DNA from: Streptomyces canus
GTDB taxonomy: Bacteria > Actinomycetota > Actinomycetes > Streptomycetales > Streptomycetaceae
Direction: 5' to 3'
DNA: 64,000 bases
Assembly (NCBI RefSeq): GCF_041435015.1
Contig: NZ_CP107989.1
Coordinates: 2,914,001-2,978,000, forward strand
In this document: piece after piece, positions 1-64,000 of the stretch
Layout: every line of letters begins with the position of its first letter
How positions within the stretch are numbered: position 1 is the first letter of the stretch
Translations under genes and position numbers: made by a program
Notes under the pieces: generated by a model
Told to the model about the DNA's origin: nothing
The model's database searches: none
What the model saw: the letters and a program-made list of their open reading frames with translations, nothing else

Positions 1-454
1 GCGCGGTGCGCAGGATCCGGCCGAGCGGCGACAGGACGCGTCCCGCCATCGCGTAGCCGAAGGCGAAGGCGATGATCGCGAGGCCGAGCAGGGCCAGCAG
101 TGAGCGGCTGAGGAGGTTGTCCAGGGCGTGCTGACGCTGGTCGTTGACGCACTGGTTCAGCGCGTTGTTGAGCTCGTCCGCTTGCAGCGGACTGCCCGAC
201 AGCTTGCAGACGTCACTGGTCACCCCGCCCGAGACGATCTTGAAGGGCAGGTTGCTCCCCACGTTCAACGCGTTCGCGGCCAGCAGGTAGATGATCGACA
301 GCAGCAGGATGCCGGCGATCAGGAACATGCCGCCGTACAGCAGCGTGAGCCTTATCCGGATGGTCGGGCGCAGCCACGGCAGCGGCGGTGCCGGCCGCCT
401 GGGGTCCCAGGTGGGCTTCGGAGGGGCCTGGGGAGGAGCGGGAGTCGAGGCCAC
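1..454 (-). CDS. cutS: CutS-type sensor histidine kinase, N-terminal part (cut by left edge)
   Basis: Only the first 151 residues are present; the gene runs off the left edge. They show a proline-rich cytoplasmic lead (about 1-30), a membrane helix (about 37-60), an extracellular loop of about 55 residues, a second helix (about 118-138) and the start of a HAMP-like segment. The kinase core lies outside the window. The loop holds two cysteines, C83 and C102, which could sense redox or disulfide status outside the cell (inference). The GTG start lies 6 bases after the stop of the upstream response regulator, so the two form one operon. The assignment rests on the CutR partner and this topology. 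Confidence 0.8.
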   Translation of the reverse strand, partial: MASTPAPPQAPPKPTWDPRRPAPPLPWLRPTIRIRLTLLYGGMFLIAGILLLSIIYLLAANALNVGSNLPFKIVSGGVTSDVCKLSGSPLQADELNNALNQCVNDQRQHALDNLLSRSLLALLGLAIIAFAFGYAMAGRVLSPLGRILRTA

Positions 455-460
455 GGGTTA

Positions 461-1114
461 TCAGATCCGGTAGCCGGAGCCGGGGACGGTGACGATCACT
501 GCGGGCTCACCCAGCTTGCGGCGCAGGGTCATGACGGTCACCCGCACCACGTTGGTGAAGGGGTCGGTGTTCTCGTCCCACGCCTTCTCCAGGAGCTGCT
601 CCGCGGAGACGACGGCGCCCTCGGAACGCATCAGCACCTCCAGGACGGCGAACTCCTTGGGGGCGAGCTGGACCTCCTTGCCGTCGCGGAAGACCTCGCG
701 GCGGTTGGGGTCGAGCTTGATCCCGGCGCGCTCCAGGACCGGCGGCAGCGGCACGCTGGTGCGCCGGCCGAGGGCACGCACGCGTGCCGTCAGCTCGCTG
801 AACGCGAAGGGCTTGGGCAGATAGTCGTCGGCGCCGATCTCCAGGCCCTCGACACGGTCGCTGACGTCGCCGGACGCCGTGAGCATCAGCACGCGCGTCG
901 GCATGCCGAGTTCGACGATCTTGCGGCAGACGTCGTCGCCGTGGACGAGGGGCAGGTCGCGGTCGAGGACCACCACGTCGTAGTCGTTGACTCCGATGCG
1001 TTCCAGGGCGGCCGCACCGTCGTACACGACGTCGACGGCCATGGCCTCCCGGCGCAGTCCGGTGGCCACCGCATCGGCGAGCAGTTGCTCGTCCTCGACG
1101 ACGAGTACGCGCAC
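461..1114 (-). CDS. cutR: CutR-type OmpR-family response regulator
   Basis: DNA-binding response regulator of the OmpR/PhoB family. The receiver domain covers about residues 1-115, with acidic pocket E7/D8, phospho-acceptor D51 and the conserved lysine in DDYLPKPF. A winged-helix domain follows (about 125-217) and ends in VPGSGYRI. I chose the GTG at 1114, which begins VRVLVVEDEQ, because AGGAAGGA sits just upstream and it gives 217 residues, the length I recall for CutR. A GTG eight codons further upstream is possible. The gene lies directly upstream of the CutS-type kinase, which should phosphorylate it. Confidence 0.88.
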   Translation of the reverse strand: MRVLVVEDEQLLADAVATGLRREAMAVDVVYDGAAALERIGVNDYDVVVLDRDLPLVHGDDVCRKIVELGMPTRVLMLTASGDVSDRVEGLEIGADDYLPKPFAFSELTARVRALGRRTSVPLPPVLERAGIKLDPNRREVFRDGKEVQLAPKEFAVLEVLMRSEGAVVSAEQLLEKAWDENTDPFTNVVRVTVMTLRRKLGEPAVIVTVPGSGYRI

Positions 1115-1527
1115 GTCGCTTGTCCTTCCTGTGTCCACCCGCGTAGCGCGCTTGGGGCACGCACGGGCAGGGGGCCGGGTGAGTGTTGGCCTCCATCCTG
1201 CCCTTTTCGGCCATAAGTCGGCTGTAAGGCGGGTGAGCGGCAGCTGAAAGACGGGTGTGAGAGCGGGAATGCGGGATTTTCTCGCGAGGTTGAGGTTTCC
1301 GTCGGAAGGAGCGGGGGGAGGACGGCTTTACACCCCGCGATCACGCTCTGCATGTGCCGTACCACCATGCGGCACGCCGCGATCCGCTTCCGCAGAGCGG
1401 GCGTGGGTGTCCGGCACCGTCGCCGCCCGGCAGGGCAGCGCTGGGCACCTACAGGAGACGTGATCGCCCCTTCCGAACGGCACACCCCCGTGCCACCGAC
1501 CCACGACCCAGGACGAGGGGGCGCAGC
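1115..1527. other. Intergenic region between divergent cutR and a small + gene
   Basis: About 410 bases without a convincing gene. It must hold the cutR promoter on the minus strand and the promoter of the small plus-strand gene. I see no clear operator, RNA gene or repeat here; translated stretches are arginine-rich shadows. Confidence 0.5.
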
Positions 1528-1692
1528 ATGGACGCATTCACCGCAGGACTTCTGCAGCGCATAAGGGCGACCGAGACCGATCTGACACGGGCTCGCAACG
1601 AGGGCGACGACTTCCTCGTCGAGGTGGAGCAGGGCGAGCTCGACGACCTGCGCCGCCTTGCCGCCGAACACGGTGTGGAGGTCAGCGCCTAG
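1528..1692 (+). CDS. Small conserved hypothetical protein (54 aa)
   Basis: A 54-residue acidic protein starting MDAFTAGLLQRI and ending HGVEVSA. It looks like one amphipathic helical segment rich in Glu, Asp, Arg and Leu, with no signal peptide and no cysteine. The ATG has a purine-rich GACGAGGGGG ribosome site about 8 bases upstream, and codon third positions are strongly G/C. It is monocistronic: cutR diverges upstream and a perfect 16-bp hairpin follows the stop. I do not recognise a function. Its position beside cutR is consistent with a short conserved Streptomyces gene. Confidence 0.65.
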   Translation: MDAFTAGLLQRIRATETDLTRARNEGDDFLVEVEQGELDDLRRLAAEHGVEVSA

Positions 1693-1716
1693 CGTCTGAT
1701 CGGCTTCGCGGCACGA

Positions 1717-1755
1717 CAGCGGACCCCCGGCGAATCCAGCGCCGGGGGTCCGCTG
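1717..1755. terminator. Bidirectional terminator hairpin
   Basis: A perfect 16-bp inverted repeat: CAGCGGACCCCCGGCG at 1717-1732 and its complement at 1740-1755, with a 7-base loop. It lies between the stops of the small plus-strand gene and the minus-strand IMPase gene, so it can serve both. Confidence 0.85.
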
Positions 1756-1803
1756 CGTCGGGGTCCGGACGCGTTCACCTCGTGTTCGTCCGGAGTCCGT
1801 CCG

Positions 1804-2619
1804 TCAGTCGTGCCAGGCGCCGAAGTCCTCCAGGAGCTCCTGGAGGGGCTCGAAGACCCCGGGGGTGCCGGCGACGGTGAGGCCGGGGTTCGGGCGCTCT
1901 CCGGGGCGGCCGCCGGTCAGGGCGCCCGCTTCCCGGGCGACGAGGTCGCCCGCCCCGTAGTCCCAGGCGTTCAGGCCCCGCTCGTAGTAGCCGTCCAGGC
2001 GGCCTGCGGCCAGGTCGCACAGGTCGACCGCCGCCGAGCCGCCGCGGCGGATGTCGCGGAGCAGGGGGATCAGCTTCCCGGCCACCTCGGCCTGGTGGGT
2101 GCGGACCTTCGTGACGTAGTTGAAGCCCGTCGACACCAGGGCCTGTTCCAGGGGCGGCGCCGGGCGGCACGTCAGCCTGCGCTCGCCCTCCCACGCGCCC
2201 GTGGCCCAGGCCCCCTCGCCTCGGACCGCGTGGTACGTCTCGCCGCGCATCGGCGCCGCGACGACTCCCACCACGGTCTCGCCATCCTGCTCGGCCGCGA
2301 TGGAGACGGACCAAGTCGGCAGCCCGTAAAGGTAGTTGACCGTACCGTCGAGGGGGTCGATCACCCAGCGGATCCCACTCGTGCCCTCGGTGGCGGCGCC
2401 CTCCTCGCCGAGGAAGCCGTCGTCCGGGCGGGCCTCGGAGATCAGGTCCGTGATCAGCTTCTCCGCCGCGATGTCCATCTCGGTCACCACGTCGATGGGA
2501 CTGGACTTGGTCCTGGCGACCGCGAGGTCGGCCGGGCGGCCGTCCCGCAGCAGAGCGCCGGCCCGACGGGCGGCCTCCTGGGCCAGCCGAAGCAGTTCCG
2601 CGTGCAGGGGGTCGGTCAC
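1804..2619 (-). CDS. Inositol monophosphatase family protein
   Basis: Mg2+-dependent sugar/inositol phosphatase of the IMPase (FIG) superfamily, 271 residues, the usual length. Metal-binding motifs are present: GEEGAATEG with the first-site Glu, WVIDPLDGTVNYLYG (the DPIDGT-type motif), and the distal LNAWDYGAGDLVAREAG (WDxAAG-type motif). The GTG start (VTDPLHAELL) lies 8 bases downstream of the ferrochelatase stop, with GAGGAG in the gap, so the two genes are probably co-transcribed. Substrate cannot be told from sequence; inositol-1-phosphate, histidinol phosphate and other sugar phosphates are all possible in this family. Confidence 0.88.
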   Translation of the reverse strand: MTDPLHAELLRLAQEAARRAGALLRDGRPADLAVARTKSSPIDVVTEMDIAAEKLITDLISEARPDDGFLGEEGAATEGTSGIRWVIDPLDGTVNYLYGLPTWSVSIAAEQDGETVVGVVAAPMRGETYHAVRGEGAWATGAWEGERRLTCRPAPPLEQALVSTGFNYVTKVRTHQAEVAGKLIPLLRDIRRGGSAAVDLCDLAAGRLDGYYERGLNAWDYGAGDLVAREAGALTGGRPGERPNPGLTVAGTPGVFEPLQELLEDFGAWHD

Positions 2620-2627
2620 GGGGCTCC

Positions 2628-3755
2628 TCACGCGTACGGGCTGTCGACGCCCGCGGCTGCGGGCTTGGCGGCACGGGCCGGGCAGCAGCCGACCGGACAG
2701 ACGTCGTGGTCGGCCCCGAGCGCGCCGAGGGCGCAGGGCGTGACCTCCTGCCCGCGCTCCACCCCGGCCCGCTCCAGGACCAGGTCGCGGACCGCGGCGG
2801 CGAACCGCGGGTCGTCGCCGACGGTCGCCGAGCGGCGCATCGGCAGGCCCAGCTCCTCGGCCTTGGCCTTCGCCTCCGTGTCGAGGTCGTAGAGGACCTC
2901 CATGTGGTCGGAGACGAAGCCGATGGGGGCGATCACCACGGCCGGGACGCCGGATCCGTGGCGCTCCTCCAGGTGGTCGCAGATGTCCGGCTCCAGCCAC
3001 GGGATGTGCGGGGCGCCGGAGCGCGATTGGTAGACGAGCTGCCAGGGGTGGTCGACGCCGGTGCGCTCACGGACGGCGTCCGCGATCAGCCGGGCGACCT
3101 CGAGGTGCTGCGCGACGTACGCGCCGCCCTCGCCATGGCCCTCGACCGGGCCGGAGGTGTCCGCGGACGCGTTCGGGATCGAGTGGGTCGAGAAGGCGAG
3201 GTGGGCGCCGTCGCGGACGTCCTCGGGGAACTCGGCGAGGGACTCGATCACCCCGTCGACCATGGGCTCCACGAAACCGGGGTGGTTGAAGTAGTGCCGC
3301 AGCTTGTCGATCTTCGGCAGCTCCAGGCCCTCGGCCTGAAGGACCGCCAGCGACTCGGCGAGGTTCTCGCGGTACTGGCGGCAGCCCGAGTAGGAGGCGT
3401 AGGCACTGGTGGCGAGGACCAGGATGCGGCGGTGGCCGTCGGCGACCATCTCGCGCAGGGTGTCGGTCAGGTAGGGCGCCCAGTTGCGGTTGCCCCAGTA
3501 GATCGGCAGGCCCAGGCCGTGGTCCGCGAAGTCCTTGCGCAGGGCGTCCAGCAGGGCGCGGTTCTGGTCGTTGATGGGGCTGACCCCGCCGAACAGGAAG
3601 TAGTGCCGGCCGACTTCCTTCAGGCGTTCCTTGGGGATGCCACGCCCGCGCGTCACGTTCTCCAGGAACGGGACCACGTCGTCGGGGCCCTCGGGGCCTC
3701 CGAACGAGAGCAGGAGCAGGGCGTCGTAGGGGGTGGCATCGAGCGCGTCTCGCAT
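2628..3755 (-). CDS. hemH: Ferrochelatase (coproporphyrin type)
   Basis: Inserts Fe2+ into the porphyrin ring in haem biosynthesis; in Actinobacteria the substrate is normally coproporphyrin III. The 375-residue protein has [12 protein letters not shown] at the N-terminus, the active-site stretch AFSTHSIP (catalytic His), YQSRSG and [17 protein letters not shown]. The C-terminal tail carries C341, C353, C357 and C358, resembling the cysteine cluster that binds a [2Fe-2S] centre in mycobacterial ferrochelatase, although the spacing differs. It is the first gene of a two-gene operon with the IMPase. A candidate iron box lies upstream, between this gene and the divergent MFS gene. Confidence 0.93.
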
Positions 3756-3832
3756 GGGTCGATCCTGTCATCCGGTGCTGACAGCCGGGAAACGGCGGGG
3801 TGACCACCCGGGTTCCCGGACCGTCCGACCAG

Positions 3833-3851
3833 GTGCGTTAGGGTCACCTCA
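3833..3851. promoter_or_regulatory. Candidate iron box (DmdR/IdeR type)
   Basis: GTGCGTTAGGGTCACCTCA matches the 19-bp IdeR/DmdR consensus TTAGGTTAGGCTCACCTAA at 14 of 19 positions by hand alignment, including GTTAGG and TCACCT. It lies between divergent hemH and the MFS gene and could repress either when iron is plentiful. It is weaker than the site at 30928. Confidence 0.35.
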
Positions 3852-3930
3852 CTCGTAAGCTGTATGAGGCGCATTCGCGCCTTACCACCCCTGCCCGAGC
3901 CGCTGCTCACCGGCCGACCGGAGAACCCCT

Positions 3931-5169
3931 GTGCCCAGCCCCTACCGCGCCCTGTTCGCCGCCCCCGGCTCCAAGGGTTTCGCCGCCGCGGGCTTCGTCG
4001 GCCGGATGCCGCTGTCGATGATGGGCATCGGCGTGGTCACGATGATCTCCCAGCTCACCGGCAGGTACGGCCTCGCGGGCACGCTGTCGGCCACCATCGC
4101 GCTGGCCGCCGCGGCGATCGGCCCGCAGGTCTCCCGGCTGGTGGATCTGCACGGTCAGCGGCGGGTGCTGCGCCCGGCGACGCTCGTCGCGCTGGTGGCG
4201 TCCGCCGGGATGCTGCTCGCCGCGCACTTCCGCTGGCCGGACTGGGTGCTGTTCGTGTGCGCCGTCGGCATCGGCTCGGTGCCGAGTCTCGGCGCGATGA
4301 TCCGCGCACGGTGGGCGGCCCTGTACCGCGGCACCCCGCAGCTGCACACCGCGTACTCCTTCGAGTCCGTCGTCGACGAGGTCTGCTTCATCTTCGGGCC
4401 GATCATCTCCATCGGGCTGTCCACGGCCTGGTTCCCGGAGGCGGGTCCGCTGCTCGCCGCCTGCTTCCTGGCGGTCGGCGTCTTCTGGCTCACCGCGCAG
4501 CGGGCCACCGAACCGGCCCCGCACCCGCGCGAGCACGACGGCGGCCGTACGGCCCTGCGCGCGCCGGGCCTGCAGGTCCTGGTGGCCACCTTCGTGGCGA
4601 CCGGGGCGATCTTCGGGGCGGTGGACGTGGTCACCGTGGCCTTCGCCGAGGAGCAGGGCCACAAGGCTGCCGCGAGCCTCGTGCTCGCCCTCTACGCTGC
4701 GGGGTCCTGCGTCGCGGGGCTCGTGTTCGGGCTGCTGCACTTCGGGGGACGGCCCGAACCTCGCTGGCTGCTGGGCATATGCGCCATGGCCGTGAGTATG
4801 ATCCCCCTCCTACTGGTCGGAAACTTGCCGTTTCTGGCCGTGGCGTTGTTCGTTTCGGGCCTGTCCATCGCTCCCACGATGATCACGACGATGTCCCTGA
4901 TCGAGCAGCACGTACCACGCGCGCAACTGACCGAGGGGATGACCTGGATCAGTACCGGGCTCGCGGTCGGGGTCGCGCTCGGCTCCTCCGTGGCCGGCTG
5001 GGTGATCGACGCGGCCGGTGCGCGCGCCGGGTACGGGGTTCCGGCGGTGTCCGGGGCCGTCGCGGTCGCGGTCGGTTTCCTGGGGTACCGCCGGCTCAGC
5101 AGGCCGGCTCCACGTCGGGGAGGCAGCGTTGAGCACGGCAGCGAGCGCGAAGAACGGCACGTGGCGTAA
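3931..5169 (+). CDS. MFS transporter (12 TM)
   Basis: Integral membrane protein of 412 residues with about 12 hydrophobic segments, of the major facilitator superfamily. There is a charged loop between helices 2 and 3 (VDLHGQRRVL, where the RxGxRR-type motif falls) and a hydrophilic central loop near residues 190-205 (RATEPAPHPREHDGGR). The GTG start (MPSPYRALF) follows GGAGAACCCCT. The 3' end overlaps the next gene by 41 bases, so the two are translationally linked. An exporter of a small molecule is most likely; the substrate cannot be read. The promoter faces that of hemH. Confidence 0.85.
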   Translation: MPSPYRALFAAPGSKGFAAAGFVGRMPLSMMGIGVVTMISQLTGRYGLAGTLSATIALAAAAIGPQVSRLVDLHGQRRVLRPATLVALVASAGMLLAAHFRWPDWVLFVCAVGIGSVPSLGAMIRARWAALYRGTPQLHTAYSFESVVDEVCFIFGPIISIGLSTAWFPEAGPLLAACFLAVGVFWLTAQRATEPAPHPREHDGGRTALRAPGLQVLVATFVATGAIFGAVDVVTVAFAEEQGHKAAASLVLALYAAGSCVAGLVFGLLHFGGRPEPRWLLGICAMAVSMIPLLLVGNLPFLAVALFVSGLSIAPTMITTMSLIEQHVPRAQLTEGMTWISTGLAVGVALGSSVAGWVIDAAGARAGYGVPAVSGAVAVAVGFLGYRRLSRPAPRRGGSVEHGSEREERHVA

Positions 5170-6448
5170 CTGGGGCGGCAATGTCGCCGCGCGTCCCGCC
5201 CGGGAGGTCACGCCCGCCTCGGTCGACGAGCTGGCGGATGCCGTGCGGAAGGCCGCCGAGGACGGTCTCAAGGTGAAGGCCGTCGGCACCGGTCACTCCT
5301 TCACGTCGATCGCCGCGACCGACGGTGTGTTGATCCGCCCTCAGCTCTTGACCGGCATCCGCACCATTGACCGGGACGCCATGACCGTCACGGTGGAGGC
5401 CGGTACGCCGCTCAAGAGGCTCAACATGGCTCTCGCGCGCGAGGGCCTGTCGCTCACCAACATGGGCGACATCATGGAGCAGACGGTCTCCGGCGCCACC
5501 AGTACCGGCACGCACGGCACGGGCCGCGAGTCGGGCTCGATAGCGGCCCAGATCAGGGGACTTGAGCTGGTCACGGCCGACGGCTCGGTCCTCAGCTGCT
5601 CCGAGAAGGAGAATCCCGAGGTCTTCGCGGCCGCCCGGATCGGCCTGGGCGCGCTCGGCGTCGTCACCGCGATCACGTTCGCCGTCGAACCGGTCTTCCT
5701 GCTCACGGCCCGCGAGGAGCCCATGAGCTTCGACAAGGTCACCAGCGCGTTCGACGAACTCTGGGCCGAGAACGAGCACTTCGAGTTCTACTGGTTCCCG
5801 CACACCGGCAGCACCAACACCAAGCGCAACAACCGCAGCGCGGGCCCCGAGAAGCCGGTGCCGCAGCTCCAGGGCTGGATCGAGGACGAGTTCCTCTCCA
5901 ACGGCGTGTTCCAGGTGGCCCAGTGGGTCGGCCGCGCGGTGCCGGGCACGATCCCCTCGATCGCGCGGATCTCCAGCAAGGCGCTGTCCGCGCGGACCTA
6001 CACCGACATCCCGTACAAGGTCTTCACATCGCCCCGCCGGGTGCGGTTCGTGGAGATGGAGTACGCCGTCCCGCGCGAGGCCGTCGTCGGGACACTGCGG
6101 GAACTGAAGACGATGATCGAACGCTCCGGGCTGAAGGTCAGCTTCCCCGTGGAGGTGCGCACCGCGCCCGCCGACGACATCACGCTGTCCACCGCCTCGG
6201 GCCGCGACAGCGCGTACATCGCGGTCCACATGGTCAAGGGGACGCCGTACCAGGCGTACTTCACGGCCGCCGAGCGGATCTTCACGGCGCACGAGGGGCG
6301 CCCGCACTGGGGGAAGGTGCACACGCGCGACGCGGAGTACTTCGCCGGGGTCTACCCGCGCTTCGGCGAGTTCACCGCGCTCCGGGACCGGCTCGACCCC
6401 GACCGTCGCTTCCAGAACGACTACTTGCGGCGGGTGTTGGGGGCGTAG
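5129..6448 (+). CDS. FAD-linked oxidase of the aldonolactone/alditol oxidase family
   Basis: A 439-residue VAO-type flavoprotein. The N-terminal FAD-binding domain has VGTGHSFTSIAATDG; its His matches the residue that covalently holds FAD in alditol oxidase. The pyrophosphate loop GATSTGTHGTG follows. The C-terminal ALO domain ends with HWGKVH and RFQNDYLRRVLG. It should oxidise a polyol or sugar lactone with O2 to give H2O2. The TTG start at 5129 is chosen because GGGGAGG lies 6 bases upstream; it lies inside the 3' end of the MFS gene, suggesting coupling and perhaps a transported substrate or product (inference). Confidence 0.85.
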   Translation: MSTAASAKNGTWRNWGGNVAARPAREVTPASVDELADAVRKAAEDGLKVKAVGTGHSFTSIAATDGVLIRPQLLTGIRTIDRDAMTVTVEAGTPLKRLNMALAREGLSLTNMGDIMEQTVSGATSTGTHGTGRESGSIAAQIRGLELVTADGSVLSCSEKENPEVFAAARIGLGALGVVTAITFAVEPVFLLTAREEPMSFDKVTSAFDELWAENEHFEFYWFPHTGSTNTKRNNRSAGPEKPVPQLQGWIEDEFLSNGVFQVAQWVGRAVPGTIPSIARISSKALSARTYTDIPYKVFTSPRRVRFVEMEYAVPREAVVGTLRELKTMIERSGLKVSFPVEVRTAPADDITLSTASGRDSAYIAVHMVKGTPYQAYFTAAERIFTAHEGRPHWGKVHTRDAEYFAGVYPRFGEFTALRDRLDPDRRFQNDYLRRVLGA

Positions 6449-6879
6449 CGGGACGGTCGAGGGACGCACGCGGGAAGCCAATAGTTCCGTTTCTGGTCAT
6501 TCCGTGAAGTACGCCACGTCCAAGATCCCGACAACCGCTCGACGAACGGCCGGACACCTTTTCTTGAACGAAGTTGAGTGGCGCGCCAATCCACGCACGT
6601 GGCCCAAATGGAGTACTGTTGCGAGCCCTGGGTACGGTCTCCCGCCAGGGCGTCCGTGGCCTTCAAGGGACGCCAGGAGGGGGCTAGTTGCACAGGGTGA
6701 CGGAGTTGGTCACTCAGCGTTGCGAATAAGTAACCGTGCCATAACGGCGATCCAGGGCCCGTGCCCGACACGCCGGGCAACTCGGCAAGGTTGTGGCAGG
6801 CTGCACCCGGGCAGGTCACACTCGACTAGCGGAAGCAGCGACGCACGTGACGTCGGCAGGCACCACCCGGGAGGTCCCC
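6449..6879. other. Intergenic region upstream of sepH
   Basis: About 430 bases with no supported gene. Composition is less biased than in the flanking genes, with AT-richer patches near 6540-6615 and 6715-6745 where the sepH promoter may lie. I see no tRNA, riboswitch or strong terminator. Confidence 0.5.
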
Positions 6880-7908
6880 ATGCCCGAACTGCGTGTCGTG
6901 GCCGTCTCGAATGACGGCACACGGCTGGTGCTGAAGGCTGCCGACTCAACGGAGTACACGCTTCCGATCGACGAGCGGCTGCGCGCAGCGGTGCGCGGCG
7001 ACCGTCCGCGCCTCGGCCAGATCGAGATCGAGGTCGAAAGCCATCTCCGTCCCCGCGACATCCAGGCGCGTATACGCGCGGGTGCCACCGCGGAAGAGGT
7101 AGCCCAGCTCGCAGGTATCCCCGTAGACCGTGTACGGCGCTTCGAGGGCCCAGTGCTCGCCGAGCGCGCCTTCATGGCCGAACGAGCCCGCAAGACCCCG
7201 GTCCGCCGGCCCGGCGAGAACGCCGGACCGCAGCTCGGCGAGGCCGTCCAGGAGCGGCTGTTGCTGCGCGGCGCCGAGAAGGACACCGTCCAGTGGGACT
7301 CCTGGCGCCGCGACGACGGCACCTGGGAGGTACTGCTGGTCTACTGCGTCGCGGGCGAACCCCACTCGGCGAGCTGGACCTACGACCCGCCCCGGCGGCT
7401 CGTCCAGGCCGTCGACGAGGAGGCACGCTCGCTGATCGGCGAGTCCGAGGACCTCGGCGCGCCGGAGCCCAGCTTTCCGTTCGTGCCGCGTATCGCACGG
7501 CTGCCGCGCGACCGTCCGCTGGACCGCGCCCTCGACCGGCCGAGCCTGCCCCCGGCAGAGCCCGTCGAGGAGACGGTCGCTGAACGGGACTCGCTGACCA
7601 GCCTGTTGGAGGCCGTACCGAGTTTCCGCGGCGACATGGTCGTACCGGAGCGGCCGTCCGAGCCGGCGACCGCCGAGGAAACGCCCGATCCGGAGCCCGA
7701 GGTGGAGGAGCCGCCCGCTCCCGCGGCCTCGGCCGGTTCCGCCTACGCGGACGTCCTCATGCCGCGTTCGGTGGCCAGCCACCGCGACCGCCTCATCGGC
7801 GCCACCGACCGCCAGGCCGAGGCGGACGGTGTCCGTCCGGGCCGCAGAGCGGCGGTCCCGAGCTGGGACGAGATCGTGTTCGGGACGCGGAGGAAGAAGC
7901 AGGAGTAG
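6880..7908 (+). CDS. sepH: Cell-division protein SepH
   Basis: A 342-residue protein matching SepH, the actinobacterial FtsZ-binding division protein (DUF3071). The conserved N-terminal domain runs from MPELRVVAVSNDG to about residue 170 and includes a helix-turn-helix-like segment (RDIQARIRAGATAEEVAQLAG). The C-terminal half is acidic and proline-rich (about 200-290), presumably disordered, and ends in a conserved basic tail, SWDEIVFGTRRKK. The ATG at 6880 follows GGGAGGTCCCC. SepH stimulates FtsZ filament assembly at septa. It is monocistronic, followed by a hairpin terminator. Confidence 0.93.
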   Translation: MPELRVVAVSNDGTRLVLKAADSTEYTLPIDERLRAAVRGDRPRLGQIEIEVESHLRPRDIQARIRAGATAEEVAQLAGIPVDRVRRFEGPVLAERAFMAERARKTPVRRPGENAGPQLGEAVQERLLLRGAEKDTVQWDSWRRDDGTWEVLLVYCVAGEPHSASWTYDPPRRLVQAVDEEARSLIGESEDLGAPEPSFPFVPRIARLPRDRPLDRALDRPSLPPAEPVEETVAERDSLTSLLEAVPSFRGDMVVPERPSEPATAEETPDPEPEVEEPPAPAASAGSAYADVLMPRSVASHRDRLIGATDRQAEADGVRPGRRAAVPSWDEIVFGTRRKKQE

Positions 7909-7925
7909 TCGGTCGTACGAGGAAG

Positions 7926-7952
7926 AGGGCCGCGCTCACCGAGCGCGGCCCT
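7926..7952. terminator. Terminator between sepH and the sulfurtransferase gene
   Basis: A perfect 12-bp stem, AGGGCCGCGCTC paired with GAGCGCGGCCCT, around a 3-base loop, followed by TTCTC on the plus strand. It separates two convergent genes. Confidence 0.8.
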
Positions 7953-7977
7953 TTCTCGTGGTCGGGACGGGGGCGGG

Positions 7978-8835
7978 CTACTGGGGATCCGGCCCCACGG
8001 CGACCGGGCGCTCCGGGTCCGAGGACCATTCCGACCAGGAACCGACGTACAGCGCCGCCGGGATGCCCGCGACCGCCAGGGCCAGGACCTCGTGGGCGCC
8101 GGAGACGCCCGAGCCGCAGTAGACGCCGACCTCGGTGTCGTCGCCGGCGCCGAGGGCCTTGAAGCGGGCATTCAGCTCCTCCGCGGGCAGGAACCGGCCG
8201 TCCGGGCCGACGTTGTCCGTGGTGGGCGCGGACCGGGCGCCCGGGATGTGGCCACCGACGCGGTCGATCGGTTCCACCTCACCGCGGTACCGCTCCCCCG
8301 CGCGCGCGTCCAGCAGCACCCCCGCGCGGGCCAGCGCCGCGGCCGTGTCGGCATCGAGGAGACCGTTCGCCGCGGGCACCGGCTCGAAGTCGCCCTCGGC
8401 AAGCGCCGGGCCGGGCACGGAGGACTGCAGCGGCCGCTGCCAGGACGGCAACCCGCCGTCGAGGACTCGCACGTCCGGGTGACCCGTCCAGCGCAGCAGC
8501 CACCACGCGCGGGCGGCCGCCCAGCCCTGTCCGCCGTCATAAACGACCACCGGCGTGCCCGAGGAGACACCCGCCCGGCGCATCGCGGCGCCGAACTCGG
8601 CGAGGTCGGGCAGCGGGTGCCGCCCGCCGGTGCCGGCCGGGCCGGCCAACTCCCGGTCCAGGTCAACGTAGACCGCGCCCGGGATGTGCCCGGCCGCGTA
8701 CTCGGCCCGGCCGTCGAAGGGCGGTTCACCGGCCGCCTTGGCCACGCTCAGCTGCCAGCGGACGTCGAGCAGGACGGGCGGGTTCGGGCCCGCCAGGTCG
8801 CTCGCGAGTTCGGATGCGGAGATGATGGCGTTCAT
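7978..8835 (-). CDS. sseA: 3-mercaptopyruvate sulfurtransferase (two-domain rhodanese)
   Basis: A 285-residue tandem rhodanese. The first, inactive domain (about 1-140) has VVYDGGQGWAAARAWWLLRWTG; the second carries the active-site loop YCGSGVSG with the catalytic cysteine. The CGSGV form is typical of mercaptopyruvate sulfurtransferases, whereas thiosulfate enzymes usually have CRxGxR. It transfers sulfur from 3-mercaptopyruvate to thiol acceptors or cyanide. The ATG at 8835 (MNAIISASEL) is preferred because AAGGA sits 8 bases upstream; an ATG three codons earlier is possible. It is divergent from the VOC gene. Confidence 0.85.
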   Translation of the reverse strand: MNAIISASELASDLAGPNPPVLLDVRWQLSVAKAAGEPPFDGRAEYAAGHIPGAVYVDLDRELAGPAGTGGRHPLPDLAEFGAAMRRAGVSSGTPVVVYDGGQGWAAARAWWLLRWTGHPDVRVLDGGLPSWQRPLQSSVPGPALAEGDFEPVPAANGLLDADTAAALARAGVLLDARAGERYRGEVEPIDRVGGHIPGARSAPTTDNVGPDGRFLPAEELNARFKALGAGDDTEVGVYCGSGVSGAHEVLALAVAGIPAALYVGSWSEWSSDPERPVAVGPDPQ

Positions 8836-9133
8836 GGCCACCATCCTTGCGCACGGGGTGGCCGCGTCGTCCATGTCCGGCTACTGTGCTCCGCCGGACA
8901 GGCCCGATCACGAGGCGTACGGGACCGGGCACATGCTGTACAGCCGATCGACACCCGTCGGCCCTCGCCTGGCAACGGTCAGGCAGCCGCGCGGCGGGCA
9001 CCCTCCTGGCACTGGAGGCCTCGCGGCGGCGTGCCCGGAGCGCGCGGCCCCGCGGGGGGTGCGAGCATCGGCACGGAGGTCCGGACCACGGACACGACAC
9101 GGCCACCGCAGAGGGGCCGAGGAGAGAGTGACG

Positions 9134-9925
9134 ATGACCGAGGCAAGGGGGTCGGCCGCCCCGCCCGCTCGGCACACGCCCGGTACGCCCTGCTGGGTGA
9201 GTCTGATGGTGCACGGGATGGCCGCGACACAGGCCTTCTACGGATCGCTGTTCGGCTGGGAGTTCGTGCCGGGCCCGCAGCAGCTCGGGCCCTATGTCCG
9301 AGCCCTCCTGGACGGCCAGGAGGTCGCCGGGATCGGCCAACTGCCGCCCGACCGCCATCTTCCGGTGGCCTGGACGCCCTACCTCGCCTCGGACGACATC
9401 GACCTGACCGCCGAAACGGTACGGCTGTGCGGCGGCACGGTGGGAGTGGGACCGCTGGACGCCGGGGACGCCGGGCGGCTGGTGATCGGCTCCGATCCCG
9501 CCGGCGCCGTCTTCGGGGTGTGGCAGGCGGCGGCGCACCTCGGCACGTCCGTCGCGGGCGTACCGGGCACTCCCGCCTGGCACGAGCTGCTCACCTTCGA
9601 GACGGTGGGCGTCGCCAAGTTCTACGAGACGGTCTTCGGCTACGAGGAGGAGCCGGTGGTCTCCGCCGACTTCGACTACGTCACCCTCCACGCCGGCGGC
9701 CGTCCGGTCGCCGGCCTGCACGGCGTGGGCCACACCCTTCCCCGCGACCGTGGACCGCACTGGATGACCTACTTCGAGGTGGCCGACGCGACCGCTGCCA
9801 CCCGCCTCCTCACCGACCTGGGCGGCCACGTCCTGCGCCCACCGCACGACAGCCCGCACGGCCGCGTGGCCACGGTGGCGGATCCGGAGGGGGCGCGGTT
9901 CTCGCTGATCGAGAACCCGCGCTGA
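9134..9925 (+). CDS. Two-domain VOC (glyoxalase/bleomycin-resistance fold) protein
   Basis: A 263-residue protein with two vicinal-oxygen-chelate repeats, about residues 15-130 and 140-263. Each has the AxxFYxxLFGWEF-type opening (QAFYGSLFGWEF; AKFYETVFGYEEE) and a closing DPxGAxF-type motif (SDPAGAVFGVW; ADPEGARFSL). Such tandem VOC proteins are common in Streptomyces and include hydroxylase-like members, but metal ligands and substrate cannot be assigned here. The ATG is placed 9 bases after GAGGAG; a GTG six bases earlier is too close to it. Appears monocistronic. Confidence 0.75.
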   Translation: MTEARGSAAPPARHTPGTPCWVSLMVHGMAATQAFYGSLFGWEFVPGPQQLGPYVRALLDGQEVAGIGQLPPDRHLPVAWTPYLASDDIDLTAETVRLCGGTVGVGPLDAGDAGRLVIGSDPAGAVFGVWQAAAHLGTSVAGVPGTPAWHELLTFETVGVAKFYETVFGYEEEPVVSADFDYVTLHAGGRPVAGLHGVGHTLPRDRGPHWMTYFEVADATAATRLLTDLGGHVLRPPHDSPHGRVATVADPEGARFSLIENPR

Positions 9926-9984
9926 GGCTTCTGGGGGCGGGCCGTGCGGTGGGCGGCGCAGGACCTGTCACGGCGAGGGCAGCG

Positions 9985-10226
9985 TCCTCGGCGTCCCTCG
10001 ACCCGGCCGTGGAGGAAGCCGTCGCGCTCATAACTGTTCGTCCGTAGGCGTCGCTCTTCGCTTGCCGACGGCGGAGAGCGCCGAGCGGATCGTGGAGCTC
10101 GAGGGCGGACGGGTCGTCCCGCACGAGGAGTTCGACGGCGGGCGAGGCCTACGTGCGGTTGTGGAAGCACGGCGCCGAGGACCCGGGTCCTGTGGGGAGT
10201 TGCGCAGACCGGCCCTGAGGGCGTCA
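9985..10226 (+). pseudogene. Remnant of the C-terminus of an ABC-transporter ATPase
   Basis: Three short stretches in different plus-strand frames read in order like the end of an ABC exporter ATPase. ASLDPAVEEAVAL (near 10000-10030) resembles the D-loop region. VALRLPTAESAERIVELEGG (10050-10109) resembles the IAHRLST..ADRIVVL..GRV segment after the H-loop. AYVRLWKHGAEDPG (about 10147-10188) resembles the GGAYARLW tail. Frame changes and an apparent deletion between the first two blocks mean no full protein is made. The rest of the transporter is absent. This fills the gap between the VOC gene and tdk. Confidence 0.55.
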
Positions 10227-10228
10227 GG

Positions 10229-10888
10229 TCAGAAGCGCGCCCCGGCCGACGGGACCGGCAGCACGTCCGGGGACAGCGCGGCCGCACGGGCCGTCCCCGC
10301 GGTCATACGGCGGCGGTGGTGCCGGCGGCACAGGACCTCGTAGCCGATGTCGTCGGCCTGGTTGACGTCCCCGACGACGACCTGGGCACCCTCGACGACC
10401 ATTTCGCCGTTGACCGTACGGGCGTTGTGCGTGGCCCGGGCGCCGCACCAGCACAGGGCCTCCACCTGGAGGACCTCGACCCGGTCGGCCAGCTCCACCA
10501 GGCGCTGGGAGCCCGGGAACAGCTTGGAGCGGAAGTCGGTCGTGATGCCGAAGGCGTAGACGTCGAGGTCCAGGTCGTCGACCACGCGGGCCAGTTGGTC
10601 GATCTGCTCCGGCGTGAGGAACTGCGCCTCGTCCGCGATCACGTAGTCCGCGCGGCCGCCCTGGGAGAGGTGGTCGACGAGGTAGGCGTAGAGGTCCTGG
10701 CCGTCCTCGACCTCGACCGCGTCCGTGACCAGACCGAGCCTCGAGGACAGCTTGCCCTCGCCGGCCCGGTCGTCCCGGGTGAAGATGATGCCCGTCAGGC
10801 CACGCGCCGAACGGTTGTGCTCGATCTGGAGAGCCAGCGTGGACTTCCCGCAGTCCATGGTTCCGGAGAAGAACACCAGCTCGGGCAT
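10229..10888 (-). CDS. tdk: Thymidine kinase (type II)
   Basis: Phosphorylates thymidine to dTMP with ATP in the salvage pathway. The 219 residues include the P-loop SGTMDCGKST (about 8-17), the Walker B-like motif VIADEAQFL with the catalytic Glu, the lasso-region TDFRSKLFPGSQRL, and zinc-binding cysteines in CWCGARA plus the CRRHH pair near the C-terminus. The tail after residue 195 is a short variable extension. The ATG (MPELVFFSG) overlaps nothing. It lies 50 bases downstream of the minus-strand phosphodiesterase gene and may share its transcript. Confidence 0.93.
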   Translation of the reverse strand: MPELVFFSGTMDCGKSTLALQIEHNRSARGLTGIIFTRDDRAGEGKLSSRLGLVTDAVEVEDGQDLYAYLVDHLSQGGRADYVIADEAQFLTPEQIDQLARVVDDLDLDVYAFGITTDFRSKLFPGSQRLVELADRVEVLQVEALCWCGARATHNARTVNGEMVVEGAQVVVGDVNQADDIGYEVLCRRHHRRRMTAGTARAAALSPDVLPVPSAGARF

Positions 10889-10938
10889 GGGAGGTCGAGC
10901 ACCTTTCGGTTTCCGCGGTGGATGGGGCCAGGTCGGTT

Positions 10939-12135
10939 TCAGGAGCGTACTTCGAGCAGCGGGACGAGCTGCTCGGCGGGGGTCATCGAACCGTGGTTCC
11001 CGACCATCGACGACTCCTTCGGCTCCCGCTCGGAGGCGATGAGGAGCACGTCGTCGCAGGCGGCGGCGACCACGTCCCCGATCCGGTCGTACACCCGCTC
11101 GTCGCAGTGGTCCGGCGGCCCGAACCAGCCCGCGGCGATCGCCTCGTCGCGTGAGGCGACCCAGAACTGCTCGCCGAGGACCTCGCGCCAGCAGGTCAGG
11201 ACGTCACCCGCGGCGCCCGGCACCGCGTAGACATGGCGGGCGCGGCCCTCGCCGCCCAACAGGGCGACCCCCGCGCGCAGTTCCCAGTCCTCGTCGAAGT
11301 CGATGCGGTGCTGCTCGTCGAAGGGGATGTCGATCATGCCGTGGTCGGCGGTGACGTACAGCGCGCTGTGCGGGGGCAGTTGCTCCGCGAGACGCTGGAC
11401 CAGGCGGTCGACGTACATCAGCTGGCCGCGCCAGGTGTCGGAGTCGACGCCGAAGCGGTGTCCCGCGCCGTCGACCTCGGAGTAGTACGTGTAGACCAAC
11501 GAGCGGTCGCCGGCGGCGAGTTGCTCGGCCGCGAGGTCCATGCGGTCGTCGCCGGACAGCCGCCCGTGGAACGTCCCGCCGCTGAGCGCGACCTTGGTCA
11601 GCGGGGTGTTCTGGAAAGTGGGCGAGGAGACCTGGGCCGCGTGCACGCCGGCCTGGTCGGCGAGTTGGAAGACGGTGGGGTACGGCTGCCAGACCTGCGG
11701 CTTGGTCCACGGCTGCCAGCGCAGCTGGTTCATCAGCTCGCCGGTGGCCGGGTTGCGCACGGTGTAGCCGGGCAGTCCGTGGGCGCTCGGCGGCCGACCG
11801 GTGCCGACGGAGGCGAGGGAGGTCGCGGTGGTCGCCGGATAGCCGGTGGTCAGGGGGCGGCCGGTGCCGCCGCGCGAGCTGGCCAGCAGGGAGGTCATGA
11901 AGGGCGCCTCGTCCGGGTGCGCCTTCAGCTGCTCCCAGCCGAGGCCGTCGATCAGGAACACGCAGTTCCGGTCGGCGGGGGTGAGCTCGGAGATCGCGGC
12001 GGTCGTGCCCGGTACGGCCATGCCGGCGGCGAGGGTGGGCAGCAGGTCGGAGAGGGAGCCGGTGCCGTAATCGGGGACGGGCGCGGTGTCGAGGGCGAGG
12101 GGTTCCGGGTGGTCCCAGGCGGCGGGCTGCGCCAT
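10939..12135 (-). CDS. Alkaline phosphatase-superfamily phosphodiesterase (NPP-like)
   Basis: A 398-residue protein of the type I phosphodiesterase/nucleotide pyrophosphatase family. Metal and active-site features are FLIDGLGWEQ (D63), GYPATTATSLASVGTG with the nucleophilic Thr at 102-103, SEVDGAGHRFG, and TADHGMIDIP. No signal peptide is seen, so it probably acts in the cytoplasm. Its ATG overlaps the stop of the upstream DUF5998 gene by one base (TGATG), a sign of translational coupling. The substrate is not determined; nucleotide or phosphonate diesters are typical of the family. Confidence 0.82.
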   Translation of the reverse strand: MAQPAAWDHPEPLALDTAPVPDYGTGSLSDLLPTLAAGMAVPGTTAAISELTPADRNCVFLIDGLGWEQLKAHPDEAPFMTSLLASSRGGTGRPLTTGYPATTATSLASVGTGRPPSAHGLPGYTVRNPATGELMNQLRWQPWTKPQVWQPYPTVFQLADQAGVHAAQVSSPTFQNTPLTKVALSGGTFHGRLSGDDRMDLAAEQLAAGDRSLVYTYYSEVDGAGHRFGVDSDTWRGQLMYVDRLVQRLAEQLPPHSALYVTADHGMIDIPFDEQHRIDFDEDWELRAGVALLGGEGRARHVYAVPGAAGDVLTCWREVLGEQFWVASRDEAIAAGWFGPPDHCDERVYDRIGDVVAAACDDVLLIASEREPKESSMVGNHGSMTPAEQLVPLLEVRS

Positions 12136-12722
12136 CAGCGAGCTACGTCCGCGGTCGCCTCGGAGATGGCCTGGGCGAAGGCGAGCGCCTGGCGCACGGT
12201 GTCCGGGCCGTCCCCCGCCTCGCTGACGCGCAGGCTGAGGTCGTCCGCCGTGGAGCTGCCGGTGTAGCCGTGGTCCGCCTCGCAGTTGGGGTCGCCGCAG
12301 GCGGCGGGCTCCAGGTCGATGCGGGAGACGGCGCCCCAGCCGATGGTCAGCACGACTTCGCGGGGCACGGTGCCCGGCTGGTACTGCTCCGGGTTGGCGA
12401 CGACCCTGCTGACCACGACCGACGAGATCCGGCCGAGCTTCACGGACTCCGTGGAGGTGGTGGCGTACGGCGTCGGGGACGTGCTGTCCGCGGCCTGCTC
12501 GTCGGTGTGGCTGACGATGAAGCGGTTGCCGGTGAGGACGAGCACGGTCACGTGCCGCCGCACCTCGTTCTGGTCGAACGTCGTCTCCTGGTGGACCAGG
12601 TACGACCGGATGGGCTCGCCGCCCAGCGCGGACTCCACCGCCTCGGCCACGAGGGCCGGGTAGTAGCCGCTGCGCTCGATCGCCGCTCGCAGCCCCTGGG
12701 TCGTCGTACTGGTCTTGGCCAT
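12135..12722 (-). CDS. DUF5998 family protein
   Basis: A 195-residue conserved actinobacterial protein of unknown function. It begins MAKTSTTTQGLRAAIERSGYY and contains a segment with RHVTVLVLTGNRFIVSHTDE, then DLEPAACGDPNCEADHGY with a CGDPNC pair that could bind metal. No membrane segment is seen. The ATG at 12722 is chosen over the in-frame ATG three codons upstream because AGGA lies at proper spacing. It is translationally coupled to the phosphodiesterase gene, so the two products may work together (inference). Confidence 0.75.
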   Translation of the reverse strand: MAKTSTTTQGLRAAIERSGYYPALVAEAVESALGGEPIRSYLVHQETTFDQNEVRRHVTVLVLTGNRFIVSHTDEQAADSTSPTPYATTSTESVKLGRISSVVVSRVVANPEQYQPGTVPREVVLTIGWGAVSRIDLEPAACGDPNCEADHGYTGSSTADDLSLRVSEAGDGPDTVRQALAFAQAISEATADVAR

Positions 12723-12739
12723 GACGTCCATCCTAATCC

Positions 12740-13306
12740 CCGTGTAAGGCCGGTCCGGGCCAGTCAAGAGCAACCCGGGCCGTTCGAACAGCAGGGCCGC
12801 CATGCCTTCGTCCATCCGGGCCCACGTGGCCTCACCGTAGACCGGCGGGTGGTTCTGCTGATCGTGGTGGTGGTCTCGCGGGTGTCGAGCCGATGCCTTC
12901 ACCCCGCCGGGCTTCAATGCCTCCTCGTAGATCGAGCACGACTCGGCATCCTCGCGGCCACCACCCCCGAGAACACGATCTGGCTGGCCACGCGGGTGCC
13001 TGGGGTCGGCTGGGCCTCGATATCTACCCGTGCGAGGCCCGGTGGCCACACAGCACACCACGGACGTCAACACCCTCGCTTTGATCACTCGTTGGTGTTG
13101 GTGGTGCGAGCCCGCTGCACGGTGACCTCTTGAGAAGCCCGAGCCGTCTGAGCTCCCGGTTAGACCGAGGCCCGTGGGGTGAGCTGGCGCCACGAACGGC
13201 TACTGAGGTGGCGGACCGGCCCTCGCGCTGAGTCCTGGGATTAGGTCGCCGCGTGGTTCCGCATGAGCTCGTGACCTGCGCAAACTGCACTATGGGGAGG
13301 AACATC
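12740..13306 (+). other. Left flank and leader of the IS110 element; candidate bridge-RNA region
   Basis: About 570 bases between the DUF5998 promoter and the IS110 recombinase, with no supported gene. Elements of the IS110 group carry a structured RNA in the non-coding left end just upstream of the recombinase. The last 200 bases (13100-13300) contain complementary patches, for example AGCCGT near 13144 with ACGGCT near 13194, and GAGCTC-containing arms between them, compatible with a folded RNA. The exact left end cannot be fixed because IS110 elements usually lack terminal inverted repeats. Confidence 0.3.
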
Positions 13307-14536
13307 TTGATCTACTGCGGCATCGACTGGGCCGAGCGGACACACGACGTCGCCCTGGTCGACGACAGCGGCCAGTTACTGGCCAAGCGGCACATCACCG
13401 ACGACGCCGCGGGCTACAAGATCCTGCTGGACCTGCTGGTCGAGTACGGCGACAGCGAAGAGAACCCGATCCCGGTCGCGATCGAGACCTCGCGGGGCCT
13501 GCTTGTGTCCGTGCTGAGGGCCAGCAAGCGGCAGGTGTTCGCGATCAACCCGATGGCCGCCGCCCGCTACCGCGACCGCCACTCCGTCTCGCGCAAGAAG
13601 TCCGACCCCGGCGACGCCTTGGTACTCGCGAACATCCTGCGCACCGACATGCACGCCCATCGGCCGTTGCCCAACGACAGCGACCTTGGCCGAGCCGTCA
13701 CCGTTCTCGCCCGTGCTCAGCAGGACTCCTTGTGGAACCGCCAGCAACTGTCCAACCAGCTCCGTTCGCTGCTGCGGGAGTACTACCCGGCCGCCCTGGC
13801 GGCCTTCGAGCCCTGGCGCAACGGCCTATGTCGGCCGGAGGCCCGGGAACTCCTCAAGGCCGCCCCGACTCCGACCCGGGCCGCGCGGCTGACCCGCACG
13901 CAGCTGGAGGCCGCGCTCAAGCGGGCCGGCCGCAAGCGCGGCATCACAGCCGAGGCCGAGCGGCTTCGCGACGTCTTCCGCGACGCCTACGCCCACCAGC
14001 CGCCGCTGGTCGAGGACGCGCTGGGCAAGCAAATGCTCGCCCTCCTGGTCCAGTTGGAGGCCGCATGCACCGCCGCCGACGACCTCACCGAGGCGGTCGA
14101 AGAGGCTTTCCCTCAGCACCCGGACGCTGAGATCATCCTCAGCTTCCCCGGCCTCGGCGTCCAGCTCGGCGCCCGGGTGCTCGCCGAGATCGGAGACGAC
14201 AAAGCCCGCTTCGCAGACGCCCGCGGCCTGAAGGCCTACGCAGGCGCCTCGCCCATCACCAGGGCCTCCGGCAAGAAGTCGAGCATCACCCGCCGGTGGG
14301 TCAAAAACGACCGGCTCAACGCAGCCGGCTACCTCTGGGCCTTCTCCTCCATCACCGCCTCGCCCGGAGCCAAGACTCACTACCGGCGCCGCCGCGACGA
14401 CCACGGAGACTGGCACGCCGCAGCCCAACGCAACCTCTTCAACCGCATGCTCGGCCAGCTCTACCACTGCCTCCAGAACCGCAAGCTGTTCGATGAAGAC
14501 ACGGCCTTCCCAACCGCTCTCGCCGCAGCTGCTTGA
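13307..14536 (+). CDS. IS110-family recombinase (DEDD transposase)
   Basis: A 409-residue recombinase. The N-terminal RuvC-like domain starts MIYCGIDWAERTHDVALVDD and carries the four acidic residues of the family: D7, E60 (VAIETSRG), D100 and D103 (KKSDPGDALVLANIL). A coiled-coil linker occupies about 135-265. The C-terminal Transposase_20 domain (from about 275, LSFPGLGVQLGARVLAEIGD) includes YAGASPITRASGKKSS; Ser321 is the likely catalytic serine. The TTG at 13307 is chosen because GGGGAGG lies 6 bases upstream; the ATG at 13292 has no ribosome site. The reading frame is intact, so the element may be active. Confidence 0.92.
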   Translation: MIYCGIDWAERTHDVALVDDSGQLLAKRHITDDAAGYKILLDLLVEYGDSEENPIPVAIETSRGLLVSVLRASKRQVFAINPMAAARYRDRHSVSRKKSDPGDALVLANILRTDMHAHRPLPNDSDLGRAVTVLARAQQDSLWNRQQLSNQLRSLLREYYPAALAAFEPWRNGLCRPEARELLKAAPTPTRAARLTRTQLEAALKRAGRKRGITAEAERLRDVFRDAYAHQPPLVEDALGKQMLALLVQLEAACTAADDLTEAVEEAFPQHPDAEIILSFPGLGVQLGARVLAEIGDDKARFADARGLKAYAGASPITRASGKKSSITRRWVKNDRLNAAGYLWAFSSITASPGAKTHYRRRRDDHGDWHAAAQRNLFNRMLGQLYHCLQNRKLFDEDTAFPTALAAAA

Positions 14537-14598
14537 CACGTTGAGCGCCTGAGGTGTCTACGGTGGCGCACTGACTGCGAGGCACCGCTCGCCGCCGC

Positions 14599-17442
14599 TC
14601 AGTACGCGGGAAGTGTCCGCGGGCCGAGGTCGTCGCGGGCGGGCGGCGGCGCGAGCCGCACGGAGGCGCCGAGAACGCTCAGACCGCGCGGAGCGACGAC
14701 GACCGGCTCCAGGGTGACCGCGACGACCTCGGGATGGTCGTCGACCAGCCGGGACACCCGCAGCAGGAGTTCCTCCAGTGCCGGTGTGTCGACCGGGGTG
14801 GAACCCCGCCAGCCGAAGAGGAGCGGTGCGGTCCGGATCGAGCGGACTAGGGTCGCCGCCTCCCGGTCGGTGACCGGAATCAGCCGGTGCGCGGTGTCGT
14901 CGAGCAGCTGCGAGGCGGCCCCGGCGAGTCCGAAGGACAGCACGGCGCCGGCGGCGGGGTCGATGACGGCCCGGATCACCGTGTCCACCCCGCGCGGGGC
15001 CATGCCCTGCACCACCGGGCGCAGTTCCTCGGGGGTGCCGAACAGCTCGGTCAGCTCGGCGTACGCCCGCCGCAGCTGCTCCTCGTCCGCGAGATCGAGG
15101 CGTACGCCGCCGAGGTCGGCGCGGTGGCGCAGGTGCGGGGCGGTGGCCTTGAGGGCGACCGGGTAGCCGAGGGTGGCGGCGGCCTGAACGGCCGCGTCGG
15201 CGGTGGTGGCGGGCAGGGCGCGGTGGACCTGGATGCCGTACATGCCGAGCAGCTCGCAGGTCTCCTCGCTGCCGAGGGTGAGGCCCTGCCCGCGCGTGAG
15301 CAGTCCGTCGATCAGGGCGGCGGCGCCCTTCTCGTCGATGGCCGCGTCGAGGGACTCGGGCACCTTGCCGGGTTCGGCGGCCTCCCGGCGCCACTGGGCG
15401 TACTGCACGGCGTCGGCGAGGGCCCGCACCGCGCGCTCGGCGGCGGGGTAGGCGGGGATGAGGCGCTCGCGGGTCTCGGCGGCGGGCGGTTCGGTGGGGG
15501 CCGGCGTGGCGCGCAGCCGGTCGAGGGCGCGGAAGGGGTGGTCGGCGCGGATCGTCGGCGGGCCCGGGACGGCCTGGGGCGCGGTGCTGGTCGCCGCGGA
15601 CAGAGCCTCCGCGAGGCCGCCGAGCTCGACGTGGACGACGAGGACCGGCTTGCCGGGGACCTGCTCCGCCGCGGACCTGAGCGCCTCGGCGAGGGCGGCG
15701 TCGCCGGCGGATCCCTCGCCGACCGCCGGGATGGCCGTCACGATCACCGCGTCGTACGCGTCGTCCGCCAACACGCGCGCGAGGGCCACGTGGAAGTCCT
15801 CCGGCGCGGCCGCCGTGGTGAGGTCCAGCGGGGTCGACGGCCGGAGCCCTTCGGCCACGCACGCGTCGTAGGTGAGCAGGCCGAGCGACTCGGAGTTGCC
15901 GAGGATCGCGACCTTGGGGCCGGTGGGCAGCGGCTGGCGGGCGAGCAGCAGGCCGGTGTCCACCAGTTCGGTGATGGTGTCGACCCGGATCACGCCGGCC
16001 TGCCTCAGCAGCGCGGAGACCGTGGTGTGCGGCAAGCGTGTCGCGCGGACGGCGTGGCCCTGCGGGGCGGTGCCCGCGCCCTGCACCACGACCAGGGGCT
16101 TCGCGGCCGCCGTACGCCTGGCGAGGCGGGTGAACTTGCGGGGGTTGCCGATGGACTCCAGGTACATGAGGACGACGTCGGTGTGCGGGTCGTCGTACCA
16201 GTACTGCAGGACGTCGTTGCCGGACACGTCCGCGCGGTTGCCGGAGGAGACGAAGGTGGAGACGCCGGTCTCGCCGGTGACGCCGGCGCCGCGTCGGTGC
16301 AGCCGGGAGAGCAGGGCGATGCCGATGGCGCCGGACTGGGCGAACAGGCCGATCCGGCCGGGGCGGGGCGCCTCGGGGGCCAGCGAGGCGTTCAGCCGGA
16401 CCTCCGGAGAGGTGTTGATGATCCCGAACGCGTTCGGACCGATGATCCGCATGCCGTACGCGCGTGCGTGCCGCACGAGTTCGCGCTGGCGCTCGCGCCC
16501 GTCGGGGCCGCTTTCGGCGTACCCGGCGGAGAGCACGACGAGTCCCTGCACGCCGTGTGCCCCGCACTCGGCGACGACCTCGGGGACGTGCTCGGCCGGC
16601 ACGGCGACGACCGCGAGGTCGACGGGGCCGTCGATGTCGCGCACCGAGCGGTGCGCGGGGATGCCGTCGAGCTCCTTCTGTTCGTCGGGGAACGCCTTGT
16701 TCACGGCGTGCAGGCGGCCTTTGAACCCGTAGTCCCGGATGTTGCCGAGCACGCTGCGGCCCACGCCCCCGGGGGCGCGGCCGACACCGACGACGGCGAC
16801 CGAGCCGGGGGTGAGCAGCCGCTGCACGGACCGCGACTCCGCTCGCTGCTCGCGCGCGTACTGCACGGCGAGCGAGCGGTCGGTGGGCTCCAGGTCGAAC
16901 TCCAGGCGTACGACGCCGTCCTCGAAGCTGCGCTTCTGGGTGTACCCGGCGTCGGTGAACACCTTGATCATCTTGACGTTGGCGGGCAGCACCTCGGCGG
17001 CGAAGCGCCGGATGCCGCGCTCGCGCGCGACAGCCCCGATGTGTTCGAGGAGGGCGGAGGCCACGCCGCGCCCCTGGTGGGCGTCCTGGACCAGGAAGGC
17101 GACCTCGGCCTCGTCGGCGGGGGCGGAGGCGGGCATGCCCTCGGCGCCGATGCGGTCGTAGCGTACGGTGGCGATGAACTCGCCGCCGACCGTGGCGGCG
17201 AGCCCCACCCGGTCCACAAAGTCGTGGTGCGTGAAGCGGTGGACGTCCTTGGCGGACAGGCGAGGGTAGGGCGCGAAGAAGCGGTAGTACTTCGACTCGT
17301 CCGAGACCTGCTCGTAGAAGCTGACCAGGCGATCGGCGTCGTCGACGGTGATGGGCCTGATGCGCGCGGTGCCGCCGTCGCGCAGCACCACGTCGGCCTC
17401 CCAGTGGGCGGGGTACTCGTGCCGGTCCGACGCGCTCTGCAT
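14599..17442 (-). CDS. GNAT acetyltransferase fused to ADP-forming acyl-CoA synthetase (Pat-like)
   Basis: A 947-residue fusion. Residues about 20-190 form a GNAT domain with the acetyl-CoA loop QDAHQGRGVASALLEHI. From about 215 to 700 there is a CoA-binding/succinyl-CoA-ligase-like region (LLTPGSVAVVGVGRAPGGVGRSVLGN; GPNAFGIINTSP). An ATP-grasp domain ends the protein, near PVALKATAPHLRHRADLGGV. N-terminal placement of GNAT matches the protein acetyltransferase PatA described in S. lividans, which acetylates acyl-CoA synthetases. I start at MQSASDRHEY; a longer start is possible. It is divergent from ptsH. Confidence 0.87.
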   Translation of the reverse strand: MQSASDRHEYPAHWEADVVLRDGGTARIRPITVDDADRLVSFYEQVSDESKYYRFFAPYPRLSAKDVHRFTHHDFVDRVGLAATVGGEFIATVRYDRIGAEGMPASAPADEAEVAFLVQDAHQGRGVASALLEHIGAVARERGIRRFAAEVLPANVKMIKVFTDAGYTQKRSFEDGVVRLEFDLEPTDRSLAVQYAREQRAESRSVQRLLTPGSVAVVGVGRAPGGVGRSVLGNIRDYGFKGRLHAVNKAFPDEQKELDGIPAHRSVRDIDGPVDLAVVAVPAEHVPEVVAECGAHGVQGLVVLSAGYAESGPDGRERQRELVRHARAYGMRIIGPNAFGIINTSPEVRLNASLAPEAPRPGRIGLFAQSGAIGIALLSRLHRRGAGVTGETGVSTFVSSGNRADVSGNDVLQYWYDDPHTDVVLMYLESIGNPRKFTRLARRTAAAKPLVVVQGAGTAPQGHAVRATRLPHTTVSALLRQAGVIRVDTITELVDTGLLLARQPLPTGPKVAILGNSESLGLLTYDACVAEGLRPSTPLDLTTAAAPEDFHVALARVLADDAYDAVIVTAIPAVGEGSAGDAALAEALRSAAEQVPGKPVLVVHVELGGLAEALSAATSTAPQAVPGPPTIRADHPFRALDRLRATPAPTEPPAAETRERLIPAYPAAERAVRALADAVQYAQWRREAAEPGKVPESLDAAIDEKGAAALIDGLLTRGQGLTLGSEETCELLGMYGIQVHRALPATTADAAVQAAATLGYPVALKATAPHLRHRADLGGVRLDLADEEQLRRAYAELTELFGTPEELRPVVQGMAPRGVDTVIRAVIDPAAGAVLSFGLAGAASQLLDDTAHRLIPVTDREAATLVRSIRTAPLLFGWRGSTPVDTPALEELLLRVSRLVDDHPEVVAVTLEPVVVAPRGLSVLGASVRLAPPPARDDLGPRTLPAY

Positions 17443-17639
17443 GGGCCCCAGAGTACGGCTCGCGTACGACAACGGCGCGAGGCAGTCTGTGGAGAACGCG
17501 CGAGAACGCACAAGGACGGAAGTCGGGCCGAGGCCGCGGTCCGACCACTGCCCCCGGAGGGACTTCAGGTCCTGTCCGGGGGAGCTTCACGTGTGGGAAA
17601 CTGGTCTAGACAACCCTGAACACCGAAGGGCAGCATCAC

Positions 17640-17921
17640 ATGGCTGAGCGCCGCGTCAACGTCGGCTGGGCCGAGGGCCTTCACGCCCGCCCCGCTTCCA
17701 TCTTCGTCCGGGCCGCCACGGCCGCAGGTATCCCGGTGACGATCGCCAAGGCCGACGGCAACCCCGTCAACGCGGCCTCCATGCTGGCCGTTCTCGGCCT
17801 GGGTGCGCAGGGCGGCGAGGAGATCGTCCTCGCCTCCGACGCCGAGGGCGCGGACGCGGCCCTCGACCGCCTCGCGAAGCTGGTCGCCGAGGGGCTCGAG
17901 GAGCTTCCCGAGACCGTCTGA
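17640..17921 (+). CDS. ptsH: Phosphocarrier protein HPr of the PTS
   Basis: Carries phosphate from enzyme I to EIIA proteins of the sugar phosphotransferase system. The 93 residues have the active-site histidine at H15 in GLHARPAS and a serine at the usual regulatory helix (NAASMLAVLGLGA), followed by the acidic C-terminal helix. The ATG is the first codon of a clear open frame after a divergent promoter region shared with the Pat-like gene. A GC-rich hairpin follows the stop. No PTS enzyme I or EII gene is next to it, as is usual in Streptomyces. Confidence 0.95.
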   Translation: MAERRVNVGWAEGLHARPASIFVRAATAAGIPVTIAKADGNPVNAASMLAVLGLGAQGGEEIVLASDAEGADAALDRLAKLVAEGLEELPETV

Positions 17922-17949
17922 GGGAAGGTGCCTTAAAAAGCATCGAGGG

Positions 17950-17984
17950 GCTCGTCCGAATTACCGGGCGGGCCCTTCGCATTT
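17950..17984. terminator. Probable terminator after ptsH
   Basis: GGGCTCGTCCG pairs with CGGGCGGGCCC around AAUUAC, allowing two G-U pairs in the RNA. It lies about 30 bases after the ptsH stop and is followed by a pyrimidine-rich tract. Confidence 0.55.
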
Positions 17985-18048
17985 CCCTTTTACGGGCAGC
18001 AGAAATACTCCCCCTCGAATTACCCTCTCTTTGTATACGGCGCCCGTG

Positions 18049-18744
18049 TTAATGCCGCAGGCCTGTCACGTTTACAGGATGTTGCGAGGTCCTCACACGG
18101 TCCGCGCGATCCTGCCCGGAGACGAACCGAAGCCGGTGCACCGCGCCCGAGCGCTCGGTGTGCAGCGCCGTGATCGCCCGCGCGCGCTCCCCGTCCCCGC
18201 GGGCCACCGCGTCCACGATCGCGCCGTGCTCGGCCCAGGACTCCGCGGGGTTGGCCGGCGCGTCCACGACGTACATCCAGGCGATCTTGTGCCGCAGCTG
18301 GGTCAGCATCGAGGTCAGCGCGGGACTTCCGGAGGCCTGGGCGAGCGTCTCGTGGAACCAGCCCCCCAGGGAGCGCAGATCCTCGCTGTTGCCCCGCCTG
18401 GCCCGCTCCTGGCCCAGCCTGACCAGGCCGCGCAGCACCTTCAGATGGGCCTCGGTGCGGCGCTGGGCGGCCCGGGAGGCGCCGAGCGGCTCGAGGAGCA
18501 TCCGCATCTCCAGGAGGTCGGAACCCTCCTGCTCGGTCGGTTCGGCCACGCACGCGCCCGCGTGCCGCCGCGTCACCACGAAGCCCTCGGCCTCCAGCGT
18601 GCGCAGGGCTTCCCGGACCGGGACACGGGAGACGCCGTAGCGGCGGGCGAGCAGTTCCTCGGTGAGCCGGCTGCCGCGCTCGTAGACACCGGCGACGATG
18701 TCGTCCCGGATCGCCGTGCATACCGAGTGCGCCGGAATACGCAT
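18049..18744 (-). CDS. GntR-family transcriptional regulator (FadR subfamily)
   Basis: A 231-residue regulator. The N-terminal winged helix (about 5-75) has TEELLARRYGVSRVPVREALRTLEAEGFV, the hallmark of GntR proteins. An all-helical FCD effector domain follows (about 85-215), with metal-type histidines in GGWFHETLAQASG, WAEHGAIVDAV and ITALHTERSG. It would bind an organic acid or similar ligand and repress or activate nearby genes; the target is not evident. It sits between ptsH (convergent) and the M23 peptidase, both apparently separate units. Confidence 0.88.
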   Translation of the reverse strand: MRIPAHSVCTAIRDDIVAGVYERGSRLTEELLARRYGVSRVPVREALRTLEAEGFVVTRRHAGACVAEPTEQEGSDLLEMRMLLEPLGASRAAQRRTEAHLKVLRGLVRLGQERARRGNSEDLRSLGGWFHETLAQASGSPALTSMLTQLRHKIAWMYVVDAPANPAESWAEHGAIVDAVARGDGERARAITALHTERSGAVHRLRFVSGQDRADRVRTSQHPVNVTGLRH

Positions 18745-18885
18745 GTCCGACCTCCGTCTTAATCCCCGTGAAACGTCGCCGATTGACGTGTGTTCAGTGA
18801 CTCTATTGCAATGAACGGGAATTTCCGACGGCGGACCGGAATCCGGGGATATTTTTTGGACAACGGGGCCGCGGAAACGACGAAA

Positions 18886-18907
18886 CCCCGGCTCGGGGGA
18901 GCCGGGG
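18886..18907 (-). terminator. Terminator of the M23 peptidase gene
   Basis: A 9-bp stem, CCCCGGCTC with GAGCCGGGG, around a GGGG loop. Read on the minus strand it is followed by TTTCG, fitting an intrinsic terminator 27 bases after the peptidase stop codon. Confidence 0.75.
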
Positions 18908-18933
18908 CCTCGCGGAGATCGCGCGGTGGGTCG

Positions 18934-19686
18934 TCAGACGTTCACACCGTGCGAGCGCAGGTAGGCGACGGGGTCGATGTCCGAGCCGTACTCGGCGGTC
19001 GTGCGCGCCTCGAAGTGCAGGTGCGGGCCGGTGACGTTGCCGGTCGCGCCGGACACTCCGATCTGCTGGCCCGGGGTGACCGACTGGCCGACCGAGACGC
19101 CGATGGACGACAGGTGGCCGTACTGGGTGTACGTGCCGTCGGCCATCCTGATCACGATCTCGTTGCCGTACGACCCGCCCCAGCCGGCCTCAACGACCGT
19201 GCCGCGGCCGACCGCGTGGACGGAGGTGCCGCTCGCGGCGTGGAAGTCGACACCGGTGTGGCTGCCGGACGACCACAGGGAGCCGCCGGTCTTGTAGCCG
19301 GTCGAGATGTAGGAGCCGGAGATCGGGACGACGAAGCTGTTGAGGCGCTTGCGCTCGGCCGCACGGGCGGCTCGCTCCTTGGCCTCGCGCTCCTCCTTGG
19401 CCCGGGCCTCGGCCTTCCTCTTGGCCTCCGCCGCCGCCTTCTTCTGCGCGGCGGCCTGCGCCTGGGCGGCGGCCTGGGCGTCGAGCTGGTCGGCGAGGGA
19501 GTCGCCGACGCTGACGACGGGCATGAGGCCGGTCTGCTCGACAGAGTTGTCGGCGGCGAGTGCGGGGGCGGCGATGGTGCCGATGACGCCGGTGGTGGCG
19601 AGGGCCGCGACGCCCGCCGCGCGGGCGGTGGTGCGCTTCATGCGGCTGGGACGACGGTGCTTCCCGGTGGCGCAGGTGAACGCCAT
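18934..19686 (-). CDS. Secreted M23 (LytM) endopeptidase with coiled-coil
   Basis: A 250-residue secreted cell-wall hydrolase. The N-terminus is basic (KHRRPSRMKRTTARAAG), followed by a hydrophobic signal segment ending near APALAADN. Residues about 70-112 form an alanine-, lysine- and glutamate-rich coiled coil. The C-terminal LytM domain has the zinc-binding motifs HTGVDF and HLHFE plus YGHLS, so it should be catalytically active and cut peptide cross-bridges in peptidoglycan. Expression is likely set by the c-di-AMP riboswitch in its 5' leader. Confidence 0.92.
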   Translation of the reverse strand: MAFTCATGKHRRPSRMKRTTARAAGVAALATTGVIGTIAAPALAADNSVEQTGLMPVVSVGDSLADQLDAQAAAQAQAAAQKKAAAEAKRKAEARAKEEREAKERAARAAERKRLNSFVVPISGSYISTGYKTGGSLWSSGSHTGVDFHAASGTSVHAVGRGTVVEAGWGGSYGNEIVIRMADGTYTQYGHLSSIGVSVGQSVTPGQQIGVSGATGNVTGPHLHFEARTTAEYGSDIDPVAYLRSHGVNV

Positions 19687-19712
19687 GTGGTGGCTGGTCC
19701 TTTCCTTCCTTC

Positions 19713-19858
19713 TCGCCTACCGGGTTAGCTGACGGGTTCGGAGCAGGAAGGTCTCCTACGGACTCCCTCGCGGCTCGCGCGGGCGTCCGATTCACCCCAG
19801 GGACACGTGATGTGGGTCCCCGGCTCCCCTGGCTCGCGCCATGCGGGGACTCGGCGAT
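19713..19858 (-). promoter_or_regulatory. c-di-AMP riboswitch (ydaO-yuaA class)
   Basis: The minus-strand leader of the M23 gene contains the conserved blocks of the ydaO-yuaA aptamer in order: AGCCGGGGACCCAC, GGGGTGAATCGG, then CCGAACCCGTCAG and CTAACCCGGTAGGCG just before the ribosome-site region AGAAGGAAGGAAAGGA. In actinomycetes this riboswitch is known upstream of cell-wall hydrolases and turns expression off when c-di-AMP binds. The 5' limit is approximate. Confidence 0.92.
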
Positions 19859-20009
19859 GACTGTCCGGTGCCGCGGGCGCGGCGCAGTGCCTGACGGACA
19901 GCCCAGAGGACGCTAAGCGGGGCCACATTCAATCCCCAAACGGATCACGGCGTTTGTAGCGCATCCCACAGGGCAGACAGGCAACCTCCTGCCCAATTCG
20001 GACATCTGA

Positions 20010-20041
20010 GGGCCCTGGTGACGCATGCGTCACCAGGGCCC
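20010..20041 (-). terminator. Terminator of the M16 peptidase operon
   Basis: A perfect 15-bp inverted repeat (GGGCCCTGGTGACGC and its complement) around a 2-base centre, 16 bases after the stop of the second M16 gene. On the minus strand it is followed by TCAGATG. Confidence 0.8.
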
Positions 20042-20057
20042 CCGAGGTCGGATTCCT

Positions 20058-21446
20058 CTACTCGGCCGTGACGACCTTGACTTCGCCGATACCGAGGGCC
20101 TCGACGGGCTCCTTGATGGCGGCCGCGTCGCCGACCAGGACCGTCACCAGCCGGTCCACCGGGAAGGCGTTCACGACGGCCGCGGTGGCCTCGACGGTGC
20201 CGGTCGCGGCGAGCTGCTGGTACAGAGTCGCCTGGTAGTCGTCCGGCAGGTGCTGCTCGACCTGGTCGGCCAGCGTGCTCGCCACGGCCGCCGCGGTCTC
20301 GTACTTGAGCGGCGCCACACCGACGAGGTTCTGTACGGCGACATCGCGCTCGGCGTCGGTGAGACCGCCTTCGGCGAGCGTGCGCAGCACCTTCCACAGG
20401 TCGTCCAGGGCGGGAAGGGTGTTCGGGGTGTCGACGGAGCCGCTGATGGCGAGCATCGCGGCGCCCGAACCGTCCGGGGCGGACCTGAGGACCTGACCGA
20501 ACGAGCGCACACCGTAGGTGTAGCCCTTCTCCTCGCGCAGGACGCGGTCCAGGCGGGAGGTGAGGGTGCCGCCGAGGCAGTACGTGCCGAGCACCTGCGC
20601 GGGCCACACGCGTGCGTGGCGATCGGCGCCGATGCGGCCGATCAGCAGCTGCGTCTGGACGGCGCCGGGGCGGTCCACGATGACGACCCGGCCGGTGTCG
20701 TCGGCGGTCACCGGCGGCACCGGCCGCGGCCGGCCCGTGGAGCCGGTCCAGGAACCGAGGGTGTCGCCGAGCAGGGCGTCAAGGTCGATGCCGGTGAGGT
20801 CGCCGACCACCACGGCGGTCGCGGTGGCGGGGCGCACGTGCTTCTCGTAGAAGCCGCGCACGGCCGCGGAGTCGATGTTCTCGACCGTCTCCTCGGTGCC
20901 CTGGCGCGGGCGCGACATGCGCGAGTCGGCCGGGAACAGCTCCCTGGAGAGCTCCTTGGCGGCGCGGCGGGACGGGTTGGCCAGCTCGTGCGGGATCTCG
21001 TCCAGGCGGTTGCGGACGAGCCGCTCGACCTCGCTGTCCGCGAACGCGGGCGCCCTGAGGGCGTCGGCCAGCAGACCGAGCGCCTTGGCGAGGCGGGAGG
21101 CCGGCACTTCGAGGCTGAGGCGGACGCCCGGGTGGTCGGCGTGCGCGTCGAGGGTGGCGCCGCAGCGCTCCAGCTCGGCGGCGAACTCCTCGGCGGAGTG
21201 CTTGTCGGTGCCTTCGGAGAAGGCGCGCGCCATGATCGTGGCGACGCCGTCCAGGCCGGTCGGCTCGGCGTCCAGGGGTGCGTCCAGGAGCACCTCGACG
21301 GCGACGACCTGCTGGCCGGGGCGGTGGCAGCGCAGGAGGGTGAGGCCGTTGTCGAGCGTCCCGCGCTCGGGGGCGGGGAAGGCCCAGACCTTGGGCTCGC
21401 CCGCCTGCGGCTGCGGGTGGAATTCCATCGCGGCGAGCTCGGTCAC
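20058..21446 (-). CDS. M16-family protein, non-catalytic partner subunit
   Basis: A 462-residue protein with the two-lobe M16 fold but without the HxxEH zinc motif: the region where it should lie (FSEGTDKHSAEEFAAELERCGA) has none. The second lobe keeps the substrate-binding R/Y stretch EEKGYTYGVRSF. It is the usual inactive half of an M16B heterodimer. The GTG start overlaps the stop of the catalytic partner by four bases (GTGA), so the two are made together. No signal peptide. The pair resembles processing peptidases and mycobacterial PepR-type proteins. Confidence 0.88.
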   Translation of the reverse strand: MTELAAMEFHPQPQAGEPKVWAFPAPERGTLDNGLTLLRCHRPGQQVVAVEVLLDAPLDAEPTGLDGVATIMARAFSEGTDKHSAEEFAAELERCGATLDAHADHPGVRLSLEVPASRLAKALGLLADALRAPAFADSEVERLVRNRLDEIPHELANPSRRAAKELSRELFPADSRMSRPRQGTEETVENIDSAAVRGFYEKHVRPATATAVVVGDLTGIDLDALLGDTLGSWTGSTGRPRPVPPVTADDTGRVVIVDRPGAVQTQLLIGRIGADRHARVWPAQVLGTYCLGGTLTSRLDRVLREEKGYTYGVRSFGQVLRSAPDGSGAAMLAISGSVDTPNTLPALDDLWKVLRTLAEGGLTDAERDVAVQNLVGVAPLKYETAAAVASTLADQVEQHLPDDYQATLYQQLAATGTVEATAAVVNAFPVDRLVTVLVGDAAAIKEPVEALGIGEVKVVTAE

Positions 21447-22849
21447 TTGGCCGCCTCCTCGTTCTCGTCGGTGGCTTCCACGGCGGCCGCGGACTCCGGG
21501 TCTTCGGCGCCCTCGGCGTCCTCGGCGCTCTGGGCGATCTCGGCCGGGGCGGTGGGCTCGTAGACGAGCACCGCGCGGTTGTCGGGGCGCAGCTTGGCCT
21601 TGGCGACCGCCTGGACCTCCTCGGCGCTCACCTCGAGGACGCGCTGTACCGCGGTCAGGGCGAGCTGCGGGTCGCCGAACAGGACGGCGAAGCGGCACAG
21701 TTCGTCGGCGCGGCCCGCGACGGTGCCGAGCCGGTCCAGCCACTCGCGCTCCAACTGGGCCTGGGCGCGCTCCATTTCCTCGGCTGTCGGGCCCTCCTCG
21801 GCGAACCGGGCGAGCTCCTCGTCGATGGCCGCCTCGATGACCGGAACCTCGACGTCACCGGAGGTCTTCACGTCGAGCCAGCCCAGGGAGGGCGCACCGG
21901 CCAGGCGCAGCAGGCCGAAGCCGGCCGCGACGGCCGTACGGTCGCGCCGTACGAGCCGGTTGTAGAGGCGGGAGGACTCGCCGCCGCCCAGAACGGTGAG
22001 GGCGAGGTCGGCCGCGTCGCACGCGCGGGTGCCGTCGTGCGGAAGCCGGTAGGCCGCCATCAGGGCGCGTGCCGGGACCTCTTCCTCGACGACCTCGCGC
22101 AGCTGCTCGCCGATCGTCTCGGGCAGGGAACCGTCGCGGGGCGCGGGCTTGCCGTCGTGCGAGGCGATGGAGCCGAAGTACTTCTCGATCCAGGCGAGCG
22201 TCTGCTCCGGGTCGATGTCGCCGACGACCGACAGAACCGCGTTGCCCGGCGCGTAGTACGTGCGGAAGAACGCCCTCGCGTCCTCCAGCGTGGCCGCGTC
22301 CAGGTCGGCCATCGAGCCGATCGGGGTGTGGTGGTAGGGGTGGCCCTCCGGGTAGGCGAGGGCGGTGAGCTTCTCGAAGGCCGTGCCGTACGGCACGTTG
22401 TCGTAGCGCTGTCGTCGCTCGTTCTTGACGACGTCCCGCTGGTTCTCCATGGACTCGTCGTCGAGGGCGGCGAGCAGGGAGCCCATGCGGTCGGCCTCCA
22501 GCCAGAGGGCGAGCTCCAGCTGGTGGGTGGGCATGGTCTCGAAGTAGTTGGTCCGCTCGAAGCTGGTGGTGCCGTTGAGCGAGCCGCCGGCGCCCTGGAC
22601 GAGTTCGAAGTGTCCGTTGCCCTGTACCTGCTTCGAGCCCTGGAACATCAAGTGCTCGAAAAGGTGAGCCAGGCCGGTACGTCCCTTGACCTCGTGGCGT
22701 GAGCCGACGTCGTACCAGAGGCACACCGCCGCGACCGGGGTCAGGTGGTCCTCGGAGAGCACCACGCGCAGGCCATTGGCCAGGCGGTGCTCGGTCGCTG
22801 TCAGGCCCCCGGTGCCTGCCTGGTCTGTGGCCGTGTGACCCATGGGCAT
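21443..22849 (-). CDS. M16-family zinc metallopeptidase, catalytic subunit
   Basis: A 468-residue zinc peptidase. The inverted zinc motif HLFEH (H62, E65, H66) lies in GLAHLFEHLMFQG, with the third ligand Glu in the ENQRDVVKNERRQRYDN stretch about 75 residues later. The second lobe runs from about 240 and ends in a low-complexity acidic tail rich in Glu and Ala. The ATG (MPMGHTAT) follows AAGGGACGTAC. There is no signal peptide, so it is probably cytoplasmic. It is the first gene of a two-gene operon, with the non-catalytic subunit next. Divergent from parC. Confidence 0.9.
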   Translation of the reverse strand: MPMGHTATDQAGTGGLTATEHRLANGLRVVLSEDHLTPVAAVCLWYDVGSRHEVKGRTGLAHLFEHLMFQGSKQVQGNGHFELVQGAGGSLNGTTSFERTNYFETMPTHQLELALWLEADRMGSLLAALDDESMENQRDVVKNERRQRYDNVPYGTAFEKLTALAYPEGHPYHHTPIGSMADLDAATLEDARAFFRTYYAPGNAVLSVVGDIDPEQTLAWIEKYFGSIASHDGKPAPRDGSLPETIGEQLREVVEEEVPARALMAAYRLPHDGTRACDAADLALTVLGGGESSRLYNRLVRRDRTAVAAGFGLLRLAGAPSLGWLDVKTSGDVEVPVIEAAIDEELARFAEEGPTAEEMERAQAQLEREWLDRLGTVAGRADELCRFAVLFGDPQLALTAVQRVLEVSAEEVQAVAKAKLRPDNRAVLVYEPTAPAEIAQSAEDAEGAEDPESAAAVEATDENEEAAK

Positions 22850-23167
22850 GTACGTCCCTTCGATCGCGGTCGCGGTCGTGGAAACCGCGGTTGTCCTGCC
22901 GGTCCTGCCACTGTATGCAAGCGTGCGGACCCTCGGCGAAGTTCCCGGAGCGCGTACGCCCACAGCGGATCGCGTAGCCTGCGGGCAATCGTGAGGGAGG
23001 CGCTGTGCCGGCGCCGGGCCGGGCGCCTCAGTCGGGTCCTGGCCCGGACTGTCAGTGCCGCGGTCCACAATGGTCCGCGTCAGATCCCGTTCACGCTTCA
23101 GCAAGAGTGAGCCAAAGGGCCGTGAGCGACCCGTAGGCGAGCGACCAGAAAAGAGGAGCCGGCAGCG
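22850..23167. other. Divergent promoter region between the M16 operon and parC
   Basis: About 320 bases with no supported gene. It holds both promoters; the parC ribosome site GAGGAGCCGGCAGCG is at its right end. I could not pick out a convincing operator. Confidence 0.5.
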
Positions 23168-25627
23168 ATGGCCCGCCGCAGCACGAAGACCCCGCCGCCC
23201 GACGACTCGTACGAGGAGCGGATCCTCGACATCGACGTCGTGGACGAGATGAAGGGCTCGTACCTCGAGTACGCGTACTCGGTCATCTACTCCCGCGCGC
23301 TCCCGGACGCCCGCGACGGCCTCAAGCCGGTGCACCGGCGCATCGTCTACCAGATGAACGAGATGGGCCTGCGCCCTGACCGCGGCTATGTGAAGTGTGC
23401 CCGCGTGGTCGGCGAGGTCATGGGTAAGTTGCACCCGCACGGCGACGCGTCGATCTACGACGCCCTCGTGCGCATGGCCCAGCCCTTCTCGATGAGCGTG
23501 CCGCTGGTAGACGGGCACGGCAACTTCGGTTCGCTGGGCAATGACGACCCGCCGGCCGCCATGCGGTACACCGAGTGCCGCGCCGCCGAGGCCGCGAGCC
23601 TGATGACGGAGTCCATCGACGAGGACACGGTCGACTTCGCGCCCAACTACGACGGCCAGGAGCAGGAGCCGGGCGCGCTGCCCGCCGCCTTCCCGAACCT
23701 GCTGGTGAACGGCTCCTCCGGCATCGCGGTCGGCATGGCCACCAACATGGCGCCGCACAACCTCGCCGAGGTCATCGCGGCGGCCCGCCACCTGATCCGC
23801 TACCCGAACGCGGACCTGGACGCCCTGATGCGGCACGTTCCGGGCCCCGACCTGCCCACCGGCGGCCGGATCGTCGGGCTCTCCGGCATCCGGGACGCCT
23901 ACGAGACGGGCCGCGGCACGTTCAAGATCCGCGCGACGGTGTCGGTGGAGACGGTGACGGCCCGCCGCAAGGGCCTCGTCGTCACCGAGCTGCCCTTCAC
24001 GGTCGGCCCGGAGAAGGTGATCGCCAAGATCAAGGACCTGGTCGGCTCGAAGAAGCTCCAGGGCATCGCCGACGTCAAGGACCTCACGGACCGCGCGCAC
24101 GGCCTGCGTCTGGTCATCGAGATCAAGAACGGCTTCGTGCCGGAAGCGGTCCTTGAGCAGCTCTACAAGCTGACGCCGATGGAGGAGTCCTTCGGCGTCA
24201 ACAACGTCGCGCTGGTGGACGGTCAGCCCCTCACGCTCGGCCTCAAGGAGCTCCTCGAGGTCTATCTCGACCACCGCTTCGAAGTGGTGCGCCGCCGCAG
24301 CGAGTTCCGGCGCACCAAGCGCCGCGACCGGCTGCACCTGGTCGAGGGTCTGCTCACCGCCCTGGTCGACATCGACGAGGTCATCCGCATCATCCGCTCC
24401 AGCGACAACTCAGCGCAGGCGAAGGAGCGCCTGATCGAGCGCTTCTCGCTGAGCGAGATCCAGACGCAGTACATCCTGGACACGCCCCTGCGGCGCCTGA
24501 CCAGGTTCGACCGCATCGAGCTGGAGTCGGAGAAGGACCGGCTCAACGCCGAGATCGCGGAGCTGACCCGGATCCTGGAGTCGGACGCCGAGCTGCGCAA
24601 GCTGGTCTCCGCCGAACTGGCCGCGGTCGCCAAGAAGTACGGCACCGAGCGGCGTACGGTCCTGCTGGAGGCCGGAGCGACGGCCCCCGTGACCGCCGTT
24701 CCGCTCCAGGTGGCGGACGACCCGTGCCGGGTACTGCTGTCCTCGACGGGCCTGCTGGCCCGTACGTCGAACGGCGAGCCGTTCCCGGAGGACGCCGACG
24801 CCAGGCGCAGTAAGCACGACGTGATCGTCTCCGCGGTACCGGCCACCGCGCGTGGCGAGATCGGCGCGGTCACGTCGTCCGGCCGCCTGCTGCGGCTGAA
24901 CGTCATCGACCTTCCGCAGCTCCCGGACACCGCCGCGGCCCCCAACCTCGCGGGCGGGGCCCCGCTGTCGGAGTTCCTCTCCCTGGAGGACGACGAGACG
25001 CTGGTCTGCCTGACCACGCTCGACGAGTCCTCCCCCGGTCTGGCGCTCGGCACCGAACAGGGCGTCGTCAAGCGCGTGGTCCCCGACTACCCGTCCAACA
25101 AGGGTGAGTTGGAGGTCATCACGCTCAAGGAGGGCGACCGGATCGTCGGCGCGATCGAACTGCGCACCGGTGAGGAGGACCTGGTGTTCATCACCGACGA
25201 CGCCCAGCTCCTGCGCTATCAGGCCGCGCAGGTCCGCCCGCAGGGCCGCCCGGCGGGCGGTATGGCGGGCATCAAGCTCACCGAGGGCGCGAAGGTCATC
25301 TCCTTCACCGCGGTGGATCCGGCCGTGGACGCGGTCGTCTTCACGGTCGCGGGCTCGCGCGGCACGCTCGACGACTCGGTCCAGACGACGGCCAAGCTGA
25401 CCCCGTTCGACCAGTACCCGCGCAAGGGCCGCGCCACGGGCGGTGTGCGCTGCCAGCGGTTCCTGAAGGGCGAGGACTGCCTGTCCCTGGCCTGGGCGGG
25501 CGCCGTCCCGGCCCGCGCCGCGCAGAAGAACGGCACACCGGCCGACCTCCCGGAGATCGACCCGCGCCGTGACGGCTCGGGCGTGTCGCTGGCGAAGACG
25601 GTGTCGGTGGTGGCGGGACCGGTCTAG
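23168..25627 (+). CDS. parC: DNA topoisomerase IV subunit A
   Basis: Breakage-reunion subunit that decatenates chromosomes. The 819 residues have the conserved opening [31 protein letters not shown], catalytic Tyr134 in AAMRYTECR, and a six-bladed C-terminal beta-pinwheel region from about 490. In the quinolone region [11 protein letters not shown], the position equivalent to GyrA Ser83 is alanine (A94) and the next is Ser95. Here parC stands alone; its partner parE is about 18 kb away, as in other Streptomyces. The stop codon overlaps that of the convergent CobW-type gene in the palindrome CTAG. Confidence 0.94.
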
Positions 25628-26700
25628 AAGCCGGGGTCCTGCTCGTCGGGATCCGGTACGTAGCGAAGGACGCCCCACATGCCGGCCTCGTCGGCGTGCG
25701 GGGCGTCCGCGTCTGCCCTGCACGCCTCCAGCTCCTTGCGCAGGGCGGGAGTGTCGATGGCGGAGCCGATGAGGACGAGCTGGGTGAGGCGGGTGTCACC
25801 GGGCGCCCAGGCCTCCGGGTAGAAGCGCAGGAAGCGTCCCACGGCATGGACGGCGTAACGGTTGCGGACGTCATGCGGGCCGAAGTCGACGTACCCCTTG
25901 ATCCGGTAGAGGCCCTCGGGCCTGCTGTCGAGGAACGTCATGAGCCGGCGGGGGTCGAGGGGTTCGCCGCAGGCGAAGGAGAGGCTGTCGTAGCCGGAGT
26001 GCAGATGTCCGGCGTGATCGTCACCGTGGTCGTGGTGGTCGTGGTGGTCGTGCAGGTCGTCGAAGGAGAGCTGTCCGATGCGCTCCTCGGCGGGCCGGCA
26101 GTCGAAGAGGAACTCGGGGTCGATGCGACCGTAGGTGGCGGGAACGACAGCCGCACGGTCGACAAGTCGATGCACCAGAGCGAGGACGTGTTCGGCATCG
26201 GCCGCCCGGTCGAGCTTGTTGACGACGACGAGGTCGGCGAGGGCGAGATGCCGGTCGATCTCGGGATGCCGGGCGCGGGTGTCGTCGAACTCGGCGGCGT
26301 CCACGACCTCGACGAGGCCGCCGTAGACGATTCCGGGTTGTTCGCTGGCGAGCACCATGCGGACGAGTTCCTGCGGCTCGGCGAGTCCGCTGGCCTCCAC
26401 GACGATCACATCGATACCGGTGTCGGGATGAGCGAGCCGGGACAGGTACTGGTCGAGTTCGCTGACATCGACGGCGCAGCACAGGCAGCCGTTCCCGAGG
26501 GAGACGGTGGAGTCGCCGAGCGCGCCGGCGACGGCCATGGCGTCGATCTCGATGGCACCGAAGTCGTTGACGATGGCTCCGATACGGCTGCCGCCGCTGC
26601 GGTGGAGGAGATGATTGAGGAGGGTGGTCTTGCCGGAACCCAGGAATCCGGCAAGGACGACGACCGGGACCTGCCGGTGGCTCCCGCTCGGCTGACTCAA
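25624..26700 (-). CDS. CobW/COG0523 GTP-dependent metallochaperone
   Basis: A 358-residue G3E-family GTPase. The P-loop is GFLGSGKTTLLNH (about 18-30), the metal-binding CxCC motif is GCLCCAVD (C72, C74, C75), and NKLD is the guanine-specificity motif near 161. A histidine-rich loop (217-234, with repeated HDHHDH) precedes the CobW C-terminal domain. Such proteins deliver zinc or cobalt to target proteins. The TTG start (MSQPSGSHRQ) follows AAAGAGG; there is no better start upstream. I found no clear Zur box upstream, and neighbours do not reveal the client. Confidence 0.88.
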   Translation of the reverse strand: MSQPSGSHRQVPVVVLAGFLGSGKTTLLNHLLHRSGGSRIGAIVNDFGAIEIDAMAVAGALGDSTVSLGNGCLCCAVDVSELDQYLSRLAHPDTGIDVIVVEASGLAEPQELVRMVLASEQPGIVYGGLVEVVDAAEFDDTRARHPEIDRHLALADLVVVNKLDRAADAEHVLALVHRLVDRAAVVPATYGRIDPEFLFDCRPAEERIGQLSFDDLHDHHDHHDHGDDHAGHLHSGYDSLSFACGEPLDPRRLMTFLDSRPEGLYRIKGYVDFGPHDVRNRYAVHAVGRFLRFYPEAWAPGDTRLTQLVLIGSAIDTPALRKELEACRADADAPHADEAGMWGVLRYVPDPDEQDPGF

Positions 26701-27022
26701 CGTGCGACCTCTTTCGCGCTGCCGCGTGCACCGGATCGCGGGCCCGGCGCACGTACGAGATGTGAATGCCGGACCAGGATACGAGCCGGAATAATCACCG
26801 CGAAGTGAACGATTGTTAGCAGCACTTGCGGGGCAGACGTTGGGGAAGGCGCCGGTTCGTGCGACCCTCACTTCCCTCCGTGCGCCTCCTCTCCGCCTCC
26901 CCCGCCGATCAGAGCCGCTCGGCACCCTGGGAGACGGCAAGCGCCGCCCACCGCTCGCCGGTCCCCATCAGTCGACCCGCACCCCGACGACCGGCGGACG
27001 GCCGCCTGAATCGGGGGTTGAC
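26701..27022. other. Divergent intergenic region
   Basis: About 320 bases between the metallochaperone gene and the DUF6082 gene, with no supported gene. The left third is relatively AT-rich (26760-26825) and probably holds promoters. No recognisable zinc or iron box was found. Confidence 0.45.
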
Positions 27023-27580
27023 ATGGTCACACAGAGCTTTTGGACGCGAGGCCTGCGCACGGCCGCCGCGGTCGGCGTCGGCGCTGTGGCGGGTGCCGTC
27101 GCCTCCCTCGCCGCGCAGCAACACACGATGCGGTCGCTCCATGCGCGTCTGGACCAACTGGAAGCGGTTGCCCGGTCCCCTCGGCACGCCGACCTGGCAA
27201 GTCAACAGCACCAGCACTGGGAACTGCTCAGCAAGGCCATAGACGATCCCGAGTTGGCCGAGGTCCTGGATCTCTACGAGGCGCCGGTGTCCGCCAAGCA
27301 GCGCCGCCAGTACCTGTTCGCCAACGCCTTGTACACGAACCTGCTCTTCTACTACCGCATCGGCAACCTGTCCAAGGAGGAGTTCTTCAAGCACGTCCGC
27401 GGCATCTTCCAGAACCCGATCGTCAGGGAGTACTGGTACGCCACCCAGCAGCAGCGGGCGAGCCTTGCGGACACCGACGAGGCGGAACTGGGCAAGCTGG
27501 TGGACGATCTCCTCCAGCAGCTGGAGGATTCGGACACGGAGGAGTGGTGGGTGGTCGGCGAGCCGCCTGGCGCACCGTAA
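27023..27580 (+). CDS. DUF6082 family membrane-anchored protein
   Basis: A 185-residue protein with an N-terminal hydrophobic helix (about 10-32, RTAAAVGVGAVAGAVASLAA), then a mainly helical soluble part with conserved aromatic residues (QYLFANALYTNLLFYYRIG, REYWYATQQQRAS). This matches the Streptomyces DUF6082 group of unknown function. The ATG is preceded by GGGGG at 6 bases. It is followed, after about 245 bases, by two further small genes on the same strand. Function unknown; a membrane-tethered regulatory or structural role is possible. Confidence 0.68.
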   Translation: MVTQSFWTRGLRTAAAVGVGAVAGAVASLAAQQHTMRSLHARLDQLEAVARSPRHADLASQQHQHWELLSKAIDDPELAEVLDLYEAPVSAKQRRQYLFANALYTNLLFYYRIGNLSKEEFFKHVRGIFQNPIVREYWYATQQQRASLADTDEAELGKLVDDLLQQLEDSDTEEWWVVGEPPGAP

Positions 27581-27826
27581 AACTCTTGAGCCGCCCGTCT
27601 GTGGAAATCACACCTCCGGCCCATAACGAACAGGTCAAGTATCCCGTTGTCCCAGGCGCCGCTGAGGTTGACTCAGCCGCCGGGGTTGACTCACACGTGA
27701 TCGCGTACGGCAGCCCCACGCCACCGTCGCCCACGTCGCCAGATGACGCGTGCACCCCACAGGGCCGCCTCGCCTCGTACCGCCGTGCGCGTGCTCGTCA
27801 TTCGTGAGACCAGAGGGAAACCAACA

Positions 27827-28066
27827 GTGAGTCAGATCATTCGCCGCCTCGGCGCATCGCCGCGCGAACGAGGCAGCACCTCCGGCGCGACGTGCCCGGA
27901 CATCTTCGAGTTGGCCGACGGGAGCTTCGCCGTCATCGGCACGGACGCGACCGGCTCTCTGGACTCCCAGCTTCCCGCGGACGCGGCACGGGCCGACTAC
28001 GAACGCATCGTGGTCATCACGCGCGAGACACTCGTGCGAGCCAAGGCCGACATTCCCGACGCCTAG
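27827..28066 (+). CDS. Small hypothetical protein (79 aa)
   Basis: A 79-residue soluble protein. The middle, CPDIFELADGSFAVIGTDAT, and the end, YERIVVITRETLVRAKADIPDA, give it the look of the small Streptomyces proteins often found beside helix-turn-helix regulators, but no such regulator is here. The GTG start (MSQIIRRLGAS) follows AGAGGGA. The next small gene starts 8 bases after its stop, so they are likely co-transcribed. No function is recognised. Confidence 0.65.
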   Translation: MSQIIRRLGASPRERGSTSGATCPDIFELADGSFAVIGTDATGSLDSQLPADAARADYERIVVITRETLVRAKADIPDA

Positions 28067-28074
28067 GCGATGTC

Positions 28075-28287
28075 ATGGCCCAAATCGAGCAGATAGCCAC
28101 GCTTGTCGCTTCGGTTGCCACCCTTGTCACCGCTGCCACAGGTCTGGTGGTCGTGATCAGGTCCCACCCCCGTCAGGGAAACTCCGGCACCGACGCGGTG
28201 CCGCCGCCGCAGAGGTCGACTCCGGAAGGGCGACCTTCGCCTCACCGTCCCGGGCCGCTGTCCAGGATCCTGCGACGGCATCGGTAG
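28075..28287 (+). CDS. Small membrane protein (70 aa)
   Basis: A 70-residue protein with one transmembrane helix at the N-terminus (IATLVASVATLVTAATGLVVVI) followed by a basic, proline-rich tail ending LSRILRRHR. The start ATG lies 8 bases after the stop of the preceding small gene, with no strong ribosome site of its own, suggesting coupling. Function unknown. Confidence 0.55.
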   Translation: MAQIEQIATLVASVATLVTAATGLVVVIRSHPRQGNSGTDAVPPPQRSTPEGRPSPHRPGPLSRILRRHR

Positions 28288-28317
28288 AACCGGCAGCACG
28301 CTGACCGGTGGCCCGCC

Positions 28318-28347
28318 AGGTCCGGCACCACTCCCGGTGCCGGACCT
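28318..28347. terminator. Bidirectional terminator hairpin
   Basis: A perfect 12-bp stem, AGGTCCGGCACC with GGTGCCGGACCT, around a 6-base loop, between the convergent small-gene group and the citrate synthase gene. Confidence 0.8.
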
Positions 28348-28356
28348 TCGCGTTCC

Positions 28357-29520
28357 TCAGGCCACTTGCGGCACCGCCACCGGCGCCCCCGGCCCCACGT
28401 ACCGCGCCACCGGCCTGATGATCTTCGAGTCCGCCGCCTGCTCCAGGATGTTGGCGCTCCACCCCACCACCCGCGCCGCCGCGAACGTCGGTGTGAACAT
28501 CTCGCGGGGCAGGCCGCACAGTTCCATGACCACGCCCGCGTAGAACTCGACGTTGGTGTGCAGCTCCCGCCCCGGCTTGAGCTCGGCCAGGATCGCCTCG
28601 ACATGGCGTTCCACCTCGACGGCGAAGTCCACACGTGGACCGCCGAACCGCTGGGCGACCTCCCGGAGCATCCGGGAACGCGGATCCTCCGTGCGGTAGA
28701 TCGCGTGACCGAAGCCCATGATCCGCTCACCGGAGAGCACACGCTCACGGATCCAGGAGTCGATGCGGTCGGGTGTGCCGATCGCGTCCAGGGTGTCCAG
28801 CGCCCGACTGGGCGCACCCCCGTGCAGCGGCCCGGACAACGCCCCTACGGCCCCCACGAGGCACGCGGCCACATCCGCTCCCGTCGACGCGATGACCCGC
28901 GCCGCGAAGGTTGATGCGTTGAAGCCGTGATCAATGGTTGAGATCAAGTACTGCTCGACCGCCCGCGCGCCTTGAGGCTCCGGCTCCGAACCCGTCAACA
29001 TGTAGAGGTAGTTCGCCGCGTACGAGAGGTCCTCACGCGGCTCCACCGGCTCCAGCCCCTTACCCAGCCGGTGCAACGCTGTGAGCAGCGTCGGCACGGC
29101 CGCAGCAGCTACGAGTGTGTCCCGTCGCCGCTCGTCCGGGTCGATGTCGTACACCGGCCGGAAGCCTTTCGCCGCTCCGAGCAGCGACAACGCGGTGCGC
29201 ATGCCGGCCAGCGGCCCGGACCGCCCACTCGCCGCAGCGATCGCCGGCAGCGCCGCCCGCACCTCGTCGGGCAGCCCCCGCAGTGCCGCGGTCTCGGCAC
29301 GGAAGGCCACGGCATGTCCGGCGTCCGGCAGTTCCCCGTGGACCAGGAGATGCCAGACGTCCTCGAAGCCGCGGGTCTGCGCGAGTTCGACAGCCGAGTA
29401 CTGGCGGTAGTGGTAGAAGCCCTCGCGTCCCCGGACATCTCCGACCTCGGTGTCGGTGACGACGACTCCGGCGAGTCCTCGCGGTACGTCGACGAGCGTG
29501 GTTGACCTGTTGACCGACAT
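28357..29520 (-). CDS. Citrate synthase
   Basis: Condenses acetyl-CoA with oxaloacetate (or propionyl-CoA in methylcitrate-type members). The 387 residues keep the active-site motifs: His in GPLHGGAPSRAL, His in GFGHAIYRTEDPRSRML, and Asp/Glu region NVEFYAGVVMELCGLP. The length and the N-terminal VDVPRGLAGVVVTDTEVGDV place it with the short type II citrate synthases. It starts with ATG after GGGAGGAATC. It is divergent from a second citrate synthase that carries a DNA-binding domain, and the shared promoter region contains AATCAA-type repeats that may control both. Confidence 0.92.
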   Translation of the reverse strand: MSVNRSTTLVDVPRGLAGVVVTDTEVGDVRGREGFYHYRQYSAVELAQTRGFEDVWHLLVHGELPDAGHAVAFRAETAALRGLPDEVRAALPAIAAASGRSGPLAGMRTALSLLGAAKGFRPVYDIDPDERRRDTLVAAAAVPTLLTALHRLGKGLEPVEPREDLSYAANYLYMLTGSEPEPQGARAVEQYLISTIDHGFNASTFAARVIASTGADVAACLVGAVGALSGPLHGGAPSRALDTLDAIGTPDRIDSWIRERVLSGERIMGFGHAIYRTEDPRSRMLREVAQRFGGPRVDFAVEVERHVEAILAELKPGRELHTNVEFYAGVVMELCGLPREMFTPTFAAARVVGWSANILEQAADSKIIRPVARYVGPGAPVAVPQVA

Positions 29521-29535
29521 GATTCCTCCCTGGAC

Positions 29536-29602
29536 TTGATTCGACTGTCCATGGTTGACTCAGTATGTGTCAATATTGATTGAATCAATATACGCGAATC
29601 AA
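29536..29602. promoter_or_regulatory. Cluster of TTGATT/AATCAA repeats with a 19-bp perfect palindrome
   Basis: Within the 112-base divergent region between the two citrate synthases lies ATATTGATTGAATCAATAT (29573-29591), a perfect palindrome about G29582. Outer half-sites TTGATTCG (29536-29543) and CGAATCAA (29595-29602) form a second inverted pair. The stretch is strikingly AT-rich for this genome. The likely role is an operator; a natural candidate ligand is the HTH-citrate synthase encoded next to it (inference). Confidence 0.6.
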
Positions 29603-29632
29603 CCCACCCGGTTACGGATACGGTGACCTCTT

Positions 29633-30895
29633 ATGCGCGATCAAGACCCCCTCCCCGGCCCTGCCGAACGCCGGCTCAGCACCAAGGAAGCGGCCGAGCT
29701 GCTGGGCGTGAAGCCCGAGACCGTCTACGCCTACGTGAGCCGAGGCCAGCTCAGCAGCCGACGCGTTCCCGGCGGCCGGGGCAGCACCTTCGACGCCAAG
29801 GAGGTGGAGGCCCTCTCCCGGCGCAACCGCCGGGAAAGCGGCGGGAGTCCGGGCTCCGGCGGCGAACTGTCCGTGCGCACCCGCATCACGTTCATCGACC
29901 GGGACCGCTACTACTTCCGGGGCGTCGACGCCACCGAACTGGCCGCGCAGCACTCCTACGAAGAGATCGCGGAATGGCTGTGGACCGGCCGTCTACGCCC
30001 CGGAGTCACCTTCACCGCGCCCGACGCCGCCGTCGAGGTGGCCCGCCGCGCGGTCGACGCGCTGCCCGAACACACAGGCCCCACGGACCGGTTGCGGGTG
30101 GCGGCGATCGCCGCCGCGGTCTCGGACCCCCTGCGTTTCGACCTGTCCGAAGAAGCCGTGCTCGGCACCGCACGGACCCTCATCCCGACCCTCGTCGCCG
30201 CCCTGCCGCCCGTGCTGCGGGACCGCCGCCGCGACGACGGTCCGCTGGCCCACCGGCTGTGGACGCGCCTCAGCGGACGCAAGCCCGACGAGGCATCTCT
30301 GCGCGCCCTGGACACCGCACTGGGTCTGCTCGTCGACCACGACCTCGCCGCCTCGACCCTCGCGGTGCGCGTCGCCGCATCGGCCCACGCGCACGCGTAC
30401 GCGGCCGTCTCCGCCGGACTCGGTGTCCTGGAGGGCCCCTTGCACGGCGCTGCCAGCGGGCTCGCCCACAAGCTGCTGCTCGATGTGCTCGACCGGGGCG
30501 ACGCGGCCCCCGTCATCGCGGAGGAACTGCGGGCCGGTCGCCGGATTCCTGGCCTCGGTCACCGGCTCTACCCCGGCGAAGACCCACGCGCGCGAGCCCT
30601 GTTCGCCCTCCTGGAGGAGATCCCGCACGCAGAACCCGCACTCCTCGCGGTCCGCGACATCGTGGCCACCACCGCCCGCCACGCCCCTCTGCACGCCAAC
30701 GTGGACCTGGCCCTCGCCGCCCTCACGGCCTCCTCCGGGATGCCGTCCACGGCGGGCGAGACGATCTTCGCGGTCGCCCGCACGGCGGGCTGGATCGCCC
30801 ACACACTGGAGGAGTACGGGGAGCGCCCCCTGCGCATGCGCCCGAGCGGCACCTATGTGGGCCCGAAGCCACCCCAACCCCTGCCGGAGCACTGA
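29633..30895 (+). CDS. Citrate synthase with N-terminal helix-turn-helix domain
   Basis: A 420-residue fusion. Residues about 14-62 form an excisionase/MerR-like DNA-binding helix-turn-helix (LSTKEAAELLGVKPETVYAYVSRGQLSSRRVPGG...GSTFDAKEVEAL). A linker leads to a citrate synthase domain (about 80-410) that keeps the histidine motifs GPLHGAASG and GLGHRLYPGEDPRARAL and the Asp motif HANVDLAL. The usual glycine/aromatic residues after that Asp are altered (NVDLALAAL rather than NVDFYSG-like), so activity may be reduced. It could be an enzyme, a metabolite-sensing regulator, or both. Divergent from an ordinary citrate synthase. Confidence 0.9.
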   Translation: MRDQDPLPGPAERRLSTKEAAELLGVKPETVYAYVSRGQLSSRRVPGGRGSTFDAKEVEALSRRNRRESGGSPGSGGELSVRTRITFIDRDRYYFRGVDATELAAQHSYEEIAEWLWTGRLRPGVTFTAPDAAVEVARRAVDALPEHTGPTDRLRVAAIAAAVSDPLRFDLSEEAVLGTARTLIPTLVAALPPVLRDRRRDDGPLAHRLWTRLSGRKPDEASLRALDTALGLLVDHDLAASTLAVRVAASAHAHAYAAVSAGLGVLEGPLHGAASGLAHKLLLDVLDRGDAAPVIAEELRAGRRIPGLGHRLYPGEDPRARALFALLEEIPHAEPALLAVRDIVATTARHAPLHANVDLALAALTASSGMPSTAGETIFAVARTAGWIAHTLEEYGERPLRMRPSGTYVGPKPPQPLPEH

Positions 30896-30927
30896 CAGCG
30901 GCACGGCCGGAAGTCTTCAAACCCAAG

Positions 30928-30946
30928 TCAGGTTAGGCTCACCTCT
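30928..30946 (+). promoter_or_regulatory. Iron box (DmdR/IdeR type) overlapping a -10 region
   Basis: TCAGGTTAGGCTCACCTCT matches the 19-bp consensus TTAGGTTAGGCTCACCTAA at 16 of 19 positions. TAGGCT inside it (30934-30939) is spaced correctly to be the -10 element of a transcript starting at the GTG codon 30947. Fe2+-bound DmdR would then block the promoter directly. Confidence 0.7.
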
Positions 30947-31891
30947 GTGAGTACCTGCTCAACGGTCTCGCACGACCTCGACGAGCCCGTTTCCGGAACC
31001 GCGGCCACCGCGCGGACCTGGCTGCTGCTGGAACAGTCCGGTCCCTGGGGCGCCAAGGCGCTCACTTCGAGCCACCTGGACCCCGCGCTGGGGCGTGCCC
31101 TGGAGACCGCAGCGAAGGACACGGGCGTGCGCATCGCGCTCATCCGCCGCCCCGGACGGCACGCCGACAGCGGAACACCCACCACCCGGCAGGCGTACAT
31201 CGCCCACACCGTGCCCGGCAACGTGTGGCTGCGCAGTGCGACGACCCGCGATCCGCGGGACCTGCTCGAGCTGGACTTCGTCGCGCTCGGCAGGGGCGAG
31301 CACGCCACCTTCGACTCCGTGCTCGGGGGGCGTCCCCACACCGGCGGCCCCCTCGCGCTCGTCTGCACCAACGGCAAGCGGGACCGCTGCTGCGCGCTCC
31401 TCGGCCGCCCGCTCGCCGCGCAACTGGCCGCCTCGGGCGTCGAGGGCGCCTGGGAGGTCACCCATCTGGGTGGTCACCGGTTCTCGCCGACGCTGCTCGT
31501 TCTGCCGTACGGCTATGCCTACGGCCGCGCCGAGGCCCATGCCGTCAAGGAAGTCCTCCACAGCGTCCAGGAGGGCCGCATCGTGGTCGAGGGGTGCCGC
31601 GGAAGCTCGGCCTGGGAGCGCCCCGGCCAGGCGGCCGAGCTGGCCGTGCGCTCGGCGGTGCGTGAATACGCGGCGGAGGCGCTGACAGTCGTACGAACGG
31701 ACGGCGCCGCCCCGCACTGGGAGGTCACCGTCGCTCACGCCGACGGCCGCCACTGGCGCGTCCTCGTGGCCCAGACCGCATCCCTGCCGCCCCGTCCGGA
31801 GAGCTGCGGTGCGTCGGCGCTCGGCTCACCCGCGCGGATGGACGTCGTGGCGGTGCACGAGCTGAGGACATCGGCAGCGCTGGCGAGCTGA
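30947..31891 (+). CDS. Sucraseferredoxin-like protein (thioredoxin-like Fe-S family)
   Basis: A 314-residue protein of the Suc_Fer-like family. The N-terminus has ARTWLLLEQSGPWGAKAL. The core has LVCTNGKRDRCCALLGRPLA, with a CxxxxxxxCC cluster, and WEVTHLGGHRFSPTLLVLPYGYAYGR, the conserved HxGGHRF motif. These cysteines and histidines suggest a [2Fe-2S] site in a thioredoxin-like fold. The GTG start directly abuts an iron box and has no ribosome site, so the mRNA is probably leaderless. Iron control fits a role in siderophore or iron handling (inference). Confidence 0.85.
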   Translation: MSTCSTVSHDLDEPVSGTAATARTWLLLEQSGPWGAKALTSSHLDPALGRALETAAKDTGVRIALIRRPGRHADSGTPTTRQAYIAHTVPGNVWLRSATTRDPRDLLELDFVALGRGEHATFDSVLGGRPHTGGPLALVCTNGKRDRCCALLGRPLAAQLAASGVEGAWEVTHLGGHRFSPTLLVLPYGYAYGRAEAHAVKEVLHSVQEGRIVVEGCRGSSAWERPGQAAELAVRSAVREYAAEALTVVRTDGAAPHWEVTVAHADGRHWRVLVAQTASLPPRPESCGASALGSPARMDVVAVHELRTSAALAS

Positions 31892-31981
31892 CCGAGCCGG
31901 CGGGCCCGTCCACGCATTGATCGAGAAATCCATGTCACACCCCCTGCGGTGGATCGGGCACCTCCACGTACCTTCTTGGGT

Positions 31982-33649
31982 ATGAGCCGCACTCCCCCCG
32001 CCCGCCGCCTGCGCCTCGGGCTGCCCCGCCGGGTGTTCTCGCAGGTGCTCCTGATGCAGCTGGCGATCGCCGCGGGAGTCGCGGTGCTCGCGACCGGTCT
32101 GTTCCTCGCCCCTCTGAGCAACCAGCTCGACGACCAGGCGATGCGACGGGCGCTCGCCATCGCCCAGACCACCGCCGCCGAGTCGCAGATCGCCGAGCAG
32201 GTCACGGACACGCCCCCGCTGCCCACCGGCCCCGTCCAGCGGGAGGCCGAGAGGATCCGCAGGGCGACCGGGGCCGAGTACGTCGTGGTGATGGACTGGC
32301 GGGGCGTCCGCTGGTCGCACCCCACTCGCAGCGAGGTCGGCAGGATCGTCTCGACCGACCCGGGCCAGGCCCTGGCCGGCAAGGAGATCATGCAGATCGA
32401 CAGTGGCACCCTGGGCCGCACCGCCCGCGGCAAGGTGCCTCTGTACGACAGCGAACACAAGATCGTCGGGGCGGTCTCCGTTGGCATCGCCTACGACAGC
32501 GTGCGTGCCCGGCTGATCCATGCGATCCCGGGGCTGTTCGCCTACGCCGGCGGGGCCCTCGCCGTCGGCGCGCTGGCAGCCTGGCTGATCTCCCGGAGAG
32601 TCCAGCGACAGACCCGTGACCTGGCCTTCTCAGACATCTCCGCCCTCCTCGCCGAGCGCGAGGCCATGCTGCACGGCATCCGGGAAGGCGTTGTCGCCCT
32701 GGATCGCACCGGGCGCATCCGCCTGCTCAACGACGAGGCCCGCCGCCTGCTGAACATCGGGGACGAGGCCGTCGGCCGGCCCCCCGACGAAGCTCTGGGG
32801 GCCGGCCGTACCGCCGACGTCCTGGCCGGACGGGTGACGGGCACCGATCTGATCACCGTCCGCGGCCAGCGGGTTCTGGTCGCCAACCGCATGCCCACCG
32901 ACGACGGCGGTGCCGTCGCCACCCTGCGCGACCGCACCGAACTGGAGCAGCTCGGCCGGGAGCTCGACTCGACCCACGGTCTGATCGACGCGCTGCGCGC
33001 CCAGGACCACGAGCACGCCAACCGGATGCACACGCTCCTCGGGCTGCTGGAGCTGGAGATGTACGACGACGCCGTGGAGTTCGTCGGAGAGGTCGTCGGC
33101 GACCACCGGGCCACCGCGGAGCAGGTCACCGAGAAGATCGAGGATCCGCTGCTCGCCGCACTGCTGGTGGGCAAGGCGACCGTCGCGGCCGAGCGTGGTG
33201 TCGCCCTGTGGATCTCCGACCGGACCCGGCTGCCGGACCGGCTGGTCGATCCGAGCGGGCTGGTCACGATCGTCGGCAACCTCGTGGACAACGCCCTGGA
33301 CGCCGTCGCCGGCGCTCCGCACGCGCGCGTGGAGGTCGAACTGCGCACGGAGGGCCGTACCGCCGTCCTCAGGGTGCGGGACACCGGGCCCGGAATCCCG
33401 GTGGAACAACGGGAACTGGTCTTCACCGAGGGCTGGTCGACCAAGGAGCCTCCTGCGCACCGGGGGCGCGGCCTCGGGCTCTCCCTCGTACGCAAGCTCG
33501 CCGAGCGCCAGGGGGGCAGCGCGACCGTCGCAGAGGCAGATGGCGGAGGCGCGGAGTTCACCGTCGTACTGCCCGAGGCACTGGCCGAGCCGCAACCGGC
33601 GCTCACCGCGCCGCCCGCCCAGCAGTCCGCCACCGAGGAGGAGTCGTGA
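31982..33649 (+). CDS. CitA/DcuS-family sensor histidine kinase
   Basis: A 555-residue membrane kinase. Helix one (about 22-45) and helix two (about 182-205) flank an extracellular PAS-like sensor with VVMDWRGVRWSHPTRSEVGRIV, the form seen in carboxylate sensors. A cytoplasmic PAS domain (about 215-320) precedes the dimerisation motif AQDHEHANRMHTLLGLLELE with the phospho-accepting His, then the ATPase motifs NLVDNALDAV, DTGPGIP and HRGRGLGLSLV. It probably senses a di- or tricarboxylate. Its stop overlaps the response regulator start by one base (TGATG). Confidence 0.9.
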   Translation: MSRTPPARRLRLGLPRRVFSQVLLMQLAIAAGVAVLATGLFLAPLSNQLDDQAMRRALAIAQTTAAESQIAEQVTDTPPLPTGPVQREAERIRRATGAEYVVVMDWRGVRWSHPTRSEVGRIVSTDPGQALAGKEIMQIDSGTLGRTARGKVPLYDSEHKIVGAVSVGIAYDSVRARLIHAIPGLFAYAGGALAVGALAAWLISRRVQRQTRDLAFSDISALLAEREAMLHGIREGVVALDRTGRIRLLNDEARRLLNIGDEAVGRPPDEALGAGRTADVLAGRVTGTDLITVRGQRVLVANRMPTDDGGAVATLRDRTELEQLGRELDSTHGLIDALRAQDHEHANRMHTLLGLLELEMYDDAVEFVGEVVGDHRATAEQVTEKIEDPLLAALLVGKATVAAERGVALWISDRTRLPDRLVDPSGLVTIVGNLVDNALDAVAGAPHARVEVELRTEGRTAVLRVRDTGPGIPVEQRELVFTEGWSTKEPPAHRGRGLGLSLVRKLAERQGGSATVAEADGGGAEFTVVLPEALAEPQPALTAPPAQQSATEEES

Positions 33650-34329
33650 TGATCGAGGTGCTGGTCGTGGACGACGACACCCGCGTGGCACGCGTCAACG
33701 CCGCCTACGTCGAGAAGGTGCCCGGCTTCCACGTGGCCGGCGAGGCGCACAGCGCGGCGGACGCGCTGCGGCAGCTGGAGGCGCTGCCCCACGTCGACCT
33801 GGTCCTCATGGACCACTACCTGCCCGACGAGACGGGTCTGGCGGTCGTCCAGGAGATGCGCCGACGCGGCCACCAGACCGACGTGATCATGGTGACGGCT
33901 GCGCGGGACGTGACGACCGTACAGGCGGCGATGCGGCACGGCGCGCTGCAGTACCTGGTCAAGCCGTTCGCCTTCGCGGGCCTCAGGGCCAGGCTGGAGG
34001 CGTACGCCGAGCTGCGCCGCACCCTGGACGGTGGAGGCGAGGCGGAACAGGCGGAGGTCGACCGCATCTTCGGCGCGCTGTCCACGCCCGGGGAGCCCGA
34101 GCTGCCCAAGGGACACTCCCCCACCACGGTGGAACTCGTCCGCAGATCCCTGATGACCGCCGAAGGGCCGCTGTCGGCCCAGGAGATCGCCGACCGGACG
34201 GGGGTGAGCCGGCAGACCGCCCAGCGCTATCTGAAGCTCCTGGAGCGCACGGGGCGGGCCAGGCTCACCCTCAAGTACGGCGACGCGGGCCGCCCGGAAC
34301 ACCGTTATGTGTGGGCGACCCGCGCGTGA
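33649..34329 (+). CDS. Response regulator of the CitB/DcuR type
   Basis: A 226-residue regulator. The receiver (about 1-120) has D8-D10, phospho-acceptor D55 in LMDHYLPDETG and the lysine in YLVKPF. The output domain (about 150-226) is a helix-turn-helix: LSAQEIADRTGVSRQTAQRYLKLLERTGRARL, then YGDAGRPEHRYVW. It pairs with the kinase just upstream, with overlapping stop/start. It is closely similar along its whole length to the orphan regulator at 37341, on the other side of the ABC importer operon. Its stop is 6 bases from the convergent binding-protein gene. Confidence 0.9.
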   Translation: MIEVLVVDDDTRVARVNAAYVEKVPGFHVAGEAHSAADALRQLEALPHVDLVLMDHYLPDETGLAVVQEMRRRGHQTDVIMVTAARDVTTVQAAMRHGALQYLVKPFAFAGLRARLEAYAELRRTLDGGGEAEQAEVDRIFGALSTPGEPELPKGHSPTTVELVRRSLMTAEGPLSAQEIADRTGVSRQTAQRYLKLLERTGRARLTLKYGDAGRPEHRYVWATRA

Positions 34330-34335
34330 GGAGGC

Positions 34336-35406
34336 TCAGCCGGCGTTCTGCGCGGCCTTCTCGACGAACTCCGTCGTGTACGTCTTGTCGAGGTCGACGT
34401 CGGCGTTCTGGATGGTGGGGTTGAACGCCTTGAGGACCTTCTCGACGGTCTCGGGACCGTTCTCGGGCATCACCCCGTCATTGGTGAACATCGGCAGCGT
34501 GTTCTTGATGGCCACCGCGTACAGCAGTTTGTTGCCCTGCGAGTAGTCGGCGGGCATCTTGTCGGCGATCTGGGTCGCGCTGTGCGTGGACATCCACTTG
34601 AGCGTCTTGACGAATGCATTGGCCAACTTCTGGACGGTTTCCTTGTGACCGTTGACCCAGTCCGTCTGCATGTACAGGCTTGACGACGGATACGGTCCGC
34701 CGAGTGCCTCGGCCGAGCCCTGGGGCGTGCGCATGTCCAGAAGGATCTTTCCGGCCTTCTTGTCCAGGATCGTCGCGACGGTCGGGTCGGTCGTCATGCC
34801 TCCGTCGATCGAGCCCTGCTGGAGCGCCGAGATGAAGGTCGGCCCCGCGCCGACGGCGACCGGCGTGAACTCGCTGACCTTCACGCCGTTCTTGACGGCG
34901 AGGTACTTGGTGAGGAAGTCGGTCGAGGAGCCGAGGCCCGTGACACCGAGCTTCTTGCCCTTGAAGTCCTTGGCCGAGGTGATGTCGCCCGCCGCCTTGT
35001 TGGAGACGATCTCCACCTCACCGGGCGCGTGTGAGAACTGCACGACCGACTCCACGTCCTTGCCCTTGACCTGCAGGTCAAGCGTGTGGTCGTAGAAGCC
35101 GACGGCGCCCTGGACCTGGCCGGAGACGAGCGCGGTCTCGGCCTGGACGCCGGCGGGCTCGCTCAGCAGCTCCACGTCGAGTCCCTCGGAGTCGAAGTAG
35201 CCGAGCCGCTGGGTGAGCATCGCGGGCAGGTAGATGACCTTGTCGAGGCCACCGACCATGATCTTGACCTTGGTCCCCTTGCCGTCGCCCTTGCTGCCGG
35301 CGTCGGCGGACGCCGTGCCGGCCGCGTCGTTGGCACAGGCGGTGAGGGAGGAGAGGGCGAGCAGGCCGGCGGCGGCCAGGGAGGTGTATCTGGCGGTCTT
35401 GCGCAT
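34336..35406 (-). CDS. ABC importer substrate-binding lipoprotein (NMT1/SsuA-like)
   Basis: A 356-residue secreted lipoprotein. The signal peptide MRKTARYTSLAAAGLLALSSLTAC ends in a lipobox (LTAC), with a Ser/Asp/Gly-rich linker before the mature fold. The mature protein has the NMT1/SsuA/TauA pattern: DKVIYLPAMLTQRLGYFDSEGL near the start and FKGKKLGVTGLGSSTDFL in the middle. It should capture an aromatic, sulfonate, nitrate-like or thiamine-precursor ligand; which one is not readable. The ATG follows AGGACGTGAACCCC. It is the last gene of the ATPase-permease-binding protein operon, although 89 bases separate it from the permease. Confidence 0.88.
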   Translation of the reverse strand: MRKTARYTSLAAAGLLALSSLTACANDAAGTASADAGSKGDGKGTKVKIMVGGLDKVIYLPAMLTQRLGYFDSEGLDVELLSEPAGVQAETALVSGQVQGAVGFYDHTLDLQVKGKDVESVVQFSHAPGEVEIVSNKAAGDITSAKDFKGKKLGVTGLGSSTDFLTKYLAVKNGVKVSEFTPVAVGAGPTFISALQQGSIDGGMTTDPTVATILDKKAGKILLDMRTPQGSAEALGGPYPSSSLYMQTDWVNGHKETVQKLANAFVKTLKWMSTHSATQIADKMPADYSQGNKLLYAVAIKNTLPMFTNDGVMPENGPETVEKVLKAFNPTIQNADVDLDKTYTTEFVEKAAQNAG

Positions 35407-35495
35407 GGGGTTCACGTCCTTGTGAGGGGCGGTGCGGGGAAGGGCTGAGCCGGGGACGGGCTGAGCTGAGGTCGGGGAGACCGGCGTGGAAGGCC

Positions 35496-36374
35496 TCAGC
35501 TGTCGGAACTCGCCGGCTTCCAGCGGAAGATGCGGCGCTCGGCGAAGGTGAGCAGACCTTCGGCGAGAAGCGCGACGACGGCGAGGATGACCATCGCGGC
35601 GTACACACCGGCCGCGTTGAAGGTGCCCTGGGACTGCGCGACGAGCAGGCCGATGCCCTTGGTCGCGCCGATGTATTCGCCGACGATCGCGCCGATGAGG
35701 GCGAAGCCGAAGCTGACGTGCAGGCTGGTGAAGATCCACGAGGTCGCGGACGGGATGACGACCTGAAGCGTCACTCTGCGGTCGCTCGCGCCGAGGATGC
35801 GGGCGTTGGCGACCAGGTTGCGGTCGACCTCGCGGGCACCCTGGAAGGCGTTGAAGAAGACCGGGAAGAAGACCAGGACGACGGCCGAGGCCACCTTGGA
35901 GGCCGGTCCGAGTCCGAACCAGATCACGAAGATGGGTGCAAGGACAATCCTCGGTATCGAGTTGAGCACCTTGATGTATGGACCAAGCACGTCGGCGAGC
36001 AAGGTGATTCGCCCCAACGCAATACCGAAGACCACACCGGCCACCACGCCGACGACCCAGCCCAGCAGCGCCTCGTACAGCGTGTACCAGATCTGTTCGC
36101 CCAACGAACCGAGTGCGGTCCCATGCGTCACCCAGGTCCAGATCTGGTCCCAGATCTTCGAGGGCATGGAGAAGTTGAAGGGATCGATGACCTCGGCCCG
36201 CGAGAGCACTTCCCACAGACCGAGGACGGCCACCAGGAGCAGCACACGGGAAGCGCTGACAACGATCCGGCGTCTGCGGACGGCACGCGCGCGTGAGTGT
36301 GCGCGGTCGGTCTTGCCGCCGGGGTCGGTCAGGGCCGGTGCGGCCTGGGTCTCGGGCATGACGTCAGGCGACAT
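35496..36374 (-). CDS. ABC importer permease (SsuC/TauC type)
   Basis: A 292-residue inner-membrane permease with about six helices. The conserved EAA loop is present as VDRNLVANARILGASDRRVTLQVVIPSATSWIF. The helix pattern and the opening WEVLSRAEVIDPFNFSMPSKIWDQI match BPD permeases of the nitrate/sulfonate/taurine group. The ATG at 36374 (MSPDVMPETQ) has AGGAG 9 bases upstream and overlaps the ATPase gene by 11 bases; an ATG five codons later is possible. It forms the channel used by the neighbouring ATPase and lipoprotein. Confidence 0.9.
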   Translation of the reverse strand: MSPDVMPETQAAPALTDPGGKTDRAHSRARAVRRRRIVVSASRVLLLVAVLGLWEVLSRAEVIDPFNFSMPSKIWDQIWTWVTHGTALGSLGEQIWYTLYEALLGWVVGVVAGVVFGIALGRITLLADVLGPYIKVLNSIPRIVLAPIFVIWFGLGPASKVASAVVLVFFPVFFNAFQGAREVDRNLVANARILGASDRRVTLQVVIPSATSWIFTSLHVSFGFALIGAIVGEYIGATKGIGLLVAQSQGTFNAAGVYAAMVILAVVALLAEGLLTFAERRIFRWKPASSDS

Positions 36375-37179
36375 GGGCGGCGCTCCTCTCGCGAGTGATG
36401 CGGACCTCTTCGCCGAGGGACTCCCAGATCTCGCGGTAGATCTCGATGAACCGCGGCTCCAGTCGTACCGACTCGACCTTGCGCGGCCGCGGGAGGTCGA
36501 TGTCGAAGACCTGCTTGACGGTGGCGGGTCCGGCGGTCATCACAACGACCTTGTCGGCCAGCGCGATGGACTCCTCCAGGTCATGGGTGACGAAGACGAC
36601 GGAGGCGCCCGTGCCCTCCCACAGTTCGAGGAGTTCGTCGGACATCAGGGCCCGGGTCTGCACGTCGAGCGCGGAGAACGGCTCGTCCATCAGCAGGATC
36701 TCGGGATCGTTGACGAAGGTGGCGGCGAGCGCGACCCGCTTGCGCATGCCGCCGGAGAGCTGATGGGGGTAGCGGTCCTCGAAGGCCGCGAGCCCGACCC
36801 GGGCCAGCCATTCCCGCGCCTTCTGCCTGGCCTCCGCCTTGGGCACACCGCGGAAGCGAGGGCCGGCCATGACGTTGGACAGGACGGTGCGCCAGGGGAA
36901 GGTGGCGTCCTGCTGGAAGACGAAACCGACCTTGTCTCCGACTCCGCGAACCGGCTCCCCGACGACCAGGACCTCCCCCTCGGAGGGTTCTTCCAACCCG
37001 CTGACCAGGGTCAACGTGGTCGACTTGCCGCAGCCCGTCGGCCCCACGACCGCCACGAACTCCCCCCGCCCCACGGTGAGGTCAAGTCCCCTGACGGCTG
37101 TGTGCAGACCCCCCGACGGGGTCCGGAATGTCTTGCTCGCGCCCCGCAACTCGATGGCGGGGCTGGTGTCTGCGCTCAT
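36364..37179 (-). CDS. ABC importer ATP-binding protein (SsuB/TauB type)
   Basis: A 271-residue ATPase. It has Walker A GPTGCGKSTTL, the Q-loop FQQDATFPWRTVLSN, signature LSGGMRKRVALA, Walker B ILLMDEPFSALD, and the H-loop FVTHDLEESIALAD. The FPWRTVL stretch is typical of the nitrate/sulfonate/taurine importer ATPases. The start ATG (MSADTSPAIEL) is chosen where homology begins; longer upstream starts give non-homologous arginine-rich sequence. It is the first gene of the importer operon and is divergent from the orphan response regulator, so that regulator may control it. Confidence 0.92.
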   Translation of the reverse strand: MSADTSPAIELRGASKTFRTPSGGLHTAVRGLDLTVGRGEFVAVVGPTGCGKSTTLTLVSGLEEPSEGEVLVVGEPVRGVGDKVGFVFQQDATFPWRTVLSNVMAGPRFRGVPKAEARQKAREWLARVGLAAFEDRYPHQLSGGMRKRVALAATFVNDPEILLMDEPFSALDVQTRALMSDELLELWEGTGASVVFVTHDLEESIALADKVVVMTAGPATVKQVFDIDLPRPRKVESVRLEPRFIEIYREIWESLGEEVRITRERSAAHVA

Positions 37180-37340
37180 GGCCGGGGACGGTAGATGTGG
37201 CGTGCGCCACGGCATCAGTCTTCTGGGCACATGCCGTTCTTTTGCTTGCAACGACCTGTTGTGCTCGTTTTGCGCGCGCTACAACAGCGAAGCCGAAACA
37301 CGGGCGTGACGCCCGCCAGGCCTTGAGGGAAAGAGGCCCG

Positions 37341-38033
37341 ATGATTGACGTCCTGGTCGTGGACGACGACTTCCGTGTCGCCGAGATCAACGCCAAGTAC
37401 GTGGGAAAGGTGCCCGGCTTCCGGGTGGCCGCTCGCGCCCACAGTGCTGCCCAGGCACTGGCCAGCGTGCAGCGCGGGACCATCGATCTGATCCTGCTCG
37501 ACCACTACCTGCCCGACCAGACGGGCCTCAAGCTCGTCCATCGGATGCGGGAACAGGGCCACGGCACCGACGTCATCATGATCACGGCAGCCGGGGACGT
37601 GACGACCGTCCAGGCCGCGATGCGCCTGGGCGCCCTCCACTACCTGGTCAAACCTTTCACCTTCGCGGCCCTGCGCACCCGGCTGGACTCCTACGCCGCG
37701 CTGCGCCGCACCGTCGACCGGGTCGGCGGCCGCGGCATCGCCGGTCAGGAACAGGTCGACAGGATCTTCAGCGCCCTGCGCACCACCCCGGCTCCGCCGT
37801 CCCCCGGCCTGCCCAGCGGCCACTCGGAGCCGACGACGGACCTCATCTGCCGCGTCCTGCATCACGCCGACCACCCCCTGTCGGCCCACGAGGTCGCCGC
37901 CGAGACGGGCCTGAGCCGCTCCACCGCCCAGCGCTACCTCCGCCATCTCGAACAGGCCGGCCGCCTCCGCCTGACCCTCAGATACGGCGACACGGGGCGG
38001 CCGGAGCACCGCTACGCGTGGGTGGCGCCGTAG
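37341..38033 (+). CDS. Orphan response regulator, paralogue of the CitB/DcuR-type regulator
   Basis: A 230-residue regulator with the same build as the one at 33649: receiver with D8-D10, phospho-acceptor D54 in LLDHYLPDQTG, and lysine in YLVKPF. The C-terminal helix-turn-helix reads LSAHEVAAETGLSRSTAQRYLRHLEQAGRLRL, then YGDTGRPEHRYAW. No kinase gene is adjacent; the nearest is the CitA-type kinase 3.7 kb upstream. The ATG follows AAAGAGGCCCG. Being divergent from the importer operon, it is a good candidate for its regulator (inference). Confidence 0.9.
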   Translation: MIDVLVVDDDFRVAEINAKYVGKVPGFRVAARAHSAAQALASVQRGTIDLILLDHYLPDQTGLKLVHRMREQGHGTDVIMITAAGDVTTVQAAMRLGALHYLVKPFTFAALRTRLDSYAALRRTVDRVGGRGIAGQEQVDRIFSALRTTPAPPSPGLPSGHSEPTTDLICRVLHHADHPLSAHEVAAETGLSRSTAQRYLRHLEQAGRLRLTLRYGDTGRPEHRYAWVAP

Positions 38034-38127
38034 CGGTACGCCTCGAAGGGCCTCGACGGCAGAAGTCGTACGACGAAGACCGATGCCGTACAAGGACGAG
38101 GGCGCCGCCCGATCACGGGCGCCGCGC

Positions 38128-39720
38128 CTACACGGCCCCCGCTCCCGTGAGCGACCGCACCTCGGTCTCCGCGTGCTTGGCCTCGTCGGCGACCTCCGCC
38201 GAGGTGACCGTGCCGAGCCAGCCCGCGACGAAGCCCAGCGGGATGGAGACCAGACCGGGGTTCTGCAGCGGGAAGTACTGGAAGTCCACGCCGGGGAAGA
38301 GCGATTCGGGGCTGCCGGACACCACGGGCGACAGCAGCACCAGGGTCATGGCCGGCAGGAGTCCGCCGTAGACGGACCACACGGCGCCCCGGGTGGTGAA
38401 CCCGCGCCAGAACAGCGAGTAGAGCAGCACCGGCAGATTCGCGGACGCCGCGACGGCGAAGGCAAGGCCCACCAGGAAGGCGACGTTGAGGTCGCGGGCC
38501 AGGAGGCCGAGAGCGATCGCGATCACGCCGATCCCGACGGCGGCAGTCCTGGCCACGGCCACCTCGCTGTGCGGCTTGGCCCGCCGACGCCGCAGTGAGG
38601 CGTACAGGTCATGGGCGACGGAGGCCGAGGAGGCGAGCGTGATGCCGGCGACGACGGCGAGGATCGTGGCGAAGGCCACGGCGGCGACGACAGCGAACAG
38701 AACCGTTCCTCCCGTGGAGCCCGCGCCGCCGCCCAGGTCGAGGGCCAGGAGGGGAACCGCGGTGTTCCCCGCGGCGTTCGATCCCCGTACGGCCTCGGGC
38801 CCCACGATCGCCGCGGCACCGAACCCCAGGACGATCGTCATCAGATAGAAACCGCCGATGAGCCCGATCGACCAGACCACCGAGCGCCGTGCGGCGCGTG
38901 CCGTGGGCACGGTGTAGAAGCGGGACAGGATGTGCGGCAGGCCGGCCGTACCGAGCACGAGGGCGAGTCCCAGGCTGATGAAGTCGAGGCGGGCGGTCCA
39001 GTCCCCGCCGTACTTCAGGCCGGGCGCCAGGAACGACTGACCGTGGCCACTGCGCTCCGCCGCCGTGAGCAGGAGTTGGTCGAAGTCGCCGTGGAACCGC
39101 ACCAGCACGAGCACGGTCAGCGCGATGGTCCCGCAGAGCAGCAGGACCGCCTTGACGATCTGGATCCAGGTGGTCGCCCGCATCCCTCCCAGGGACACGT
39201 AGATCACCATGAGCGCCCCGACGGCGATGACGGTCCAGGACTGTGCCGCCTCGCTGGTGCCGCCGAGCAGCAGTGCGACCAGGCTGCCCGCGCCCACCAT
39301 CTGTGCCACCAGATACAGAACGGACACGGTGACCGAGGAAGTTCCCGCCGCGATGCGCACCGGCCGCTCGCTCATCCGCGCGGCGACCACGTCGGCGAGC
39401 GTGAACCGCCCGCAGTTGCGCACCAGTTCGGCAACGAGAAACAGCACCACCAGCCAGGCCACGAGAAAGCCCACCGAGTAGAGCATCCCGTCGTACCCGA
39501 AGAGCGCGATGAGCCCGGAGATACCGAGGAAGGACGCGGCCGACATGTAGTCGCCCGCGATGGCAAAACCATTCTCCATCGGCGAGAACAACCGCCCGCC
39601 CGCGTAGAACTCCTCCGCCGAACCGTGCCGGTGGCGGCTCACCCACGTCGTGATCCCCAGCGTGACCGCGACGAACGCACTGAACAGCAGCAGCGCCAAG
39701 GTCTGGTGGTCCCCCGTCAT
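38128..39720 (-). CDS. actP: Cation/acetate symporter (SSS family, ActP-like)
   Basis: A 530-residue sodium:solute symporter with about 13 membrane helices. The N-terminal part has RHGSAEEFYAGGRLFSPMENGFAIAGDYMSAASFLGISG, the conserved stretch of the acetate permease group, and LPHILSRFYTVPTARAARRS lies in the middle. It should import acetate or other short monocarboxylates with Na+ or H+. Its ATG overlaps the stop of the upstream DUF485 gene (ATGA), the common pairing for ActP permeases. It is convergent with the orphan response regulator gene. Confidence 0.92.
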   Translation of the reverse strand: MTGDHQTLALLLFSAFVAVTLGITTWVSRHRHGSAEEFYAGGRLFSPMENGFAIAGDYMSAASFLGISGLIALFGYDGMLYSVGFLVAWLVVLFLVAELVRNCGRFTLADVVAARMSERPVRIAAGTSSVTVSVLYLVAQMVGAGSLVALLLGGTSEAAQSWTVIAVGALMVIYVSLGGMRATTWIQIVKAVLLLCGTIALTVLVLVRFHGDFDQLLLTAAERSGHGQSFLAPGLKYGGDWTARLDFISLGLALVLGTAGLPHILSRFYTVPTARAARRSVVWSIGLIGGFYLMTIVLGFGAAAIVGPEAVRGSNAAGNTAVPLLALDLGGGAGSTGGTVLFAVVAAVAFATILAVVAGITLASSASVAHDLYASLRRRRAKPHSEVAVARTAAVGIGVIAIALGLLARDLNVAFLVGLAFAVAASANLPVLLYSLFWRGFTTRGAVWSVYGGLLPAMTLVLLSPVVSGSPESLFPGVDFQYFPLQNPGLVSIPLGFVAGWLGTVTSAEVADEAKHAETEVRSLTGAGAV

Positions 39721-40280
39721 GACGACGCACCGCCCCGTGCCGTGCGCGTCAGTTCCTGGGTGTCCCACCGCAGTTCGAGCGCGGCCCGGTCCCGGCGCAG
39801 CCTCGCATGGCGGGCATAGGCCCAGGTCAGCAGGAAGGTGGTGAGGAACTGCCCGAGTCCCGCGAGCATCGCCACGTTCACCGCACCGGCGACCGGCCGC
39901 GCCATCAGTCCCGGCGCGCTCGTCGCTGTCACGACATAGGCCACGTACCACGCGAAGAACCCGATGCCCGCGGGCACCACGAACCTCCGGTACCGGCTGC
40001 GCACTTCCTGAAAGGCCGCGCTGCGCTGCACTTCGAGGTAGACGTCGGCCGCCGCGGCGTCCCGGTCCTCGCGCTGCGCGCGTGCCGTCGCAACCGGGCC
40101 CGCGGATGTACCGTCACCGCCCGTCTCGCCCCAGCCGGAGGCAAGCGCGTCATACCAGGGGTCGTCGTACCGCACACCGGCGGACGCCTCCGCGCGGGCC
40201 ACATCGTGGCTGTCGTGGTTCTCGGCCGAACTCTCGGCATCACCCCCGCTTCCGCGGGGACGAGCGTTGCTTGACTGCAT
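39717..40280 (-). CDS. DUF485 membrane protein
   Basis: A 187-residue protein. The N-terminal 85 residues are hydrophilic, probably disordered, and acidic (SGGDAESSAENHDSHDVARAE; YDDPWYDALASGWGE). The C-terminal half is the DUF485 domain with two helices: SRYRRFVVPAGIGFFAWYVAYVV and a second ending LTTFLLTWAYARHA. DUF485 proteins are the usual small partners of acetate symporters. The gene overlaps actP by four bases. The ATG at 40280 is preferred over a TTG two codons earlier; no strong ribosome site is seen for either. Confidence 0.85.
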   Translation of the reverse strand: MQSSNARPRGSGGDAESSAENHDSHDVARAEASAGVRYDDPWYDALASGWGETGGDGTSAGPVATARAQREDRDAAAADVYLEVQRSAAFQEVRSRYRRFVVPAGIGFFAWYVAYVVTATSAPGLMARPVAGAVNVAMLAGLGQFLTTFLLTWAYARHARLRRDRAALELRWDTQELTRTARGGASS

Positions 40281-40340
40281 GCCCAAGGATGGACAGAACG
40301 GGAAGATCCCTGACTCTTCTTCCCTACCCTCTTCACCCCA

Positions 40341-41033
40341 TCAGGTGATTCCTCCCATCGGTGGCCGTACAAGCCCCTTCGCATAGGCGTAACGCACCGC
40401 CTGCGCGCGGTCCTTGATGCCCGTCTTGGCGAAGAGGTTGTTGATATGGGTCTTCACCGTGGCGGTGGAGACATGCAGCTTCCGGGCGATCTCCTGGTTG
40501 CTCAGTCCCTCTGCGATCAGCGCCAGCACCTCGACCTCGCGCGCGGTGAGCCCGTCGGGCGCCTCCGCGGACACCGGCTGGGGCGGCTCGGGGTCCGACA
40601 GCCGCTCCAGCAGCCGACGCTGAATGCTCGGCGACAGTCCGGCGTCCCCGGAGAGCACGCTCCGCACGGCCCGCACGATCTCGTCACCTCCCGCGTCCTT
40701 GGTGAGATAACCGCGCGCCCCCGCCCTGAGTGCGGGAAACAGCGACTCGTCGTCCGCGAAGGTCGTCAGCACCACGACCTGCGTCCCGGGGTGCTCGGCG
40801 CGGATCCTCCGGGTCGCCTCCACCCCGTCGCAGCGAGGCATGCGCAGGTCCATCAGCACCACGTCCGGGGCGAGTTCCGCGACGAGCTCCACCGCCTCCT
40901 CACCGTCCCCGGCCGCGCCCACCACTTCGATCCCCGGCAGCAGGCCGAGCAGCATCACGATGCCTTCGCGCACCACGGTCTGGTCGTCGGCGACCACCAC
41001 TCGCGCAGGCCTCGGCTCCGCCTCCTCCGTCAT
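40341..41033 (-). CDS. NarL/FixJ-family response regulator
   Basis: A 230-residue regulator. The receiver (about 10-130) has D16-D17, phospho-acceptor D62 in VVLMDLRMPRCDG, and K in YLTKDAGG. A LuxR-type helix-turn-helix occupies about 160-225 (LTAREVEVLALIAEGLSNQEIARKLHVSTATVKTHINNLF). The ATG overlaps the stop of the upstream kinase gene by four bases (ATGA), so they are a matched pair. Targets cannot be inferred directly; the DUF1453-like membrane gene heads the same operon. Confidence 0.92.
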   Translation of the reverse strand: MTEEAEPRPARVVVADDQTVVREGIVMLLGLLPGIEVVGAAGDGEEAVELVAELAPDVVLMDLRMPRCDGVEATRRIRAEHPGTQVVVLTTFADDESLFPALRAGARGYLTKDAGGDEIVRAVRSVLSGDAGLSPSIQRRLLERLSDPEPPQPVSAEAPDGLTAREVEVLALIAEGLSNQEIARKLHVSTATVKTHINNLFAKTGIKDRAQAVRYAYAKGLVRPPMGGIT

Positions 41034-42181
41034 ACCGGCACCTTCAACGTCACCACGAACCCTTCGTCGTCCGGCCCGGCGTCCAGCGAACCGCCCAGCA
41101 GTTCGGCGCGCTCCCGCATCCCCAGCAGACCGTACCCGCCTCCGGTGGCGGTGAGTTCACCAGGCGAACCGCCCGAGTCCCGCACGACCAGCGTCACCTG
41201 GTCCCCGGCGTAATCCAGCCACACCCGGATCTTGGCTCCCGGGGCATGCTTGCGGACATTGGTCAGTGCCTCCTGCGCGACCCTGCGCACGGCCTGCGAC
41301 GCCTCGGCCGGCAACGGTCTGCGCTCACCCGAAATGGTGGTCTCGGCTCCGTCGGCCGTCCCGACGAGCTGGGTCAGGAATTCCTCCAGCGGAGTCATGT
41401 CACCCCGCAGAGCCGACAGCGCCTGCCGGGTCTCCGCGAGACCGTCGCGGGCCATGCCCCGGGCCGCCACCACCCTTTCGAGGATCTGGTCCCGGTCCGC
41501 GCCGCCCTCGATCAGCAGCCGGGCCGCCTCCAGGTGCACGAGCTGGGCGGAGAGACTGTGGGCCAGCACGTCGTGGATCTCCCGAGCGATACGGGCCCGC
41601 TCCGCGAGTGCGGCCGACTCCGCCTCGGCCGCCCGCGCGGCCCGCTCCTGGTTGAGCAGCTGCTGCGCGTTGCCGCGGGCCTCGGCGTCCAACCGCAGGA
41701 CGTAGCCGGCCAGGGCGAGCCCCGCCGTCGTGGCCAGGGTGGTCAGCCACACGTCGTCGTTGACGGCGGCGTAGAGGGCGAGAGCGCTCACGGTCACCGG
41801 CAGGGCGGCGGCAATGGGCAGCCGTTCCAGAGCGGTGATGGCGCAGCCGCACCACAGGACGAGGGCGACGACTCCGAAGTCGGCGGCCTGGGCGGCGACG
41901 GCGATCGCCAGGAGGACGCCGTAGAGCGCCAGGGAGGGCCAGAGCCGGTGCTCCAGGGTGGTGCGGAAGAGTGCCCAGGCGACGACTGCGGACAGGAGGA
42001 TTCCCGCCACTGCTCCGAGCACGCCCCAGCCCTGGACATGGCTGCTGTTGAAAGCGCCCCAGAGGAGCATGGCGAGTACCAGCGACCGCGTGACCCAGCC
42101 GAGCAGGCGCCGGGGACGCGTGGTCGCCTCACGCCCGAGTGCCTCCCGGGATGGCCAGCGGGTCCAGGCGTTGTCCGTCAC
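41030..42181 (-). CDS. Sensor histidine kinase (HisKA_3, DesK-like)
   Basis: A 383-residue kinase with about five to six N-terminal helices and little extracellular sequence (about 30-165), a coiled linker rich in Ala and Glu, then the HisKA_3 motif RIAREIHDVLAHSLSAQLVHLEAA with the phospho-accepting His. ATPase motifs are EALTNVRKHAPGA, VVRDSGGS, and GGYGLLGMRERAELLGG. Such kinases often sense membrane or envelope state. It sits between a membrane-protein gene (4-base overlap) and its response regulator (4-base overlap). Confidence 0.9.
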   Translation of the reverse strand: MTDNAWTRWPSREALGREATTRPRRLLGWVTRSLVLAMLLWGAFNSSHVQGWGVLGAVAGILLSAVVAWALFRTTLEHRLWPSLALYGVLLAIAVAAQAADFGVVALVLWCGCAITALERLPIAAALPVTVSALALYAAVNDDVWLTTLATTAGLALAGYVLRLDAEARGNAQQLLNQERAARAAEAESAALAERARIAREIHDVLAHSLSAQLVHLEAARLLIEGGADRDQILERVVAARGMARDGLAETRQALSALRGDMTPLEEFLTQLVGTADGAETTISGERRPLPAEASQAVRRVAQEALTNVRKHAPGAKIRVWLDYAGDQVTLVVRDSGGSPGELTATGGGYGLLGMRERAELLGGSLDAGPDDEGFVVTLKVPV

Positions 42182-42702
42182 ACGCGTTCCTTCCCCGTGT
42201 ACCGGAACATGGGCTCACCGTACGCCGGGACGGATGCGGGGGCAGGACGCAGGGAGTGCGCTCGCCCGACGAGTATCCCGGAGCGCACGAGCAGGGTGGC
42301 CGCCAGGGCGAGCAGCAGTGCGGAGGAGTCCTGGTGGACACCGAGCGCCGCGCCGAGCGCGAAGAGGCCCACGCGCAGTCCGATGCCGGCGGCCCAGACG
42401 GCCCCGCTCGCCTTGGTACTCCTGCTCCACACCGCGCCGTCCGGCTCCGTCCATATCCGGCTCGTCCAGGCCCAGCCGGCCCCGATGGCGAGGCCGGTGA
42501 GCAGCTCGGCGGTGAGCAGGGCTGCCGATGCCGTGCGGTGATGGGCGTCCACCAGCCCCGGTTCGCGAAGTGCCACGACGGCGAGGACAGCGGGCAACAG
42601 CCACCAGCGCCGACCGGTGTCGATCCGGCTCGCCCGGAACTGCCGGGCGATCACCACGACCACCGCGACCACGATCAGCAACGCGTCGACGAGCCCGGAC
42701 AT
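42178..42702 (-). CDS. DUF1453-like membrane protein
   Basis: A 174-residue membrane protein with about four to five helices, starting MSGLVDALLIVVAVVVVIARQF. Conserved-looking features are the RQFRASRIDTGRRWWLLPAVL loop and RIWTEPDGAVWSRSTKASGAVWAAGI. This pattern is found in actinobacterial DUF1453-type proteins that sit beside DesK-like two-component systems. It is the first gene of the three-gene operon, and its stop overlaps the kinase start by four bases. It may modulate or be the target of the kinase (inference). Confidence 0.75.
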   Translation of the reverse strand: MSGLVDALLIVVAVVVVIARQFRASRIDTGRRWWLLPAVLAVVALREPGLVDAHHRTASAALLTAELLTGLAIGAGWAWTSRIWTEPDGAVWSRSTKASGAVWAAGIGLRVGLFALGAALGVHQDSSALLLALAATLLVRSGILVGRAHSLRPAPASVPAYGEPMFRYTGKERV

Positions 42703-42999
42703 GACAGCCTCCGTGAGCGAGGAAGGGTCTGCCGGCAGCGGACGCCGCCGACACCTTCGAAGCTACGGATATCCGCAGGCCGGGAGATCGGAGCAGGGGT
42801 GGATCACAGGTGGATTCCCATACCCCGGGACCGTCCACCCACGGGTGGAGAGGCCAGCCCAGAGCCCTGGACGCAACCCTCCGATCCCACCACCGACTCC
42901 CACGAGGGTCGCCGATACTCAACCGCGAAAGCCGCCGGGTGCAGCCGAGGCCGGTTGCAAACCCGGCCCCGGCCCCGGCCCCCAGTCTCAGCCCAGCGA

Positions 43000-45123
43000 C
43001 TATGCGTCGATACGCGACCGATCGAGGGTCGCCGCAGACCCGGAGATGAACTCCTTCCGCGGCGCCACGTCATTGCCCATCAGCAGATCGAAGACCTGCT
43101 CCGCGGCCTCCAGGTCGGCGAGGTTGATCCGCCGCAGCGTCCGGTGCCGCGGATCCATCGTCGTCTCGGCCAGCTGATCGGCGTCCATCTCGCCCAGACC
43201 CTTGTACCGCTGGATGGAGTCCTTGTACCGGACCCCCTTGCTCTGGAACTCGAGCAGCTTCTCGCGCAGCTCACGGTCCGAGTACGTGTAGACGTACTTG
43301 TCCTGCCCCTTCTTCGGCTGGACGAGCTCGATGCGGTGCAGCGGCGGCACCGCGGCGAACACCCGCCCCGCCTCGACCATGGGCCGCATGTAGCGCTGGA
43401 ACAGCGTCAGCAGCAGGCACCGGATGTGAGAGCCGTCGACGTCGGCGTCGGTCATCATGATGATCTTGCCGTAGCGGGCGGCGTCGATGTCGAAGGTCCG
43501 GCCGGAGCCTGCTCCTATGACCTGGATGATCGCACCGCACTCGACGTTCTTGAGCATGTCCGTGACGGACGACTTCTGGACGTTGAGGATCTTGCCGCGG
43601 ATGGGCAGCAGCGCCTGGAACTCGGAGTTCCGGGCGAGCTTCGCCGTGCCGAGCGCGGAGTCACCCTCGACGATGAACAGTTCGCTTCGGTCGACGTCGT
43701 CGCTTCGGCAGTCGGCGAGCTTGGCGGGCAGCGAGGAGGACTCCAGGGCCGTCTTCCGGCGCTGTGCGTCCTTGTGCTGACGGGCCGCGATACGCGTGCG
43801 CGCGGCGGCGACCGCCTTCTCCATGACGACCCGGGCCTGGGCCGCGGCGTCCCGTTTCGTGGACGTCAGGAACGCCTTGAGCTCCTTGGAGATCACGGTG
43901 CTCACGATGCGACGGGCCGCCGACGTGCCGAGGACTTCCTTGGTCTGGCCCTCGAACTGCGGCTCGGCGAGGCGGACGGTGACGACCGCCGTCAGGCCCT
44001 CGAGGGCGTCGTCCTTGACGATGTCGTCCTCGGCGACGCGCAGCAGCTTCTTGGCGCGCAGCACTTCGTTCATCGTCTTGGCGACGGCCTGTTCGAAGCC
44101 GGCGACATGGGTGCCGCCCTTGGGCGTGGCGATGATGTTGACGAACGACTTCAGGGTCGTGTCGTAGCCGGTCCCCCAACGCATCGCGACATCCACACCG
44201 AGTTCTCGGGTGACCTCGGTGGGCGTCATCTGGCCGTGGTCGTCGAGAACCGGGACGGTCTCCTTGAACGTGCCTTGCCCGGAGAAGCGGAGGACGTCGT
44301 TGACCGGCTTGTCGGTGGCCAGGTACTCGCAGAACTCGCTGATGCCGCCGTCGAAGCGGAAGGACTCCTCGCCCTTGCTGCCGCCCTCGCCCAGGCCGTA
44401 CTCGTCGCGGACGACGATGGTCAGGCCCGGCACCAGGAACGCGGTCTGACGAGCGCGCTGGTGCAGGTTCTCCAGGGAGAGCTTGGCGTCCTTGAGGAAG
44501 ATCTGCCGGTCGGCCCAGTACCGCACGCGCGTGCCGTTCCGGGTCTTGGGGATCCTCTTGGTCTTGCGCAGGCCGCTCGCGGCCTCGAACTTGGCATCGG
44601 CGCCGTTCGCCGCGAAGGCACCCGGCACGCCGCGCCGGAAACTGATCGCGTGAGTGTGGCCACCACGGTCCACCTCGACGTCCAGCCGCGCGGACAAGGC
44701 GTTCACCACGGAGGCGCCCACGCCGTGCAGACCGCCGGAGGCGGCATACGAGCCGCCGCCGAACTTGCCACCGGCGTGCAGCTTGGTCATGACGACCTCT
44801 ACACCGGACAGGCCCGTCTTGGGCTCGACGTCGACCGGGATGCCCCGGCCGTTGTCCCGGACCTCCACGGAGGCGTCGTCGTGGAGGATCACCTCGATGT
44901 GGTCGCAGTACTCGCCCAGGGCTTCGTCGACGGAGTTGTCGATGATCTCCCACAGACAGTGCATCAGACCACGACTGTCGGTCGAGCCGATGTACATTCC
45001 CGGGCGCTTGCGTACGGCCTCGAGCCCCTCGAGGACGAGCAGGTGCCGCGCGGTGTAGTTGGAACCGTCCCGGTCTGCTCCTGCCAGCAGAGCTGTGGAC
45101 GGCACGGACGTTTCGGCGGTCAC
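43000..45123 (-). CDS. parE: DNA topoisomerase IV subunit B
   Basis: ATPase subunit of topoisomerase IV, 707 residues. The GHKL ATPase has IIDNSVDEALGEYCDHIEV, DNGRGIPVD and GGLHGVGASVVNALS. A transducer domain follows, and the TOPRIM domain has FIVEGDSALGTAK with its catalytic Glu and MMTDADVDGSHIRCLLLT. The C-terminus has QRYKGLGEMDADQLAETTMDP. The GTG at 45123 (MTAETSVPS) follows GCGAGGAG. The order TOPRIM-last and the partner parC in the same window support ParE over GyrB. Confidence 0.93.
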   Translation of the reverse strand: MTAETSVPSTALLAGADRDGSNYTARHLLVLEGLEAVRKRPGMYIGSTDSRGLMHCLWEIIDNSVDEALGEYCDHIEVILHDDASVEVRDNGRGIPVDVEPKTGLSGVEVVMTKLHAGGKFGGGSYAASGGLHGVGASVVNALSARLDVEVDRGGHTHAISFRRGVPGAFAANGADAKFEAASGLRKTKRIPKTRNGTRVRYWADRQIFLKDAKLSLENLHQRARQTAFLVPGLTIVVRDEYGLGEGGSKGEESFRFDGGISEFCEYLATDKPVNDVLRFSGQGTFKETVPVLDDHGQMTPTEVTRELGVDVAMRWGTGYDTTLKSFVNIIATPKGGTHVAGFEQAVAKTMNEVLRAKKLLRVAEDDIVKDDALEGLTAVVTVRLAEPQFEGQTKEVLGTSAARRIVSTVISKELKAFLTSTKRDAAAQARVVMEKAVAAARTRIAARQHKDAQRRKTALESSSLPAKLADCRSDDVDRSELFIVEGDSALGTAKLARNSEFQALLPIRGKILNVQKSSVTDMLKNVECGAIIQVIGAGSGRTFDIDAARYGKIIMMTDADVDGSHIRCLLLTLFQRYMRPMVEAGRVFAAVPPLHRIELVQPKKGQDKYVYTYSDRELREKLLEFQSKGVRYKDSIQRYKGLGEMDADQLAETTMDPRHRTLRRINLADLEAAEQVFDLLMGNDVAPRKEFISGSAATLDRSRIDA

Positions 45124-45565
45124 GCGGTTCGCTCCTCGCTGAATTTCAGTTGGGGCCCTTCTGGGTAAGGGCGCGGCATCGGTCGCCGCCATGAGGGTAC
45201 CGAGGCCTGGTAGAGCCGTTGTAACGCCACCCTCGTGTGGAAACACAGAGTAGTCCAGGGTCGCATACCTGTTCGATCCCTCGATGGGGTGAAGTACATA
45301 TCACGTTCCCTTACAGGCATGAACCATTTAGGCTCCGGGCACGTCCTCATGAACAACCGGCAACCCAGCCGGGAGGACCGACCTTGACCGACAGTGCGAA
45401 ACCGTAAGACACACAGACACGCAATACGGCACATTCGCCGCCAAACCGGCAGCAGCCGGCCGCCCGGAAAATTTCTCTCTGGGTGAAGCCCCGAGCGGGA
45501 ACGTTTTGGGGCTGGTTGGATGTTGACCCTGGTACGACAGCTCGTCGAGCTAGAGAAGAGGCGAC
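45124..45565. other. Divergent intergenic region between parE and a small zinc-ribbon gene
   Basis: About 440 bases, less GC-rich than average, with no supported gene. It must hold both promoters. No riboswitch, tRNA or strong inverted repeat was found. Confidence 0.45.
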
Positions 45566-45796
45566 GTGACTACTGTTCTGACCCCCGCGAGCCCGCTGAC
45601 GGCCGCTGACCGCTGCGACCGCTGCGGCGCCCAGGCGTACGTGCGCGTCGTGCTGCTCAGCGGCGGAGAACTGCTCTTCTGCGCCCACCACGGTCGCAAG
45701 TTCGAGCCGGAACTCAAGAAGATCGCCGCTGAGATACAGGACGAGACGGAGCGACTCACGTCTGTTCCGGCATCCGTCTCAGAAGAAGAGCGCTGA
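45566..45796 (+). CDS. Small zinc-ribbon protein (DUF7455-like)
   Basis: A 76-residue protein with a probable zinc site: CDRCGAQAYVRVVL followed by LLFCAHHGRKFEPELKK. The C-terminal third is an acidic helix (AAEIQDETERLTS). The GTG start follows AGAAGAGGCGAC. It lies upstream of the protease/hrdB region on the opposite strand and ends in a 16-bp hairpin. Such proteins are highly conserved in Streptomyces near hrdB; the function is not known to me. Confidence 0.72.
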   Translation: MTTVLTPASPLTAADRCDRCGAQAYVRVVLLSGGELLFCAHHGRKFEPELKKIAAEIQDETERLTSVPASVSEEER

Positions 45797-45840
45797 CACT
45801 TCGCGTCCACGACGAGCCAGCTCCGGCACAGGCCGGCATG

Positions 45841-45876
45841 AGGGCGGCTGCCCCTGTTCCCAGGGACAGCCGCCCT
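45841..45876. terminator. Terminator between the zinc-ribbon gene and the serine protease gene
   Basis: AGGGCGGCTGCCCCTG pairs with CAGGGACAGCCGCCCT with one mismatch in 16 base pairs and a 4-base loop, followed by TTGCTC. It separates convergent genes. Confidence 0.8.
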
Positions 45877-45919
45877 TGCTCATGGTTCTGCGGGGGCGCT
45901 CAGCGCCCCCGAGGCATTG

Positions 45920-46783
45920 TCACGCGGTGCCGTGGCGTCCGTCGGCCGCGTTGCGACCGTCCCGGTCCAGCGTCCGCATGACCTCGGACACACGGGTATA
46001 GACACCGGGCTGGCCCGGTCGCCCACAGCCGCTGCCCCAGGAGACCAGCCCGACCAGCTTGCCCTGGGCGACCAGCGGTCCCCCGCTGTCCCCCTGGCAG
46101 GCGTCACGACCACCGCGCTCCTCCCCGGCGCACAGCATGCTGTCGGCCAGGTAGGTGCCGTCGCCGCCACCCGGATAGGCCTCCCCACAGCGCGCGTCGG
46201 ACATCAGGTGCACGCGTGCCGCGCGCAGACGGCGGGCGTAGTCACCCCCGCCCGTGACGTCGCCCCAGCCGTAGACCGTGGCAGGAGTTCCCGGCTCGTA
46301 CGCCGGATCGCCGGCGGCCGACATGGCGATGACCGCGTCCTGCGGCAGCGGCTCGGCGAGTGTGAGAACAGCGAAGTCCCCCGCGTTGGTCTGTGGGTCG
46401 TAGCCCGGATTCACCCTCACCTCACGTACTGCGATCTCCACCCCCTGGTCCGAGAGCAGATCCGTACGGCCGGCGATGACACGGAAGTCACTCACCTGCT
46501 CCGGCGGCGCCCCCAGGACGTCCTCGCCCATACAGTGGGCCGCCGTGAGCACCGTGGTACGGCCGACGGCGACACCGCCGCAGAACTGGCCGGCGCGCGT
46601 ACCTCCGAACCGGTCACGGCTGGACAGGGCGACCGTCCAGGGCGCCTCGGACACATCGACCGGGAATCCCCCGACGACGATGCTGTCGGCGGCCACGGGG
46701 GCGGCCGACGCCAGCGGTATGGCCGTCGCCACGGCCGCCAGAATCAGCGGCCGGGCCAACGCCCGGGCAATGGGATGACGCAT
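45920..46783 (-). CDS. Secreted trypsin-like serine protease (S1 family)
   Basis: A 287-residue secreted protease. The signal peptide has RRs lacking but a basic start (MRHPIARALARP) and hydrophobic core ending near PVAADS; mature sequence begins close to IVVGGFPVDVSEAPW. The catalytic triad is His in LTAAHCMG, Asp in NAGDFAVLTL and Ser in CQGDSGGPLV. Paired cysteines fit the usual disulfides (CGG...AAHC; ARCGEAY; LCAGEE; SGCGRPG). The IVVGG start suggests activation by cleavage of a short pro-segment. It is on the same strand as hrdB but separated from it by a terminator. Confidence 0.92.
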   Translation of the reverse strand: MRHPIARALARPLILAAVATAIPLASAAPVAADSIVVGGFPVDVSEAPWTVALSSRDRFGGTRAGQFCGGVAVGRTTVLTAAHCMGEDVLGAPPEQVSDFRVIAGRTDLLSDQGVEIAVREVRVNPGYDPQTNAGDFAVLTLAEPLPQDAVIAMSAAGDPAYEPGTPATVYGWGDVTGGGDYARRLRAARVHLMSDARCGEAYPGGGDGTYLADSMLCAGEERGGRDACQGDSGGPLVAQGKLVGLVSWGSGCGRPGQPGVYTRVSEVMRTLDRDGRNAADGRHGTA

Positions 46784-46853
46784 GCATGCTCCTCACTCCG
46801 GGTTGGTGATCGGAAACCCAGAGTCATGCAGGGAGCCTGCACGCGCAGCACGA

Positions 46854-46883
46854 AGGCCCGGCCCCTGACAAGGGACCGGGCCT
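46854..46883 (-). terminator. Terminator of hrdB
   Basis: AGGCCCGGCCCCT with AGGGACCGGGCCT forms a 13-bp stem with one mismatch and a 4-base loop, 21 bases after the hrdB stop on the minus strand. Confidence 0.75.
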
Positions 46884-46904
46884 ACGGTGTCGTACGACTG
46901 CGAC

Positions 46905-48440
<1,536 letters not shown>

Positions 48441-48865
48441 GAACAACCTCTCGGAACGTTGGAAAACGGCTTCCGGCCCCGTCCACGGCGGACAGGAGCC
48501 GACCACCGGCCTTGGAGTGGCCGACGGCGCGGGCGGGAGGCCGGGAAGATGCACAGCGCCTGAAACGGCGTCCGTATTCCCTCCGCGGCTGTCACCTCTT
48601 AGGTCATCGCACTGTTCCCGCGAGCGTTACGCCCAATCCGCGTGGCCCGAGTCACACCCCGTAAGCAACCAAAAACGGTCAGACGTGGACAGACAAGGTC
48701 ACCGGACCGTCGCGACCAGCAGTTCCCGGGGTGCCGTCACCGCGCCGCGCCGGTCGGACCCCGCAGGATCCCAGGGGGACCTGCGGGGTCCGACGGAGGC
48801 GGTTCGGCGGCCGAACGACGCGAATGGAGGAGGACATCCTCCGCCGCACTGCCCGCGGTGTGCGG
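48441..48865. other. hrdB promoter region and downstream end of the FadR-type gene
   Basis: About 425 bases with no supported gene. The part nearest hrdB (to about 48680) must hold its promoters; a minus-strand GGGAAT near 48575 recalls a SigR -35 element but lacks a well-placed -10. The hairpin at 48755-48792 ends the upstream gene. Confidence 0.45.
48755..48792 (-). terminator. Terminator of the FadR-type regulator gene
   Basis: CGGACCCCGCAGG and CCTGCGGGGTCCG form a perfect 13-bp stem with a 12-base loop, about 75 bases after the regulator's stop. Confidence 0.7.
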
Positions 48866-49753
48866 TCAGTGCTCGCGCGGCGCGGGCACCACGCGCTCCA
48901 CCTCGGGATGGACTGCGAGCAGTTGGCGCATGGCCGCTTCGGCAGCCGCACCGTCGCCCGCGGCGAGGGCGTCGGCGATCCGGCCGTGGTGGGCGAGCGA
49001 CGACTCGTTCGGTCGGTCACAGCCGGTGACCGGGCCGCCGGAGACCTGAAGGGCAGCGGAGACGATCCCGGAAAGATGCTCCAGCATACGGTTGCCCGCG
49101 AGCTGGATGAGCAGGGAATGGAACTCGGCGTCGGCACGGGAGAAGGTGAGCGCGTCACCCTGGCTCATGGCGTGCCCCATGATCTCGACCATGTCGCCGA
49201 GGCGCTGCTGGACATCCGCACGGCCGTGCCCCGCGGCCAGGCGCGCGGCGAGCGGCTCGATCGTCCAGCGCAGTTCGCTCAGCTCACGGCGCTGGTCGTC
49301 GCGCTGCGGCCCGAAGGCCCGCCACTCGATGATGTCCGGGTCCAGGAGGTTCCAGTCACTGACGGGACGCACGCGCGTGCCGACGTTCGGGCGGGCGCTG
49401 ACCAGGCCCTTGGCCTCCAGGACGCGGAGCGACTCACGGACGACGGTACGGGAGACCTCGAAACGCTGGCCGATCTCCTCGGGGACCAGCGGCCGGTCGG
49501 CCCCCAGGTCACCGGAGACGATCATCTGGCCCAGCTGCTGGACAAGTTGGCCGTGCAGTCCGCGCCCGCGGCTGCCTGCGGCCCGTCGGCCCACGCGGCC
49601 CAGTTCCGGGTCCGAGCCGTCCCAGATGGAGGCTCCGACACGGCCTGCGGCCGGGGCCTCGGCGTAGGGGTAGCGGTCGAGTTCGCCCGGGCCGGCCAGA
49701 CCGGAATCGGCGGAGCGGGCGGCGGTCATCATGGTGTGCGCAAGGGTACTCAC
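48866..49753 (-). CDS. GntR-family regulator (FadR subfamily)
   Basis: A 295-residue regulator with a long, probably flexible N-terminus (about 1-60). The winged helix (about 62-125) has GLHGQLVQQLGQMIVSGDLGAD then EIGQRFEVSRTVVRESLRVLEAKGLV. The FCD effector domain (about 150-285) has DAEFHSLLIQLAGN and SSLAHHGRIADAL, whose histidines commonly bind a metal and an organic acid. The GTG start (MSTLAHTMMTAARS) follows AAAGGA closely; internal ATGs at residues 8-9 are alternatives. Targets are unknown; sugar-acid genes are common for this group. Confidence 0.85.
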   Translation of the reverse strand: MSTLAHTMMTAARSADSGLAGPGELDRYPYAEAPAAGRVGASIWDGSDPELGRVGRRAAGSRGRGLHGQLVQQLGQMIVSGDLGADRPLVPEEIGQRFEVSRTVVRESLRVLEAKGLVSARPNVGTRVRPVSDWNLLDPDIIEWRAFGPQRDDQRRELSELRWTIEPLAARLAAGHGRADVQQRLGDMVEIMGHAMSQGDALTFSRADAEFHSLLIQLAGNRMLEHLSGIVSAALQVSGGPVTGCDRPNESSLAHHGRIADALAAGDGAAAEAAMRQLLAVHPEVERVVPAPREH

Positions 49754-49915
49754 GGATCCTTTGTCGGCGTCGCCTCCAACTCCCTTGAGGTCTTTGGTGA
49801 AAAGCACACGAAAGGGTGATCGCTCACGCCGTCGCAATTGACGCCTTATCGGAAAGAAATGCGCTTCCATCGGGAAATTGTGCGCAGCTCGGGACCGGAA
49901 GCGCACGGAAGGTCA

Positions 49916-51928
49916 TCATCGGACCCTGCTCCGCAGGGCCGTGAGCAGATATGCGCACAGCAGGGCGGTCAGCGACAACGTCAGTGCGCCGCCCACGGGT
50001 TGGGCGACCACACGCACCACTCCGGCCACGTAGCGCTCTCCGCCGAAGGGCCACTGCAACAGGAGAACCTCGCGCATCCGAGCGGGAAGTCCCGCCGCCG
50101 CCCGCACGGACCCCCCGTCCAGCGCTTTCCGCACGAGAGGTACGACGAGAATGGGCACGGAAACCACCGCGGCGAGCCCGGCCGTGGTGGACCGGAAGAT
50201 GCCGGCGGCCAGAACACCTGCCCAGGCGCACCCGACCATGAGTCCGATCCAACTCACGCTGAGCGACAACCAGTCGGCCGGAACCTCCGTGAGCTCCCGT
50301 CCGTAGACGAGATAGAGCACTTGGGCGTCGCAGCCCACCGCGAGAAAGGCAAGCGCCAGCGCGGTGACGGCGGCGACGACGAGTTTCGCGGTGAGCAGCC
50401 CCAGTCGGCGGGGGACGGTGCCGCGGTCCGCGGCCAGGGCAGGATGGCGGAACTCGTCACCGAACGCGAGCGCGCCGAGCAGCCCGGCCCCGAGCGCCGC
50501 CGGGGGCAGCGGCAGCTCCCTCGGCCATGCGGCGAGCAGACGCGCCTGTGGAGTGTGACCGAGCCGCGCCAGGAATACGGCGGTGAGGGCGGACGTGACG
50601 AGTACGGCGACGCCTGTGAGGAACCCGGTGCCGATCCCAGCCGCGCGGCGCAGTTCGTAACGCAGGGGGCGCAGGGGACTGGGGGCGGACCTGACGGAGA
50701 TCGGGGGCGGGAGGGGGGGCAGGGGGGCGGGGGCCCTGGAGGCTGTGGTGGAGCTCAGAGCGCCGTGACCACTTACCTCAGCCGCGCCGCTGTGGGTGTC
50801 CCGACTGCTGTGGGGCACCTGTTCGCCATGCGCTTTCGGAGCTGCGGGCACTACCCGGGCACCGCGCATGCGTGAGCCGCTCTGCGATGCGAAGTCGTCG
50901 TGCGCAGCCGGACCGCTTTGCATGTCCGGCACCGCAACCCCTACAGCCCCGTCACCGAGGAGCTCGCCGGTCCCCGGCCCCGTGGCCCCCGCCCGCGGGC
51001 CCTGGGCGGCTTCTGCCGCCTCGCCGGGAAGGGGACCCGCACCAGGGCCCATGTCCCCGATCTCGTCGGCGAGTTGGTGGACGAGAACACCGTGACGGAA
51101 AGCCGTCTCGCCGACGTCGGCACATGTACTGCCGTACACGGACAGACGGTTGCCGCCTTCCCGGACGACTTCGACGGAGCGGTGCGCCGTGCGGGCCTCC
51201 TTGGCGAGCAGCGCGGCGAGGCGGGCGGCGTGGGGGGTACGGACGGCGACACGGGGGCGGAGTCTGGTGCGGGCGAACTCCGCGGCCTCCTGGTCCGCGA
51301 CGAGTCGGCCTTGTTCGAGGGTGATGACGTGATCTGCGGCGCGCGCGGCCTCTTTGGGCTCGGACGTGGTGAACAGGACCGAGCCTCCCTGGGCGGCGTG
51401 CGCTCGCAGCATGCCGTGCAGCCAGTGACGCTCGCGCGTGGAGAGCCCGTCGGCGGGGTCGTCCAGGACGAGTGTGTGGGGGTCCGGCAACAGGGCGCAG
51501 GCCAGGCCCAGGCGGCGGTCCATGCCGCGCGACAGGGTGCCGAGCCGCTCGTCGCGCAGGCTGACGAGGCCCACCGCTTCGAGCACGTCGTCGGCGCGCC
51601 GGACCGGGACGCCGGCCGCGGCGCACAGCATGCGCAGATGGCCGCGGACCGTGCGCGCGGGATGGCCCGGCACGTCGCCCATGAGTACGCCGACCTCGCG
51701 CGAGGGATGCGCGATGCGATGCAGCGGGCGGCCCCGGAAGTAGGTGAGGCCACGGCCCTGTTGGAGTTCGAGCATCAGTCTGAGCACCGTCGTCTTGCCC
51801 GCGGCCGTCGCTCCGAGAAGCGCGGTGACGCCGCCCGCACGGGCCTCGAAGGACACATCGTCGACCGCGGGCGGGAGGTCCTTGCGGGAGTTGCTGGTCA
51901 GTCCGAAGGCCTGGATCACCCGTAGCAA
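49916..51928 (-). CDS. ABC transporter ATPase fused to permease, with degenerate ATPase motifs
   Basis: A 670-residue single-chain half-transporter or exporter. The ATPase is N-terminal: Walker A GATAAGKTT (39-47) is intact, but the signature reads LSRGMDRR, the Walker B catalytic Glu is Asp (LVLDDP, D157) and the H-loop position reads FTTSEP without His. A disordered, Pro/Ala/Gly-rich linker (about 300-430) leads to about six membrane helices (440-668). The ATG is the only good start, and the gene stands alone. The motif changes suggest slow or regulatory ATP use rather than a normal exporter. Substrate unknown. Confidence 0.85.
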   Translation of the reverse strand: MLRVIQAFGLTSNSRKDLPPAVDDVSFEARAGGVTALLGATAAGKTTVLRLMLELQQGRGLTYFRGRPLHRIAHPSREVGVLMGDVPGHPARTVRGHLRMLCAAAGVPVRRADDVLEAVGLVSLRDERLGTLSRGMDRRLGLACALLPDPHTLVLDDPADGLSTRERHWLHGMLRAHAAQGGSVLFTTSEPKEAARAADHVITLEQGRLVADQEAAEFARTRLRPRVAVRTPHAARLAALLAKEARTAHRSVEVVREGGNRLSVYGSTCADVGETAFRHGVLVHQLADEIGDMGPGAGPLPGEAAEAAQGPRAGATGPGTGELLGDGAVGVAVPDMQSGPAAHDDFASQSGSRMRGARVVPAAPKAHGEQVPHSSRDTHSGAAEVSGHGALSSTTASRAPAPLPPLPPPISVRSAPSPLRPLRYELRRAAGIGTGFLTGVAVLVTSALTAVFLARLGHTPQARLLAAWPRELPLPPAALGAGLLGALAFGDEFRHPALAADRGTVPRRLGLLTAKLVVAAVTALALAFLAVGCDAQVLYLVYGRELTEVPADWLSLSVSWIGLMVGCAWAGVLAAGIFRSTTAGLAAVVSVPILVVPLVRKALDGGSVRAAAGLPARMREVLLLQWPFGGERYVAGVVRVVAQPVGGALTLSLTALLCAYLLTALRSRVR

Positions 51929-51959
51929 GATAGCGCGTTATGTCCGGTTTTCGATGCTG

Positions 51960-52718
51960 TCACACTTCGGGGCGCAGCATCGGCGGGTTGAGAAGTGTGG
52001 CACCGCCGGCCCGGAAGAGCTGGGCAGGGCGGCCGCCCTGTCGCGTGGTGGTGCCGCCGGTGGGGACCAGGAAGCCCGGGGTGCCCGTCACCTTGCGGTG
52101 GAAGTTGCGCGGGTCCAGAGCCACGCCCCACACCGCCTCGTAGACGCGCCGCAGCTCGCCCACGGTGAATTCGGGCGGGCAGAACGCGGTGGCCAGCGAC
52201 GAGTACTCGATCTTCGAGCGGGCGCGCTCCACTCCGTCCGACAGGATCTGCGCATGGTCGAAGGCGAGCGGCGCGACCGGTTCCCCGTCTCGTCCGTAAC
52301 CGCCCTGCTGCAACAGCTCCTCGACGGGCGCCCACCGCGCGTTGCTGGCGTCACCGCCTGCCCGTGGGGCGGGCAGGTCGGGGGCGAGGGCGAGGTGTGC
52401 GACGCTCACCACGCGCATTCGGGGATCGCGCTTGGGGTCGCCGTAGGTCGCGAGCTGTTCCAGGTGTGCTCCGTTGTCCTGGACGGGGACGGCCGGGTCA
52501 TGGGCGCGCAGCCCGGTCTCCTCGGCCAGCTCACGGGCCGCGGCCTGCGCCAGGTCCTCGTCGGCCCGTACGAAACCGCCGGGAAGTGCCCAGCGCCCCT
52601 GGAACGGCGGCTCACCCCTGCGCACCGCGAGCGCACACAGGGCGTGTCGGCGCACGGTCAGTACGACCAGGTCCACGGTGACGGCGAAGGGCGGAAAGGC
52701 TGACGGGTCGTAGGGCAT
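51960..52718 (-). CDS. NUDIX protein with NrtR-like C-terminal winged helix
   Basis: A 252-residue protein. The NUDIX domain (about 5-140) has an intact box: GGFVRADEDLAQAAARELAEETG fits Gx5Ex7REUxEExG. The C-terminal part (about 150-250) includes LRRVYEAVWGVALDPRNFHRKV, the winged-helix pattern of NrtR regulators that sense ADP-ribose. It could be a hydrolase, a regulator, or both. The ATG at 52718 is preferred over a GTG at 52853, whose extra 45 codons have poor GC at third positions, although that GTG overlaps the upstream stop (GTGA). An imperfect inverted repeat lies just upstream. Confidence 0.8.
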   Translation of the reverse strand: MPYDPSAFPPFAVTVDLVVLTVRRHALCALAVRRGEPPFQGRWALPGGFVRADEDLAQAAARELAEETGLRAHDPAVPVQDNGAHLEQLATYGDPKRDPRMRVVSVAHLALAPDLPAPRAGGDASNARWAPVEELLQQGGYGRDGEPVAPLAFDHAQILSDGVERARSKIEYSSLATAFCPPEFTVGELRRVYEAVWGVALDPRNFHRKVTGTPGFLVPTGGTTTRQGGRPAQLFRAGGATLLNPPMLRPEV

Positions 52719-52727
52719 GCGGCGATC

Positions 52728-52750
52728 ATAGTCGTCTGCCTGACGATAAA
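52728..52750 (-). promoter_or_regulatory. Candidate operator of the NUDIX/NrtR-like gene
   Basis: GTCGTC (52731-52736) and GACGAT (52742-52747) are inverted arms around TGCCT, flanked by ATA and AAA. Position and spacing, directly before the chosen ATG, would suit autoregulation. The arms match at five of six positions only. Confidence 0.3.
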
Positions 52751-52849
52751 CACTCCTTTCGTCGGCCGCATCAGTAGCTGATCCACTCCGGCTCCGAGCA
52801 GGTCCGGTGCCCTGCTCCCGGCCCTTTCCGGAGGGAGTGTCGTCCGAGG

Positions 52850-53535
52850 TCACGACCTCAGTTGCAGCCCCCCGGCGGCCTCTTCGACCATGGCGAGCCC
52901 GAGTCGGCTGACCCGTACCGAGAACGGGGCTCCCGCGACCCTCAGTCCGGTCAGACCGATCTCACCGAGAGGCGCACTGCGCATGGGGCGCAGTGTGACC
53001 GTCCCCGCCGGGGCGTCGGGACGGATTCCCGCGAGGGCGCTCAGCAGCAGGACTCCCGCGGCCGCTGACGTGGCCGCCGGACGGCAGGCCGCCGGGTGGG
53101 GAAGGGGAGCGTTCCCGTCGGTGCGCTGCTCACCGCGTACATCTCGGGAAGCCGGTGGCCGAAGGTCTCAGCCGCCGCCAGCAAACCTCGCAGGCGCGAG
53201 CCGGCCTCCCTTTCGTACCCGGCGGCGGCCAGGCCTGCGACGGCGATCGCCGTCTTGTGGACGCGTACCGCACCGGTGCGATGGCCGAACGGGTTGTATC
53301 CCGCCTCTTTCACACCCAGTCCGCGCAGCCCCCAGCCCGAGTCCATGACCGGGCTTCCGAGCAACCGGGCTAGCTGCTCGGTCTGTGCCCTGTCGAGCAG
53401 GCCGGGTGCCTGTTCACCCCCGCCCAGCAGGCCGGTGTCCAGGAGACGGACGGCTGCGGCACCGAGCTCCGGAACCGCCACCCTGCGACGCAAGCGAGAC
53501 CACCCGCGTGCGACACACTTCCAGTGGTCGCTCAT
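52850..53535 (-). pseudogene. Truncated, frameshifted glycogen debranching enzyme (C-terminal part)
   Basis: The minus strand reads MSDHWKCVARGWSRLRRRV, then a clear glycogen-debranching C-terminus: LLDTGLLGGGEQAPGLLDRAQTEQ, SGWGLRGLGVKEAGYNPFGHR, GAVRVHKTAIAVAGLAAAGY, FGHRLPEMYAV. After about 53100 the frame goes to a stop, but the other frame continues the homology (ACRPAATSAAAGVLLLSALAG, APAGTVTLRPMRSAPLGEIG) to a TGA at 52850. The frameshift lies in the G/C-run GTGGGGAAGGGG (about 53095-53107). The first roughly 400-500 residues of the enzyme are absent. The ATG overlaps the DUF4192 stop (ATGA), so some N-terminal sequence may still be translated. Confidence 0.8.
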
Positions 53536-55235
53536 CCCTCCTCCTCGGTGGCACCCCCGGGCCGTGTGCCCTCGGGTCGGCGTACGTCGCCCTTGCCCGT
53601 GGTGCGGCGGACGGCACCGGGACGCGTACTGCGGGCCGGTCGAGAGCACGGGCGGGATTCCTCCACGAAGGGCTGTCGCCCGTCCGCTTCCGCGGCATAC
53701 GGACGGGCCTCGGGGCGAGTGCCGGGACGCACACGCTTACGTCGGCGGGAGGCGGTGGCGGGCGGTGGCGCCGGCAGAGAGCGGTCGGAACCGGACGGAC
53801 ACGGCGGCAGCGCATCTTCGGCGCGGGACGGGGATGCGGACGGCATGTCGTCGCGCTTGCCGGGCACAGGCTTGCCGGCCATGCCCCCGTCGGAACCGGG
53901 CTGGGTTGCCACCTGACCAGGAACGGGCGTGTTCGGCCGCATCAGGCCGTCGGTCGTCTCCACATCGTCCACTTCTGTGGGCGGAACGATCTCCGCCCGC
54001 GCGCGTGCCTCGCGCCCCTCGCGTTCCGCGCGCAGGCAGCGGCGAATGGATTCCGGGTCCAGTCCCTCGTTGCAGGCTTGGTGCAGGAGCCGGGCGAAGA
54101 GGTAGCCGGGATCCGCACCCAGGGCCATGGCCAGTGCTTCCCTGGCCTCGATCTCGTCGCCCGCGGCCCACGCGACCCATCCGGCGAGGGTGAGCGGCGC
54201 CGCCGCATGCTCGCCGTAGGGTCCGACGCAGCGGCGGGCCAATGCGCGCCACAGGCGCAGTGCCGGTCCGGCCTCCTCGGCCTCCATCCACTCGGCCGCG
54301 CGGTCCCGGGTCGTGCGGTCCTGCAGGCCGAGGATGAGTTCCGCCGCTTCTTCGTGCCCCAGCAGTTCGTCGTCTCGCAGGTCGGCCTGGAGCGCGCCCG
54401 ACACGGGCGCTGCCTCGGCGAAGCGTGCCATCGTCCGCCTGGCCAGGCGCACCGTCTCCTCGGCCACCTCCGCCCGGCCCGTCTGGTCGAGCATCCTCGG
54501 GACCAGGGCCATACCTGCGGTGTCCAGGGCGACTTCCTGTTCCAGCGCGGCCGCGGTCTCCCAGGGCTGCAGCCTGGCCCGCAACTCGCGCAGTGTGCCG
54601 CGCACCTGTAGTCCGGCGTACGTGGCCGCCGCGGCGAGCACCGAGGTGCCGGGCAGACCCATCGGAAGTCCCTCAACGGGGCAGCATTCCTCGCTCGGGC
54701 AACAGTACGACCAGTAGCGGCCGTCAGAGATGCACAACGCCTCGATCACAGGAACGTCGAGCCGGCCGCACTCCATGCGCAGCAGCGCGGCGAGCGGGGC
54801 GAGCCGCTCCGTGATCTGCCTGCCGGTCTCACCGGCCGCGGGTTCCTGGCAGAGGTAGGCGACCATCTGCTCGGGGCGGGCGCCCCGGCGTTCGCTGCCG
54901 GTGATCAGTCCATGGGCCAACTGCCGGGCCACAGCGGCCCAGTCGTCCTTGCTGGCGGGAATGCCGAGGCGGGCTCGCCCGCCGAACCGGCCGCGGCCGC
55001 CCCGGTCGTGCAGGGCGACCAGAACGATGCTGTCCTCGGGCCGGTACCCGAGCAGGTAGGGCAGCGCGTCGGCCAGTTCGCCCGGGGTCCTCAGGGTGAC
55101 CTGGTGTTCGGCGCCATGGGCGTCGAATCCGACGCGGTCGTTGATCCCCGAGCCGTCGTTGTTGCGTCCGTCGCCGTCCCGTCCGCCGTTGTTGCCGTTT
55201 GCGGCGGGTCCGGTCGTTTCGCTGTGATTCGTCAT
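53532..55235 (-). CDS. DUF4192 family protein
   Basis: A 567-residue actinobacterial protein of unknown function. After a Asn/Gly/Asp-rich start, the DUF4192 domain begins at VTLRTPGELADALPYLLGYRPEDSIVLVAL (about 45-75) and extends to about residue 410, including CISDGRYWSYCCPSEECCPVEGLPMG with five closely spaced cysteines that may bind metal. The last 150 residues are low-complexity, Pro/Arg/Ser-rich and probably disordered. The ATG is divergent from the RecQ-PRTase gene. Its stop overlaps the start of the debranching remnant, suggesting an old operon. Confidence 0.85.
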   Translation of the reverse strand: MTNHSETTGPAANGNNGGRDGDGRNNDGSGINDRVGFDAHGAEHQVTLRTPGELADALPYLLGYRPEDSIVLVALHDRGGRGRFGGRARLGIPASKDDWAAVARQLAHGLITGSERRGARPEQMVAYLCQEPAAGETGRQITERLAPLAALLRMECGRLDVPVIEALCISDGRYWSYCCPSEECCPVEGLPMGLPGTSVLAAAATYAGLQVRGTLRELRARLQPWETAAALEQEVALDTAGMALVPRMLDQTGRAEVAEETVRLARRTMARFAEAAPVSGALQADLRDDELLGHEEAAELILGLQDRTTRDRAAEWMEAEEAGPALRLWRALARRCVGPYGEHAAAPLTLAGWVAWAAGDEIEAREALAMALGADPGYLFARLLHQACNEGLDPESIRRCLRAEREGREARARAEIVPPTEVDDVETTDGLMRPNTPVPGQVATQPGSDGGMAGKPVPGKRDDMPSASPSRAEDALPPCPSGSDRSLPAPPPATASRRRKRVRPGTRPEARPYAAEADGRQPFVEESRPCSRPARSTRPGAVRRTTGKGDVRRPEGTRPGGATEEEG

Positions 55236-55375
55236 GCGCAGACGATCTCGCGGATCGCGACGTTCCGTTTGACCCTGTGGATAAGTCCGATCAGGGCCAC
55301 GACAAGACCATCCCAGCGTCCACAGCCCGGCCGCCGCGAGGCCCCGCTGTCGGAGGCGTCCTGTTGTATGGAGGC

Positions 55376-57547
55376 ATGACGCACACGAGCAAGACGGAGT
55401 TGCGCGAGGCTGCCGACGGGATCCTCGTCCGGCTCGTCGGGGACGGCACCGGATCGGCCCGCCTGCGCGAAGACCAGTGGCGGGCGATCGAGGCGCTGGT
55501 CGCCGACAAGCGACGGGCCCTGGTCGTGCAGCGCACGGGGTGGGGCAAGTCCGCGGTGTATTTCGTGGCGACGGCCCTGCTGCGCGAGCGCGGTGCCGGG
55601 CCGACCGTGATCGTCTCTCCGCTGCTCGCGCTCATGCGCAACCAGGTCGAGGCCGCCGCCCGAGCCGGCATCCACGCCCGGACCATCAACTCCTCCAACC
55701 CCGAGGAGTGGGAGACCATCCGAGCCGAGGTCGCCGCGGGCACCGTGGACGTGCTGCTCGTGAGCCCCGAGCGGCTCAACAACCCGGACTTCCGCGACAA
55801 CGTCCTGCCGGAACTGTCTGCCGCCACCGGCCTCCTCGTCGTCGACGAGGCGCACTGCATCTCCGACTGGGGCCATGACTTCCGCCCCGACTACCGCCGT
55901 CTGCGCACCATGCTCACCGATCTGCCTCCCGGGGTGCCTGTGCTGGCCACCACCGCCACGGCCAACGCCCGGGTCACCGCCGACGTGGCGGAGCAGTTGG
56001 GCACCGGCACCGGCTCGGACGCACTGGTCCTGCGCGGCCCGCTCGACCGTGAGAGCCTCAGCCTCGGCGTGCTCCAGCTCCCCGACGCCGCCCACCGGCT
56101 GGCCTGGCTCGCCGATCACCTGGACGACCTGCCGGGTTCCGGGATCATCTACACACTGACGGTCGCCGCCGCTGAGGAGATCACCGCCTTCCTGCGGCAG
56201 TGCGGGCACACCGTCGCCTCATACACGGGAAAGACGGAGAACGCCGAACGCCAGCAGGCCGAAGAAGCCCTCCTCGCGAACAAGGTCAAGGCGCTGGTGG
56301 CCACCTCCGCGCTCGGCATGGGGTTCGACAAACCCGACCTCGGCTTCGTCGTCCACGTCGGTTCGCCGTCCTCCCCCATCGCCTACTACCAGCAAGTCGG
56401 CCGCGCCGGACGCGGCGTGGAGCACGCCGAGGTGCTGCTGCTGCCCGGCCGCGAGGACGAGGCGATCTGGTCGTACTTCGCCTCGGTCGCGTTCCCACCC
56501 GAAGAATCCGTACGGCGCACCCTCGACGCCCTCGACCGAGCGGACCGGCCGCTGTCACTGCCCGCGCTCGAACCGCTGGTGGAGCTCAACCGCACCCGCT
56601 TGGAGATCATGCTCAAGGTGCTGGACGTGGACGGTGCGGTCCACCGGGTCAAGGGCGGCTGGATCGCCACCGGAGCGCCCTGGTCGTACGACGCGGAGCG
56701 CTACGCCTGGGTCGCCAAGCAGCGCGCCACCGAGCAGCAGGCCATGCGCGACTACGCCACCACCACGGGCTGTCGTATGGAGTTCCTGAGGCGGCAGCTG
56801 GACGACGAGGAGGCCGCCTCCTGCGGCCGCTGCGACAACTGCGCCGGACCCCGCTTCACCGCCGACATCTCCTCGGCCGCCCTGGACACGGCGGGCGGCT
56901 CACTCGCCCGCGCCGGTGTCGTCGTGGAGCCCCGCCGAATGTGGCCCACAGGCCTCCCGGCCATCGGCGTCGACCTCAAGGGCCGCATTCCGCCCGGCGA
57001 ACAGGCCTCGCCGGGCCGGGCGCTCGGGCGGATGTCGGACATCGGCTGGGGCAACCGTCTCCGCCCGCTGCTCGCACCCCGGACTCCGGACGCTCCCGCC
57101 CCCGACGACGTAGCGAACGCCGTCGTGACCGTGCTGGCCGACTGGGCCAAGTCGCCCGACGGTTGGGCGTCCGGCGCCCCGGACGCGCCGGCCCGCCCTG
57201 TCGGGGTGGTCACCATTCCCTCGCGCAGCCGGCCCCAGTTGGTCACATCCCTCGGGAGCCGAATCTCCGCCGTCGGCCGCATCCCGTTCCTGGGATCCCT
57301 CGCGTACACGGACCACTCCGACGACCTCCTGCTGCCCCGCTCCAACAGCGCCCAGCGCCTGCGGGCCCTGCACGGATCGATCACCGTGCCTCCGCCCCTG
57401 CGAGAGGCGCTGCAGGCAGCCGGGGGCCCCGTCCTGCTCGTCGACGACATGACCGAGACCGGCTGGACCCTCGCGGTCGCCGCCCGGCTGCTGTTGCGGT
57501 CAGGCGCCCAGGGGGTGTTGCCTCTGGTGCTGGCCGTCCGTGGCTGA
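55376..57547 (+). CDS. recQ: RecQ-family helicase fused to a phosphoribosyltransferase-like domain
   Basis: A 723-residue fusion. The helicase core has Walker A QRTGWGKSAVYF (T54-S59), DEAH at 157-160 in VVDEAHCISDWGHDFRPDYR, TTATAN, and motif VI QVGRAGRG. A zinc-binding CGRCDNC follows near residue 490. From about 560 the C-terminus no longer resembles RQC or HRDC but reads like a phosphoribosyltransferase, ending in VLLVDDMTETGWTLAVAARLL (PRPP-loop-like VDDMTETGWT at 689-698). This pairing is unusual and suggests DNA unwinding linked to nucleotide metabolism, or an inactive PRTase used as a sensor (inference). Confidence 0.86.
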   Translation: MTHTSKTELREAADGILVRLVGDGTGSARLREDQWRAIEALVADKRRALVVQRTGWGKSAVYFVATALLRERGAGPTVIVSPLLALMRNQVEAAARAGIHARTINSSNPEEWETIRAEVAAGTVDVLLVSPERLNNPDFRDNVLPELSAATGLLVVDEAHCISDWGHDFRPDYRRLRTMLTDLPPGVPVLATTATANARVTADVAEQLGTGTGSDALVLRGPLDRESLSLGVLQLPDAAHRLAWLADHLDDLPGSGIIYTLTVAAAEEITAFLRQCGHTVASYTGKTENAERQQAEEALLANKVKALVATSALGMGFDKPDLGFVVHVGSPSSPIAYYQQVGRAGRGVEHAEVLLLPGREDEAIWSYFASVAFPPEESVRRTLDALDRADRPLSLPALEPLVELNRTRLEIMLKVLDVDGAVHRVKGGWIATGAPWSYDAERYAWVAKQRATEQQAMRDYATTTGCRMEFLRRQLDDEEAASCGRCDNCAGPRFTADISSAALDTAGGSLARAGVVVEPRRMWPTGLPAIGVDLKGRIPPGEQASPGRALGRMSDIGWGNRLRPLLAPRTPDAPAPDDVANAVVTVLADWAKSPDGWASGAPDAPARPVGVVTIPSRSRPQLVTSLGSRISAVGRIPFLGSLAYTDHSDDLLLPRSNSAQRLRALHGSITVPPPLREALQAAGGPVLLVDDMTETGWTLAVAARLLLRSGAQGVLPLVLAVRG

Positions 57548-57820
57548 GCAGACACCGGAGGCGACAGCACGGGTCTCGAACGGCCGGGCTCGGAGGTCCC
57601 CTGGCATCGCCGGTCAAACACTGGGTAGGGATATAAGCCACGAACCGTCAGATTCGTGTCGGTGGACCCAATTGCTCGTTGCCGCAACCAAGTTCGACAG
57701 GAAGAATTGAGGTCCGCTCCCCGCACGGCCCGTCCGTTGACCGGTAGGGCTCTGCTGCGGTGCGCGCTCCCCCGAATCCGACCCCGCCCGCCGTATGGGC
57801 GCGTAGCCGAAGGGAGGACC

Positions 57821-58453
57821 GTGACCTTCGGATTCGCTCCGTCCTCCGCGGCGTCCACGTCGTCAACCGACCTGTCCGCCGCATCCGCCAACCCTCTGGC
57901 CCGTCTGCTCGAACCCGCCGAGTGGGCCGAGGCCGGCATCCCGCTGCTGCGCAATCCGCGCGAGGTCGTCAGCGGGCTGCACTCCCGGCACCGTCCCAAA
58001 CCGGCGACCGCGATCGTGGCGGTCCTCGACCCGGACGAACGACTGCGGGCGAGCGCCTCGTTCACGCGCCGTCCGGCACCGGCCGACGGCTGGATGTTCC
58101 GGAACACGCTGCTTGCCCAGCTGCGCCGGGTGATCCCGCACGACCTGCGGCGCCGCACCCCTGTGCGCACCGCAGTGCTGCTCTACTGCCGTGAGGGCGA
58201 CGCGCGTTGGACCGAGGAGGACGGCGCGTGGATGTGGGGTCTGCGTGACGCCTGCACTTTGCACGGGCTGCGCTGCGGGGCGTACATCACGCTGACGCGC
58301 GACGGTTGGCAGGTGCTCGGCGAGGGACGCGGCGGACGCCGGCCGAACGCGGACTCCGCGCCGGAGCCGTTCGCCACGTCCGAGTCACCACCCCTGCTGC
58401 CACGCACCGGCGGCGCCGCCTCGGAGGTCCTGCGCCGCGTGGCGGCTCGCTGA
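57821..58453 (+). CDS. Conserved hypothetical protein (210 aa)
   Basis: A 210-residue protein. Residues about 25-75 resemble a small helical lead (LARLLEPAEWAEAGIPLLRNPREVVSG). The centre has PATAIVAVLDPDERLRASASF and GDARWTEEDGAWMWGLRDACTLHGLRCGAYITLTRDGWQVLGEG. The last stretch is loosely reminiscent of the JAB/RadC fold, but the metal-binding histidines of RadC are not visible, so I make no functional claim. The GTG follows GGGAGGACC. It lies downstream of the RecQ-PRTase gene on the same strand, 273 bases away. Confidence 0.65.
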   Translation: MTFGFAPSSAASTSSTDLSAASANPLARLLEPAEWAEAGIPLLRNPREVVSGLHSRHRPKPATAIVAVLDPDERLRASASFTRRPAPADGWMFRNTLLAQLRRVIPHDLRRRTPVRTAVLLYCREGDARWTEEDGAWMWGLRDACTLHGLRCGAYITLTRDGWQVLGEGRGGRRPNADSAPEPFATSESPPLLPRTGGAASEVLRRVAAR

Positions 58454-58682
58454 GGGCTGAGCGGCGAGACCGGCCCGGTCGCCGTTCTTCGGCCGTACGT
58501 CCCGGACGTACGGCCCACGACGTCATGGCGCACCGGGCGCACGCGTTCCTGGCACCGGCATGGCGCCTTTCGCGAGGGGACACCCGCTCGGACGCGTGCA
58601 TGCCGAAGGACTCACTGTGCAGGTGCCGCGCATGCGGCACCTTTCATCACCCCGACGTCCCTCCGGACGTACCGGAACCGGC

Positions 58683-59342
58683 TCAGACGCCGGCGCCCAG
58701 TACCGAGTTGATCTGCTGCGGGTCGCCGCAGACGATCAGCAGCGCGCCGGCCCGGGCGTGCGCCAGAGGCAGTGCCTCGGCGGCAGCGGCGGCGGAACCG
58801 CCGTTGACGGCGACCACGACCACCGGACGGGACGCGGCACGCGAGACCGCCGTGGCGTCCGCGTAGAACACGTCGTCACCGGCGTCGTGCTGCGCCCAGT
58901 AGGAGGCTTCACCGAAGGACAGCTCGTGGGCGGCCCACGGATGGTGTTCGCCAGTGGTGATCACCAGCACTTCACCGGGGGCGCGGCCCGACTCCAGCAG
59001 GAGGTCCACGGCTTCCTCGGCGGCGTCGAGCGCACCGGTGGCCGAGGACGGGATGAGCTGGATCTGCGGGGCGGCCGAAGCTGAAGCCGGGGCCAGAGTC
59101 GCGGCGGCGGTGGCAGGGACAGCGGGGCCCGGCACTCCGGGCTTGGCCACGGCGACGTCGTGCGGCGTCCGCTGCACCGGCGGCGCGGGCCGCAGCGGGC
59201 CGGGGCGACCGGGGCGCGGCGGAGCCGCGGGGCGTGGACCGGGTACGGGACGAGGGGTCGGCGCGGTGCGGCCACTGGCCGGAGTGGCGCGGGGACCCTG
59301 GGCACTCTCGTGAATCTGAGGCTCCTCGGGAATGAGAGGCAT
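58683..59342 (-). CDS. Hypothetical proline-rich protein with C-terminal nucleotide-metabolism-like tail
   Basis: A 219-residue protein. The first half is Pro/Ala/Arg-rich and likely disordered (about 1-75). The second half is an alpha/beta-like region with EVLVITTGEHHPWAAHELSFGEASYW, RPVVVVAVNGGSAAAAAEALPLAHARAGALLIVCGDPQQINSVLGAG. The VCGDPQQ segment resembles the helicase motif GDxxQ, but other helicase motifs are missing. The ATG is placed at MPLIPEEPQ. It lies just downstream of rnhB on the same strand. I do not recognise a family. Confidence 0.6.
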   Translation of the reverse strand: MPLIPEEPQIHESAQGPRATPASGRTAPTPRPVPGPRPAAPPRPGRPGPLRPAPPVQRTPHDVAVAKPGVPGPAVPATAAATLAPASASAAPQIQLIPSSATGALDAAEEAVDLLLESGRAPGEVLVITTGEHHPWAAHELSFGEASYWAQHDAGDDVFYADATAVSRAASRPVVVVAVNGGSAAAAAEALPLAHARAGALLIVCGDPQQINSVLGAGV

Positions 59343-59410
59343 GGGCTGATTTTTATCAAACGTTGGTGCGGCTCGCGTCAGCGGGTGGCACATCAGTGCG
59401 AGCGGAATCG

Positions 59411-60112
59411 TCAGAAGTCGAAGCCGAGCTGGCCCTCGATTTCCGGAACGCTTCCATCCGCCCAGCTGCGGGCCTTCTTGAGGTGCCGCCACTGTGGCAG
59501 CGCATCAAGATACGCCCACGACAACCGGTGAAACGGGGTGGGGCCCCGAACCTCCAGCGCGGCCTTGTGCACGGGCGACGGATACCCGGCGTTGGCCGCG
59601 AAACCGAAGTCTGCATGGTCGATACCCAGTTCGGCCATCATTTTGTCGCGCTGAACCTTGGCGATCACCGAGGCCGCCGCGACCGCCACACAGGATTGGT
59701 CGCCCTTGATCACGGTCCGGACATTCCAGGGCGCTCCGAGATAGTTGTGCTTCCCGTCGAGGATCACCGCGTCCGGCCGGACCGGGAGTGCCTCCAGGGC
59801 GCGCACGGCGGCGATCCGCAGGGCGGCCGTCATCCCCAGGTCGTCGATCTCTTCGTGACTCGCGTGTCCCAGGGCGTACGACGTCACCCACGTCCGCAGT
59901 ACCTCTGCGAGTTCGGTACGGCGTTTGACGCTGAGCAGCTTGGAGTCGGTGAGGCCTTGGGGCGGTCGGCGCAGTCCGGTGACGGCCGCGCAGACGGTGA
60001 CGGGGCCGGCCCAGGCACCCCGCCCCACCTCGTCGACACCAGCAATGATCTTCGCTCCGGTCGTGGCGCGGAGGGAGCGCTCGACGGTGTGAGTAGGTGG
60101 TTCGTACGGCAT
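59411..60112 (-). CDS. rnhB: Ribonuclease HII
   Basis: Cuts RNA in RNA/DNA hybrids and starts ribonucleotide excision from DNA. The 233 residues have the first acidic motif [14 protein letters not shown] (D27, E28), [12 protein letters not shown], the third active-site Asp in [10 protein letters not shown], and the fourth in [21 protein letters not shown] longer C-terminus ends [17 protein letters not shown]. The ATG ([14 protein letters not shown]) is the only sensible start. The downstream hypothetical gene begins 68 bases after its stop. Confidence 0.95.
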
Positions 60113-60193
60113 GGCGCCCTTAGCCTACGCCGCCCGGATCACCCGGCGACACCCGGTTTCCCCGGACGGCGTCCGGACGTCCACGATCAGCGC

Positions 60194-60817
60194 TCACAGT
60201 CCGGTCGACCGCAGCAGCGGCAGCAGGAACTGGTCGATCATCTCTTCGACATCCCGATCGCCCCATTCGCTACCGCGCATCTTGGAGCGGTACATCATCA
60301 TGGCGGGGATGGCATCGAAGACATAGTCGTTCGCCGCGTCAGGACGCACCTCACCCCGCTCTATTCCGCGGGTGATGATCTCGCGAAGCAGCCTGACACT
60401 CGGCTCAACGACCCCGTTGAAGATCACGGCACGGAAGCGTTCAGCCTGAGCCTGGTCGCATTCGTGAATGACTGAGCGCAGCGCGAAACCCGGCCGCGAG
60501 AACATCGCTTCGCGCGCCTGACGGCACAGTTCGAGCAAGTCCTCACGCACACCACCAAGGTCGGGCGCCTCCTCGAAACGCGGCAGTCCGGCCCGAAGGG
60601 CGTCGGCGACCAGGTCCTCCTTGGAGGGCCAGCGGCGATAAACCGCGGCCTTGCCGGTCTGGGCTCCGGCGGCGACACCTTCCATCGTGAGGCCGTTCCA
60701 GCCGACCGTGCTGAGCTGTTCCAGCGCGGCGTCGAGGATCGCACGCTCCAGCACGGCGCCGCGCCGACGGAGGGAGGCCGCCTGAGCGGGGGCGGCCGTC
60801 CAGCGCGAGGTAACCAT
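60194..60817 (-). CDS. TetR-family repressor of the adjacent efflux gene
   Basis: A 207-residue regulator. The N-terminal DNA-binding domain (about 20-70) reads ILDAALEQLSTVGWNGLTMEGVAAGAQTGKAAVYRRWPSKEDLVADAL. The C-terminal ligand-binding helices run from about 85 to the end. I start at the ATG 60817 (MVTSRWTAAP), with GGAG 9 bases upstream; an upstream start would add a non-homologous, proline-rich lead. It is divergent from the 14-helix transporter gene, with two 20-bp palindromes between them that are its likely operators. Confidence 0.9.
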   Translation of the reverse strand: MVTSRWTAAPAQAASLRRRGAVLERAILDAALEQLSTVGWNGLTMEGVAAGAQTGKAAVYRRWPSKEDLVADALRAGLPRFEEAPDLGGVREDLLELCRQAREAMFSRPGFALRSVIHECDQAQAERFRAVIFNGVVEPSVRLLREIITRGIERGEVRPDAANDYVFDAIPAMMMYRSKMRGSEWGDRDVEEMIDQFLLPLLRSTGL

Positions 60818-60913
60818 CTGAGTGACTCCAGCGAGCAGGGAAGCGGGGAATTCGGGGAGGGACGGGACAACGCGCGGCGACACAGGGGGACACGCCACGC
60901 GCCAACAAACTTA

Positions 60914-60981
60914 AGTGAACGCTTGCGTTCACTACTGGGGACTCACTACCGTTGACGCGACAGTGAACGCGACCGTTCACT
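60914..60981. promoter_or_regulatory. Two 20-bp palindromic operators (TetR type)
   Basis: AGTGAACGCTTGCGTTCACT (60914-60933) is a perfect palindrome. AGTGAACGCGACCGTTCACT (60962-60981) shares both arms (AGTGAACG, CGTTCACT) with a different four-base centre. The second overlaps the likely promoter of the transporter gene (TTGACG at 60952-60957); the first lies nearer the repressor gene. Confidence 0.85.
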
Positions 60982-61001
60982 AAAGCGCTTGTGGGGGACC
61001 C

Positions 61002-62552
61002 ATGGTGACAACCTCTCAGTTGATCAAGGATCAGAAACCAGGTGCGGCCCGCCGGGAAGGGCGACCCGGCATCGCGCTCGCCGTCATCGCGGCCTGCCAA
61101 CTCATGGTGGTACTCGACGCGACGATTGTGAACATCGCGCTGCCGCACATTCAAGACGCTCTCAAGTTCAGCACCACCGACCTCACATGGGTCGTCAGCG
61201 CCTACACACTCACCTTCGGCGGCCTGCTCCTTCTGGGCGGCCGCGCGGGTGACATTCTCGGGCGCCGCCGGGTCTTCATGACCGGCATCCTGCTGTTCAC
61301 CTTCGCGTCGCTGCTCGGCGGACTCGCCCAGGAGCCCTGGCAGCTGTTGGCCGCCCGCGTCCTGCAGGGCGTGGGCGGCGCGATCGCGTCGCCCACCTCC
61401 CTGGCGCTGATCACCACCACGTTCCCCGAAGGGCCCGAGCGCAACCGGGCCTTCGGCGTCTTCGCCGCCGTCTCCGCGGGCGGTGGTGCCATAGGCCTGC
61501 TGGCGGGAGGCATGCTCACCGAGTGGCTCGACTGGCGATGGGTGCTCTTCGTCAACGTGCCGATCGGCGTGCTGATCGCGGTACTCACCCCGCTGTACAT
61601 CAGCGAGTCCGAGCGCCACAGCGGCCGCTTCGACATCGCGGGCGCCCTGACCTCCACAGGGGGCATGGCCCTGCTCGTCTACGGTTTCATCCGCGCCGCC
61701 GACGAGGGCTGGCGCGACAGCCTGACCATCGGGTCCTTCGGCATCGCCGTGGTGCTCCTGCTCGCCTTCGCGTTCATCGAGTCGCGCGCCAAGGAGCCGA
61801 TCACCCCTCTGCGGATGTTCGCCGACCGAAATCGCTCGGGCACGTACGTGATCATGCTGAGTCTCGCTGCCGCGATGTTCGGCATGTTCTTCTACATCGT
61901 GCTCTTCGTCCAGAACGTGCTGGACTACAGCCCGATCCAGGCCGGTCTCGCCTTCCTGCCCGTGACGGTCGTGATCGCACTGGGGGCAGGCCTGTCGCAG
62001 CGGTTCCTGCCGGTGCTCGGCCCCAAGCCGTTCATGCTCACGGGGTCGGCACTCGCGGTGACCGGGCTCGCCTGGCAGGCACTCATCAGCTCCGACAGCT
62101 CTTACGTCGGTGGAGTTCTCGGCCCCATGCTGATCTTCGGCTTCGGTATGGGCCTGAACTTCGTGACGCTGACGATCACCGCGGTCTCCGGCGTCGCCCA
62201 GCATGAGGCCGGCGCGGCCTCCGGGCTGCTCAACGCCACGCAGCAGGTGGGCGGTTCGCTCGGTCTGTCCATCCTGACGACCGTGTTCGGGTCGGCCAGC
62301 AAGGACGAGGCCGAGAAGCAGCTGCCGCATTTCATGGCCGACGGTTCGGCGGAGCAGAAGGCGGAGTTCGCCAAGACGCACCAGCTGCCCGCCCCGTGGG
62401 GACACGAGGTACTCGCCCAGGGCATCTCGTCGGGCTTCGTGGCGGCCGCCTCGATGGCCGCACTCGCCCTGGCCAGCGCCTGGTTGGTGATCAAGGTCCG
62501 CAAGAGTGACCTGGAGGCGCTCGCCGGTACGGCGGGTCCGGGCCTCGGCTGA
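61002..62552 (+). CDS. MFS drug-efflux transporter, 14 TM (DHA2/EmrB-QacA family)
   Basis: A 516-residue proton-driven exporter with about 14 helices. Typical motifs are LDATIVNIALPHIQ at the start of helix one, GGRAGDILGRRRVF in the loop between helices 2 and 3, and LLAARVLQGVGGAIASP near helix 4. The C-terminal loop (KDEAEKQLPHFMADGSAEQKAEF) and a final helix complete it. The ATG (MVTTSQLIKD) lies 20 bases after the second TetR operator. Drug or antibiotic export is likely; the substrate is unknown. Confidence 0.93.
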   Translation: MVTTSQLIKDQKPGAARREGRPGIALAVIAACQLMVVLDATIVNIALPHIQDALKFSTTDLTWVVSAYTLTFGGLLLLGGRAGDILGRRRVFMTGILLFTFASLLGGLAQEPWQLLAARVLQGVGGAIASPTSLALITTTFPEGPERNRAFGVFAAVSAGGGAIGLLAGGMLTEWLDWRWVLFVNVPIGVLIAVLTPLYISESERHSGRFDIAGALTSTGGMALLVYGFIRAADEGWRDSLTIGSFGIAVVLLLAFAFIESRAKEPITPLRMFADRNRSGTYVIMLSLAAAMFGMFFYIVLFVQNVLDYSPIQAGLAFLPVTVVIALGAGLSQRFLPVLGPKPFMLTGSALAVTGLAWQALISSDSSYVGGVLGPMLIFGFGMGLNFVTLTITAVSGVAQHEAGAASGLLNATQQVGGSLGLSILTTVFGSASKDEAEKQLPHFMADGSAEQKAEFAKTHQLPAPWGHEVLAQGISSGFVAAASMAALALASAWLVIKVRKSDLEALAGTAGPGLG

Positions 62553-62833
62553 GGGAGCCGGGCTCACGATGAGCGGCGGATGGCCGGGACGGCTCCGGGG
62601 GAGCGACGGCGAGGACGAGAGTCCGGCCATCCGCACGAGAAGTACCGTCCCCAGCAAGGCGAACACCGCCCACCACCCCATGGCCACACCCCCGTGCCTC
62701 GCACGCGTCATCTGCCTGCACCGGCCCATCCGTCACAGGACAACTGTCACGACAACGAGCGGCCGGTTACACAGAGTTCCCGGCATGTACGGAGAGTTCT
62801 CGGCGATGTAGCCGGGGGCCAGGCGTGGGGCTT

Positions 62834-63739
62834 TCAGCCCGGCACCCGCAGCCACTCCGGAAACGTCTCGGTCCGTTGCACCCACTCGGCGGGCGGCGTC
62901 CCTGCCTTCCCCCCGGCGATCACACCTCCCACGATGGCGCAGGTCGTGTCCACGTCACCGCCCACCTGGGCGGTTGTCCAGAACGCCTCCTCGTAGTCGC
63001 CCAGGGACCGGGCGGCTGACCAGAGCGCGAACGGCACGGTGTCATGGGCCGTCGTCCGGCGCCCGCAGCCCAGCACGGCCGCGACGGTCGAGGCGTCGCC
63101 GTAGTCGAGCATGTCGCGTGCCCGTCTCAGCCCCGCGCCGACGGCACTCTTCGGGACGAGAGCGATGACGCCGTCGAGAAACGGCCCTGGGCTGGGCGGA
63201 CCACCGGGGGCGGCAGCCAGCGCGGCGGCCGCGGCGACGGCCATGGCGCCGACCACGGCCTCACGGTGCTGATGCGTGGGATACGCCGAGATCTCGGCCT
63301 GGTGGGTCGCCTGCTCCGGGTCGTCCGCGTAGAAGGCTCCGAGGGGCGGGATGCGCATCGCGGCGCCGTTGCCCCAGGAACCCTGCCCGTTGAAGAGGGC
63401 CGCGGCGAGCTCACGCCAGTCGCCGCCCTCGCGGACCAGCCGCAGCAGACGGTTGACGGCGGGGCCGTAGCCCCGATCGAAATCGTGGTGTTCGGCGAAG
63501 GACTGGGCCAGGGCGTCCTGGTCGACGCGGTGGTGGGCGGCCAGGACGGCCACCACCGAGCAGGCCATCTCGGTGTCGTCCGTCCACTGCCAGTGACCAG
63601 GCGGCAGCTCGCGGTTCTTCAGCAGGGGGTAGTTCACCGGCACGAAGAACTGCGAGCCCAGCGCGTCCCCCACGGCCAGGCCACGCAGACTGGCCAGAGC
63701 GCGACTCAGGCGCCCGTCGGTTGTGGAGTCAGCGGTCAT
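62834..63739 (-). CDS. ADP-ribosylglycohydrolase family protein
   Basis: A 301-residue enzyme of the DraG/ARH family that removes ADP-ribose from proteins or other acceptors, using two Mg2+ ions. Metal-binding motifs are LRGLAVGDALGSQF, WTDDTEMACSVV (adjacent Asp pair), and VGGDVDTTCAIVGGVIAGG. The sequence GNGAAMRIPPLGAF is also characteristic. The ATG (MTADSTTDGRL) is 12 bases from the upstream, same-strand histidine phosphatase stop, so they are probably one operon. Substrate is not determined; no ADP-ribosyltransferase gene is in view. Confidence 0.9.
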   Translation of the reverse strand: MTADSTTDGRLSRALASLRGLAVGDALGSQFFVPVNYPLLKNRELPPGHWQWTDDTEMACSVVAVLAAHHRVDQDALAQSFAEHHDFDRGYGPAVNRLLRLVREGGDWRELAAALFNGQGSWGNGAAMRIPPLGAFYADDPEQATHQAEISAYPTHQHREAVVGAMAVAAAAALAAAPGGPPSPGPFLDGVIALVPKSAVGAGLRRARDMLDYGDASTVAAVLGCGRRTTAHDTVPFALWSAARSLGDYEEAFWTTAQVGGDVDTTCAIVGGVIAGGKAGTPPAEWVQRTETFPEWLRVPG

Positions 63740-63751
63740 CGGTCTGCCACT

Positions 63752-64000
63752 CTAATCGGTGATCCCGTACGGTTCCGGCTCTCGCCAGCGCCCGAAGGGC
63801 CGGTCAAGGGCGTACTTGTCGTCGTCCCCGAGAACGAGCATCCGCATCTCCGCGTTCCCCGGGTTCGACAGTGACTCGAATTCCGCGACCGTCCAGTGGA
63901 ACCAGCGCATGCAGAACAGTCGCATGGCGAGGCCGTGCGTCACGATCAGGACGTTCGGAGGGTGGTCGGGCGCCTCGAAGCTGCGGAACAGGCTCTCCAG
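63752..64000 (-). CDS. Histidine phosphatase (phosphoglycerate mutase-like), C-terminal part (cut by right edge)
   Basis: Only the last 82 residues lie in the window. They read SLFRSFEAPDHPPNVLIVTHGLAMRLFCMRWFHWT, with the second catalytic-pocket His of histidine phosphatases in VTHG, followed by NPGNAEMRMLVLGDD and ending WREPEPYGITD. The RHG motif at the N-terminus is off the right edge, so catalytic status is not proved. It is followed on the same strand by the ADP-ribosylglycohydrolase gene. Confidence 0.82.
   Translation of the reverse strand: MESLFRSFEAPDHPPNVLIVTHGLAMRLFCMRWFHWTVAEFESLSNPGNAEMRMLVLGDDDKYALDRPFGRWREPEPYGITD

Follow-up and report, generated by a model that had tools for sequence, protein, structure and literature searches.

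A winged helix-turn-helix citrate synthase and its conserved operator: a candidate one-component regulator in two bacterial phyla

In PutA and other trigger enzymes, an enzyme is joined to a DNA-binding domain, and a divergent promoter is the presumed target. No description of a citrate synthase with a helix-turn-helix (HTH) as a regulator was found in the literature searched, most subscription journals lying outside its scope. The closest described gene pair is that of Streptomyces coelicolor, in which SCO5831 adjoins the sucrase gene SCO5830 (PMC9739823). In PMC12323332, SCO5831/SCO5832 (citA3/citA4) were treated as putative citrate synthases under the regulator MtrA, with MtrA site distances of -92/-16 at citA3/citA4, and both genes were expressed more highly late in an mtrA mutant; neither 'helix-turn-helix' nor 'palindrom' occurs in its main text. 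Going by the gene order in the former source and the site distances in the latter, SCO5831 would be the counterpart of the fusion gene analysed here (HTH-CS), SCO5832 that of its divergent citrate synthase (CS), and the locus the same.

The fusion protein and its neighbours

The window (the whole 64,000-nucleotide stretch of Streptomyces canus DNA that was analysed) contains the following coding features:

28357..29520, minus strand: divergent citrate synthase gene without an HTH (CS, 387 aa), predicted target; ORF list, profile search and locus comparison
29633..30895, plus strand: HTH-CS gene, winged HTH plus citrate synthase (420 aa, ATG start); ORF, profile search and AlphaFold model
29672..29839, plus strand: winged HTH, residues 14-69; family alignments and AlphaFold model
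29864..30844, plus strand: citrate synthase domain, residues 78-404, catalytic His, His and Asp kept; profile search and alignment

The fusion of an excisionase-like HTH to a citrate synthase, read from the letters in the preliminary description, was confirmed by profile searches. The Pfam profile HTH_17 matched residues 15-61 with 35.5 bits (cut-off 27), TIGR01764 ('excise') scored 30.5 bits, above the cut-off of 28.8 for an excisionase-type HTH, and Citrate_synt (PF00285) matched residues 78-404 with 213.7 bits (cut-off 27), which places the protein in that superfamily. The 420-aa protein and 112-base promoter region given there likewise agreed with the ORF and with the intergenic stretch at 29521-29632 (112 nt). 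The protein fell outside the BldC family (NF033787, 24.8 bits, cut-off 77) and outside TIGR01800, citrate synthase II / methylcitrate synthase (163 bits, cut-off 421.3). PF00376 (MerR) scored 29.1 in the window protein (cut-off 28.2) and 19.5, below the cut-off, in the L123 homologue, in which TIGR01764 was also below its cut-off (23.7 bits against 28.8). The part after the HTH is the citrate synthase domain, which stands at the place of the MerR effector part.

In the AlphaFold model (mean pLDDT 92.4), a short low-confidence linker joined the winged HTH to the citrate synthase domain, and among the 50 PDB matches listed, citrate or methylcitrate synthases were found throughout. The HTH was strongly conserved in the family alignment, and five of its residues at or close to the second helix (T30, Y32, S36, R37, G38) were invariant or nearly so. 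The window protein had both the aligned His-His-Asp residues, which we take to be the catalytic ones, and the substrate arginines; in a set of 128 homologues, some of them without a Pfam HTH match, the triad was present in 121 and the two arginines in 128 and 127, respectively. In the DHxxNAS motif, the window clade had Ala where CS has Asn. In a tree of undefined root, 34 sampled HTH-CS rows, two of them on long branches, formed one side with support of 100/100, separate from the 17 CS partners sampled and from 7 further citrate synthases. The proteobacterial proteins were about 30-39% identical to that of the window in full-length matches, a few being matched in pieces. One Streptomyces carried a second, distant HTH-CS (L127:8222-9481, 33% identical) that had lost one catalytic His and kept the HTH, as had the whole group around it (L127, P0121, P0122, P0123); this paralogue may be a pure regulator.

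Most citrate synthases have Asp at the third catalytic position, which the HTH-CS family keeps. The divergent CS has Glu there, as does CitA of B. subtilis (2c6x) in the alignment. After HTH-CS and in the same direction, a sucrase/ferredoxin-like gene (30947-31891) was present in 93 of 105 loci. A GTPase-like ORF with a His-rich run lies at 25624-26940 on the minus strand, and we take it to resemble, perhaps, a CobW-type metal chaperone.

The view that the partner is always a citrate synthase was ruled out by the neighbours of other HTH-CS genes. In some loci of other Actinomycetes the partner was HMGL-type (L123:9002-10240, L125:8012-9340) and below every NCBIfam cut-off shown, and sources disagree on its relatives at 81-83% identity, some naming them citrate (Re)-synthase and others homocitrate or isopropylmalate synthase. 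Going by these names, the HMGL partner is a candidate Re-citrate synthase; misannotation of Re-citrate synthase in this manner is described as frequent in PMC12016533. In Proteobacteria, the divergent neighbour was CS in L216, L217, L218, L221 and L223, a family-III CoA-transferase in L225 and L231, a 2-hydroxyacid dehydrogenase in L226, L227 and L228, and DUF2332 (L224), DinB (L222) or an MFS transporter (L229) elsewhere, and in L230 the neighbouring gene was codirectional.

In several Streptomyces the CS gene was split near codon 37-40, at ..YRQ (L031, L104, L110; G258; G151:C7). The two parts lay about 115 kb apart in G258 (C53 654.5-769.8 kb; L207, L209, L211) and 164 kb apart in G151, with an identical foreign junction sequence in two of the genomes, and G258 had a second, whole CS copy with an operator about 20 kb from HTH-CS. 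The pattern looks as if the CS gene had served as the insertion site of DNA that carried a substitute for it. A DDE transposase adjoined one junction, and no integrase was recognized by Pfam among seven ORFs near the junctions.

The operator in the intergenic DNA and across loci

The intergenic stretch contains the following elements:

29536-29543: left outer half-site TTGATTCG; exact in the window, conserved inside a 25-bp block
29536..29560, unstranded: second conserved block, CS side, 25 bp, probably the CS promoter; alignment of 103 regions
29544..29549, minus strand: possible CS -10 (GACAGT), 18 bp from the -35; proposed from sequence
29568..29573, minus strand: predicted CS -35 (TTGACA), overlapping the operator; proposed from sequence and conservation
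29570..29588, unstranded: operator TCAATATTGATTGAATCAA, the sole genome match to TCAAYRTTGA-N4-8-TCAA; genome scan and conservation
29573..29591, unstranded: 19-bp perfect palindrome ATATTGATT-G-AATCAATAT, part of the operator; exact in sequence
29595..29602, unstranded: right outer half-site CGAATCAA; exact in the window, unconserved
29619..29624, plus strand: predicted HTH-CS -10 (TACGGT); conserved

The palindrome was exactly as first described. Its 15-bp core, with up to three mismatches, is expected 0.01 times per 64-kb window and was found only in the 29573-29591 region. In 103 aligned Streptomyces upstream regions the conserved columns were 29536-29560 and 29568-29589 (TGTCAATATTGATTGAATCAAT). 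The outer half-sites had been read as an inverted pair: their letters are exact, and the pairing was rejected, since the right half showed at most about 0.2 bit per column in these 103 regions and the left half was conserved as part of the CS-side block. Within that block, 29536-29551 corresponds by sequence to the MtrA-bound site of S. coelicolor, and part of the intergenic conservation is attributable to this other regulator (PMC12323332). In the 29616-29633 region, GATACGGT was conserved about 6-8 bp before the HTH-CS ATG and no ribosome-binding site was seen there; the transcript is probably leaderless. A similar CATAGTG stands directly before the ATG of the CoA-transferase gene considered below.

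Across families, the constant unit was TCAAYNTTGA-N4-9-TCAA. From 197 rows, 30 with identical upstream DNA, three cut loci, the ordinary citrate synthases L025, L027, L028, L030 and L114, and the fragments without an N-terminus L023 and L026 were left out; the records taken were 3 of 12 plasmid records, 11 of 79 (from 30 listed, mostly one per genus) and 2 of 2. Among 132 distinct actinobacterial loci in which CS is divergent, HTH-CS was preceded by the full operator in 117 and by the core TTGA-N4-9-TCAAYR in 129, L020, L033 and L090 being the exceptions. All four loci with an HMGL-type partner had the full operator too, as did both further actinobacterial records. Of 14 proteobacterial loci, 12 had it, L227 having one mismatch and L230 no site. 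The operator was retained beside Re-citrate-synthase-like, CoA-transferase and 2-hydroxyacid dehydrogenase partners. Among the eight loci with neither a CS nor an HMGL partner, it was found in L017, L031, L104 and L110 and missing from L013, L127, L173 and L206. Shuffled upstream regions gave no full operator in any control, and the core appeared in 0-5 of about 400-660 shuffles per group. The locus counts take no account of phylogeny.

The inner operator bases covaried on both sides (TATTGA...TCAATA against CGTTGA...TCAACG). The spacing between half-sites was mostly 5 bp in Streptomyces and 9 bp wherever Proteobacteria had a site (13 loci), the Niveispirillum operator being TCAATATTGATTCAATAAATCAATAT; a single fixed spacing was rejected by this range of 5 to 9 bp across families, and the difference between 5 and 9 bp is not simply explained by a rigid dimer.

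The preliminary description proposed that the protein recognizes the repeats and that these should accompany orthologues that keep the HTH. Comparison across two phyla strongly supports this recognition, and the search beside orthologues largely bore it out. The exceptions were few: the HTH was kept with no upstream operator in L013/L128, L206, L230 and the distant paralogue L127, the core was also missing in L020 and L090, L173 had only a near match, and L033 had the site elsewhere.

Operators away from the fusion gene

The full operator occurred once in the window's own genome. In 61 relatives the exact pattern occurred 25 times in 23 genomes, 21 of these at the HTH-CS/CS locus. An exact site at the HTH-CS locus was present in 21 of 23 genomes with full-length HTH-CS, and a site anywhere in 2 of 36 without it (Fisher 1e-11, phylogeny not corrected); the two genomes carrying HTH-CS fragments had no exact pattern. 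Since relatives share descent, such small p-values overstate the evidence. Neither operator nor core was found at eight CS orthologues (68-75% identical) in genomes without HTH-CS, seven of one family and one Streptomyces, and the idea that the motif simply belongs to the CS gene was therefore rejected. These eight remained from 11 rows after removal of L204 (core present, HTH apparently readable in the upstream DNA), L205 (an additional copy from a genome that has HTH-CS) and L207 (a fragment without its 5' end).

Five CS copies that are not directly divergent from HTH-CS had the operator at their own start (L033, L064, L066, L104 and L205, the L104 copy being matched only to residue 78). In L033 this CS was 2.4 kb away, and in L064 the CS-side block left behind at HTH-CS had decayed and the palindrome core remained, as expected if the CS promoter is regulated in trans. 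An in-place inversion of CS in L064/L066 was rejected, since the gene has its own upstream operator and promoter, and relocation fits better.

The sole palindrome with two mismatches in the window's own genome was located some 5 Mb from the window, immediately before a CoA-transferase gene whose product was 40% identical to an Ewingella CoA-transferase (PF02515) that is itself divergent from HTH-CS. Across 72 Streptomyces loci, the core preceded this gene in 20 of the 44 that have HTH-CS and in 1 of the 28 that do not, and the strict form YRTTGA-N5-TCAAYR in 16 of 44 and 0 of 28, respectively (Fisher about 1e-4); 72 of 73 genomes were tested, G503 (5' part unmatched) and the second G471 copy being left out. 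The idea arose from the own genome and a first set, in which the core occurred in 9 of 13 loci against 0 of 17 (11 of the 17 being Streptomyces); in the loci added later it occurred in 11 of 31 with HTH-CS and 1 of 17 without (Fisher 0.035). For CoA-transferases at least 70% identical, the counts were 15 of 26 and 0 of 8. The core was missing in 24 of the 44 HTH-CS genomes. Two genomes that kept HTH-CS without a local operator, G013 (L013) and G162 (L206), had a perfect core at the CoA-transferase, and no CS orthologue was found in them at the threshold used.

It had also been proposed that TCA flux is coupled to control of 'the ordinary' citrate synthase gene. This was not supported: the genome has citrate synthases besides the divergent CS, and other bacteria pair HTH-CS with genes for something other than a Si-type citrate synthase. 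Another citrate synthase, at C1:5689449, is without a full operator, the genome's single one being at 29570-29588.

Regulatory interpretation and comparison with known systems

Since the operator was kept with HTH-CS, across partners, at separated CS copies and at the CoA-transferase, HTH-CS most likely works in trans as a one-component regulator. As a whole, the observations are best explained by an operator-binding regulator with active-site sensing, more likely a repressor, a reading we hold with good though incomplete confidence. The winged HTH would bind TCAAYNTTGA-N4-9-TCAA in the divergent promoter and act in trans at one or a few other promoters, and the citrate synthase domain would form a dimer. 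The kept active site would read an oxoacid (e.g., oxaloacetate), an acyl-CoA or their condensation product, and this ligand would alter DNA binding. At the window locus HTH-CS would control both its own gene and the divergent CS, with repression the likelier sign, and in many Streptomyces also the unlinked CoA-transferase gene. Since the triad is so widely kept, sensing at the active site is likely, and the site may, judging by its residues, serve as the sensor.

The same triad would also suit a bifunctional trigger enzyme, an active synthase and regulator that leaves the DNA during substrate turnover by a PutA-like logic. This is possible though less likely, as a pure sensor would be expected to conserve its pocket just as well, the HTH persists in the L127 group without one catalytic His, and Ala replaces the Asn of DHxxNAS in the window clade. 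That very loss of His with retention of the HTH could instead mean that the citrate synthase domain is a mere dimerization scaffold and HTH-CS a constitutive autorepressor with no sensing. We consider this improbable, since the triad and the substrate arginines are strongly retained elsewhere among the homologues. It is still far less probable that the palindrome belongs to MtrA or GlnR and that the HTH is a relic on an ordinary enzyme. In PMC12323332, MtrA bound a probe from the S. coelicolor intergenic region and citA3 and citA4 rose late in the mtrA mutant, but the MtrA site corresponds to the other conserved block, at 29536-29551, and not to the palindrome. Moreover, the palindrome tracks HTH-CS across two phyla and is missing at CS orthologues of HTH-CS-free genomes, and the HTH itself is strongly conserved.

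With regard to the sign of regulation, HTH-CS could be an activator that turns on its own gene, the CS gene or both. In Streptomyces (n=93), the distances from the operator to the HTH-CS -10 clustered at 28-31, 38-45 and 49-56 bp, with single values of 19 and 35 bp and two of 72 bp, as dependence on the face of the helix would give. However, with repeated distances collapsed the phasing was weak (R about 0.39, n=22, phylogeny ignored) and is suggestive only. The site covers part of the predicted CS -35 and, in several Proteobacteria, directly adjoins the HTH-CS start (the annotated start in L223 and L224, the likely start in L221 and L229); repression is therefore likelier, and activation less likely.

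In a wider sense, we lean towards regarding HTH-CS as an undescribed cross-phylum transcription factor family that would use the citrate synthase active site as a sensor of oxoacid/acyl-CoA state. A single old operator, TCAAYNTTGA-N-TCAA, would have persisted as one controlled gene gave way to another (Si-type citrate synthase, Re-citrate-synthase-like enzyme, CoA-transferase, 2-hydroxyacid dehydrogenase), and the family would govern several organic-acid pathways, in Streptomyces via a small trans regulon. If this is true, one of the most thoroughly studied enzyme folds of central metabolism was turned, in Actinomycetota and Pseudomonadota, into a metabolite sensor that sits on DNA, and there are regulators among the genes now called simply 'citrate synthase'. 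Genome-scale metabolic models should accordingly not count HTH-CS genes as additional citrate synthases without proof. The precise operator, the gene pair SCO5831/SCO5832 in a model organism and a second predicted target make direct testing feasible.

HTH-CS shares its fold and active-site residues with the type II citrate and 2-methylcitrate synthases (PF00285, TIGR01800; 6abx, 2c6x, 8an1), but adds an N-terminal winged HTH, scores below the TIGR01800 cut-off and forms its own clade apart from the sampled ones. Its DNA-binding domain is of the same type as the excisionase, BldC and MerR-like winged HTH (TIGR01764, NF033787, PF00376), with weak matches to the solved members 4j2n and 6ama (E 0.036 and 0.087), and differs from these in being fused to an enzyme domain. 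With an enzyme fold and a DNA-binding domain in one chain and a conserved operator, HTH-CS would belong with the trigger enzymes by functional likeness, not homology: it shares with PutA the plan of an enzyme plus a DNA-binding domain and a presumed divergent-promoter target, whereas the domains themselves are unrelated.
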